Shown piece by piece: positions 1-35,525 of a stretch of 35,525 nucleotides of DNA; the first letter of the stretch is position 1; each line of letters starts with the position of its first letter. The position numbers and the translations under genes were made by a program. A model generated the notes under the pieces. The model was given only the letters and a program-made list of their open reading frames with translations. It did no database searches and was not told where the DNA came from. Source of the DNA: Prochlorococcus sp. AG-347-K15 (GTDB lineage Bacteria > Cyanobacteriota > Cyanobacteriia > PCC-6307 > Cyanobiaceae); contig QCCC01000012.1 of the NCBI GenBank assembly GCA_003281415.1, positions 1 through 35,525 of the forward strand, given 5' to 3'.

Positions 1-1
1 A

Positions 2-538
2 AAGTTAGTTCAAAATGATTTTAAAGGTGCAGTTGTTTTTGTTATTGGTGAAAATGGGTTGAATCTGGCTAAAACTTGTAATGTTAATTTGCCAATTATC
101 AAAATTGGAAATTGGATAGGACCATTATTAGTTGATGCTGCAATAAAAAAAGTTAAAACTGTAATTCTTTTTGGTTATCACGGCAAATTAATTAAATTAG
201 CAGGTGGTATTTTTCATACGCATAATCATTTAGCTGATGCAAGAATTGAGATTCTTGTTTATCTAGCTGTTCAAGAAAAGATTCCCCCTGAAATCATAGT
301 TGAATTATCACAGTTAGATAATCTTGAGGATGCATTACTCTTGCTTGAAAAATTTAATAAATCTATAGCTGAACAATTATTTCAAAATTTATCAAATACG
401 ATTGAAAAGCGTTCTTTTGCTTATGTAAATAGGTACGTAAAAACTGATATGGAAATAGCATCGATCATTTTTGATAGAAAAAGGCAAATAAGGTGGACTG
501 GAAATAACGGTACAAAGTATATTTCTAGTTTTCAATGA
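2..538 (+). CDS. cbiD: Cobalt-precorrin-5B C1-methyltransferase, C-terminal part (truncated by window start)
   Basis: The frame is open from base 2, so the gene begins outside the window; 178 residues are visible. CbiD methylates C1 of the corrin ring in anaerobic (early cobalt insertion) cobalamin synthesis, using S-adenosylmethionine in the cytoplasm. The visible part holds the family's C-terminal signature: GNWIGPLLVDA, then FGYHGKLIKLAGGIFHTHN followed by LADARIEIL. A TTG at 59 lies inside the domain and is not the start. guaA follows 53 bp downstream on the same strand and may be co-transcribed. The frame is intact to its TGA stop. Identification is by recognised motifs and is strong; only the 5' end is missing. 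Confidence 0.93.
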   Translation, partial: KLVQNDFKGAVVFVIGENGLNLAKTCNVNLPIIKIGNWIGPLLVDAAIKKVKTVILFGYHGKLIKLAGGIFHTHNHLADARIEILVYLAVQEKIPPEIIVELSQLDNLEDALLLLEKFNKSIAEQLFQNLSNTIEKRSFAYVNRYVKTDMEIASIIFDRKRQIRWTGNNGTKYISSFQ

Positions 539-591
539 TATTTTTTTGATTTGATTATGCTTTTGTAAATAAATTGAGCTAACTTTTATAC

Positions 592-2178
592 ATGAGTCAA
601 AAATCTTTAAAAAAAGAACGAGATCCTGCAATATTAATTTTAGATTTCGGATCTCAATATTCTGAATTGATTGCAAGAAGAATTAGAGAAACTAATGTTT
701 TTTCTCTTGTAGTAAGTAACTGTATTTCAATTGAGGATATTAATGATATTAATCCTAATGGAATAATTTTGAGTGGAGGCCCAAATTCTGTATATGACAA
801 AAATGCTCCTAAATGTGATGAAAAAATTTTTAGTTTAGGAATCCCTATTCTTGGCATATGCTATGGAATGCAATTAATGGTTAAAGAACTTGGAGGATCT
901 GTTACTTCAGCAATTAACAAAGCTGAATATGGTAGAGCACCAATAAATATAGATTTAGAATGTGACCTTCTTTCTGATGTAGAAGATAAATCAATAATGT
1001 GGATGAGTCATGGTGATTCAATAAATTGTTTACCTGATGGATTTAATAAAATTGCGCATACCGAAAACACATTACACGCAGCAATTGCAAATGATAGAAA
1101 GAAATTATTTGGCGTACAATTTCATCCTGAAGTTATTCATTCAGAGTTTGGGATGAAAGTAATTAAAAACTTTGTTTATAAAATTTCTAGTTGTCCAGCT
1201 GATTGGACAACCGAAACCTTTATAGAGGAGACAATTCCCAGGATAAGAGAGCAAGTTGGCAATAAAAAAGTTTTGCTTGCCTTGTCAGGAGGAGTTGATT
1301 CATCAACTCTTGCTTTTTTACTTAATAAAGCAATTGGAAATCAGCTTACATGCATGTTTATAGACCAAGGTTTTATGAGAAAAGGTGAACCTGACTTTCT
1401 AATGAATTTTTTTGATAAGAAATTTCATATAAAGGTTGAATATATTAATGCTAGGGAAAGGTTTATCGCAAAATTAAAAGGGATTACTGATCCAGAACAA
1501 AAAAGGAAAATTATTGGTGAAGAATTTATAAGAGTATTTGAAGAAGAAAGTAATAGATTGGGACCTTTTCAGTATTTAGCCCAAGGTACTCTTTATCCTG
1601 ATGTTATTGAAAGTGCTGGCACTAATATTGATCCCAATACTGGTGAGAGAATAGCTGTAAAAATTAAGAGTCATCATAATGTTGGAGGATTACCAAAGGA
1701 TTTACAGTTTAAATTAGTTGAGCCTTTAAGAAAACTTTTTAAGGATGAAGTCCGAAAAGTGGGAGCTTCTTTAGGGTTGCCTGATGAAATTATAAAAAGG
1801 CATCCATTTCCAGGACCAGGTTTAGCAATAAGAATTTTGGGAGAAGTGTCCAATGAAAAGCTTGATTGTTTAAGAGATGCAGACTTGATAGTTAGAGACG
1901 AAATAAAAAAAGCAGGTCTTTATAATGAAATTTGGCAAGCGTTCGCAGTATTGTTGCCGGTAAAAACTGTTGGAGTTATGGGTGATAAAAGAACTTATGC
2001 ATGGCCAATAGTTTTACGTTGTGTATCTAGCGAAGATGGTATGACAGCAGATTGGTCAAAAATCCCTTTTCATATTTTAGAGAGAATTTCTAATAGAATC
2101 GTTAATGAAGTAAGTTCAGTTAATAGAGTTGTCTATGATATAACAAGTAAACCGCCTGGAACTATTGAGTGGGAATAG
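592..2178 (+). CDS. guaA: GMP synthase (glutamine-hydrolysing)
   Basis: Converts XMP to GMP using ATP and glutamine, the last step of GMP synthesis, in the cytoplasm. The 528-aa length is normal for the family. The N-terminal class I amidotransferase domain (about 13-200) has the nucleophile Cys90 in GICYGMQ and the His178/Glu180 pair in QFHPEV. The ATP-pyrophosphatase domain carries the P-loop SGGVDSS at 232-238. The C-terminal dimerisation domain ends with the family ending KPPGTIEWE. The ATG at 592 is the only sensible start, since the amidotransferase fold begins at about residue 13. It converges with the TPR-sulfotransferase gene downstream; no strong terminator hairpin is visible in the 68-bp gap. 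Confidence 0.98.
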
Positions 2179-2246
2179 TTTGTAGGTCAATCAATGTAGT
2201 GAATAAATTGTTTAAATCTCATTAAATAATTACGAATAAAAAAGTT

Positions 2247-3836
2247 TTAATATTTAATAAGTTTTTTAAAATTTAGCTCACTAATAATTTTTTTTAAAGC
2301 TGGTTTTAATAGGATTTGATAATTTTTCCAGCTAGATATCTCTTTTTTATTAATGATTCTGGAGTCGACATTTTTTGCAGCTTTTATTGTGCTTTTATCA
2401 AGATAAGGTCTAAAGTAATTAGAATTATTTTTCCACCCAAGCCAATTTATAAGATTCTCTATTTCATTTTGAGTATTAGTAACTAAATCATCGTAACTAA
2501 GGTAATAAATTTTAGAATTGAATTTCTTTTTATATCTTTCCATTAATTGATGAATATTTATCCAAAGATTAGCTGATTCGATGATTGAAGAGGAATAAGT
2601 ATTTTTATTTCCCATATTTCTTTTATAAATTTCTTTTATATTGTCTAATGGATTTCTATAACAATAAATAATTTTGGCAGAAGGCATTTGACTAGCAATT
2701 AGGCCAATATAGATTAAATTCATTGGAGTGGTTGTGCAAAAAATTGATTCTTCCGTATATTTAATGTCTAAATTATCTAAAAATAGTTTGTATAAGTTTG
2801 GATTATTTGATTTGCCTTTTGCATCTAGATATTGTTTTATAGCTCTTTGAAGTGTTGAGCTTTCACCGCATTTGATTAAATTATCATTGCCGGCAAGTAT
2901 GGATTCGGTGATTGTCTTACCAGATCTTGGCATGCCAACGATAAAAATTATAGTTTTATGAGGCTCTTTTTTCTCTATAGTGTTTTTATTAATTTCCCAG
3001 TCTCTTTCGAAACTTTTTATCCTTAGCATTATTGATTCATAATCTGATCCATAAAGCGCATTATTTATATTATTAGCTTTTACTAAATATTTAGAGGCTT
3101 GAGAAAAGTTAGATCTTTCTTCTAAGATATTTGCTCTTGCAAAGTAAATATCAATTAGATCTATTTCTTTCTGATTTACTAATATTTCTTCTGAAAATAA
3201 TTTATCTTTCCAGTTATTATTATTGGCATACTTTAAAAGAGAAAGTGAAAAATATGCCTTTGCTAGAAAAGGGTTTTTTTCAATAGCTTTACAAAGTGCT
3301 ATTTCTGCCTCATCTGATTTGTCAAGTTCTTCAAGAATATTTCCTAGATTACAATACGCTTCAGCTGAATTAGGATCCAATTTTATAGCTTTTCGCGTGT
3401 ATATTTCTGCTTCTTTAAGTTTGCCAAATTCTTTGAGAATATTTCCTAGATTAGAATACGCTTCAGCTAAATTAGGATCCAATTTTATAGCTTTTCGTGT
3501 GTATATTTCTGCTTCTTTAAGTTTGCCAATATTAATTAAAATACTTCCTATATTAAAATGATAATCCGCAAAATTAGGATCCAATTTTATAGCTTTTCGC
3601 GTGTATATTTCTGCTTCTTTTAATTTACCTTCATTAAGTAATATTACTCCATAATTAGAGTAAACTCTATGGTCATTGAAACCTTCATTTATGACGTGTT
3701 GATAATAATTAGTTGCTTCTTGAATACGCCCCTTTAGATGGAATTCAATTGCTTTATTAACTAATTCTTCTGTAGATGGTTCTTTTTTTTTATTATTGTT
3801 CTTTTTTGATTTATAAAGATCTTTAAAATTTTTCAT
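2247..3836 (-). CDS. TPR-repeat protein with C-terminal sulfotransferase domain (paralogue 1)
   Basis: A 529-aa protein. About five TPR units of 34 residues fill the N-terminal part (about 24-195), with the recurring block AEIYTRKAIKLDPN. A sulfotransferase domain follows: VGMPRSGKTITES (about 300-312) matches the 5'-phosphosulfate-binding loop, and IIYCYRNPLDNI (about 389-400) matches the 3'-phosphate motif. Such enzymes transfer sulfate from PAPS to an acceptor; the acceptor here is unknown, and TPRs probably bind a partner or substrate. The ATG at 3836 is preferred over an in-frame TTG at 3848, because the next gene's product starts the same way (MK-F-DLYKSKK). No signal peptide or membrane helix is seen. 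It is a tandem paralogue of the gene at 4193-6151. Three TPR units are nearly identical in DNA, a sign of recent expansion. Confidence 0.85.
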   Translation of the reverse strand: MKNFKDLYKSKKNNNKKKEPSTEELVNKAIEFHLKGRIQEATNYYQHVINEGFNDHRVYSNYGVILLNEGKLKEAEIYTRKAIKLDPNFADYHFNIGSILINIGKLKEAEIYTRKAIKLDPNLAEAYSNLGNILKEFGKLKEAEIYTRKAIKLDPNSAEAYCNLGNILEELDKSDEAEIALCKAIEKNPFLAKAYFSLSLLKYANNNNWKDKLFSEEILVNQKEIDLIDIYFARANILEERSNFSQASKYLVKANNINNALYGSDYESIMLRIKSFERDWEINKNTIEKKEPHKTIIFIVGMPRSGKTITESILAGNDNLIKCGESSTLQRAIKQYLDAKGKSNNPNLYKLFLDNLDIKYTEESIFCTTTPMNLIYIGLIASQMPSAKIIYCYRNPLDNIKEIYKRNMGNKNTYSSSIIESANLWINIHQLMERYKKKFNSKIYYLSYDDLVTNTQNEIENLINWLGWKNNSNYFRPYLDKSTIKAAKNVDSRIINKKEISSWKNYQILLKPALKKIISELNFKKLIKY

Positions 3837-3940
3837 TTTAAAATTCAAAAAATTTCAACTTTTGAATATATTAATATCAAATATGGGAAATAGGTTAATA
3901 CTAGATTGTCTTTTGAGGAAGTAGTAATTGAAGAATGGGT

Positions 3941-4152
3941 GTGTTTAGATGACTAAAAAAATTATGACAAAGTGAAGGATGAAATCTATCAAAAACTTGT
4001 GTAGATTTTTGAAAGATTATGAGTTGCAATGATACAAGATTCTTAATTCGTTTTGCCGCAGGTTTGATGAGAAACTGCTCTATTGATAGAAAACATTCAT
4101 ATCAGTCTGTTTCAAGGTGTGAAAAATGAATTTTCTATTGAATGGGAGTAAG
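3941..4152. repeat. 212-bp duplicated intergenic element, copy A
   Basis: Matches 6255-6466 over 212 positions without gaps at about 81% identity by hand count (first 90 bp about 91%, middle about 72%). It lies 105 bp upstream of the ATG of paralogue 1, the same spacing as copy B to paralogue 2, so gene plus upstream DNA was duplicated as one unit. In the plus-strand frame starting at 3963 it ends in FQGVKNEFSIEWE then stop, but the frame is broken by several stops, two of them shared with copy B. It may be a decayed coding fragment or a non-coding RNA; neither is proven. Confidence 0.8.
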
Positions 4153-4154
4153 CG

Positions 4155-4180
4155 ATCTCAGCTTTTTTTGAGATGTTTTT
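4155..4180 (+). terminator. Possible intrinsic terminator after repeat copy A
   Basis: The inverted repeat ATCTCA (4155-4160) / TGAGAT (4169-4174) is followed by G and five T on the plus strand. This would end a plus-strand transcript running through repeat copy A. On the minus strand, downstream of paralogue 2, the same hairpin lacks a T-run immediately after it. The stem is short, so confidence is moderate. Confidence 0.4.
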
Positions 4181-4192
4181 ATGAATATTATT

Positions 4193-6151
4193 TCATATAA
4201 TTTTTGATAAAATTCGTTCAACTGGTTTAAGCATTTCCATATAATTTATACTCTTATTAAGATAGGAAGAATTAAAATTTTTAAAATCATTTTTTGATTC
4301 AATGCTTCCTTGAGGTATTAGTTGAGGAGTTAGATATTTTTCATCATATTCCCATTTCAACCATTTTATTAATGACTTAATCTCTCTTTTAGGATCTTTA
4401 ATTAATTGATCATAGTTTAGAAAATAAATTTTATTTTTTAATTTATTTCTATATTCTTCCATTTGAGAATTAATAATCACCATTATTTTTGACAGGTCAA
4501 TTACAGAAGTTTTTAGGGTTAAATAATTTTGTAGGTTATATTTATATAGTTCAACAATATGATCTTTTGGATTTCTATAGCAATAAATTATTTTTGATTG
4601 TGGCATTTGATAAGCTATTAATCCCGTGTAAAGAATATTATTAGGTGATGTATGACTGGTATAATCAAATGCATCTAAATTTGTGTCTAATTTCTGAAGG
4701 AAAAATTCATATAAATTGGGTCTTGTGTAATCTTTAGATTTGTTTTTATATTCACTTTTTAAAAAATTATATCCTTCCGCAATTTGAGCCATCATATTTT
4801 TGTCGCCTCCTTTATCTGGATGATATTGCTTAGCAAGTTTCAGATAAGCCATTCTTATCTCTTTATATGTTGAGTAAATGCTAATTCCCAATCTCTTAAA
4901 AGCTATCTCAATATTTTTGTAATCTCTTATTACTTCTGAAATGCCTTTACGGTCTCCAAAGTTTTTAACTAAATTATTTTTAGATAATATCGACTCTACA
5001 GTGCTTTTACCTGATCTTGGTAAGCCAACAGTAAATATTGGAGTAGGAAGGTCTTTTAATGAATCTTCTATATAAGAAATATTTTTTATTTCTAATATAT
5101 ATGAATTATCTCTATTAAGAGATTCTTTGAAGCTCGTGAAATTGGATTTAAATTTTTTTCTGGTAATTAAATTAGCTATCCTAAACATTCTGAAACTTTC
5201 TTTATAGTCTTTTTTTCTTTCGAGAATATTTCCTCTAGCAAAGTAAATATCAGCTTTATTTGTCTTTTCTAGATTATCTTTACTTTTCAATATTTCTTCA
5301 GAGAATAAGTTTGTTATTAGATAATCATTTGCCTTAGGAATAATGAATAAGGACAGAACAAAATAAGCTTTAGCGAAATCAGGATTTATTTCAATTGCTT
5401 TGCGAAGAGATATTTCTGCCTTTTTTAAATTACCTAGATCTTTAAATAAAATTCCTAAATTTAAATGCGCTGGTGCGAAATCAGGATTTATTTCAATTGC
5501 TTTACGGTATGATAATTCTGCTTCTTGATGTTTACCAATATCACTTAATAAAATTCCAAGATTATAATGTGCATTTGCGAAATCAGGATTTAATTTAATT
5601 GCTTTGCGGTATGATAATACTGCTTCTTGATGTTTACCAATATCACTTAATACACTTCCAAGATTGTAATGTGCATTTGCGAAATCAGGATTTAATTTAA
5701 TTGCTTTGCGAAAAGATATTTTTGCTTCTTGAGGCTTGTTGATATCATGTAATATGATTCCAAGATTGTAATGTGCGTCTGCGAAATCAGGATTTATTTC
5801 AATAGCTTTTCTTGTGTGTAATTCAGCAGCTTGTGGTTCTTCAAGATCTATCAATAATTTTCCAAGATTAGAATGTGCGTCTGCGAAATCAGGATTTATT
5901 TCAATTGCTTTGTGATAAAACTTTGATGCTGCCTCTAGTTTGTTGAGACTTTGTAAAATAATTGCATAATTAGAAAATACTCTCTCATCCTTACATTTTT
6001 CACTGATTAATTTTTGATAATATTTTGCCGCTTCTTGGATATTACCTTTTAAATGAAACTGAATTGCTTTACTAATTATTTGTTTTTGAGTAGATTTTGT
6101 TTGTTTGTTTATTTTCTTTTTAGATTTATAAAGATCCCCAAAACCTTTCAT
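4193..6151 (-). CDS. TPR-repeat sulfotransferase with inserted DnaJ J-domain (paralogue 2)
   Basis: A 652-aa protein. Residues about 23-270 form seven or eight 34-residue TPRs with the recurring block KAIEINPDFA. A sulfotransferase domain follows: VGLPRSGKS at about 375-383 (5'-phosphosulfate loop of PAPS binding) and IIYCYRNPKD at about 521-530 (3'-phosphate motif). Between them, residues about 418-468 read as a J-domain: FKRLGI, then STYKEIRMAYLKLAKQY, the HPD tripeptide at 444-446, KGGD, and the helix III-like AQIAEGYNFL. J-domains stimulate Hsp70 ATPase through HPD. Paralogue 1 lacks this stretch, its spacing between the two motifs being about 55 residues shorter. The ATG at 6151 is preferred over a TTG at 6202 because MKGFGDLYKSKKK aligns with the paralogue's start. 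Substrate and Hsp70 partner are unknown. Confidence 0.85.
   Translation of the reverse strand: MKGFGDLYKSKKKINKQTKSTQKQIISKAIQFHLKGNIQEAAKYYQKLISEKCKDERVFSNYAIILQSLNKLEAASKFYHKAIEINPDFADAHSNLGKLLIDLEEPQAAELHTRKAIEINPDFADAHYNLGIILHDINKPQEAKISFRKAIKLNPDFANAHYNLGSVLSDIGKHQEAVLSYRKAIKLNPDFANAHYNLGILLSDIGKHQEAELSYRKAIEINPDFAPAHLNLGILFKDLGNLKKAEISLRKAIEINPDFAKAYFVLSLFIIPKANDYLITNLFSEEILKSKDNLEKTNKADIYFARGNILERKKDYKESFRMFRIANLITRKKFKSNFTSFKESLNRDNSYILEIKNISYIEDSLKDLPTPIFTVGLPRSGKSTVESILSKNNLVKNFGDRKGISEVIRDYKNIEIAFKRLGISIYSTYKEIRMAYLKLAKQYHPDKGGDKNMMAQIAEGYNFLKSEYKNKSKDYTRPNLYEFFLQKLDTNLDAFDYTSHTSPNNILYTGLIAYQMPQSKIIYCYRNPKDHIVELYKYNLQNYLTLKTSVIDLSKIMVIINSQMEEYRNKLKNKIYFLNYDQLIKDPKREIKSLIKWLKWEYDEKYLTPQLIPQGSIESKNDFKNFNSSYLNKSINYMEMLKPVERILSKII
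4748..4900 (-). other. J-domain coding insert inside the sulfotransferase domain
   Basis: This is the segment of the preceding gene that encodes the J-domain-like residues (helix I/II, HPD loop, helix III). The reading frame is continuous on both sides, and sulfotransferase sequence resumes afterwards (RPNLYEFFLQKLD, matching NPNLYKLFLDNLD in paralogue 1). It is therefore an internal insertion rather than a terminal fusion. Confidence 0.8.
5373..5914 (-). repeat. Six near-identical 102-bp TPR-coding DNA repeats
   Basis: The plus-strand string GCGAAATCAGGATTTA recurs starting at 5373, 5475, 5577, 5679, 5781 and 5883, exactly 102 bp apart (34 codons, one TPR). Bases between the anchors are also highly alike. 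Paralogue 1 has its own version, TAGGATCCAATTTTATAGC, at 3371, 3473 and 3575. This is coding DNA with recent unit duplication or gene conversion. Confidence 0.9.
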
Positions 6152-6521
6152 ATTTAAAAATAATTTTAAAAGATGTAATTTAATTATCTTACACTTTTGC
6201 AAAAAAAATAAAAACTGGAATACATTTTGGTGAATTAGTAAATTAATAAGTGAAGTGTTTAGATGACTAAAAAAATGATGACAAAGTGAAGGATGAAATC
6301 TATGAAAAACTGGGGTAGAATTATCAAAGATTATGAGTTGCGATGATACAAAATTTCTACTTCGGTTTGCTGCTGGCTTACTATGAAACTGTCCTATTCA
6401 AAGCAACTAATCATACCAGTTGTTTTCAAGGGGTTAAAAATGCCTTTTCTGTTGAACGGGATTAGGTAAACAAATTTAATATTTTATGTAAGAAATATTT
6501 TTAAATGAGATACACATCGTA
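6152..6521. other. 370-bp intergenic region between paralogue 2 and the nuclease gene
   Basis: It separates divergent genes, so it should hold promoters for both. It contains about 103 bp of A+T-rich sequence upstream of paralogue 2, then the 212-bp element copy B, then 55 bp before the nuclease ATG. In that last part AATATTT and AAATATT flank a short loop, forming a weak hairpin. No intact gene is seen. Confidence 0.7.
6255..6466. repeat. 212-bp duplicated intergenic element, copy B
   Basis: Partner of copy A at 3941-4152, aligned without gaps. It starts 104 bp upstream of the paralogue 2 ATG. The plus-strand frame from 6277 to the TAG at 6465 has 63 codons with only two internal stops (TAG and TGA, both also present in copy A). 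Its last uninterrupted part reads VAMIQNFYFGLLLAYYETV, then on to FQGVKNAFSVERD and stop. It is less decayed than copy A in this frame. No protein family is recognised. Confidence 0.8.
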
Positions 6522-7235
6522 ATGAACGAGATTATTAAATTAAGTAGATCTACTGTTGAAAAATATCTTAGTTGTCCAAGATGTTGTGTACTTGACAAAA
6601 AATATAAAATAAAACCACCATCATTACCATTCACTCTAAATATAGCTGTAGATAATTTGTGTAAAAATGAATTTGATCACTACAGAAGAATTCAAGAACC
6701 TCATCCTTTATTTATTAAATATAGTATTGATGCTATTCCTTTTAAACATAAAGATTTAGAACGCTGGAGAAGTAATTTTCAAGGTATAAGGTATAAGTCT
6801 ATTGAACATCAGTATGATTTTGGCGGAGCCGTAGATGATGTTTGGCAGAAAAAAAATGGTGATCTTATTATTGTAGATGTAAAAGCAACATCAAGAAATA
6901 ATTTTGATTGGTCCGAAACTTTTAATAAATATGAATATGCAAAAGCTTATAAGAGACAATTAGAAATGTATCAATGGCTATTTACAAAGAATGGTTTTAC
7001 CGTTGCGAAAGAAGCTTATCTTTTATATTTTAATGGGAGGAAAAATGAAGCAGTATTTAATAATCAATTAAATTTTGATGTACATCTTATTAAAATAGAT
7101 TGTTCTACATCATGGGTAGAAAATAAGATAATTGATACGGTTAATTTATTACGTTCGGATATTTTCCCTAAACCATCATTAAATTGCGAATACTGCAATT
7201 ATTTAAAGAGGCGTTGGCAGTTATCAGTAACTTAA
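6522..7235 (+). CDS. PD-(D/E)XK nuclease-superfamily protein (RecB/Cas4-like), stand-alone
   Basis: A 237-aa protein with the motif order of the RecB/Cas4 branch of PD-(D/E)XK nucleases: an early helix (STVEKYLSCPRCC, 10-22), the metal-binding Asp at about 105 in GGAVDD, the D-x-K motif at 119-121 in IIVDVKAT, and the Q-x3-Y motif at 146-150 (QLEMYQW). Cys18, Cys21 and Cys22 near the N-terminus and Cys222/Cys225 near the C-terminus resemble, but do not exactly match, the four-Cys iron-sulfur pattern of Cas4/AddB. No cas gene, helicase or CRISPR array is nearby, so a CRISPR role is not supported. It probably acts on DNA ends in repair or recombination; this is inference. It starts at an ATG, divergent from the TPR-sulfotransferase. 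Confidence 0.8.
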   Translation: MNEIIKLSRSTVEKYLSCPRCCVLDKKYKIKPPSLPFTLNIAVDNLCKNEFDHYRRIQEPHPLFIKYSIDAIPFKHKDLERWRSNFQGIRYKSIEHQYDFGGAVDDVWQKKNGDLIIVDVKATSRNNFDWSETFNKYEYAKAYKRQLEMYQWLFTKNGFTVAKEAYLLYFNGRKNEAVFNNQLNFDVHLIKIDCSTSWVENKIIDTVNLLRSDIFPKPSLNCEYCNYLKRRWQLSVT

Positions 7236-7323
7236 ATTCAACATCCGAGGAAAAATTGTTTTGATAGTGCTGGAAAAATAGTTAATAAAAGATAATCTTT
7301 AATTAGATTATAAATTTTTAGTT

Positions 7324-7932
7324 TTGATAAAATTAAAAAATTCTGAAAGAAAGATAACTAATCATCTTCAAAAAGATGTAGTAAATGTTTCTGGCAAAAC
7401 AATTTTTATTAATCCTTTTTTGTATTGGCGCAGGTTTGACGAAAATACCAATAGATGGCTTAGAGAACCTGGGCAAATGTCAGAGGATCAAATTCAACCT
7501 AATAGGAACCGTTTTTATCCAGAAATAGAGTGGGCAGATTTAAGCGATGATCAAAAGCTCATCAAAGATGCCACCGTTGAAATGTTTTTAAAAACTTTAG
7601 ACTTGATAAGTACTTTTCATCCTTATCTTAATTCAGGGCAGCTATTAGAAGTTGAGCGAAAAATGGCGATCACAAAAAAGATCCCTTTTGAAAAGTGGGT
7701 TGCGAAATCTTTCGCCAAAAAAGCGAGATTATTAGAAAATGAAAAAAGAAAATTTCATAGAGAAAGGTTTTTTAGTAGTTGGAGGGAATGGTTTAGTCTT
7801 GAAAATACTCAACAAGCTATTGTGCCATTGATCGTCACGATATTTATTTCATCATTCATTGGCTGGTCATTAGGCATATCAAAGAATAGTTGCAATCCTT
7901 ATTTTGAGCAAAACAGAGATCAATTAAATTAA
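7324..7932 (+). CDS. Hypothetical protein with C-terminal membrane anchor
   Basis: A 202-aa protein that I cannot assign to a family. The soluble N-terminal part is rich in aromatic and charged residues (FLYWRRFDENTNRWLREPG at about 32-50). It is followed by a basic, helix-rich segment (about 105-160) and one hydrophobic helix at about 165-184 (IVPLIVTIFISSFIGWSLG), suggesting a tail-anchored membrane protein facing the cytoplasm. The only usable start is TTG at 7324; the next in-frame ATG would remove 51 residues including the WRRF block. It sits between the nuclease and the PBP2 gene, and a cell-envelope role is possible only by association. Confidence 0.75.
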   Translation: MIKLKNSERKITNHLQKDVVNVSGKTIFINPFLYWRRFDENTNRWLREPGQMSEDQIQPNRNRFYPEIEWADLSDDQKLIKDATVEMFLKTLDLISTFHPYLNSGQLLEVERKMAITKKIPFEKWVAKSFAKKARLLENEKRKFHRERFFSSWREWFSLENTQQAIVPLIVTIFISSFIGWSLGISKNSCNPYFEQNRDQLN

Positions 7933-8040
7933 TTTGTTTATGATATTTTTTCAGTATTGGACTTAATATTATTTTGATAAAATAAATTTTTTTATTTAAA
8001 ATTATTTTAGATAAAATCAACCTAAAAAAGTATAAGTGCT

Positions 8041-8187
8041 ATGAATGAAATGTTGGATTCCGATAATATTGAACTTAATGAGGATTTAAATCTGAATAAT
8101 GAAGCTTGTGACTATGAAAATCTAATCGCTAGACTAAAAGAAATAAAAAAAATCATTTCTCTATTGGAAAAAACAATATTCAAATAA
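8041..8187 (+). CDS. Small acidic hypothetical protein (48 aa)
   Basis: A short ORF with an ATG start and TAA stop. The N-terminal half is acidic and Asn-rich (MNEMLDSDNIELNEDLNLNN). The C-terminal half is a likely amphipathic helix with basic residues (ARLKEIKKIISLLEKTIFK). It ends 11 bp before the TTG start of mrdA and has its own ATG, so it is probably read from the same transcript. No family is recognised. Support comes from position, from filling the gap upstream of mrdA, and from protein-like composition. Confidence 0.55.
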   Translation: MNEMLDSDNIELNEDLNLNNEACDYENLIARLKEIKKIISLLEKTIFK

Positions 8188-8198
8188 ATTTTATATTT

Positions 8199-9989
8199 TT
8201 GGTAAAAAGTAGTCCTAATAAAAAACTTATTTCATTAAAGAGACAACCTTTAGTGCTACTTATTTTTTCTTCTATTTCTTTTTTATTGATTTTATTTAGG
8301 TTAATTTTTTTACAACTTTTAAATTATGAATCATTCAGAAAAATGTCTGATGAGAATAGGATTAGACTTATTGCTTCTCAACCAATAAGAGGGAGAATTC
8401 TGGATAAAAACGGTTATGTTCTAGCAGATAGTAGAGTTAAATACTCTCTAATAATAAAGCCTCAAACTGTTAATAAAAGAAATTGGGAAAAACATAAATT
8501 AAGTCTTTCTGACTTATTAAATCTTGACATTAATTTGATTCAAAAAAAATATTTTGATGGTCTTAAAAATCAAAAACTTTTAGTAACCCTTATTGATGAT
8601 TTAACTGTAGATCAATTAATAAAATTTAAAGAAAACGAAAGTAATTTATTAAGTTTTGAAATAGCGACGCAATTAATTAGAAATTATCCTTTTCAATCTG
8701 TAGCTGCTCACGTAATTGGTTACACTCAGCCAATCACTGAATTAGAATATAAATTTTTATCTAAGAAGGGTTATAAGTTAAATGACTTAATAGGGAGAAC
8801 TGGGATTGAATATGTTTATGAAGATTTTATCAGAGGTGAATGGGGTGGTGAAATGGTTGAAGTAAATTCTTTAGGCAAATTTCAAAGATCATTGGGTGTA
8901 AAACCTTCAATACAAGGGAATGATATTGAATTGACTATTGATATGAACTTGCAATTAGTTGCTGAAGAAGTACTAAAAGATAAAAAAGCTGGAGCGATAA
9001 TAGTAATGGATCCAAGAGATGGTGCAATAAGAGCAATGGCAAGTAAACCTACATTTGATTTGAATTTTTTCTCAAAGGATTTTAAGCCTGAGAAAGAATA
9101 TAATAAACTTTTTAACTCGCCGGAAAAACCCTTATTTAATAGGGCATTAAACGCGTATGATCCAGGCAGTGTTTGGAAAATTGTAACGGCTTTGGCTGGA
9201 TTAGAAAGTGGAAAATTTCCAATTGATACTAAGTTAGAAACAAAACCATGTATTACTTATGGTAGTCAATGTTTTAGGGAACATAATGATCTGGGTTTTG
9301 GAGTAATAGGTTATGAAGATGCTTTAAGAGTTTCAAGTAATACATTCTTTTATCAAGTTGGATATGGTGTAGGTGTCGATGAAATTTATAAGGTCTCAAA
9401 AAAGCTTGGTTTTAATTCTTTATCTGGCATTGAAATTTCTGAACAAGAAAATATAGGATTGGTAGCTAGTAGCAAATGGGCACAAGATGGTAGAGGATGG
9501 GGGGAGCCAGGAAGAACACCTTGGGTTCCAGAAGATATTGCGAGTATGTCGATTGGCCAATTTGTAGTTCAAGTTACCCCTATGCAGATAGCAAGAGCAT
9601 ATGCTTCAATTGCGAATGGAGGTTATTTAGTTACCCCTCATTTAGCAAAAAAAGATAGAGAATATCTTTCAGATAAAAGACGTACTAAAATTGACATTGA
9701 TCCAAAATATATTCAGTTGGTAAAAAGTGGGCTTAGAAAAGTAGTTGAATCTGGCACAGGCGTTGCAATTAATTATGGAGTTTCAAATTTGCCTCCAGTT
9801 TCAGGTAAAACTGGAACCGCTGAAGATGGTGAAGGTGGATTAGATCACGCTTGGTTCGTTTGCTTTACTCCTTCTGAAAAAAGCGAATTACTTGTCGTTG
9901 CTTTTGCACAAAATACTCCTGGTGGGGGATCTGTTCATGCACTACCTATGGCCAGAGAAATTTTGAAAGTTTGGAATGAAAAAGAATGA
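8199..9989 (+). CDS. mrdA: Penicillin-binding protein 2 (peptidoglycan transpeptidase)
   Basis: A 596-aa monofunctional class B PBP that cross-links peptidoglycan during cell elongation, with its catalytic domain outside the plasma membrane. It has a single N-terminal anchor at about 18-41. The dimerisation domain includes IRGRILDKNGYVLADS (63-78), followed by NDLIGRTGIEYVYE (195-208). The transpeptidase motifs are all present: SVWK at 324-327 with the acylated Ser324, SSN at 379-381, and KTG at 537-539. The start is TTG at 8199; no ATG occurs before the anchor. It follows the 48-aa ORF by 11 bp. In E. coli PBP2 works with RodA, which is not in this window. Length and motif spacing are normal. 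Confidence 0.95.
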   Translation: MVKSSPNKKLISLKRQPLVLLIFSSISFLLILFRLIFLQLLNYESFRKMSDENRIRLIASQPIRGRILDKNGYVLADSRVKYSLIIKPQTVNKRNWEKHKLSLSDLLNLDINLIQKKYFDGLKNQKLLVTLIDDLTVDQLIKFKENESNLLSFEIATQLIRNYPFQSVAAHVIGYTQPITELEYKFLSKKGYKLNDLIGRTGIEYVYEDFIRGEWGGEMVEVNSLGKFQRSLGVKPSIQGNDIELTIDMNLQLVAEEVLKDKKAGAIIVMDPRDGAIRAMASKPTFDLNFFSKDFKPEKEYNKLFNSPEKPLFNRALNAYDPGSVWKIVTALAGLESGKFPIDTKLETKPCITYGSQCFREHNDLGFGVIGYEDALRVSSNTFFYQVGYGVGVDEIYKVSKKLGFNSLSGIEISEQENIGLVASSKWAQDGRGWGEPGRTPWVPEDIASMSIGQFVVQVTPMQIARAYASIANGGYLVTPHLAKKDREYLSDKRRTKIDIDPKYIQLVKSGLRKVVESGTGVAINYGVSNLPPVSGKTGTAEDGEGGLDHAWFVCFTPSEKSELLVVAFAQNTPGGGSVHALPMAREILKVWNEKE

Positions 9990-10011
9990 AATTGTATTAG
10001 GTTGAAAATGT

Positions 10012-10536
10012 TTATGTTTTTAATTTTTTCATTTGTAAAAGTCTTTGAATAATATCTTCAATAGTTTTTGTATCTATAGGTTTACTATATGAGGACAAAA
10101 GTTGTCTCCCTAATACTTGACTTCCTAAATGTACTAATTGAATGCGTAATGAGGTAAGCAGTTCTAACCCTATGCCTCCAGAAAATGTTGCAATTGCAAT
10201 CGGTTGACCATTAAATAAATTCCTAAAGTCATCTCCCGAAATAGAAAGCCATGCTATGAAGTTCGAGAGAATGGGAGGTATAGATCCATTATATTCAGGC
10301 GCACAAATCACCCACCTTTCAATCTTGAAAAGCTTTTTTTTTAATTCTTTTATTTCATTTGGAATATTTTCTTTGCTGTGAATTCTTGGATTAAATAATG
10401 GAATATCAAGAGTGGTAAGATCTAAAATTTCAGAACTTATATTAAGTTCATTACTTTTTTCAAGAAATTTTTCAGAAAGTTCTAGATTTTTACCACAACT
10501 AGCCGTAATGATTATTAGATCTTTTGTTTCAGTCAT
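10012..10536 (-). CDS. NADPH-dependent FMN reductase family protein
   Basis: A 174-aa flavodoxin-fold protein of the NADPH-dependent FMN reductase family. The recognisable element is APEYNGSIPPILSNFIAWLS (about 89-108), the FMN-binding and dimer-contact segment, followed by ATFSGGIG (about 126-133). It is the last gene of a minus-strand run flv3-flv1-this gene, 17 bp after flv1, so it is probably co-transcribed. A role in supplying reduced flavin or electrons to the flavodiiron proteins is a reasonable inference from position, but these Flv proteins already carry their own flavin reductase domains. The ATG at 10536 is well supported. Confidence 0.85.
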   Translation of the reverse strand: MTETKDLIIITASCGKNLELSEKFLEKSNELNISSEILDLTTLDIPLFNPRIHSKENIPNEIKELKKKLFKIERWVICAPEYNGSIPPILSNFIAWLSISGDDFRNLFNGQPIAIATFSGGIGLELLTSLRIQLVHLGSQVLGRQLLSSYSKPIDTKTIEDIIQRLLQMKKLKT

Positions 10537-10553
10537 AAATTAGATAAATAAAT

Positions 10554-12356
10554 TTAATAGTTAGCACCTGTTTTGCGGTGATGAACTGCCGTAAGACTAT
10601 CGGATTTTAGTATATTACCGTGTAGGACTTCGGCGTAAATTACCCAATGATCTCCACATTCCATTCTCTCTTTTACAGAAGCATCTAACCATGCAAGCGA
10701 TTCAGGAATGATTATCTGTTCATTAGGAGTTAATTTAATATCTAGTCCTTCAAATCTATCTTCTCCAGGTGCAAAGGGCTTTGTGAATCTTTTCAAAGGT
10801 TCTTTAAAATCTTTTTCACTAAGAATATTTAATGCAAATGAATCTCCTATTTGCAGAAGAGACTCTACCGATCTATCTTTTGCTACTGCAATACTTAACC
10901 CGGGCGGAGAAAAACTTGCTTGACTAACCCAAGATGCAAGCATAGCTCCTTTAATATTATTCTCATCTTTGCCTTTAGAGGCTGTCAGGACACAAAGTGA
11001 ACCAATTACTCTTCCAAGAGCTTGTAGCTTTGGATCCGTTTTGCTGGTAATCATTCCAGTGTCTGATTTTCTGGGTTTTTTCTTTGCTTTTTTTATAATT
11101 TTTCTTCCAAAGTGAGTTCCTATTTCTTCTAACTCTTTAATCTTTGGTTTATTTGGACTGAATTTAATCCTTATAGGGTCAAAACTAAATTTAAAACCAC
11201 CGTCTTTTAATTTTGTTTCAAGTAAATCTATAGCTTCGCCGCTCCAGCCAAAACTGCCAAAAATACCAACTGGCTTATCTCTATTACCCTCTGCTAACAA
11301 AGTACCTAGTGCACTAACTATTGGAGTTGGGGCGTGACCACCCAAAGTGGGAGAGCCTATTAAATATCCATCAGCATTTTGGATAGATTTTACAAGTACA
11401 TCATTAGGTGTAAATTCACAATTAATACTTTCAACTTCTACAGAGGTTCTATTTATCCCTTTAGCTAATGCATCACCTATTGAGGCTGTATTTCCATATG
11501 CACTTGCATATATCAGTGCGATCTTTGGATTATTTGATGAGAGATTCTCTCCCCACCTAATATAGTCATTTAAAAAGCTTTTTAAGCTATATTCGATCGC
11601 GGGACCATGTAATGGTGCAATAGTTTTAATGTCATAATCTGCAATTTTTTCAGATATCGAAACTACTTGATTAGACATTGGTGCCATCAAACAATCATAA
11701 AAATGTTTCCTATCAATTTCTGTACTAACTCGATTTGTTTCAGACCAATATTTAGATGCAATATGTGCAGAGAAAATTTTTTCACTAAGAAGAATTTCTT
11801 GATTACGTTCATAAATTATCAGGCCACCAGGCCAACGTGCTGTTGGGATAGGAATTAATTCTAGTGAAATGTTATCTAATTCTAAATTAAGTTCTTTTTT
11901 GATTATGTTTATTTCAGGTAATTGAATTTCAATATAGTTTTCTAATGTAGGATTTCTTTGATTCCAAAGTTCGCTAATAAGTTTATAACCTGGATTAGAG
12001 CAAGTAATAGTTGTGTTTTGAAATTGGGTACTTATATTTTTTATAGTTTCAATAATTTGGGGATTAATATGACCAGAAATGAAGTTAATTTTATCTAATT
12101 TAAATTCATCGCAAAACCTAGAAATTACTTTATTAAATGAATTTAAAAATTGTTTCTCAGGTGGATGAATAATAAAAAGTTCCTCATGACTTCTAATAAA
12201 GAAAGTATTAAAAGAGGTTCCTTTTTCAAGGTTAAATTCAAGTTCAAATCTTTCTTTATTTTGGTCTAAGAATCTTACACAAGAAAAATTTTCGGTAATT
12301 TCAAATTCTGATAAGTTTTGATTTTTTGCATCTAAGCCTATATTAATATCTGACAT
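10554..12356 (-). CDS. flv1: Flavodiiron protein Flv1-type (degenerate diiron ligands)
   Basis: A 600-aa class C flavodiiron protein with a metallo-beta-lactamase-like domain (about 25-265), a flavodoxin domain (about 278-420, IALIYASAYGNTASIGDALA) and a flavin reductase domain (about 445-600, MLASWVSQASFSPPG). It acts with Flv3 to reduce O2 to water with electrons from the acceptor side of photosystem I. Most diiron ligands are lost: the H-x-E-x-D-H motif reads HINPQI (96-101), the later His is Arg174 (ARWPGG), and the Asp aligns with Lys193; His remains in LHGP. This loss is typical of Flv1 and separates it from the neighbouring Flv3. The gene is 16 bp downstream of flv3, clearly the same operon. 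Confidence 0.92.
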   Translation of the reverse strand: MSDINIGLDAKNQNLSEFEITENFSCVRFLDQNKERFELEFNLEKGTSFNTFFIRSHEELFIIHPPEKQFLNSFNKVISRFCDEFKLDKINFISGHINPQIIETIKNISTQFQNTTITCSNPGYKLISELWNQRNPTLENYIEIQLPEINIIKKELNLELDNISLELIPIPTARWPGGLIIYERNQEILLSEKIFSAHIASKYWSETNRVSTEIDRKHFYDCLMAPMSNQVVSISEKIADYDIKTIAPLHGPAIEYSLKSFLNDYIRWGENLSSNNPKIALIYASAYGNTASIGDALAKGINRTSVEVESINCEFTPNDVLVKSIQNADGYLIGSPTLGGHAPTPIVSALGTLLAEGNRDKPVGIFGSFGWSGEAIDLLETKLKDGGFKFSFDPIRIKFSPNKPKIKELEEIGTHFGRKIIKKAKKKPRKSDTGMITSKTDPKLQALGRVIGSLCVLTASKGKDENNIKGAMLASWVSQASFSPPGLSIAVAKDRSVESLLQIGDSFALNILSEKDFKEPLKRFTKPFAPGEDRFEGLDIKLTPNEQIIIPESLAWLDASVKERMECGDHWVIYAEVLHGNILKSDSLTAVHHRKTGANY

Positions 12357-12372
12357 TTTAAAGACTTATTTT

Positions 12373-14148
12373 CTAATAGTGATTAGCAACTTTTCTGTGA
12401 TGAACTGCTGTCTTGCATGATAAGTCAGAAACATTACCATTTTCAACAATTCCGTAAATTATCCAATGGTCTGGAGTTTCCAGTCTGGAACTAACTTTAC
12501 AATCTAAAAAGGCGAGTGAATCCGAGAGAACTGGTCCTCCTTCAGCGATGTTGCTAATTACATCTACATCTGCAAATCTATCAGCTCCTGGGGCAAATCT
12601 TTTTAAAAAATGTCTGAACATTTTTTGATAGTTATCTTCTCTCAAGATATTCACAACAAAACCTTTCCCAACTTGCATATATGATTCAATAGCTCTATCT
12701 TTAGCTACTGCAACTGTAATACCTGGTGGAGAAAAGCTTGCTTGACTAACCCAACTTGCGACCATTGCACTTTGTCTAAATGTCGAACCTTCTCCTTCGC
12801 TCGCTGTAACTACATATAGTCCTCCACTTAATCTACCTAACGCTTTATCTAAATTTGAATCAAGACTCTTCATAGAAGCAATATTCTTCTTTTTATTAAT
12901 CAATTGACCCAAGTCAGTTCCAGCTTCTTCGAATTGTTGATAAACAATGGGATCTGGAATATTTTTAACTCTTAAAGGGGAGAAAGCTTCCTTTTGACCA
13001 AGTTCTCTTAATTTATTTGCCAAGGAATCTATTGGTTCATCATTTCCGCCAAATGCATCATAGACAGCAGTAAATTGTTTTGGTTTTAGTGCTGCAAATA
13101 AAGTACCGAGAGATTCTTTTAATTCATTATCTGAGTCTACTGGCCATGTGGGAATGACTACTGCTTTTGATTCGGAAATCAAACTTGATAATTCTTGCGG
13201 GTCAGAAGATCTTAAATCAATTAATTGAACTTGTGCATCTGCTTTACTTATTCCATGAGATATTGCTTGACTTAGTCGATCACAATAACCATAGTCGCTT
13301 ATATAGCAGACTGACACAAAATCATTACCTTTGCTTTTATTGCTACTCCATTCTAGATATTTGCCTTTCCAAAAATTGACCTGATTATGGAGCAAAGGCC
13401 CATGACCAACAGCTAGTGTTTTTAATTCAGGTAGCTTATCTATTCTTTTAATTGCTTGCAGAACGCTTCTAGCGTTTGGACCCATAAGGCAATCGTAATA
13501 AAAACGGAAATCATCGTATATTTCTTTTTGATCAGTGTCAAAAAATTCGTTAGAACAATAATGAAGTCCAAATGCATCGCATGTATAGAGAACATGCGTG
13601 CTGTGATCATATGAAAAAATTGTATCTGGCCAATGTAAATTTGGTGCACTTATAAATTCAATTTCATGTTCTAAACCACTATTAGGATTAGTTCCGAGAT
13701 TTAAAAACTCTCCACTCTTAACCTCTAGGCGCTTAAAGGGAATATGTATTTGGTCTTCGATAAATTTAAGGGCTAATTTTGATCCAACTACTGTGATATT
13801 TTGGTTTAATTCTAAAAGATTACCTATTAAACCAGAGTGATCAGGTTCTGTATGGCTTGTAATTAGATAATCAACTTCTTGCGGATTTACCTTTTTCAGT
13901 AATTCTTCAAACCATAATTCTTCGAACTTTGCGTGACTAGTATCAATAATTGCTAGTTTCTCCCCTTTAATAATAAAACTATTGTAAGTAGTTCCATTTC
14001 TTAAACCAAATTCAATATCAAATCTACTGCGATCCCAATCCAAAGATCTTATGGCACAAGAATCATCAGCAAAGTTTTGAGATTGAATCGTCAACTTGTT
14101 ATTAGTTTGTGCCAATTTAGAGTTACTTGTATGGCCAGAGGCTATCAT
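12373..14148 (-). CDS. flv3: Flavodiiron protein Flv3-type (canonical diiron site)
   Basis: A 591-aa class C flavodiiron protein, the catalytic-type partner of the Flv1/Flv3 pair. The diiron ligands are all visible: H99-x-E101-x-D103-H104 (SHTEPDHSG), His172 (NLHWPD), Asp191 (CDAFG) and His249 (GHGP). A flavodoxin domain follows (about 280-420; FVSVCYISDYGYCDRLSQA), then a flavin reductase domain (about 435-591) ending AVHHRKVANHY. It reduces O2 to water using reducing equivalents from the photosynthetic chain, protecting photosystem I in changing light. It is first in the operon flv3-flv1-FMN reductase, divergent from alaS across 119 bp. The ATG at 14148 fits the family's N-terminal spacing. 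Confidence 0.94.
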   Translation of the reverse strand: MIASGHTSNSKLAQTNNKLTIQSQNFADDSCAIRSLDWDRSRFDIEFGLRNGTTYNSFIIKGEKLAIIDTSHAKFEELWFEELLKKVNPQEVDYLITSHTEPDHSGLIGNLLELNQNITVVGSKLALKFIEDQIHIPFKRLEVKSGEFLNLGTNPNSGLEHEIEFISAPNLHWPDTIFSYDHSTHVLYTCDAFGLHYCSNEFFDTDQKEIYDDFRFYYDCLMGPNARSVLQAIKRIDKLPELKTLAVGHGPLLHNQVNFWKGKYLEWSSNKSKGNDFVSVCYISDYGYCDRLSQAISHGISKADAQVQLIDLRSSDPQELSSLISESKAVVIPTWPVDSDNELKESLGTLFAALKPKQFTAVYDAFGGNDEPIDSLANKLRELGQKEAFSPLRVKNIPDPIVYQQFEEAGTDLGQLINKKKNIASMKSLDSNLDKALGRLSGGLYVVTASEGEGSTFRQSAMVASWVSQASFSPPGITVAVAKDRAIESYMQVGKGFVVNILREDNYQKMFRHFLKRFAPGADRFADVDVISNIAEGGPVLSDSLAFLDCKVSSRLETPDHWIIYGIVENGNVSDLSCKTAVHHRKVANHY

Positions 14149-14267
14149 AGAATAATTATCTTTATAAATTAACTTTAGTTATATAGAATATAAATTCGCG
14201 TGATTATTTTTGCGAAATAACCGAAATTACGCTTTTCTTTAATTTTTAATCTTCTTATTCTGGATAA
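14149..14267. promoter_or_regulatory. Divergent promoter region between flv3 and alaS
   Basis: A 119-bp A+T-rich gap that must serve both genes unless either is read from elsewhere. An inverted repeat TTCGC (14195-14199) / GCGAA (14212-14216) lies in the middle. On the minus strand TATATTC and TATAAC-like hexamers lie on the flv3 side. No confident -35 box or operator is identified; the inverted repeat could be an operator or chance. Confidence 0.35.
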
Positions 14268-16928
14268 ATGACATCTCAACTAATTAAAAAAATAGTTACT
14301 GGAGATGAGATAAGAGATGCTTTTTTAAAATTTTACAGTGAAAAATTACATAAAATCATCCCAAGTGCATCTTTGATTCCAGATGACCCTACGGTTATGC
14401 TCACAATTGCTGGAATGCTACCTTTTAAACCAGTTTTTTTAGGTTTAAAAGAAAGACCATCAAAAAGGGCAACATCTAGCCAAAAGTGCATCAGAACAAA
14501 CGATATAGAAAACGTTGGAGTTACAGCTAGGCACCACACTTTTTTTGAAATGCTTGGTAATTTTTCTTTTGGGGATTATTTTAAACGAGAAGCTATTCAA
14601 TGGGCTTGGGAATTAGTTACTAATATTTATCAACTTTCTGTTGAAAATATAATTGTGAGCGTTTTTCACGAAGACGAAGAGTCTGCAAAAATTTGGAGAG
14701 ATGAAATTGGTATTCATCCGGATAGGATAGTGAAACTAGGTGAGGAAGATAATTTTTGGTCATCTGGCAAAACAGGTCCATGTGGACCTTGTTCAGAACT
14801 TTATTATGATTTTCATCCTGAAAAGGGTCTTCAGAATATTGATTTAGAAGATGGAGATCGTTTTATTGAATTTTATAATCTTGTTTTTATGCAATATAAT
14901 CGTGATCCTAATGGAAAATTGACAGATTTAAAATTTAAAAATATTGATACAGGAATGGGTCTTGAAAGGATGGCTCAAATACTACAAAAAAAGCAAAATA
15001 ATTATGAGACAGATTTAATTTTTCCTATTATTCAAAAAATTTGTGAGATTGCAAGTATTGATTATTTTTCTTCAGATGATAAAAACAAAATTTCTTTAAA
15101 AATCATTGGTGATCATACAAGAGCTGTTATTCATTTAATTTCTGATGGAGTAGCAGCAAGTAATCTCGGCAGGGGATATATATTAAGAAGGCTTATTAGA
15201 AGAATGGTCAGACATGGGAGATTATTAGGAATAACAAATGAATTTTTACCCCATATTGCTACTGTCGGGATCAATTTAATGCAAAATAATTATCCTGATT
15301 TAAAAAATAATAATGATTTAATTTTGAATGAGATAAAAATTGAAGAAATAAGATTTAGGGAAACTCTTGAAAGAGGAGAGAAATTGCTAGATGAGTTAAT
15401 TTCTTCAGGGCAGAAATTAATTTCTGGTTTTAAAGCTTTTGAACTTTATGATACTTATGGATTTCCTCTAGAACTTACTGTAGAAATTGCTGAAGAAAAT
15501 TGTATCAGTGTTGACGTAAAGGGTTTTGAAGAAGAAATGAATGTTCAAAAAGAGAGAGCTAAAGCTGCTTCAAGTAATATTGATTTGACATTAGAGGGAT
15601 CATTAGAACGAGAAATAGATCTTTTTAACAAAACTGTTTTTAATGGTTATAATTCACTCCTTTCTGAAGCTGAAATAAAGGGTATATTCTTGGATTCAAC
15701 ATTAGTTAAGCAAGCAAGTGAAGGTCAGAAAGTTTTAATTGTTCTTGATCAGACAACTTTTTATGGAGAATCTGGTGGACAAGTTGGTGATATTGGAACG
15801 ATATTTTCAAAAGATGTAGAGGTCTTGGTTGATAATGTTATGCGAAAGAAAAATGTTTTTTTACATTATGGAACGATCAAAAAAGGAATATTAACTATTG
15901 GACAAAAAGTTAAGACTAATGTTAGCTCCTCTAATAGAGCTAAGGCTGCTGCAAATCATACAGCTACTCATTTATTACAATCTGCACTTAAATCAGTTGT
16001 TAATGAAAGTGTTGGCCAAAAAGGTTCATTAGTAGCGTTTAATAAATTACGATTTGACTTTAATTCCTCTAATCCTATTTCTAAAAATCAAATCTCTAAG
16101 ATTGAGAATTTAGTTAACTCTTGGATTATGGAAAATCATGCCTTAGAAATAAAAAATATGTCTAAGAGTGAGGCTCTTGAAAAGGGTGCAGTCGCAATGT
16201 TTGGAGAAAAATATGATGATGAAGTTCGCGTTGTTAATGTACCAGGAGTTTCAATGGAACTTTGTGGTGGCACACATGTTAAAACTACATCCGAATTAGG
16301 TTCTTTCAAAATAATTAGTGAGGAAGGAATCTCAGCCGGAGTAAGAAGAATCGAAGCATTATCAGGCCAATCAGCATTAGACTATTTCAGTGATAGAAAT
16401 GCTTTAGTAAATCAACTAAGTGATTTGTTAAAAGCAAATCCTAATCAACTTTTTGAAAGAGTTAATAATTTGCAAGCAGAGCTTATTAATAAGAATAAAG
16501 AGATACAAAAAATGAAAGATCAAATTGCATATTTTAAATACTCTTCTATAAAATCATCCGCAGAAATAGTAAATTCTTTTTCAATTTTAGTAAATCAGAT
16601 TGATGGCTTAGATGGGAATTCTTTGCAATCTGCAGCACTTAATTTAACTTCTCATTTGGGAAATAAAGCAATAGTTATTCTTGGGGGAATACCAAATCCA
16701 GAAAATAGAAAGTTGTTATTTGTAGTTTCTTTAGGTGATAATGCAGTAAAAATAGGATTGCATGCAGGTAAATTAATTAATGAGATTGCAAGAATTTGTT
16801 CGGGAGGAGGAGGAGGAAAGCCTAACTTTGCTCAAGCAGGTGCTAAAGATATTGATAAGTTAAGTAATGCTCTAGATTATGCTAAAAATTATTTGCAAAA
16901 AACATTAGATAGTCATTCAGATAAATAA
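14268..16928 (+). CDS. alaS: Alanyl-tRNA synthetase
   Basis: Charges tRNA-Ala with alanine and edits mischarged Ser/Gly. The 886-aa length is normal. The class II catalytic core covers about 1-440, with [16 protein letters not shown] and the motif 2-like region [20 protein letters not shown]. The editing domain has the zinc-binding pairs H564-x3-H568 (NHTATH) and C666-x3-H670 (CGGTH). The C-terminal Gly-rich C-Ala domain contains [18 protein letters not shown]. The ATG at 14268 gives the usual short N-terminus before the catalytic core. The last 16 bp overlap the 3' end of the convergent speA, with no room for a dedicated terminator. Confidence 0.98.
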
Positions 16929-18859
16929 CTACTTTTTCTGAGACTAATTTCGATTTGATCCATTAATTTCCTTGCTTCTTCAATAGTTAATTTTTTTTGA
17001 TCAATTGCTGATTCAGTATTAATTCTTATAGATTCAACTAAAGAAGCTGAACTGTAATCTAATAATTGTAAAATTTCAGATTTACTGTCCTCTTTAATAA
17101 TATTTTTGACCTTATATGAATTATCTTGATTTATGTCTATATGAACAACGTTTGTACTGCCAAATAAATTGTGCAAGTTTCCTAATGCTTCTTGATAAGC
17201 TCCAGTCATAAAAATTCCAATTAGATAATCTTTATTTTCTTCTGGCTTGTGTAAATTTAATAATGATTTAATTTTTCCATCATCAATAAAATTATTTAGT
17301 TTCCCATCTGAATCACAAGTTAAATCTGCAAAGTTGCCTTTGCAGAACGGCTCCTCTAAGTGCCTATGTATTGGTACTATTGGAAAAATCTGATTTATTG
17401 CCCAGCTATCGGGAATAGATTTAAAGATAGATAAATTTGCATAATAAGTTGATGCAAGAGTTTCTGTAATTTCAGATAAATCAGGGTGATTTATTTCATC
17501 ATTATTCAGGTTATTAGAAATTTCTTTTGCACAAGCCCAAGTCAGTTCTTCGGCATAAGCTCTTTCTGCCAAACTTAAAAATCCTAATCTAAAAGCGACT
17601 AAGCAATCTTCTTTAAACTTTTTTGCATCATTCCATAGTTCAATTATTTGAGATAAATTTATTTTTTTATTTTTAAGTTTTTTTAATTCATAGAAAGTTT
17701 CAAGTAAATTTGAAATTATTAATTGTTGATTTTTTTTATCAAAACTTTGTAGTTTGGAACTGACATGGCTTGTTCCTAAGACATTAAAAATTAAAACTGA
17801 ACAATGACTAATTATTGCTCTTCCACTTTCTGAGATGATGATTGGATGCTTGATATTATTTAATTCACATGAATCCTTAATAGTTGCAATTACATCGTTA
17901 GCATAATTTTGAAGAGAATAATTAGTAGAGGTGTTGGAGGAGGTTTTCGTTCCATCAAAATCTATTCCTAATCCTCCCCCAACATCGATATATTGCATTG
18001 GGGCTCCTAGTTTGCATAGTTCAACATATATTTGACTCGCTTCTTGTAATGCGTCTTTGATCACAGCAATATCACTTATTTGACTACCTATATGAAAATG
18101 GAGCAGTTTCATTTCGTTGATAAGATTTGCTTCTTTTAGTTCTTTTATTGTCAACATAATTTCTGGGATTGATAATCCAAATTTGGAATTATCTCCAATA
18201 GATTTACCCCACCTACCACTACTTTTACTTGATAACTTTGCTCTAATTCCTATCAATGGAGTCGCGTTAAGTTCTTGAACTGCTTGAATAATTCTTTTTA
18301 CCTCATCTCGTTGTTCAATAACTATTATTGGATTTTTGCCGAGTTTTCTGGCCAAAGTAGCAATCTCAATATATTTTTTATCTTTATATCCGTTGCATAT
18401 TAATAATGAATTTTGGTTTTCAAGAAGTGCAAGGCCAATTAATAGTTCTGATTTACTTCCTACTTCTAAACCAAAATTCCATTGACTACCAAACTCTATT
18501 ATCTTTTCTAGGACATTTTTCTGTTGATTACATTTGACAGGAAAAACGCCTTGATAAATGTTCTTATATTTATAGGTTTTTATTGCTTTTAAAAAAGAGT
18601 CATGTAATGCATTTATGCGATCTTTTAAGATATCATTAAATCTTATGATTAATGGAGGATTTATTTCTCTACTCTTAAGTTCATTTACAAGCTTAAAAAG
18701 ATCAATCTTATTTTCAGATTTTATATCTTTGGTTATTGATATATTTCCTTTGGAATTTATAGAAAAATATTTATCTCCCCATTTGTCTATGTTATAAGTC
18801 GAAATACTATCTTCAATAGTCCAAATATTCTTTAATTTTTTTGGCTCAAAATTGGTCAA
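16913..18859 (-). CDS. speA: Biosynthetic arginine decarboxylase
   Basis: A PLP enzyme converting arginine to agmatine, the first step of polyamine synthesis from arginine. The 648-aa length fits the family. The N-terminal barrel has the PLP-binding Lys109 in VFPVKCNQQ, then [15 protein letters not shown] and [12 protein letters not shown]. The glycine-rich phosphate-binding loop is [14 protein letters not shown]. The C-terminal domain contains FPIVPIHRH and [15 protein letters not shown], typical of SpeA. The start is TTG at 18859, with no nearby [21 protein letters not shown] looks like a natural N-terminus. It converges with and overlaps alaS by 16 bp, and diverges from ndk. Confidence 0.96.
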
Positions 18860-18981
18860 TTTATGTCTTAGTGATTAATAAATGTTTTTGAAAATAACTC
18901 AAAACAATATCTTTTATTTTAATGATTACTTGCCAAGTTACCACCCAAAAGTTGAATATACATAGAGTGATTATTAACTAA

Positions 18982-19440
18982 ATGACCAAAGAAAGAACCT
19001 TTATTGCAATTAAACCAGATGGAGTTCAAAGAGGATATGTTTCTGAGATTATTGGCAGATTTGAAAAAAAAGGATTTAAATTGGTTGGATTAAAACAATT
19101 AATTCCTTCAAAAGAACTTGCTCAAAACCATTATGGAGTACATAGAGAAAGACCCTTTTTTGGTGATTTAGTAGACTTTATTTCAAGTGGGCCTGTTGTA
19201 GCAATGGTGTGGGAAGGCGAAGGAGTTATTTTGAGTGCTAGAAAACTAATAGGTGCAACAAAACCTCTGGAAGCAGAGCCTGGAACAATTAGAGGTGATT
19301 TAGCTATTGATATTGGGAGAAATATTATTCATGGTTCTGATGGAGAAGATACAGCAAAATTTGAAATTGATCTTTGGTTTAAAGAAGAGGAATTATGTGA
19401 GTGGGTAACTTCTGATTCGAAATGGCGATCTGAAAATTAA
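18982..19440 (+). CDS. ndk: Nucleoside diphosphate kinase
   Basis: Transfers the gamma-phosphate of ATP to other NDPs through a phosphohistidine. At 152 aa it is full length. The catalytic His117 lies in [10 protein letters not shown], and N-terminal [15 protein letters not shown] and [16 protein letters not shown] are family signatures. Starts at ATG 18982. It ends 3 bp before the convergent thiO-like gene. The 122-bp gap to speA holds promoters for both divergent genes; no clear boxes were picked. Confidence 0.98.
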
Positions 19441-19443
19441 AAT

Positions 19444-20553
19444 TTAAATCGCAAATCTATCTAAACTAAATTTTTCTAAAAAGCTTTTTTCAATTTCTTT
19501 GAGATTTTTATTTTGTACTATTTTCAAAAGAAGATTACTTGTTATCGCAGAAAATAAAACTCCATTTCTGTAATGTCCTGTAGCTATAAAAAGATTTTCA
19601 ATTTTTGATTTTCCAATTATTGGTTTTAGATCTGGTGTGCAAGGTCTAAATCCCCACCAATGTTCCATTTGTGGCCAATTAATAGCTTCTGGCAATAAGG
19701 AGCGAATGCCTTCTTGCAGTTGTTTGATTCCATTAGGAGTATTACCCTGATTAAATTTTGAATCTTTTTCAACTGTCGCTCCAACTATAATAAGTCCATC
19801 ATCACGGGGAACTAGATAAGTTTTTGGGCCAAAAATAATTCTTTTCAAAAAATTTGTTGGACCTTGTATTGATAGCATTTGTCCCTTTACAGGAAAGACG
19901 GGAATCTTATGAAAAATTTTTTTACTCCAAGCACCGCTGCATATAATTGCTTTTTCGCAGTAAATTTTTTTTATTTCCCCAGTAGCACGTACAACTGTTG
20001 CACCTGTAATTTTGTTTTTTTCGAATTTCAAATCCTTTACTTCTGATCCCTCTTGAAATTCGACTCCATGCAAGGAGCATGCTCTCTCAAGAGCACGCAT
20101 CAGTCTTCTTCGGTTATCTATTTGACCATCTTGTTCAAAAAGTAAACCATGTTTCCAAATAGAATTCATTCCATTAATTTCTGTTTGAAGATCTTTGTGA
20201 TTTAAATATTTTCCATATTCATAAGTGGGAAACTCTTCAAGATCTTCTTTGTTTCTAAAGGGAACTACTATGCCACATTTTTTTAAACCGCATTTAATAT
20301 TACTATCTTGTTCAATACTTTTTATCCACTTTGGAATTAGATTTTGACTTTCTTGGCCAAATTTTAGTAATTCATCTTCGAGCCCTTCGGCATGAGTAGC
20401 TAACATTCCTGCAGCAACAAATCCAGCTGATTCATTTCTGTTTTTGCTTAAAACTAAAACTTTGAAGTTATTTCTAGAAAATTCATAAGCAATAGATAAA
20501 CCTAAAAGTCCACCGCCAATGATTAATATTGAATTTTTGTTTTCTTGTGACAT
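19444..20553 (-). CDS. thiO: FAD-dependent glycine/D-amino-acid oxidase, ThiO-like
   Basis: A 369-aa DAO-family flavoprotein. The N-terminal dinucleotide-binding motif is IIGGGLLGLSIAYEF (about 11-25), and the C-terminal FAD contact is IATGHYRNGVLFSAITS (about 329-345), where the G-H-Y/F-R-N-G stretch is typical of ThiO. In thiamine synthesis ThiO oxidises glycine to iminoglycine (dehydroglycine) for thiazole formation. It is a single-domain enzyme here; some other cyanobacteria have ThiO fused to ThiG. No thi genes are adjacent, so the assignment rests on sequence alone, and another DAO substrate cannot be excluded. It converges with ndk and diverges from gatB. Confidence 0.8.
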   Translation of the reverse strand: MSQENKNSILIIGGGLLGLSIAYEFSRNNFKVLVLSKNRNESAGFVAAGMLATHAEGLEDELLKFGQESQNLIPKWIKSIEQDSNIKCGLKKCGIVVPFRNKEDLEEFPTYEYGKYLNHKDLQTEINGMNSIWKHGLLFEQDGQIDNRRRLMRALERACSLHGVEFQEGSEVKDLKFEKNKITGATVVRATGEIKKIYCEKAIICSGAWSKKIFHKIPVFPVKGQMLSIQGPTNFLKRIIFGPKTYLVPRDDGLIIVGATVEKDSKFNQGNTPNGIKQLQEGIRSLLPEAINWPQMEHWWGFRPCTPDLKPIIGKSKIENLFIATGHYRNGVLFSAITSNLLLKIVQNKNLKEIEKSFLEKFSLDRFAI

Positions 20554-20630
20554 TTAAAAATTAATATTTTTTTTTGTTTTGGTCCTCTTTTCCTTTATAT
20601 CCAATAATATTAATAAAGAGACTTTTGATA

Positions 20631-22103
20631 ATGAACAATTTGGAATCTTGGGAAGCTGTGATTGGTTTGGAAACTCATGTACAGCTTAATACGAAAAGTA
20701 AAATATTCACATCTGCGTCAACAGCTTTTGGTGATGCACCTAACACTCATGTAGATCCTGTAGTTTGTGGGTTACCAGGAACTCTTCCAGTTTTGAATGA
20801 GACTGTTCTTGAGTATGCTGTAAAAACTTCGTTAGCATTAAATTTAAAAGTTGCAGAACATTGTAAATTTGATAGAAAACAATATTTTTATCCTGATCTG
20901 CCTAAAAATTATCAAATTTCACAATTTGATGAGCCACTAGCTGAAAATGGCTGGTTAGAGGTTGAAATAATTGAAAAGGACAAAGAACCCTATATCAAAA
21001 AAATTGGTATAGAAAGGCTACATATGGAAGAAGACGCCGGAAAATTAGTCCATTCAGGAAGTGATAGATTAGCTGGCTCTAAGTATTCTTTAGTTGATTA
21101 CAATCGTGCGGGAGTAGCACTTTGTGAGATTGTAAGTAAACCAGATATTAGATCAGGTAAAGAGGCATCTGAATATGCTTCAGAGATTAGAAGAACAGTT
21201 AGATATCTAGGAGTATCAGACGGAAATATGCAAGAGGGTTCATTACGCTGTGATGTCAATATTTCAGTCAGAAAAGGACCTAATGCTCCTTTTGGTACCA
21301 AAGTGGAAATAAAAAATATGAATTCATTTTCTGCAATTCAAAAGGCTTGTGATTATGAAATAGCTAGACAAATAGAAGTTTATGAAAATGGAGGAAAAAT
21401 TTTGCAAGAAACAAGGTTATGGGATGAAGCTAAGCAATTAACGAAAAGTATGAGATTAAAAGAAGGTAGCAGTGACTATAGATATTTTCCTGATCCTGAC
21501 TTAGGTCCAATTGAAATAACAAAAGCCCAACAAGAAATATGGTTTAAAGAACTACCAGAATTACCTTCAAAGAAAAGAAATAAATATGTAAGTCAATTTG
21601 GGTTGTCTGCATATGATGCAAGGGTAATTTCTGATGAAATAAGTATGGCAAACTTTTTTGAAGAAACAGTAGCAAATGGTGCCGAGGCCAAACTAGCTTC
21701 AAATTGGGTAACAAGTGATATTATGGGCTATTTAAAATCAAACAAACTAAGTTTTAGTGAATTAAAGCTTAGTCCTGAAAATCTTGCTGAAATGATTAGT
21801 ATGATTTCAAAAAATATAATTAGTGGAAAAATTGCAAAAGAAATTTTACCTGAACTTATTCAAAAAAATATTTCTCCGAAAAAATTAGTTGAAGAAAAAG
21901 GGTTGGCAATGATATCTGATTCTTCAAGTATTTTACCAATAATTGATGAACTTATAAATGAACATCCAAATGAAGTTCAAGCATTTAAAAATGGCAAAAC
22001 TAAGTTACTTGGTTTTTTTGTTGGTCAACTTATGAAAAGAACAAAAGGTAAAGCTGACCCTAAACTTGCAAATAAACTTCTAATGGAAAAATTTAATAGC
22101 TAA
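20631..22103 (+). CDS. gatB: Aspartyl/glutamyl-tRNA(Asn/Gln) amidotransferase subunit B
   Basis: The B subunit of the GatCAB complex, which converts Glu-tRNA-Gln to Gln-tRNA-Gln (and Asp-tRNA-Asn to Asn-tRNA-Asn) in organisms lacking the direct synthetase. The 490-aa protein carries the family signatures WEAVIGLETHVQLNT, FDRKQYFYPDLPKNYQISQ, DYNRAGVALCEIVSKPD and SDYRYFPDPDLGP. The C-terminal helical and YqeY-like tail (about 340-490) binds tRNA. The ATG at 20631 is preferred over an in-frame TTG at 20574, whose extra 19 residues are hydrophobic and unlike the family. It ends 3 bp from the convergent coaE. Confidence 0.97.
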   Translation: MNNLESWEAVIGLETHVQLNTKSKIFTSASTAFGDAPNTHVDPVVCGLPGTLPVLNETVLEYAVKTSLALNLKVAEHCKFDRKQYFYPDLPKNYQISQFDEPLAENGWLEVEIIEKDKEPYIKKIGIERLHMEEDAGKLVHSGSDRLAGSKYSLVDYNRAGVALCEIVSKPDIRSGKEASEYASEIRRTVRYLGVSDGNMQEGSLRCDVNISVRKGPNAPFGTKVEIKNMNSFSAIQKACDYEIARQIEVYENGGKILQETRLWDEAKQLTKSMRLKEGSSDYRYFPDPDLGPIEITKAQQEIWFKELPELPSKKRNKYVSQFGLSAYDARVISDEISMANFFEETVANGAEAKLASNWVTSDIMGYLKSNKLSFSELKLSPENLAEMISMISKNIISGKIAKEILPELIQKNISPKKLVEEKGLAMISDSSSILPIIDELINEHPNEVQAFKNGKTKLLGFFVGQLMKRTKGKADPKLANKLLMEKFNS

Positions 22104-22106
22104 AGC

Positions 22107-22724
22107 TTATAGAAGCTCTTTTATCGTATTGATCCATTTATTTTGATCATCCGAATTATCTAAAATAATATCTGAAAATTTTCTTTTTTGTTCAAAACTT
22201 AATTGAAAATTTATCAATTCATATGCTTCTTTTTCGCTAATTTTATCTCTTGTGATAAGTCTATTTTTTTGTAGTTCTTTAGGACATTTAACTAACCATA
22301 TTTCTGTGCAAATATCTTCAAATTTTGCTTCAAACAATAATGGAATAACCAATACTATAGTTTGATTATTTCTGTATTGACTGCATTCTTCAATCATTCT
22401 TTCTTTAATTAAGGGGTGAAGTAGTTTTTCAATCCATTCCTTGCTTGCTGAATGTTGAAAAATAATGTTCCTTAAAAGTTTTCTGTTTATTTCTCTTTCT
22501 GAATTACTCTTATTATCAATAATTTTATTTCCAAAATAATCTAAAATTTTATTGTATCCATATGTGTTTGGTTTGATTAATTCTCTTGAAAGATGATCTG
22601 CATCTAATATTGGTATGTTTTTATGTTTTCTAATGTAATTAGTTATGGTTGTCTTTCCACTTGCAATACCTCCTGTTAAACCAATCCTTCTTTGGTTGTT
22701 TTTTGATCTTTGAAGAATATCCAT
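22107..22724 (-). CDS. coaE: Dephospho-CoA kinase
   Basis: Phosphorylates dephospho-CoA at the 3'-hydroxyl, the last step of coenzyme A synthesis. The 205-aa P-loop kinase has GLTGGIASGKTT (about 14-25), the substrate-binding ILDADHLSRELI (about 38-49), and the lid and core elements VLVIPLLFEAKFED and RLITRDKISEKEAYELI. Starts at ATG 22724. It converges with gatB and diverges from argJ. Length and motif order are ordinary for the family. Confidence 0.96.
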   Translation of the reverse strand: MDILQRSKNNQRRIGLTGGIASGKTTITNYIRKHKNIPILDADHLSRELIKPNTYGYNKILDYFGNKIIDNKSNSEREINRKLLRNIIFQHSASKEWIEKLLHPLIKERMIEECSQYRNNQTIVLVIPLLFEAKFEDICTEIWLVKCPKELQKNRLITRDKISEKEAYELINFQLSFEQKRKFSDIILDNSDDQNKWINTIKELL

Positions 22725-22800
22725 ATAATTAATAATAATCTAATTACTTAGTTTCTTTAGTATTAAAGAGTAGTTAGTATGAATTAAAATACTAAAAAGT

Positions 22801-24039
22801 TTGAGCCAGTTAGATTCCAATTGGTCGTTTGTTGATGACAGTAAGTTAACACCCAAGGGGTTTCTTTTTGCTGGAATATCTGCTGGTTTAAAAGCTTCTA
22901 ATAAAAAAGATTTAGCACTAATACTCGCTCCAGAAGGAAGTGTTTTTAGTGGGATGTTTACCCAATCAATAGTTCGCGCTTCTTGTGTGGATATGTGTGA
23001 GGAAAGGATTAAAACAACTTCAGGTTTTGTAAGAGCTATACTAATTAATTCTGGTCAAGCAAATGCATGTACAGGAAATCTTGGCATTCAACATTTTCAA
23101 ATTGCTACAGAAAAGATTGCGGAACTTTTAGGAATAAAAGAAGAAGAAGTTTTAATGTGCTCAACTGGTGTAATAGGTGTTCCAATACAAATAAATGATT
23201 TAGTAAAGAATTTACCGAATTTAGTTAGTGATTTAAAGGGTAATAATTTTCAAAATGCAGCAGAAGCAATTTTAACAACTGATTTGACTTTGAAAAAAGT
23301 GTCAATAGAGACGATTATTCAAGGTAGAAAAATAAAAATAGCAGGATTTGCAAAAGGTTCAGGAATGATTTACCCCAACATGGCTACAATGCTTGCTTTT
23401 CTAACCTGTGATGCGGGTATTCAAAAAGAAGAATGGGACAAAATGATTTCTATTGCGGTTAAAAAATCTTTTAATGCAATATCAGTTGATGGAGAGACAA
23501 GCACAAATGATTCTTTTGTTGGAATAAATGCAGGAGAGAAAATTGAAAAAAGGTTTTTTCCAATTATCCAACAAGGGATTGATATTGTATGTCAGAACTT
23601 GGCAAAAAATATTGCAAGGGATGGAGAGGGAGCAAATTGTTTATTAGAAGTTTTGGTTCAAGGAGCAAAAAATACAGATGATGCAATTATGCTCGCGAAA
23701 TCTATTTGTAATTCTGCCTTGGTAAAAACTGCGATACATGGTTGTGATCCAAATTGGGGAAGGATTATTTCTGCTGCAGGTAATTCTGGAGTTGAATTTA
23801 ATTTAAATGACGTTGACTTGTATATAGGAAACGCTCAGATTTTGGAAAACGGCAAGTTAAATAAATATGATCCACAAGAAGTTGCAGACTATATTAAGTC
23901 CAGAATGAAAGGTAGATATTTAGTAGATGATATTGTAAAAATTATGATTAATATAAATTCTGGCGAATCGAAAGGCACAGCTTGGGGGTGCGATCTTTCT
24001 AAAAAGTATGTTGAAATAAATAGCGAATATACTACTTAA
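22801..24039 (+). CDS. argJ: Glutamate N-acetyltransferase / amino-acid acetyltransferase (ArgJ)
   Basis: Recycles the acetyl group from acetylornithine to glutamate in arginine synthesis; many ArgJ enzymes also acetylate glutamate from acetyl-CoA. The 412-aa precursor is self-cleaved before the nucleophile Thr196 in MATMLAF, giving alpha and beta chains. Other signatures are LINSGQANACTGNLG, GSGMIYPN, VDGETSTNDSF and HGCDPNWGRII. The start is TTG at 22801; an upstream ATG in the same region runs straight into a stop. Its last 8 bp overlap the 3' end of the convergent small membrane-protein gene. Confidence 0.97.
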   Translation: MSQLDSNWSFVDDSKLTPKGFLFAGISAGLKASNKKDLALILAPEGSVFSGMFTQSIVRASCVDMCEERIKTTSGFVRAILINSGQANACTGNLGIQHFQIATEKIAELLGIKEEEVLMCSTGVIGVPIQINDLVKNLPNLVSDLKGNNFQNAAEAILTTDLTLKKVSIETIIQGRKIKIAGFAKGSGMIYPNMATMLAFLTCDAGIQKEEWDKMISIAVKKSFNAISVDGETSTNDSFVGINAGEKIEKRFFPIIQQGIDIVCQNLAKNIARDGEGANCLLEVLVQGAKNTDDAIMLAKSICNSALVKTAIHGCDPNWGRIISAAGNSGVEFNLNDVDLYIGNAQILENGKLNKYDPQEVADYIKSRMKGRYLVDDIVKIMININSGESKGTAWGCDLSKKYVEINSEYTT

Positions 24040-24277
24040 GTTTTAGTAAATCTAATGGTAGATATTCATTCATATAAAGAAACAGTATTGTTAAAGTTCC
24101 AATTACAGAGCCTATAAAACCTCCAAAAAAATTAACTAAAAATCCAGACTGTCTAATTATTGCTTCTTCGTTTTTTTCTTCTTCTTCAAAATTAGGAGAA
24201 TCAACTACTTTTAAGCGCTGATTGGTTTTTGGTTGTTTAAGTTGTTGGTGTCGGATGAGGGCTTCGAAATCAGGCAT
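24032..24277 (-). CDS. Small membrane protein downstream of ParA-like gene (81 aa)
   Basis: No known family is recognised. The soluble N-terminal part has an acidic stretch (NFEEEEKNEEA) and is followed by one hydrophobic helix at about 46-69, with Gly-rich face FFGGFIGSVIGTLTILFLY. The ATG at 24277 is chosen because it gives a natural start (MPDFEALIRHQQ); a start further upstream would add eight residues. It overlaps the last 67 bp of the ParA-like gene in another frame on the same strand, which suggests translational coupling. It also overlaps argJ by 8 bp at the 3' ends. A role in tethering the ATPase to a membrane is speculation. Confidence 0.65.
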   Translation of the reverse strand: MPDFEALIRHQQLKQPKTNQRLKVVDSPNFEEEEKNEEAIIRQSGFLVNFFGGFIGSVIGTLTILFLYMNEYLPLDLLKLK

Positions 24278-24882
24278 GGAATTTGTGAGGCAATTGAACA
24301 ATAAGCAGACCAGCCCGTCATTCGACGAGGATCTGATCTACCTAAATCATCTACAGCTTCAAATACAGCATTGCCTGAGGCTTCTGCTTTATCAAATGCT
24401 GAAAGTAAGGGTATAAATGTATCAAAAACATACAAACCAAAATTTTCTAGAGCTGCTTTGGCTTGTTGCGCTGCTTTTTGCTGTCTAAAATCAACTTTTA
24501 CTATTACTACTGCATGGTTAACTTTTAAGTTGCTTAATAAATTAGCTAGTTCAACAGTTAATTCTACTGATCTTGCTTTTGCAGTTGTAGGTAAGATAAC
24601 TAAATCTGAACCATACGCTAAGTGTTTAAGTTCTTCTTGATCACTGCTAGCCTGGCCATCAGTTATTACAATTTCTGATGATCTTGATGCTTTAGCAGCT
24701 GAACTAACGGGGAAAACTGGAAATGGAAGATTGCCTCTTGATGCGTATGCTAAAGCAGATCTATTCTTGTCGGCGTCGACTATGCAAACTTTTTTACCTT
24801 CAGAATGCCAAACACTAGCAAGGTGAATACTTGTGCAGGTCTTGGCCACACCCCCTTTTTGTCCGCAAACAGTAATGAACAA
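24211..24882 (-). CDS. ParA/MinD-family ATPase
   Basis: A 223-aa protein. The deviant Walker A motif KGGVAKTCT (residues 9-17, with both signature lysines) is right at the N-terminus, followed by SIHLASVWHSEGKKVCIVDADKN (Walker A' region) and SDLVILPTT. It is short for ParA and lacks an N-terminal HTH DNA-binding domain, resembling small type Ib ParA or McdA/cargo-positioning ATPases. No parB or parS site is visible nearby; the next gene on the strand is the small membrane-protein gene that overlaps its 3' end. Probable role: positioning of DNA or a cellular body, not proven. The last about 22 residues are Ser/Asn-rich and may be disordered. Confidence 0.85.
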   Translation of the reverse strand: MFITVCGQKGGVAKTCTSIHLASVWHSEGKKVCIVDADKNRSALAYASRGNLPFPVFPVSSAAKASRSSEIVITDGQASSDQEELKHLAYGSDLVILPTTAKARSVELTVELANLLSNLKVNHAVVIVKVDFRQQKAAQQAKAALENFGLYVFDTFIPLLSAFDKAEASGNAVFEAVDDLGRSDPRRMTGWSAYCSIASQIPCLISKPSSDTNNLNNQKPISA

Positions 24883-25032
24883 TTTTTTATTTTTATTTCT
24901 CTTACTTTGGAGAATAATTTCTTAATGTCAAGAGAAATTGATTTTTAATGTTTTAAAACTTATTTTTTGAAATATTTTAAAGAAGTTAATATTTTTAGAT
25001 AACCTTATAAAGTTCCTTATTTAAATTGGCTA

Positions 25033-25995
25033 GTGAAGAAAAGAATAGGATTAGGTACGTGGTCTTGGGGGAATAAGCTTTTCTGGAATTACCAATCTAC
25101 AAATGACGATGATTTATGTGAGACATATAATGAAGCTTTACGAAGAGGTTTCGATCTAATTGATACTGCAGATTCTTACGGTACTGGGAATCTTCAGGGT
25201 AGAAGTGAATTGTTGATAGGAAAATTTTTATTAAATACTCCTGCAGCAAAGAAAAAAAGAATTCAAGTAGCAACCAAACTTGCACCTTATCCCTGGAGAA
25301 TAGGTAACAGAGGTTTTAATAAACCTTTTTTGAAAAGTTTAGAAAGACTGAATAATAAATTAGATATTGTGCAATTACATTGGTCAACTGCAAAATACAA
25401 TCCTTGGCAGGAATTAGGTCTGTTGAATAATCTTTGCGATTTAAAAGATGAAGGCTTTGATTTTCAAATAGGCTTATCAAATATAGGCCCTAAAAGATTG
25501 ATGAAATTAATTAATTTCTTGGCAAAAAGAGATCAGAGCCTAAAGAGTGTTCAGATACAGTTTTCTTTGCTTGCTCCCGATCTAGGAAAACAATATCAGG
25601 TAAAAAAAATTTGCGAAGAAAATAATATTGATTTCTTTGCTTATAGTCCATTGTCCTTTGGAATACTTTGTATTGATCCAGATAAACAAGAGAATAAAGA
25701 AAAAAGTCTAATTCGCAATGCATTATTTGAAAACTATAAAAAACCAACATATGAATTGCGGAGGTGTTTGAAACGAATTGCAAATCAAAGATCAGTTTCC
25801 CAAGCGCAAGTAGCAATTAATTGGTGTTGTTATCAAGGAGCTATTCCACTCGTTGGAATGCGAAAAAAATCTCAAGTTATAGATGTATCGAATGTATTCA
25901 AGTGGAATTTAAATAAAAGTGAATTTAAAGTACTTCAGGAATTTTCAACAAAATGTTTAAAAAAAATGCCTAAAAATCCTTTTTCAAGTATTTAA
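25033..25995 (+). CDS. Aldo/keto reductase family protein
   Basis: A 320-aa protein with the (beta/alpha)8 NADPH-dependent oxidoreductase fold. The catalytic tetrad is visible: Asp44 and Tyr49 in DTADSYG, Lys82 in VATKLAPYP, and His116 in VQLHWS. C-terminal NADP-binding features include AYSPLSFGIL and IPLVGMRKKSQV. The substrate cannot be deduced. The start is GTG at 25033, giving MKKRIGLGTWSWGNK, the normal first strand. It diverges from the ParA-like gene across 150 bp and converges with the 45-aa ORF at 26004. Confidence 0.92.
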   Translation: MKKRIGLGTWSWGNKLFWNYQSTNDDDLCETYNEALRRGFDLIDTADSYGTGNLQGRSELLIGKFLLNTPAAKKKRIQVATKLAPYPWRIGNRGFNKPFLKSLERLNNKLDIVQLHWSTAKYNPWQELGLLNNLCDLKDEGFDFQIGLSNIGPKRLMKLINFLAKRDQSLKSVQIQFSLLAPDLGKQYQVKKICEENNIDFFAYSPLSFGILCIDPDKQENKEKSLIRNALFENYKKPTYELRRCLKRIANQRSVSQAQVAINWCCYQGAIPLVGMRKKSQVIDVSNVFKWNLNKSEFKVLQEFSTKCLKKMPKNPFSSI

Positions 25996-26003
25996 TTAAA
26001 TTT

Positions 26004-26141
26004 TTAGCTAGTTATTTTCTTATTTTTTTTTATTTGATAACCACTATTCCATAGTTCATTGGGAAATTTTTCGCCAGTGAATCTAATAATTTTTGGTTTA
26101 AGATTTATTATCAAGTCATTCAGTTTTTTATTAGATTCCAT
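26004..26141 (-). CDS. Small hypothetical protein (45 aa)
   Basis: A short ORF with an ATG start, reading MESNKKLNDLIINLKPKIIR, then FTGEKFPNELWNSGY, a Lys-rich tail and TAA. Its composition (FTGEKFPNELW) looks protein-like rather than random A+T translation. It lies in the gap between the aldo/keto reductase and the tmRNA coding piece and reads in the same direction as the tmRNA. No family or function is recognised. Confidence 0.5.
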   Translation of the reverse strand: MESNKKLNDLIINLKPKIIRFTGEKFPNELWNSGYQIKKNKKITS

Positions 26142-26299
26142 TTTGCAAGATTCGATTATTTAATAAGATAAATTAATTTAAAACTTATCTTCTCAGTATT
26201 TATACCTATAAAATTAAAAAAATTCTTTTTAATACAAGCATTTGCAGCAATATTTACACACTAATAAATTATCTATTACAACTTCTTATATATTTAAAG
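26142..26299. other. A+T-rich spacer downstream of the tmRNA
   Basis: About 160 bp between the 45-aa ORF and the 3' end of the tmRNA coding piece. On the minus strand CTTCTT and AAGAAG pair around an A+T loop (about 26282-26302), which may help end the tmRNA transcript. Nothing else is recognised. Confidence 0.4.
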
Positions 26300-26558
26300 A
26301 AGTGGAGTCCTTCCAGACTCCTCGTATCATTTGGTTGATAAGGCTGATATAACCCCATCTCCTTTAGGATCAAGCAGCAACTGGTGCTGTTTGACGGGAG
26401 AAACTAACTATTTTGTTAGCGTTTGTGTTTTTGCTCTAACCGAGCCGGCTTCAGTCACCTTCCTTATGCCCCGTCGAAACCATTACAACCCCAAATAGTG
26501 GAGTTGAGCGGAATCGAACCGCTGTCCGAAGCATCGGTTGAGATCACCTAGTCCAATT
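26300..26558 (-). ncRNA. ssrA: tmRNA, circularly permuted two-piece form
   Basis: On the minus strand the order is reversed relative to ordinary tmRNA. The acceptor piece comes first (about 26558-26499), ending with the T-arm GCGGTTCGATTCCGC and CAACTCCA. After a short spacer (26498-26493) comes the coding piece, from 26492, beginning GGGGTTGTAATGGTTTCGAC. GGGGTTG pairs with CAACTCC to rebuild the acceptor stem. The tag frame, from 26420 to the stop at 26370, encodes ANKIVSFSRQTAPVAA. A hairpin GGAGTC/GACTCC (26304-26321) lies near the 3' end of the coding piece. The RNA rescues stalled ribosomes and tags proteins for proteolysis. The exact outer ends are estimates. Confidence 0.93.
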
Positions 26559-26563
26559 GGACA

Positions 26564-26569
26564 TTTATA
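26564..26569 (-). promoter_or_regulatory. Putative -10 box of the tmRNA
   Basis: TATAAA on the minus strand, placed about 7 bp before the estimated 5' end of the acceptor piece. No good -35 hexamer is found at the expected distance, as is common in cyanobacteria. Confidence 0.35.
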
Positions 26570-26622
26570 TTCTGACAGGCAAAATGGTTATTGAATAGTT
26601 TTTTTATTAAGTTTTATCGTAT

Positions 26623-27747
26623 ATGAATGTAGTGGCATCATCTCCGGAGGGACTAGAGAAATCTTTAGCAGAAGAAATTTCAAATTTAGGCGGCTTTAAT
26701 ATTAATACTTATAAAAGATTTATTAATTTTGAATGTGATTTTGAAACTTTTTATAGAGTTCATTTCTATTCCAGATTAGCTTTTCGTTTTTATAGAGAAA
26801 TTGCAAGTTTTAATTGCTATGACAAGCAATCTTTATATGTGGGGGTTAGAGATTCATTTGATTGGTTAAATTGGTTGCACTTTGATAAAACGTTTAATGT
26901 TCAAGTAACTGGTAGAACATCTTCTTTAAGTCATACTCATTTCACTGCTCTTGAAGTAAAAAATTCTATAACTGATTTGCAACAGGAAGTTTGGAATAAA
27001 AGATCAAATATTTCCTTAGATAATCCTGATTTTATAATTCATCTTCATTTAAATAATAATAAAGCAATTATCAGTCTTCAAAGCAGTGTGGAAAGCTTAC
27101 ACAAAAGAGGCTATAGACCCGCTGTTGGAAATGCTCCATTAAAAGAAAATTTGGCTTCTGGATTGATGCATATGACTCAATGGAATGGCAAAGTCCCTTT
27201 AATTGATTTTATGTGCGGCTCAGGAACTTTTTTAATTGAGGCAGTTAACCAATTCCTTGGAGTTCCAATAAATATTGATCAAGTATATCTTTTTGAGAAT
27301 TGGTTGGACTTTAGGAAAGATATTTATCTTAATGAAAAAAATAAGGCAAAAAATAAAATTATAAATTATGAAAAATTACCAAAAATAATAGGCTACGAAA
27401 TTAATAAAAAGGTTTTTGAGCAAGCTAATATAAACATCTCGTTGGCGGGACTTGAAAATTATATTCAACTTATAAATAATGATTTTTTAGCACTCCAATT
27501 AAAAAGCACACCTGGGATCATTGTATGTAATCCTCCATACGGAAAAAAATTGGGCGATGAAAATGAATTGATTTGTTTATATGAAAAAATGGGAATCTTC
27601 CTAAAGAATAACTTTTCAGGTTGGGAATTTTGGCTGCTAAGTGGAAATGCAAAACTAACAAAATATTTGAAAATGAAATCTTCATTGAAAATTCCTATTA
27701 GTAATGGGGGGATAGATTGTAGATGGATAAAGTATTTAATAAGGTAA
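26623..27747 (+). CDS. 23S rRNA (guanine-N2) methyltransferase, RlmL-like
   Basis: A 374-aa protein. The N-terminal ferredoxin-like/THUMP region (about 1-165) contains FRFYREIASF and LSHTHFTALEVKNSI. The S-adenosylmethionine-dependent methyltransferase domain follows, with motif I DFMCGSGTFLIEA (195-207) and the catalytic NPPYGKKLGDE (303-313). The family (N-terminal half of E. coli RlmL) makes m2G in 23S rRNA; the exact target is inferred, not shown. Starts at ATG 26623, about 65 bp from the divergent tmRNA. It converges with the YqjE-like gene, with 1 bp between stops. Confidence 0.88.
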   Translation: MNVVASSPEGLEKSLAEEISNLGGFNINTYKRFINFECDFETFYRVHFYSRLAFRFYREIASFNCYDKQSLYVGVRDSFDWLNWLHFDKTFNVQVTGRTSSLSHTHFTALEVKNSITDLQQEVWNKRSNISLDNPDFIIHLHLNNNKAIISLQSSVESLHKRGYRPAVGNAPLKENLASGLMHMTQWNGKVPLIDFMCGSGTFLIEAVNQFLGVPINIDQVYLFENWLDFRKDIYLNEKNKAKNKIINYEKLPKIIGYEINKKVFEQANINISLAGLENYIQLINNDFLALQLKSTPGIIVCNPPYGKKLGDENELICLYEKMGIFLKNNFSGWEFWLLSGNAKLTKYLKMKSSLKIPISNGGIDCRWIKYLIR

Positions 27748-27748
27748 T

Positions 27749-28135
27749 TTATTTTTTGCCTAAAACGGCCTTTGTTGTCTTGCCTAAACCTTCTAATGTT
27801 TGGGGCAGATAAGGTCCTTTGGATAATTTTCCTCCAAGCTTTAAACTTAATCCTGCAAGAAATAAATCGATAAATATTATGAGCAATAAATTATATTCAA
27901 TATTCCAGTTATTGTATTTTTTTAGTAAAAGATAAAAAATAATATGGATACAAATTAGTACTAATAATAGTAATATGCTTCCAATAGCTAAAAATATTCC
28001 CCCGCTAATTAATCTTCTTTTTTCTCTATCTACTTCTTGAAGAGCTATTCTTACATGTAAATCCATCACTGAACTTGCGATAGCTGAAATTCTTGACGCG
28101 GTATTTGCAAAGTTTTTATTTTTTGGTTTTTCCAT
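27749..28135 (-). CDS. Phage-holin-family (YqjE-like) membrane protein
   Basis: A 128-aa protein. An N-terminal amphipathic stretch (ANTASRISAIASSVMDLHVR) is followed by two membrane helices at about 42-71 and 81-100, separated by a polar turn, and a basic C-terminus (TLEGLGKTTKAVLGKK). This is the layout of the holin-X/YqjE family, which despite the name is found in many bacterial chromosomes with no phage lysis role shown. It starts at ATG 28135, 1 bp after the stop of the DUF883-like gene; a GTG at 28150 is an alternative that would overlap it. The pair mirrors E. coli yqjD-yqjE. There are no phage genes nearby. Confidence 0.72.
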   Translation of the reverse strand: MEKPKNKNFANTASRISAIASSVMDLHVRIALQEVDREKRRLISGGIFLAIGSILLLLVLICIHIIFYLLLKKYNNWNIEYNLLLIIFIDLFLAGLSLKLGGKLSKGPYLPQTLEGLGKTTKAVLGKK

Positions 28136-28136
28136 A

Positions 28137-28598
28137 TTATTTTCTTCCACTGTTTAGGAGAGTACCTATTAGTAAACCAATACCAGCTGCGATAGCAATA
28201 GATAATAGTGGTTTTTTTCTTATTGGACTTTCTATTTTTGGTCTGAGAGTGTTGTTAAGTTCTTCTAATAACTCTTCTAGTTGACTTTCGATAGGTTCAA
28301 TTTTTTGGGATATTTCCCAATTGTTTTCTCGGATTGAATCAATGATTTCCAATAGTTGGCGCTTTATTCCAATTGCTGAGGTTCCACTATGGTTAGCTAT
28401 TACTTCAACTAAATCATCAATACTCCCTTTTGTGGCTTCAAGGGTTTGTTGTGCGATGGTAGGCCATTTTTCTCTAATTAAAGGTATTAAACTGTCAATT
28501 TTTTCCAGTAACCATTTCTCTGAGATAACTTCTTGTTCAGGAAGTTCAGAGTTATCTTCTTTTTCTTCTACTTCTTTGGGAGGGTGGTAAGTCTCCAT
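28137..28598 (-). CDS. YqjD/ElaB-like (DUF883-type) tail-anchored protein
   Basis: A 153-aa protein. It has an acidic N-terminus (HPPKEVEEKEDNSELPEQE), long amphipathic helices (about 28-125) likely to form a coiled coil, and a C-terminal Gly-rich helix LLSIAIAAGIGLLIGTLLNS ending in GRK. That architecture matches YqjD/ElaB proteins, which in E. coli are inner-membrane anchored and bind ribosomes; homology here is judged from layout and gene order, not from strong sequence identity. It is first in a two-gene operon with the YqjE-like gene. It is divergent from the 45-aa membrane-protein gene across 189 bp. Confidence 0.65.
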   Translation of the reverse strand: METYHPPKEVEEKEDNSELPEQEVISEKWLLEKIDSLIPLIREKWPTIAQQTLEATKGSIDDLVEVIANHSGTSAIGIKRQLLEIIDSIRENNWEISQKIEPIESQLEELLEELNNTLRPKIESPIRKKPLLSIAIAAGIGLLIGTLLNSGRK

Positions 28599-28741
28599 TA
28601 TTTAAAGATGTTTAGTTTAAGATTAGACCTTATTTTCTTAATTTGAAACCCTTATCTAAAGATTTGTGCGATTTATATAGAATAAAAACATATAAAAGTT
28701 TATTTACATTTTATTTATCTACTCTGTTCTGCAAGAAGGTT

Positions 28742-28769
28742 TTGTTAAGCTATTACTGAATTTTATAAA
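28742..28769 (+). promoter_or_regulatory. Putative promoter of the 45-aa membrane protein
   Basis: TTGTTA (28742-28747) and TATAAA (28764-28769) are separated by 16 bp and lie just upstream of the ATG at 28788, leaving room for a very short leader. The fit to the sigma-70 consensus is fair. Confidence 0.35.
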
Positions 28770-28787
28770 ACGAGCTTAAATTTCATC

Positions 28788-28925
28788 ATGGATATCACAT
28801 TTGCATCATTAATTTTTGCATCTCGCACAATTCCTACAGATTTTGGATTAGTAGCAGCAGCTATCGCTGGAGCTGGAAGTTTGCTATTCATCGCTTTAAG
28901 ATTTGTTCCTGATGCAAGTAACTAA
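28788..28925 (+). CDS. Small single-helix membrane protein (45 aa)
   Basis: An ORF with ATG start and TAA stop. A short polar/hydrophobic N-terminus containing RTIPTDFG is followed by one hydrophobic helix rich in Ala/Gly (LVAAAIAGAGSLLFIALRF, about 21-39) and a short C-terminal tail PDASN. The size and layout resemble the low-molecular-weight subunits of photosystems or NDH-1, but it does not match any Psa, Psb, Pet or Ndh subunit I can recall, so no name is given. It stands alone, with its own putative promoter and no close neighbours. G+C is higher than in the surrounding DNA, consistent with real coding. Confidence 0.72.
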   Translation: MDITFASLIFASRTIPTDFGLVAAAIAGAGSLLFIALRFVPDASN

Positions 28926-29005
28926 ATTACAGGAACTATTTTAATAAAAATACTTTATCTCAACTTTGTTTTGAAAATAGATTCGATTTATTTATCAAAT
29001 AGATA

Positions 29006-29368
29006 ATGGATAAATGGGTTTTGCTTGAACATAAAGTTTACTCTGCTAACTCTTTGAATATTCATTATGATTTCCTTGTTGAAAATGGAATAGATTGTTT
29101 GACTTGGAAATTTTTAAAAATACCTTTATTAAATCAAGCTTCTATAGAAATTTTTAAACAGCCAAATCATAGGCTTGTATGGTTATCCAGGGTCGAATAT
29201 GAACTTTCTGGTAATCGAGGATTCGTAAAAAGAATCGATTATGGAAGATTTAAAAACGTTTCTGATACATTGGACCCTGATGATTTGAGATTCATTTTGG
29301 ACGGTGAACTTCTTGATGGTTTGTTTGAAATTTCGGGTAATTTTTGTACATTGAGCAAAAATAATTAA
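29006..29368 (+). CDS. LigD 3'-phosphoesterase-fold-like protein (120 aa)
   Basis: A 120-aa soluble protein. The pattern WVLLEH (4-9), IHYDFLVENG (19-28), LTWKF (32-36), NHRLVWL (54-60) and ELSGNRGFVKRIDYG (66-80) matches the layout of short stand-alone relatives of the DNA ligase D N-terminal 3'-phosphoesterase domain (H-Y/W-D-x-x-L-E, L-x-x-W, H-R, S-G-G-R-G). His20, Asp22 and His55 would correspond to metal/phosphate residues, while the Arg of the active HYDLR motif is Leu24 here. Function is thus uncertain: a degenerate or different activity is possible. No ligase or Ku gene is in the window. It lies 76 bp before smc on the same strand. Confidence 0.6.
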   Translation: MDKWVLLEHKVYSANSLNIHYDFLVENGIDCLTWKFLKIPLLNQASIEIFKQPNHRLVWLSRVEYELSGNRGFVKRIDYGRFKNVSDTLDPDDLRFILDGELLDGLFEISGNFCTLSKNN

Positions 29369-29444
29369 TATTCATTTATAAATAATCGTAATATTTCTAT
29401 TGAGAATTTTTACAAATTAGTTATTCTTATTTAGCTATTGAGAC

Positions 29445-32400
29445 TTGAGATTGGTACATATCAATCAGGTCGAGTTTGAAAATTTTAAATCTTTTGGGGG
29501 AAGTGTAAAAATTCCTCTTGAAGAAGGTTTTACAGTGGTTACGGGGCCTAACGGTTCTGGTAAAAGTAATATTTTAGATGGAATTTTATTTTGTTTAGGT
29601 TTAGCTAATAGTAGAGGAATGAGAGCAGAAAGATTACCAGATTTAATAAATAACTCCAAAGTTAAAGAGGGTAAATCATCAGAAACATTTGTATCGGTAA
29701 AATTTAATATTCAAGATTGGTCTCCTAGAGAGGACCTCCCGCTTTTAGAACTAGAAGAAGAAGAAATTGCTCTTAATAAGGGTCAAAAAGAATGGGTAGT
29801 ATCTAGAAAATTAAGGCTTATGCCGGGTGGTTCTTATGCTTCAACTTATACTTCTGATGGAAAACAATGTACCTTGCAACAAATACAGAGAATATTAAGG
29901 GAGATTAGTGTTGATCCTGAAGGTAGCAATGTGGTTATGCAGGGTGATGTAACAAGAATAGTATCAATGAACAATAAGGAGAGGAGAAATTTAATTGATG
30001 AATTAGCAGGAGTAGCACTTTTTGATACAAGAATAGAACAAACAAATGCAAAATTAAATGACGTTTTCGAAAGACAAGAAAGGTGTGAAATTTTAGAGAA
30101 TGAATTGCAATCTAGTAAAAATAAGCTTGAAAAAGAATGTGAAAAAGCAAAGCGATATCAAGAGTTAAAGACAAAATTGCTTCAAATAAGGGAATTAGAG
30201 AAAGTCCTTATTTTTGATAAACAAGTTAAGCATGTTGAATCTATCGAAAAAAAAGAAATTGAAATTGAAAAAAATAAAATATTATTTAATGACAAAAAAG
30301 AATCTATTAATAAAGAAATTTTAGTTTTAGAAGGCGCTTTGAAAATTCTGGTTGCTGAGCTGAAAGAGAAAGGAGAGGATCAATTGATAAAAGTGAATTC
30401 TGATATTGGAAGTATTAATTCTAGCTTGAGAGAGCTTGATAGGATATCAAGTTTGAATAAAGAGGAGGGCATTAAATTACAAAAGCAGAGAGATGAAATT
30501 GCAACATCTAAGAGAAAAATTGAGTCAGACAAGATGAGACAAGAAAATTTTGATGAAAATTTTTTAAATAATTTGAACTTGCAAATTGATGATCTCACTT
30601 CTAAACATAAATTATCCAGAAAAAAACTTTCTGACGCAGCGGGAGAATCTGGAGAATTCTCAAAACAAAGTATCAAATTAAATGCTGAGCTAGAAAATAT
30701 AAAAAATCAAATTAATCCTTTGGAGACAAAAAAAAGGAAAGTTGAAAGCGAAATTATTCAAAATAATATTCAAAAAGATGAAATATCTTCTCAGATTGAT
30801 GCTTTAGTTTTAGAAAAGCAGAAGCTTTTAGAGGAAAATCAAAGAAAAAAAGAGACATCTTCAACAAACAATAATAACTTGGCAAGTAATAGCTCGGAAA
30901 TTAATTTTTTAAAAAATGAAATTGATTTATTAAATAAAACTAAAATAAGATTAAATAGCGAGCAATTAAGACTTGAAAAGGATTTATCTAGATTTGAAAG
31001 TAGAAAGGAAGCTTTAAATGAATCCAGAGGTTCATATGCACTTAGAATTCTTTTAGAGGCAGGGTTAGAGGGGATTCATGGTTATGTGGCTCAACTCGGA
31101 GAGGTAAGTGAGAAAAATAGATACGCATTAGAAATTGCTGCTGGAAATAGGCTAGGACAAATTGTTGTTGACAATGATCATATTGCAGCTAAAGCAATTG
31201 AAATTCTTAAAAGAAAGAAAGCAGGAAGATTAACTTTTTTACCATTAAATAGAATTAAAAGTCAAAAGAAGAATTACGCAATTTCAAGATTTGAAAATAA
31301 TAGAGAGCTTGGATTTATTGATAAAGCTATTAATCTAATTACTTTTGATGAAGTTTATTCAGATGTTTTTAGATATGTTTTTGGAGATACGTTGGTTTTT
31401 TCAGACTTAGCTTCAGCTAGATTATCTAAACAAAAAAATAGGTTGGTTACTTTAGGAGGTGAATTATTAGAATCAAGTGGTGCTATTACAGGCGGCAGCA
31501 AGTTAAATAAAGATTTAGCTTATAGATTTGGAAATAATAATGATCTTGATGATTCTAGCCCTATAAAAGAGAGATTATTAGTTATAAAAGAAGCATTAAA
31601 AGAGTCAAATAATGATTTGATCAACAAAAACAGTAGATTCAATGAATTAAATTCTAACCGTAGTCAAATAATTAATGATTGTGCTTCATCCAATAAAGAA
31701 ATTGAAGTAAATAAAAATTCTCTTGAAGTTGTCACTCAAAGATTTGAGGATTGTAAATCAAGATTAAATAAACTTGATAATTCAAATAATTTATTAGTTG
31801 TGGAGTTAGATCGTTTCAAAAATGAATTGAAGCCTCATAATGATAAGTTTGATCAATTACAAATTATTCTTAAGGAGAATTTTGAAAAAAATCAAAAATC
31901 ATCATTAATAGCTTTTAATAACGATTTTAATAATCTTGATAAAAAACTTGAATTACTTATTAAGGAAAGAGATACATTATTGGATAAGAAGAATCAATTT
32001 GCATTAAATAAAGAGCGTATAAATAATTCATTAAAAATTACATTATTAGAAGAAAAAAACTTGCAGGAGTCTATCAAGGAACTTGCAACTTCTCATAGTG
32101 AATGGATAAAAAAAAGAGATAAATTTAAAAAAGAGCTTTTAGTTCTCGATAACCAAAAAAATTCTTTAGAAAAAGATTTAGGTTTATTGAGACGTAAAAG
32201 AGATGAATTAAACTCTTCAATTTCAAATAAAAGGCAAGAATATAATAACTATCTGTTAAAGCTTGAATATCTTGAAAGGGATATTAATTCTCTAAAAGAA
32301 GAGATGAGGAACGAGAAAATAAAATTGGAAAATTATAGAAAAGATCTACCTAATCCTTCCCCGAAATTTGGTGAATATAAAGGGAAGAGTCTTGAATCTT

Positions 32401-33035
32401 TGCAATCAGAAATTTCGATCATTAATGCAAAATTACAAAGTTTAGAGCCTGTTAATATGTTGGCTCTTGATGAATTAGAAGAATTAATTGAGAGATTAAA
32501 TAACTTACGAGAAAAATTAGAAATTCTATCTAAAGAAAGATCTGAATTATTGCTGAGAATAGAAACTGTATCGACTATGCGTCAGGAGGCTTTTATGCAA
32601 GCATTTGTAGAAGTAGATAAACACTTTAGAGAAATTTTTGCAAATTTATCTGATGGAGATGGTTTCCTTCAACTTGAAAATCCTAATTCCCCTTTGGAAG
32701 GGGGATTAACTTTAGTAGCTCACCCTAAGGGAAAAAATGTCAGAAGATTAGCCTCTATGTCAGGTGGTGAGAAATCATTAACTGCCTTAAGTTTTTTATT
32801 TGCTTTGCAAAAGTATAAACCTTCGCCTTTTTATGCACTAGATGAGGTTGATAGTTTTCTTGATGGTATCAATGTTGAAAGGTTGTCAAAATTAATATCT
32901 AATCAGTCATCAAATGCTCAATTTATAGTCGTTAGTCATAGAAGGCCTATGATAAGTGCGTCTGAACGAACAATTGGTGTTGCGCAAGCAAGAGGAGCTA
33001 ATACTCAAGTTGTTGGGTTACCAAATGCTGCATAA
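29445..33035 (+). CDS. smc: Chromosome segregation protein SMC
   Basis: A 1196-aa ATPase of the SMC condensin complex, which organises and separates chromosomes. The N-terminal head has FKSFGG and Walker A GPNGSGKSN (34-42). Two long coiled coils (about 170-500 and 690-1010) flank the hinge (about 520-660; GLEGIHGYVAQLGEV, AAGNRLGQIVVDN, ITGGSKLN). The C-terminal head has the signature LASMSGGEKSL (about 1102-1112) and Walker B PFYALDEVDSFLD. The start is TTG at 29445; a second in-frame TTG at 29451 (MVHINQVEF) is equally plausible and closer to some relatives. It is followed 45 bp later by the PRC-barrel gene. scpA/scpB are not in the window. Confidence 0.96.
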   Translation: MRLVHINQVEFENFKSFGGSVKIPLEEGFTVVTGPNGSGKSNILDGILFCLGLANSRGMRAERLPDLINNSKVKEGKSSETFVSVKFNIQDWSPREDLPLLELEEEEIALNKGQKEWVVSRKLRLMPGGSYASTYTSDGKQCTLQQIQRILREISVDPEGSNVVMQGDVTRIVSMNNKERRNLIDELAGVALFDTRIEQTNAKLNDVFERQERCEILENELQSSKNKLEKECEKAKRYQELKTKLLQIRELEKVLIFDKQVKHVESIEKKEIEIEKNKILFNDKKESINKEILVLEGALKILVAELKEKGEDQLIKVNSDIGSINSSLRELDRISSLNKEEGIKLQKQRDEIATSKRKIESDKMRQENFDENFLNNLNLQIDDLTSKHKLSRKKLSDAAGESGEFSKQSIKLNAELENIKNQINPLETKKRKVESEIIQNNIQKDEISSQIDALVLEKQKLLEENQRKKETSSTNNNNLASNSSEINFLKNEIDLLNKTKIRLNSEQLRLEKDLSRFESRKEALNESRGSYALRILLEAGLEGIHGYVAQLGEVSEKNRYALEIAAGNRLGQIVVDNDHIAAKAIEILKRKKAGRLTFLPLNRIKSQKKNYAISRFENNRELGFIDKAINLITFDEVYSDVFRYVFGDTLVFSDLASARLSKQKNRLVTLGGELLESSGAITGGSKLNKDLAYRFGNNNDLDDSSPIKERLLVIKEALKESNNDLINKNSRFNELNSNRSQIINDCASSNKEIEVNKNSLEVVTQRFEDCKSRLNKLDNSNNLLVVELDRFKNELKPHNDKFDQLQIILKENFEKNQKSSLIAFNNDFNNLDKKLELLIKERDTLLDKKNQFALNKERINNSLKITLLEEKNLQESIKELATSHSEWIKKRDKFKKELLVLDNQKNSLEKDLGLLRRKRDELNSSISNKRQEYNNYLLKLEYLERDINSLKEEMRNEKIKLENYRKDLPNPSPKFGEYKGKSLESLQSEISIINAKLQSLEPVNMLALDELEELIERLNNLREKLEILSKERSELLLRIETVSTMRQEAFMQAFVEVDKHFREIFANLSDGDGFLQLENPNSPLEGGLTLVAHPKGKNVRRLASMSGGEKSLTALSFLFALQKYKPSPFYALDEVDSFLDGINVERLSKLISNQSSNAQFIVVSHRRPMISASERTIGVAQARGANTQVVGLPNAA

Positions 33036-33080
33036 ACACGCTTTTTCCAATTTATACGTCAGAATGATATAAAGTTATTT

Positions 33081-34133
33081 ATGAGTTTGTCTAACACATC
33101 TACAAATAAGAATCTTCCTAACTCTATTCCTAGCGAAAGGTTATGGTTAAGGTCAGAATTGATGGGAACACAAGTTATAACTACTGATACTGGACGACGT
33201 TTAGGTGTGGTTGGAGAAGTTGTTGTTGATATTGACAGAAGAGAAGTTGTCGCTTTGGGACTAAGAGATAATCCACTTACAAGATTTTTACCAGGCTTAC
33301 CAAAATGGATGCCCTTAGAAAGTATAAAGCAAGTTGGAGATGTTATATTAGTTGACTCACTAGATTCATTGAGTGAAGGTTTTTCTCCGGAAAGATATGG
33401 AAAGGTAATTAATTGTCAAGTTATTACAGAATCTGGGCAACTTTTAGGAAGAGTTCTTGGGTTTTCTTTTGACATCGAGACTGGGGATTTGATTTCTCTT
33501 GTAATGGGTGCGGTTGGTGTGCCTCTTTTAGGTGAGGGAGTTTTAAGTACTTGGGAAATTCCTGTTGAGGAAATAGTCAGCAGTGGTACGGATAGGATTA
33601 TTGTTTATGAAGGTGCTGAAGAGAAATTAAACCAATTAAGTAGTGGACTACTTGAGAAACTTGGAGTAGGAGGTTCTTCATGGGATGAAAGGGAAGCAAG
33701 TGGATATTCAACAAATCTTGTACCAGTTGAGAATCAGTTACTATCTGGTTTGGAATCAGAACAACAAAATAATTTAGTTGAAGAATATGAAGAAGAAGTT
33801 GTTGAAGAAGATGTTTATGAAGATGAAGATGAAGATGAAGATGAACTTGAATATGTTGAAATAAAAAGTGCCTCAGAAGAAATGAGTAATAGAAAAAAGC
33901 TATATATGGAGAATGATTATCCTGGTCAGATAGAGAATCAAAATGTTGTTAAGCAAAAAGATGAAGATCAAAATATTGATTTTAAACAAAAGCAAAAATC
34001 AAATACTAATTTGGCATCGAAAAGACCAATTCAAAGTTCAAAAGAAACTTTTGATATTGAACCATTAGATGAAAATAATTTAGTTAAAGATAATAAAAAA
34101 TCAGAAAAATTTGAAATTGATGACCCCTGGTGA
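33081..34133 (+). CDS. Protein with two PRC-barrel domains and acidic tail
   Basis: A 350-aa protein. Two PRC-barrel-like beta domains are tandem: about 23-95 (LRSELMGTQVITTDTGRRLG, VVDIDRREVVALGL) and about 108-185 (GKVINCQVITESGQLLGRVL, FDIETGDLISLVMG). The C-terminal 150 residues are low complexity, including a Glu/Asp run (about 232-260) and Lys/Asn-rich sequence, and are likely disordered. PRC-barrels occur in RimM, photosynthetic reaction-centre H subunit and other proteins, so the fold does not define a function. It is 45 bp downstream of smc on the same strand and could be co-transcribed. It ends directly against the convergent glycosyltransferase gene. Confidence 0.82.
   Translation: MSLSNTSTNKNLPNSIPSERLWLRSELMGTQVITTDTGRRLGVVGEVVVDIDRREVVALGLRDNPLTRFLPGLPKWMPLESIKQVGDVILVDSLDSLSEGFSPERYGKVINCQVITESGQLLGRVLGFSFDIETGDLISLVMGAVGVPLLGEGVLSTWEIPVEEIVSSGTDRIIVYEGAEEKLNQLSSGLLEKLGVGGSSWDEREASGYSTNLVPVENQLLSGLESEQQNNLVEEYEEEVVEEDVYEDEDEDEDELEYVEIKSASEEMSNRKKLYMENDYPGQIENQNVVKQKDEDQNIDFKQKQKSNTNLASKRPIQSSKETFDIEPLDENNLVKDNKKSEKFEIDDPW
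33781..33853 (+). repeat. GAA/GAT codon repeat in PRC-barrel gene
   Basis: A run of GAA and GAT codons, most regular as alternating GAAGAT at about 33817-33845, encodes the acidic tail (EDEDEDEDELEY). Such a simple-sequence tract can vary in length between strains. Confidence 0.7.
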
Positions 34134-35402
34134 TTAAGAAATTTTTTTAATTGAATTTATAATTAATGAAGCAAATTTTCTTGCAGCACCTTTCCCCCCT
34201 CTTTCTTTGAGTAAATTGTCACTAATAGTTTTCAATTGATCACTATTTTGAATTAGCAATAATGCTTCTCTTGCAATTTTGCTAGGCGAAATATTTCCAA
34301 TCCTTTCAGGGACAATCATTTTTTTTGCTTTAATATTTGGCCAAGCAAAAAACTTCTTTTTTTTAAAATAAAAATATTTAAGTATAAAAGTTAGTAATCT
34401 ATTAAAAAATGAAATTTTCCCAATTACGCCAAAAATACCATCCCAGGCATTCATCATATTCAAATGTTGAGTTGGTAGAACAACTAACATTGGAAGAGCA
34501 ATTGCTGCTAATTCGGCAGTATTTGCACCTACAGTTGTAATCGCAAGATCACATTCTTTTAATATTTCATAGCAAGGATGACTCTTAATTAGATAAATTT
34601 TTGTATTTTTTGATGTCTCAATTACATAATCAAAACAGGCGTCTTTGATGTTTTTAATTGTTTTGATTTTTGATGAGTAATATTTTGTAATTGGATTTCT
34701 CTCGCTTTGAAAAAATAAATATTCACTTTTATCAGTGGTTGGGGCAATCGGGATTATAAAATTTATATTTTGATTTTCTTTAGCTATATGATCTGCAATT
34801 TCTAAGAAGAAAGGAATACCAATAGCGAGCTTTGCTTTTTTAGAACCAGGCAACAATGCAATATAGTGCTTCTTTTTAATTTTTAATTGTATCTCACTAT
34901 TAAGTTTGATATCTGCCATCAAATCTCCAATGATTTGACATTTATATTGATATCTTTTTGGAATTAACTCTTTTACTTTTACATTCATGGCAGCAATTTT
35001 GTTTGTCCATTGTGGCCATCGTGCAATCCATTCAGCATACGTGATATTTATGTAACCTAATCTTTTAGCTAGTAAAATGCTCCAAAATTGATCCCCACCA
35101 AGGAAAATAACAACCCCTTTTTTTGGCCAATTCGCAAAATTACGTGGCTTTATTAATAAATTCCAAAAATTTTTTGATTTTGTAATTAATTCAAATTTAT
35201 TCCATGAATTTGCAACTAAAAATTCTTTACCAGTGGCGTTTGGGCAAGGAACAAGGACTAACCTAAGCTTGTAATCTAGTTTATCTTCATTACTTAGAGA
35301 TTTATTTATTTTGTTAAGCTCATTCACTACAGGACTTACCCATGTAGCTAATTCACCGGGGCCATTAGAAACTATGACTACTGCAACTGATTTTTTTTGC
35401 AT
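34134..35402 (-). CDS. Lipid-A-disaccharide synthase-related glycosyltransferase
   Basis: A 422-aa GT-B-like protein related to LpxB. The N-terminal SNGPGELATWVSPVVNEL (about 10-27) corresponds to the LpxB start, and VVIFLGGDQFWSILLAKRLG and the C-terminal nucleotide-sugar region AITTVGANTAELAAIALPML followed by PTQHLN are typical of the LpxB-related cyanobacterial family. True LpxB joins UDP-2,3-diacylglucosamine to lipid X; whether this relative does so is unknown. The ATG at 35402 is preferred; ATG at 35423 is possible but lies only 5 bp past the tRNA end, and any longer frame runs into the tRNA. It probably shares a transcript with the upstream tRNA-Leu. Confidence 0.78.
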   Translation of the reverse strand: MQKKSVAVVIVSNGPGELATWVSPVVNELNKINKSLSNEDKLDYKLRLVLVPCPNATGKEFLVANSWNKFELITKSKNFWNLLIKPRNFANWPKKGVVIFLGGDQFWSILLAKRLGYINITYAEWIARWPQWTNKIAAMNVKVKELIPKRYQYKCQIIGDLMADIKLNSEIQLKIKKKHYIALLPGSKKAKLAIGIPFFLEIADHIAKENQNINFIIPIAPTTDKSEYLFFQSERNPITKYYSSKIKTIKNIKDACFDYVIETSKNTKIYLIKSHPCYEILKECDLAITTVGANTAELAAIALPMLVVLPTQHLNMMNAWDGIFGVIGKISFFNRLLTFILKYFYFKKKKFFAWPNIKAKKMIVPERIGNISPSKIAREALLLIQNSDQLKTISDNLLKERGGKGAARKFASLIINSIKKIS

Positions 35403-35427
35403 TGCAGTTGAACCAGAATACATTAAA

Positions 35428-35509
35428 TGCGGACGGCGAGACTTGAACTCGCAAGGCCGAAGCCACACGCTCCTTAGACGGGCGCGTCTACCAATTCCGC
35501 CACGTCCGC
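35428..35509 (-). tRNA. tRNA-Leu (anticodon AAG as read)
   Basis: An 82-nt cloverleaf with a long variable arm. The acceptor stem GCGGACG/CGTCCGC is perfect. The D-arm contains GGCGGAATTGGTAGACGC, the variable-arm hairpin is GGC-TTCG-GCC, and the T-arm is GCGAG-TTCAAGT-CTCGC with A as discriminator; CCA is not encoded. Aligning to E. coli tRNA-Leu puts the anticodon loop as CTAAGGA, giving anticodon AAG (35473-35475), which would read CUU after A34-to-inosine editing. The anticodon stem CCCGT/GCGTG has one C-U mismatch and one U-G pair. Identity as leucine is strong from overall sequence; the anticodon call depends on the loop assignment. Confidence 0.88.
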
Positions 35510-35525
35510 AAAGGGTTTTAAAGCA

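Follow-up and report, generated by a model that had tools for sequence, protein, structure and literature searches.

Class C (type III) J-domain proteins include proteins that combine TPRs with a J-domain, such as DNAJC3 and DNAJC7. The helix IV/QKRAA region is not essential in every J-domain protein. In sulfotransferases, the 3'-phosphate-binding (3'-PB) residues at the RNPxDxxxS position are those that we take to contact the 3'-phosphate of PAPS. An excerpt of PMC9372746 outlines the 3'-PB contacts in sulfotransferases and describes PAPS binding in these enzymes as resembling ATP binding in nucleotide kinases. In TPST1, the catalytic residues are R79, E100, K159, and S286, and helices alpha-2 to alpha-4 lie at the dimer interface, as given in an excerpt of PMC5562738.

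We analyzed a 35,525-nucleotide stretch of a Prochlorococcus contig (the window) in which an original prediction, made from the sequence alone, had placed a J-domain inside the sulfotransferase domain of a TPR protein, here called P0001. The nested J-domain of P0001 is real, unusual, and so far a singleton. Our tentative reading, to which we give a probability of roughly 45%, is that P0001 is a TPR-headed sulfotransferase that has degenerated and now serves to recruit Hsp70.

Results

A J-domain within the sulfotransferase-like domain of P0001

Pfam profiles matched three parts of P0001 (Table 1): PF00515 (TPR_1) in 8 stretches (E 1.9e-58), PF13469 (Sulfotransfer_3) at residues 371 to 604 (E 1.1e-16; 62.2 bits, cut-off 27), and PF00226 (DnaJ) at residues 418 to 471 (E 3.2e-8; 34.0 bits, curated cut-off 27.8). 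The DnaJ match thus lies within the Sulfotransfer_3 range, as had been predicted, and the comparisons first proposed for the J segment and for its flanks, with J-domain and sulfotransferase profiles, respectively, both returned the expected family. The limits first given for the insert, residues of about 415 to 490, had to be redrawn to 414 to 470, with the gene read on the minus strand. The tandem TPR repeats are present and regular.

The PF00226 match covers profile positions 3 to 60 of 63. On its own, the J segment matches solved J-domains, best that of DNAJA3 (E 1e-7), with Escherichia coli DnaJ at about 1e-5. The helix IV/QKRAA region is missing, the residues past the profile match do not show this motif, and the Pfam table gives P0001 no DnaJ domain other than the J-domain itself. 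Aligned with 6 other clade members, the insert forms one block of 57 columns with both flanks aligned. The tandem paralogue P0002 aligns to P0001 on either side of the insert and has no J match in Pfam, in agreement with what had been said of it. The C terminus of P0001 is 7 to 15 alignment columns shorter than those of its relatives.

Table 1. Coordinates in the window of P0001, its parts, and its tandem paralogue.
Feature	Positions	Strand	Remarks
P0001, TPR/J-domain-inserted sulfotransferase-like protein	4193..6151	minus	652 aa; start codon at 6151, stop ends at 4193
TPR superhelix of P0001, residues 22-267	5351..6088	minus	Pfam TPR_1, 8 stretches; modelled helical repeats
Sulfotransferase-like domain of P0001, N-terminal part to insert, residues 366-413	4913..5056	minus	Pfam, alignment
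P-loop GLPRSGKS of P0001, residues 376-383	5003..5026	minus	5'-PSB loop changed to Walker A GxxxxGK[ST]
D400 of P0001, catalytic-base Glu position (TPST1 E100)	4952..4954	minus	Alignment; excerpt of PMC5562738
J-domain insert of P0001, residues 414-470, 57 aa	4742..4912	minus	Pfam, alignment, model
HPD tripeptide of P0001, residues 444-446	4814..4822	minus	Loop between helices 429-442 and 451-468
Sulfotransferase-like domain of P0001, C-terminal part, residues 471-652	4196..4741	minus	Pfam, alignment, model, fold match
T501 of P0001, catalytic Lys position (TPST1 K159)	4649..4651	minus	Alignment
E534 of P0001, 3'-phosphate-binding Ser position (RNPxDxxxS)	4550..4552	minus	Alignment
P0002, tandem paralogue, 529 aa, P-loop GMPRSGKT, same clade, without J-domain	2247..3836	minus	

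Elsewhere in the window, a PD-(D/E)XK nuclease-family protein (6522-7235; PF12705, E 4.5e-9; weak Cas4 match) lies upstream of the TPR gene pair, and an edge frame (59-538) matches just the C-terminal end of CbiD.

Structure model and fold comparison

The full-length model of P0001, built on 60 aligned sequences, had a mean pLDDT of 88.1. Its TPR helices span residues 22 to 267, where most 10-residue blocks reach a pLDDT of at least 93. Helix alpha-2 of the sulfotransferase domain and helix I of the J-domain form a single modelled helix (residues 403 to 420), followed by helix II (429 to 442), the HPD in the loop after it, and helix III (451 to 468). The helix II-HPD-helix III hairpin, for which the original prediction had suggested looking, is therefore present in the model (pLDDT 88 over the full length). 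Block means of pLDDT across the J-domain are 69 to 84, lower than in most other folded regions, and the linker after it has 63; the next sulfotransferase helix is at residues 480 to 488. In the model, the J-domain is gained between helix alpha-2 and the helix preceding the catalytic-Lys strand. Judging from the order of the elements, it would fall in the region matching TPST1 alpha-2 to alpha-4.

In the fold search with the full-length model, OGT TPRs were among the top Foldseek rows. Since the TPRs swamped this search, the C-terminal half was modelled separately (mean pLDDT 83.3; J blocks 62 to 77). Its best fold match was human TPST1/TPST2 (5wrj_A; Z 18.9, rmsd 4.0, 231 residues aligned), and the next sulfotransferase kinds followed at Z 17.2 and 14.4. 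The fold tables of the C-terminal half contained no J-domain row; one domain filled these tables, so this is no argument against a J fold.

Occurrence of the nested J-domain

Among 175 distinct TPR-sulfotransferase frames, the nested J-domain was found in one, P0001; none of the 166 frames without a Lys in the P-loop has a J match. With P0001 as the query, 250 of 266 genomes of the genus were matched, some of them through J-proteins only, as the query includes the J segment. The listed rows from these 266 genomes that lie outside the window are either two pieces omitting most of the J region or J-proteins alone. The J segment matched 260 of the 266 genomes, and its listed rows outside the window are frames of at most 364 aa, mostly J-proteins of ∼225 to 260 aa or ∼346 aa.

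In none of the rows listed were a J-domain and a sulfotransferase joined in a family sample of 400 genomes, in 41 genomes of the genus of G538, or in a phylum sample of 386 genomes. Likewise, the same nesting was absent from the matches listed for genome contigs (the best 80 of 428 confirmed relatives were read) and viral contigs. Two rows of the phylum sample ran past the J region (G660, query 54 to 179; G743, query 59 to 168), and J matches fell in longer frames in G809 (428 aa; phylum sample) and G469 (402 aa; genus of G538). All four were rejected as a second nesting: they are DnaJ-type or, in G809, have a C-terminal J-domain, without a sulfotransferase P-loop.

J-domains at the end of longer chains were also seen. 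A locus of the own genome (L013, C1:75679-75828) and its relatives make up a ∼346-aa family with the J-domain at the extreme C terminus, HPD intact, found in many members of the genus; in a different cyanobacterial family, a protein of 428 aa (L233:1566-2849) likewise ends in a J-domain.

A survey of Prochlorococcus and Synechococcus genomes for the insert position had been proposed at the outset, and P0001 was the only instance that emerged from the genomes and frames searched. The statement that the arrangement has no described family held up to the extent that searches of open-licence literature brought up no account of such nesting.

Origin of the J-domain

The donor of the J-domain was not found, and no near-identical source was present among the matches listed. 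Phage matches (20 of 50 records listed, many from large phages) are 37 to 47% identical to the J segment, and Prochlorococcus J-proteins 31 to 45% among the matches listed. Scored against local profiles, the segment reached 46.1 bits with short N-terminal J-proteins, 46.1 bits with other J-proteins that have a near-N-terminal domain, and 38.0 bits with the C-terminal J family. By these scores, none of the three local J-protein groups stands out as the donor. Direct repeats at the insert ends are only 8 bases long and uninformative.

We considered whether the J-domain piece was joined from elsewhere during assembly or amplification, a fault that the original prediction had itself raised. The source genome is a draft in 50 contigs, 75.5% complete, and the arrangement is known from one copy only. 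However, such a joint would require two in-frame junctions. A search of its own genome for another copy of the insert gave a DNA match of 23 bases at best (E 0.014), so the insert is unique there, and J segments listed elsewhere are only 31 to 47% identical. In codon use it does not stand out from the gene, with a mean log codon frequency of −0.899 compared to −0.848 (standard deviation 0.091) for same-length windows. Codon use and the missing second copy thus speak against an artefact, which we consider extremely improbable.

Altered active site of the P-loop-Lys clade

A quick, non-bootstrapped tree search over the 175 frames united P0001 and P0002 with six further cyanobacterial frames in a clade with an SH-aLRT support of 100 and a stem of 0.8. 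The clade extends over two genera in the genome grouping used, and one copy lies in a single-contig genome (G320). P0001 pairs with L121 from the same genus (support 80), and its branch of 1.39 is the longest in the clade, compared to a median end branch of 0.18.

We then compared residue counts between nine frames with a P-loop Lys, namely the eight clade frames and a Rhizobiales frame (L157), and the 166 others. Frames without a 5'-PSB motif were excluded (2 of 103 matches, and 2 of 86, one of the latter a plain J-protein). The nine were picked by their PSB Lys, so that residue is present by construction; the other counts are not. In all nine, the PSB loop has the Walker A form GxPRSGK[ST]. 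At the position equivalent to K159, all nine have Thr and all 166 others Lys. Glu occupies the 3'-PB position in eight of the nine, with Ala in L157, and in none of the 166 others, which have Ser in 153, Gly in 11, and Ala in 2. The Ser equivalent to S286 is kept in 2 of 9 frames, P0001 not among them, versus 164 of 166, with the equivalence inferred from a loose alignment there. The VRxP Arg is found in 0 of 9 versus 162 of 166, in a column where the clade aligns loosely and where a smaller alignment places an Arg in P0002. The PSB Arg (TPST1 R79; R379 in P0001) and the RNP Arg are present in all 175 rows. The catalytic-base Glu is retained in 8 of 9; P0001 is the sole member of the nine with Asp at the E100 position and with Ser in place of the GGW Trp. 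Among the 166 otherwise canonical frames, 4 likewise have Asp for E100, so this change alone is no proof of inactivity.

Four otherwise canonical TPR-sulfotransferases with Asp for the catalytic-base Glu (L081, L085, L091, and L097) group together in the tree. L157 (1941-3986, on Rhizobiales MAG contig CAIMLX010000182.1, another phylum) combines the P-loop Lys gain with a Lys-to-Thr change (DK to DT) and has Ala at the 3'-PB Ser.

The eight cyanobacterial rows count as one event. L157 falls outside their clade in the tree, on a long branch of unsure placement; it is the only candidate for another event, and its sequence makes a second origin of the Lys swap possible.

In the P0001 clade, the substitutions fall on positions through which a sulfotransferase recognizes the sulfate and the 3'-phosphate of PAPS. 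They suggest that the C-terminal TPST-like domain of P0001 has probably ceased to function as a PAPS sulfotransferase. They make an ordinary PAPS sulfotransferase unlikely, and with it the chaperone-coupled sulfation suggested by the original prediction, in which an active PAPS sulfotransferase would receive clients presented by the J-domain through DnaK. Although the fold is nearest to protein-tyrosine sulfotransferases (the 5wrj_A match above) and the PSB and RNP Arg residues are kept, the K159 equivalent and the 3'-PB Ser are changed in P0001, the S286 equivalent appears to be changed as well, and the catalytic-base Glu has become Asp. With PAPS-site residues replaced across the clade, we consider this proposal very unlikely.

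A different possibility is that the clade is a re-tooled enzyme that still transfers a group onto a protein held by the TPRs; in P0001, the J-domain would then recruit DnaK so that the client is unfolded or released. The donor may have changed, for example to ATP, which nucleotide kinases of the same fold use, or the P-loop may have taken over the Lys once present at the K159 position. Gain of the P-loop Lys and loss of the K159-position Lys are strictly coupled (9 of 9 versus 0 of 166, the swap in L157 included), the P-loop now fits Walker A, and the lost 3'-phosphate contacts would suit a donor without a 3'-phosphate; the resemblance of PAPS binding to nucleotide-kinase ATP binding in the excerpt of PMC9372746 points the same way. 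Given the strict Lys swap, the catalytic-base Glu in 8 of 9, and a clade copy in a one-contig genome, a change of donor is the strongest rival to our reading, and the full support for the clade and its spread over two genera add to it. However, P0001 itself is without the catalytic-base Glu, the placement of L157 is unsure, and the eight cyanobacterial frames amount to one event. Overall, we find a re-tooled enzyme possible, if unlikely.

A more specific form of this idea is that, in marine picocyanobacteria, the clade moved its Lys into the P-loop, dropped the 3'-phosphate contacts, and exchanged PAPS for a donor such as ATP, while the nested J-domain of P0001 couples the new enzyme to DnaK. 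Were it true, unfolding and modification of the client would take place in one chain. We regard this combination as improbable.

Finally, the J-domain may have been inserted into a redundant, fast-evolving paralogue by evolutionary accident, in an early stage of decay, and have no J function. The nesting was seen in a single genome among the 266 of the genus searched, P0001 is on a long branch, several near-invariant residues are lost, and the C terminus is shortened. Since the flanks of P0001 evolve fast, drift fits as well. The frame is nevertheless open over 652 codons, the TPRs are regular, and the insert retains its HPD and an above-cut-off score, features that should erode in a short insert evolving neutrally. 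The original prediction had taken the intact HPD as an argument against decay; the HPD is indeed intact, but the argument is weak in a host domain evolving this fast. Accident or early decay is in our judgment a doubtful explanation.

Discussion

We return to the reading of P0001 as a degenerate sulfotransferase that recruits Hsp70. The TPRs, the sulfotransferase fold, the intact J-domain core, the clean insertion, and the altered PAPS-site residues come directly from sequence or model. Building on them, we propose that the TPR superhelix, and perhaps also the degenerate transferase groove, would bind and hold a client polypeptide, and that the protruding HPD hairpin of the J-domain would bring DnaK to it, sulfation having presumably been lost. 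P0001 may in this way be a J-protein of class C (type III) dedicated to a particular client. Weighing against this reading are the single sequence available, the fast-evolving flanks, the comparatively low model confidence of the J-domain, and the missing helix IV/QKRAA region. DnaK and further J-domain proteins are encoded in the genome that carries P0001; since these are found in almost any bacterium, their presence permits such a recruitment mechanism and does not support it.

Neighboring genes were listed for six clade loci (L121, L122, L214, L215, L216, and L217), and in two of the six the clade gene lies beside other TPR or protein-modifying genes. In L217 (2-2005), a TPR-GT41 gene (O-GlcNAc transferase-like) adjoins the Lys-P-loop TPR-sulfotransferase-like gene, and in L215 (104-1745) the clade gene has as neighbors a TPR gene and, after that, a 2OG-Fe(II) oxygenase gene. 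The remaining clade loci, where scanned, have glycyl-tRNA synthetase, VTT-domain protein, and dehydroquinase neighbors. This hints at TPR-headed protein-modifying enzymes that may swap catalytic modules while keeping the TPR head in common, OGT being the best-understood analogue.

The altered active site of the clade is a more general discovery than the nested J-domain. With two Lys-swapping positions (9 of 9 versus 0 of 166), the clade lends itself to testing whether a sulfotransferase has changed its donor or become a pseudo-enzyme. A J-domain nested in an enzyme fold would in turn mean that one insertion is enough to let a protein that modifies or holds a client recruit Hsp70.

Compared to known systems, P0001 shares with human TPST1/TPST2 (5wrj, 3ap1) the C-terminal fold, the PSB Arg, and the order of motifs. 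It differs from them in having Thr for K159, Glu for the 3'-PB Ser, Asp for the base Glu, and Lys for the PSB Ser/Thr, and its J-domain appears to sit where TPST has extra residues before K159. The TPR-sulfotransferases of Prochlorococcus and relatives (TPR_1 plus Sulfotransfer_3), often in tandem, have the architecture of P0001, whereas in the 166 frames that lack a P-loop Lys the catalytic Lys is invariant and the other counted PAPS-site residues are nearly always retained. O-GlcNAc transferase (TPR plus GT41) and bacterial FlmG (PMC7591256) resemble P0001 in placing a TPR superhelix before a transferase; their catalytic module is different, and they have no J-domain. With class C J-proteins, P0001 has in common the HPD J-domain core, the absence of any other DnaJ domain from the Pfam table, and repeats of a client-binding type in the same chain. 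Its J-domain, however, is not at an end of the chain as in those proteins but nested in a folded host of the sulfotransferase type.
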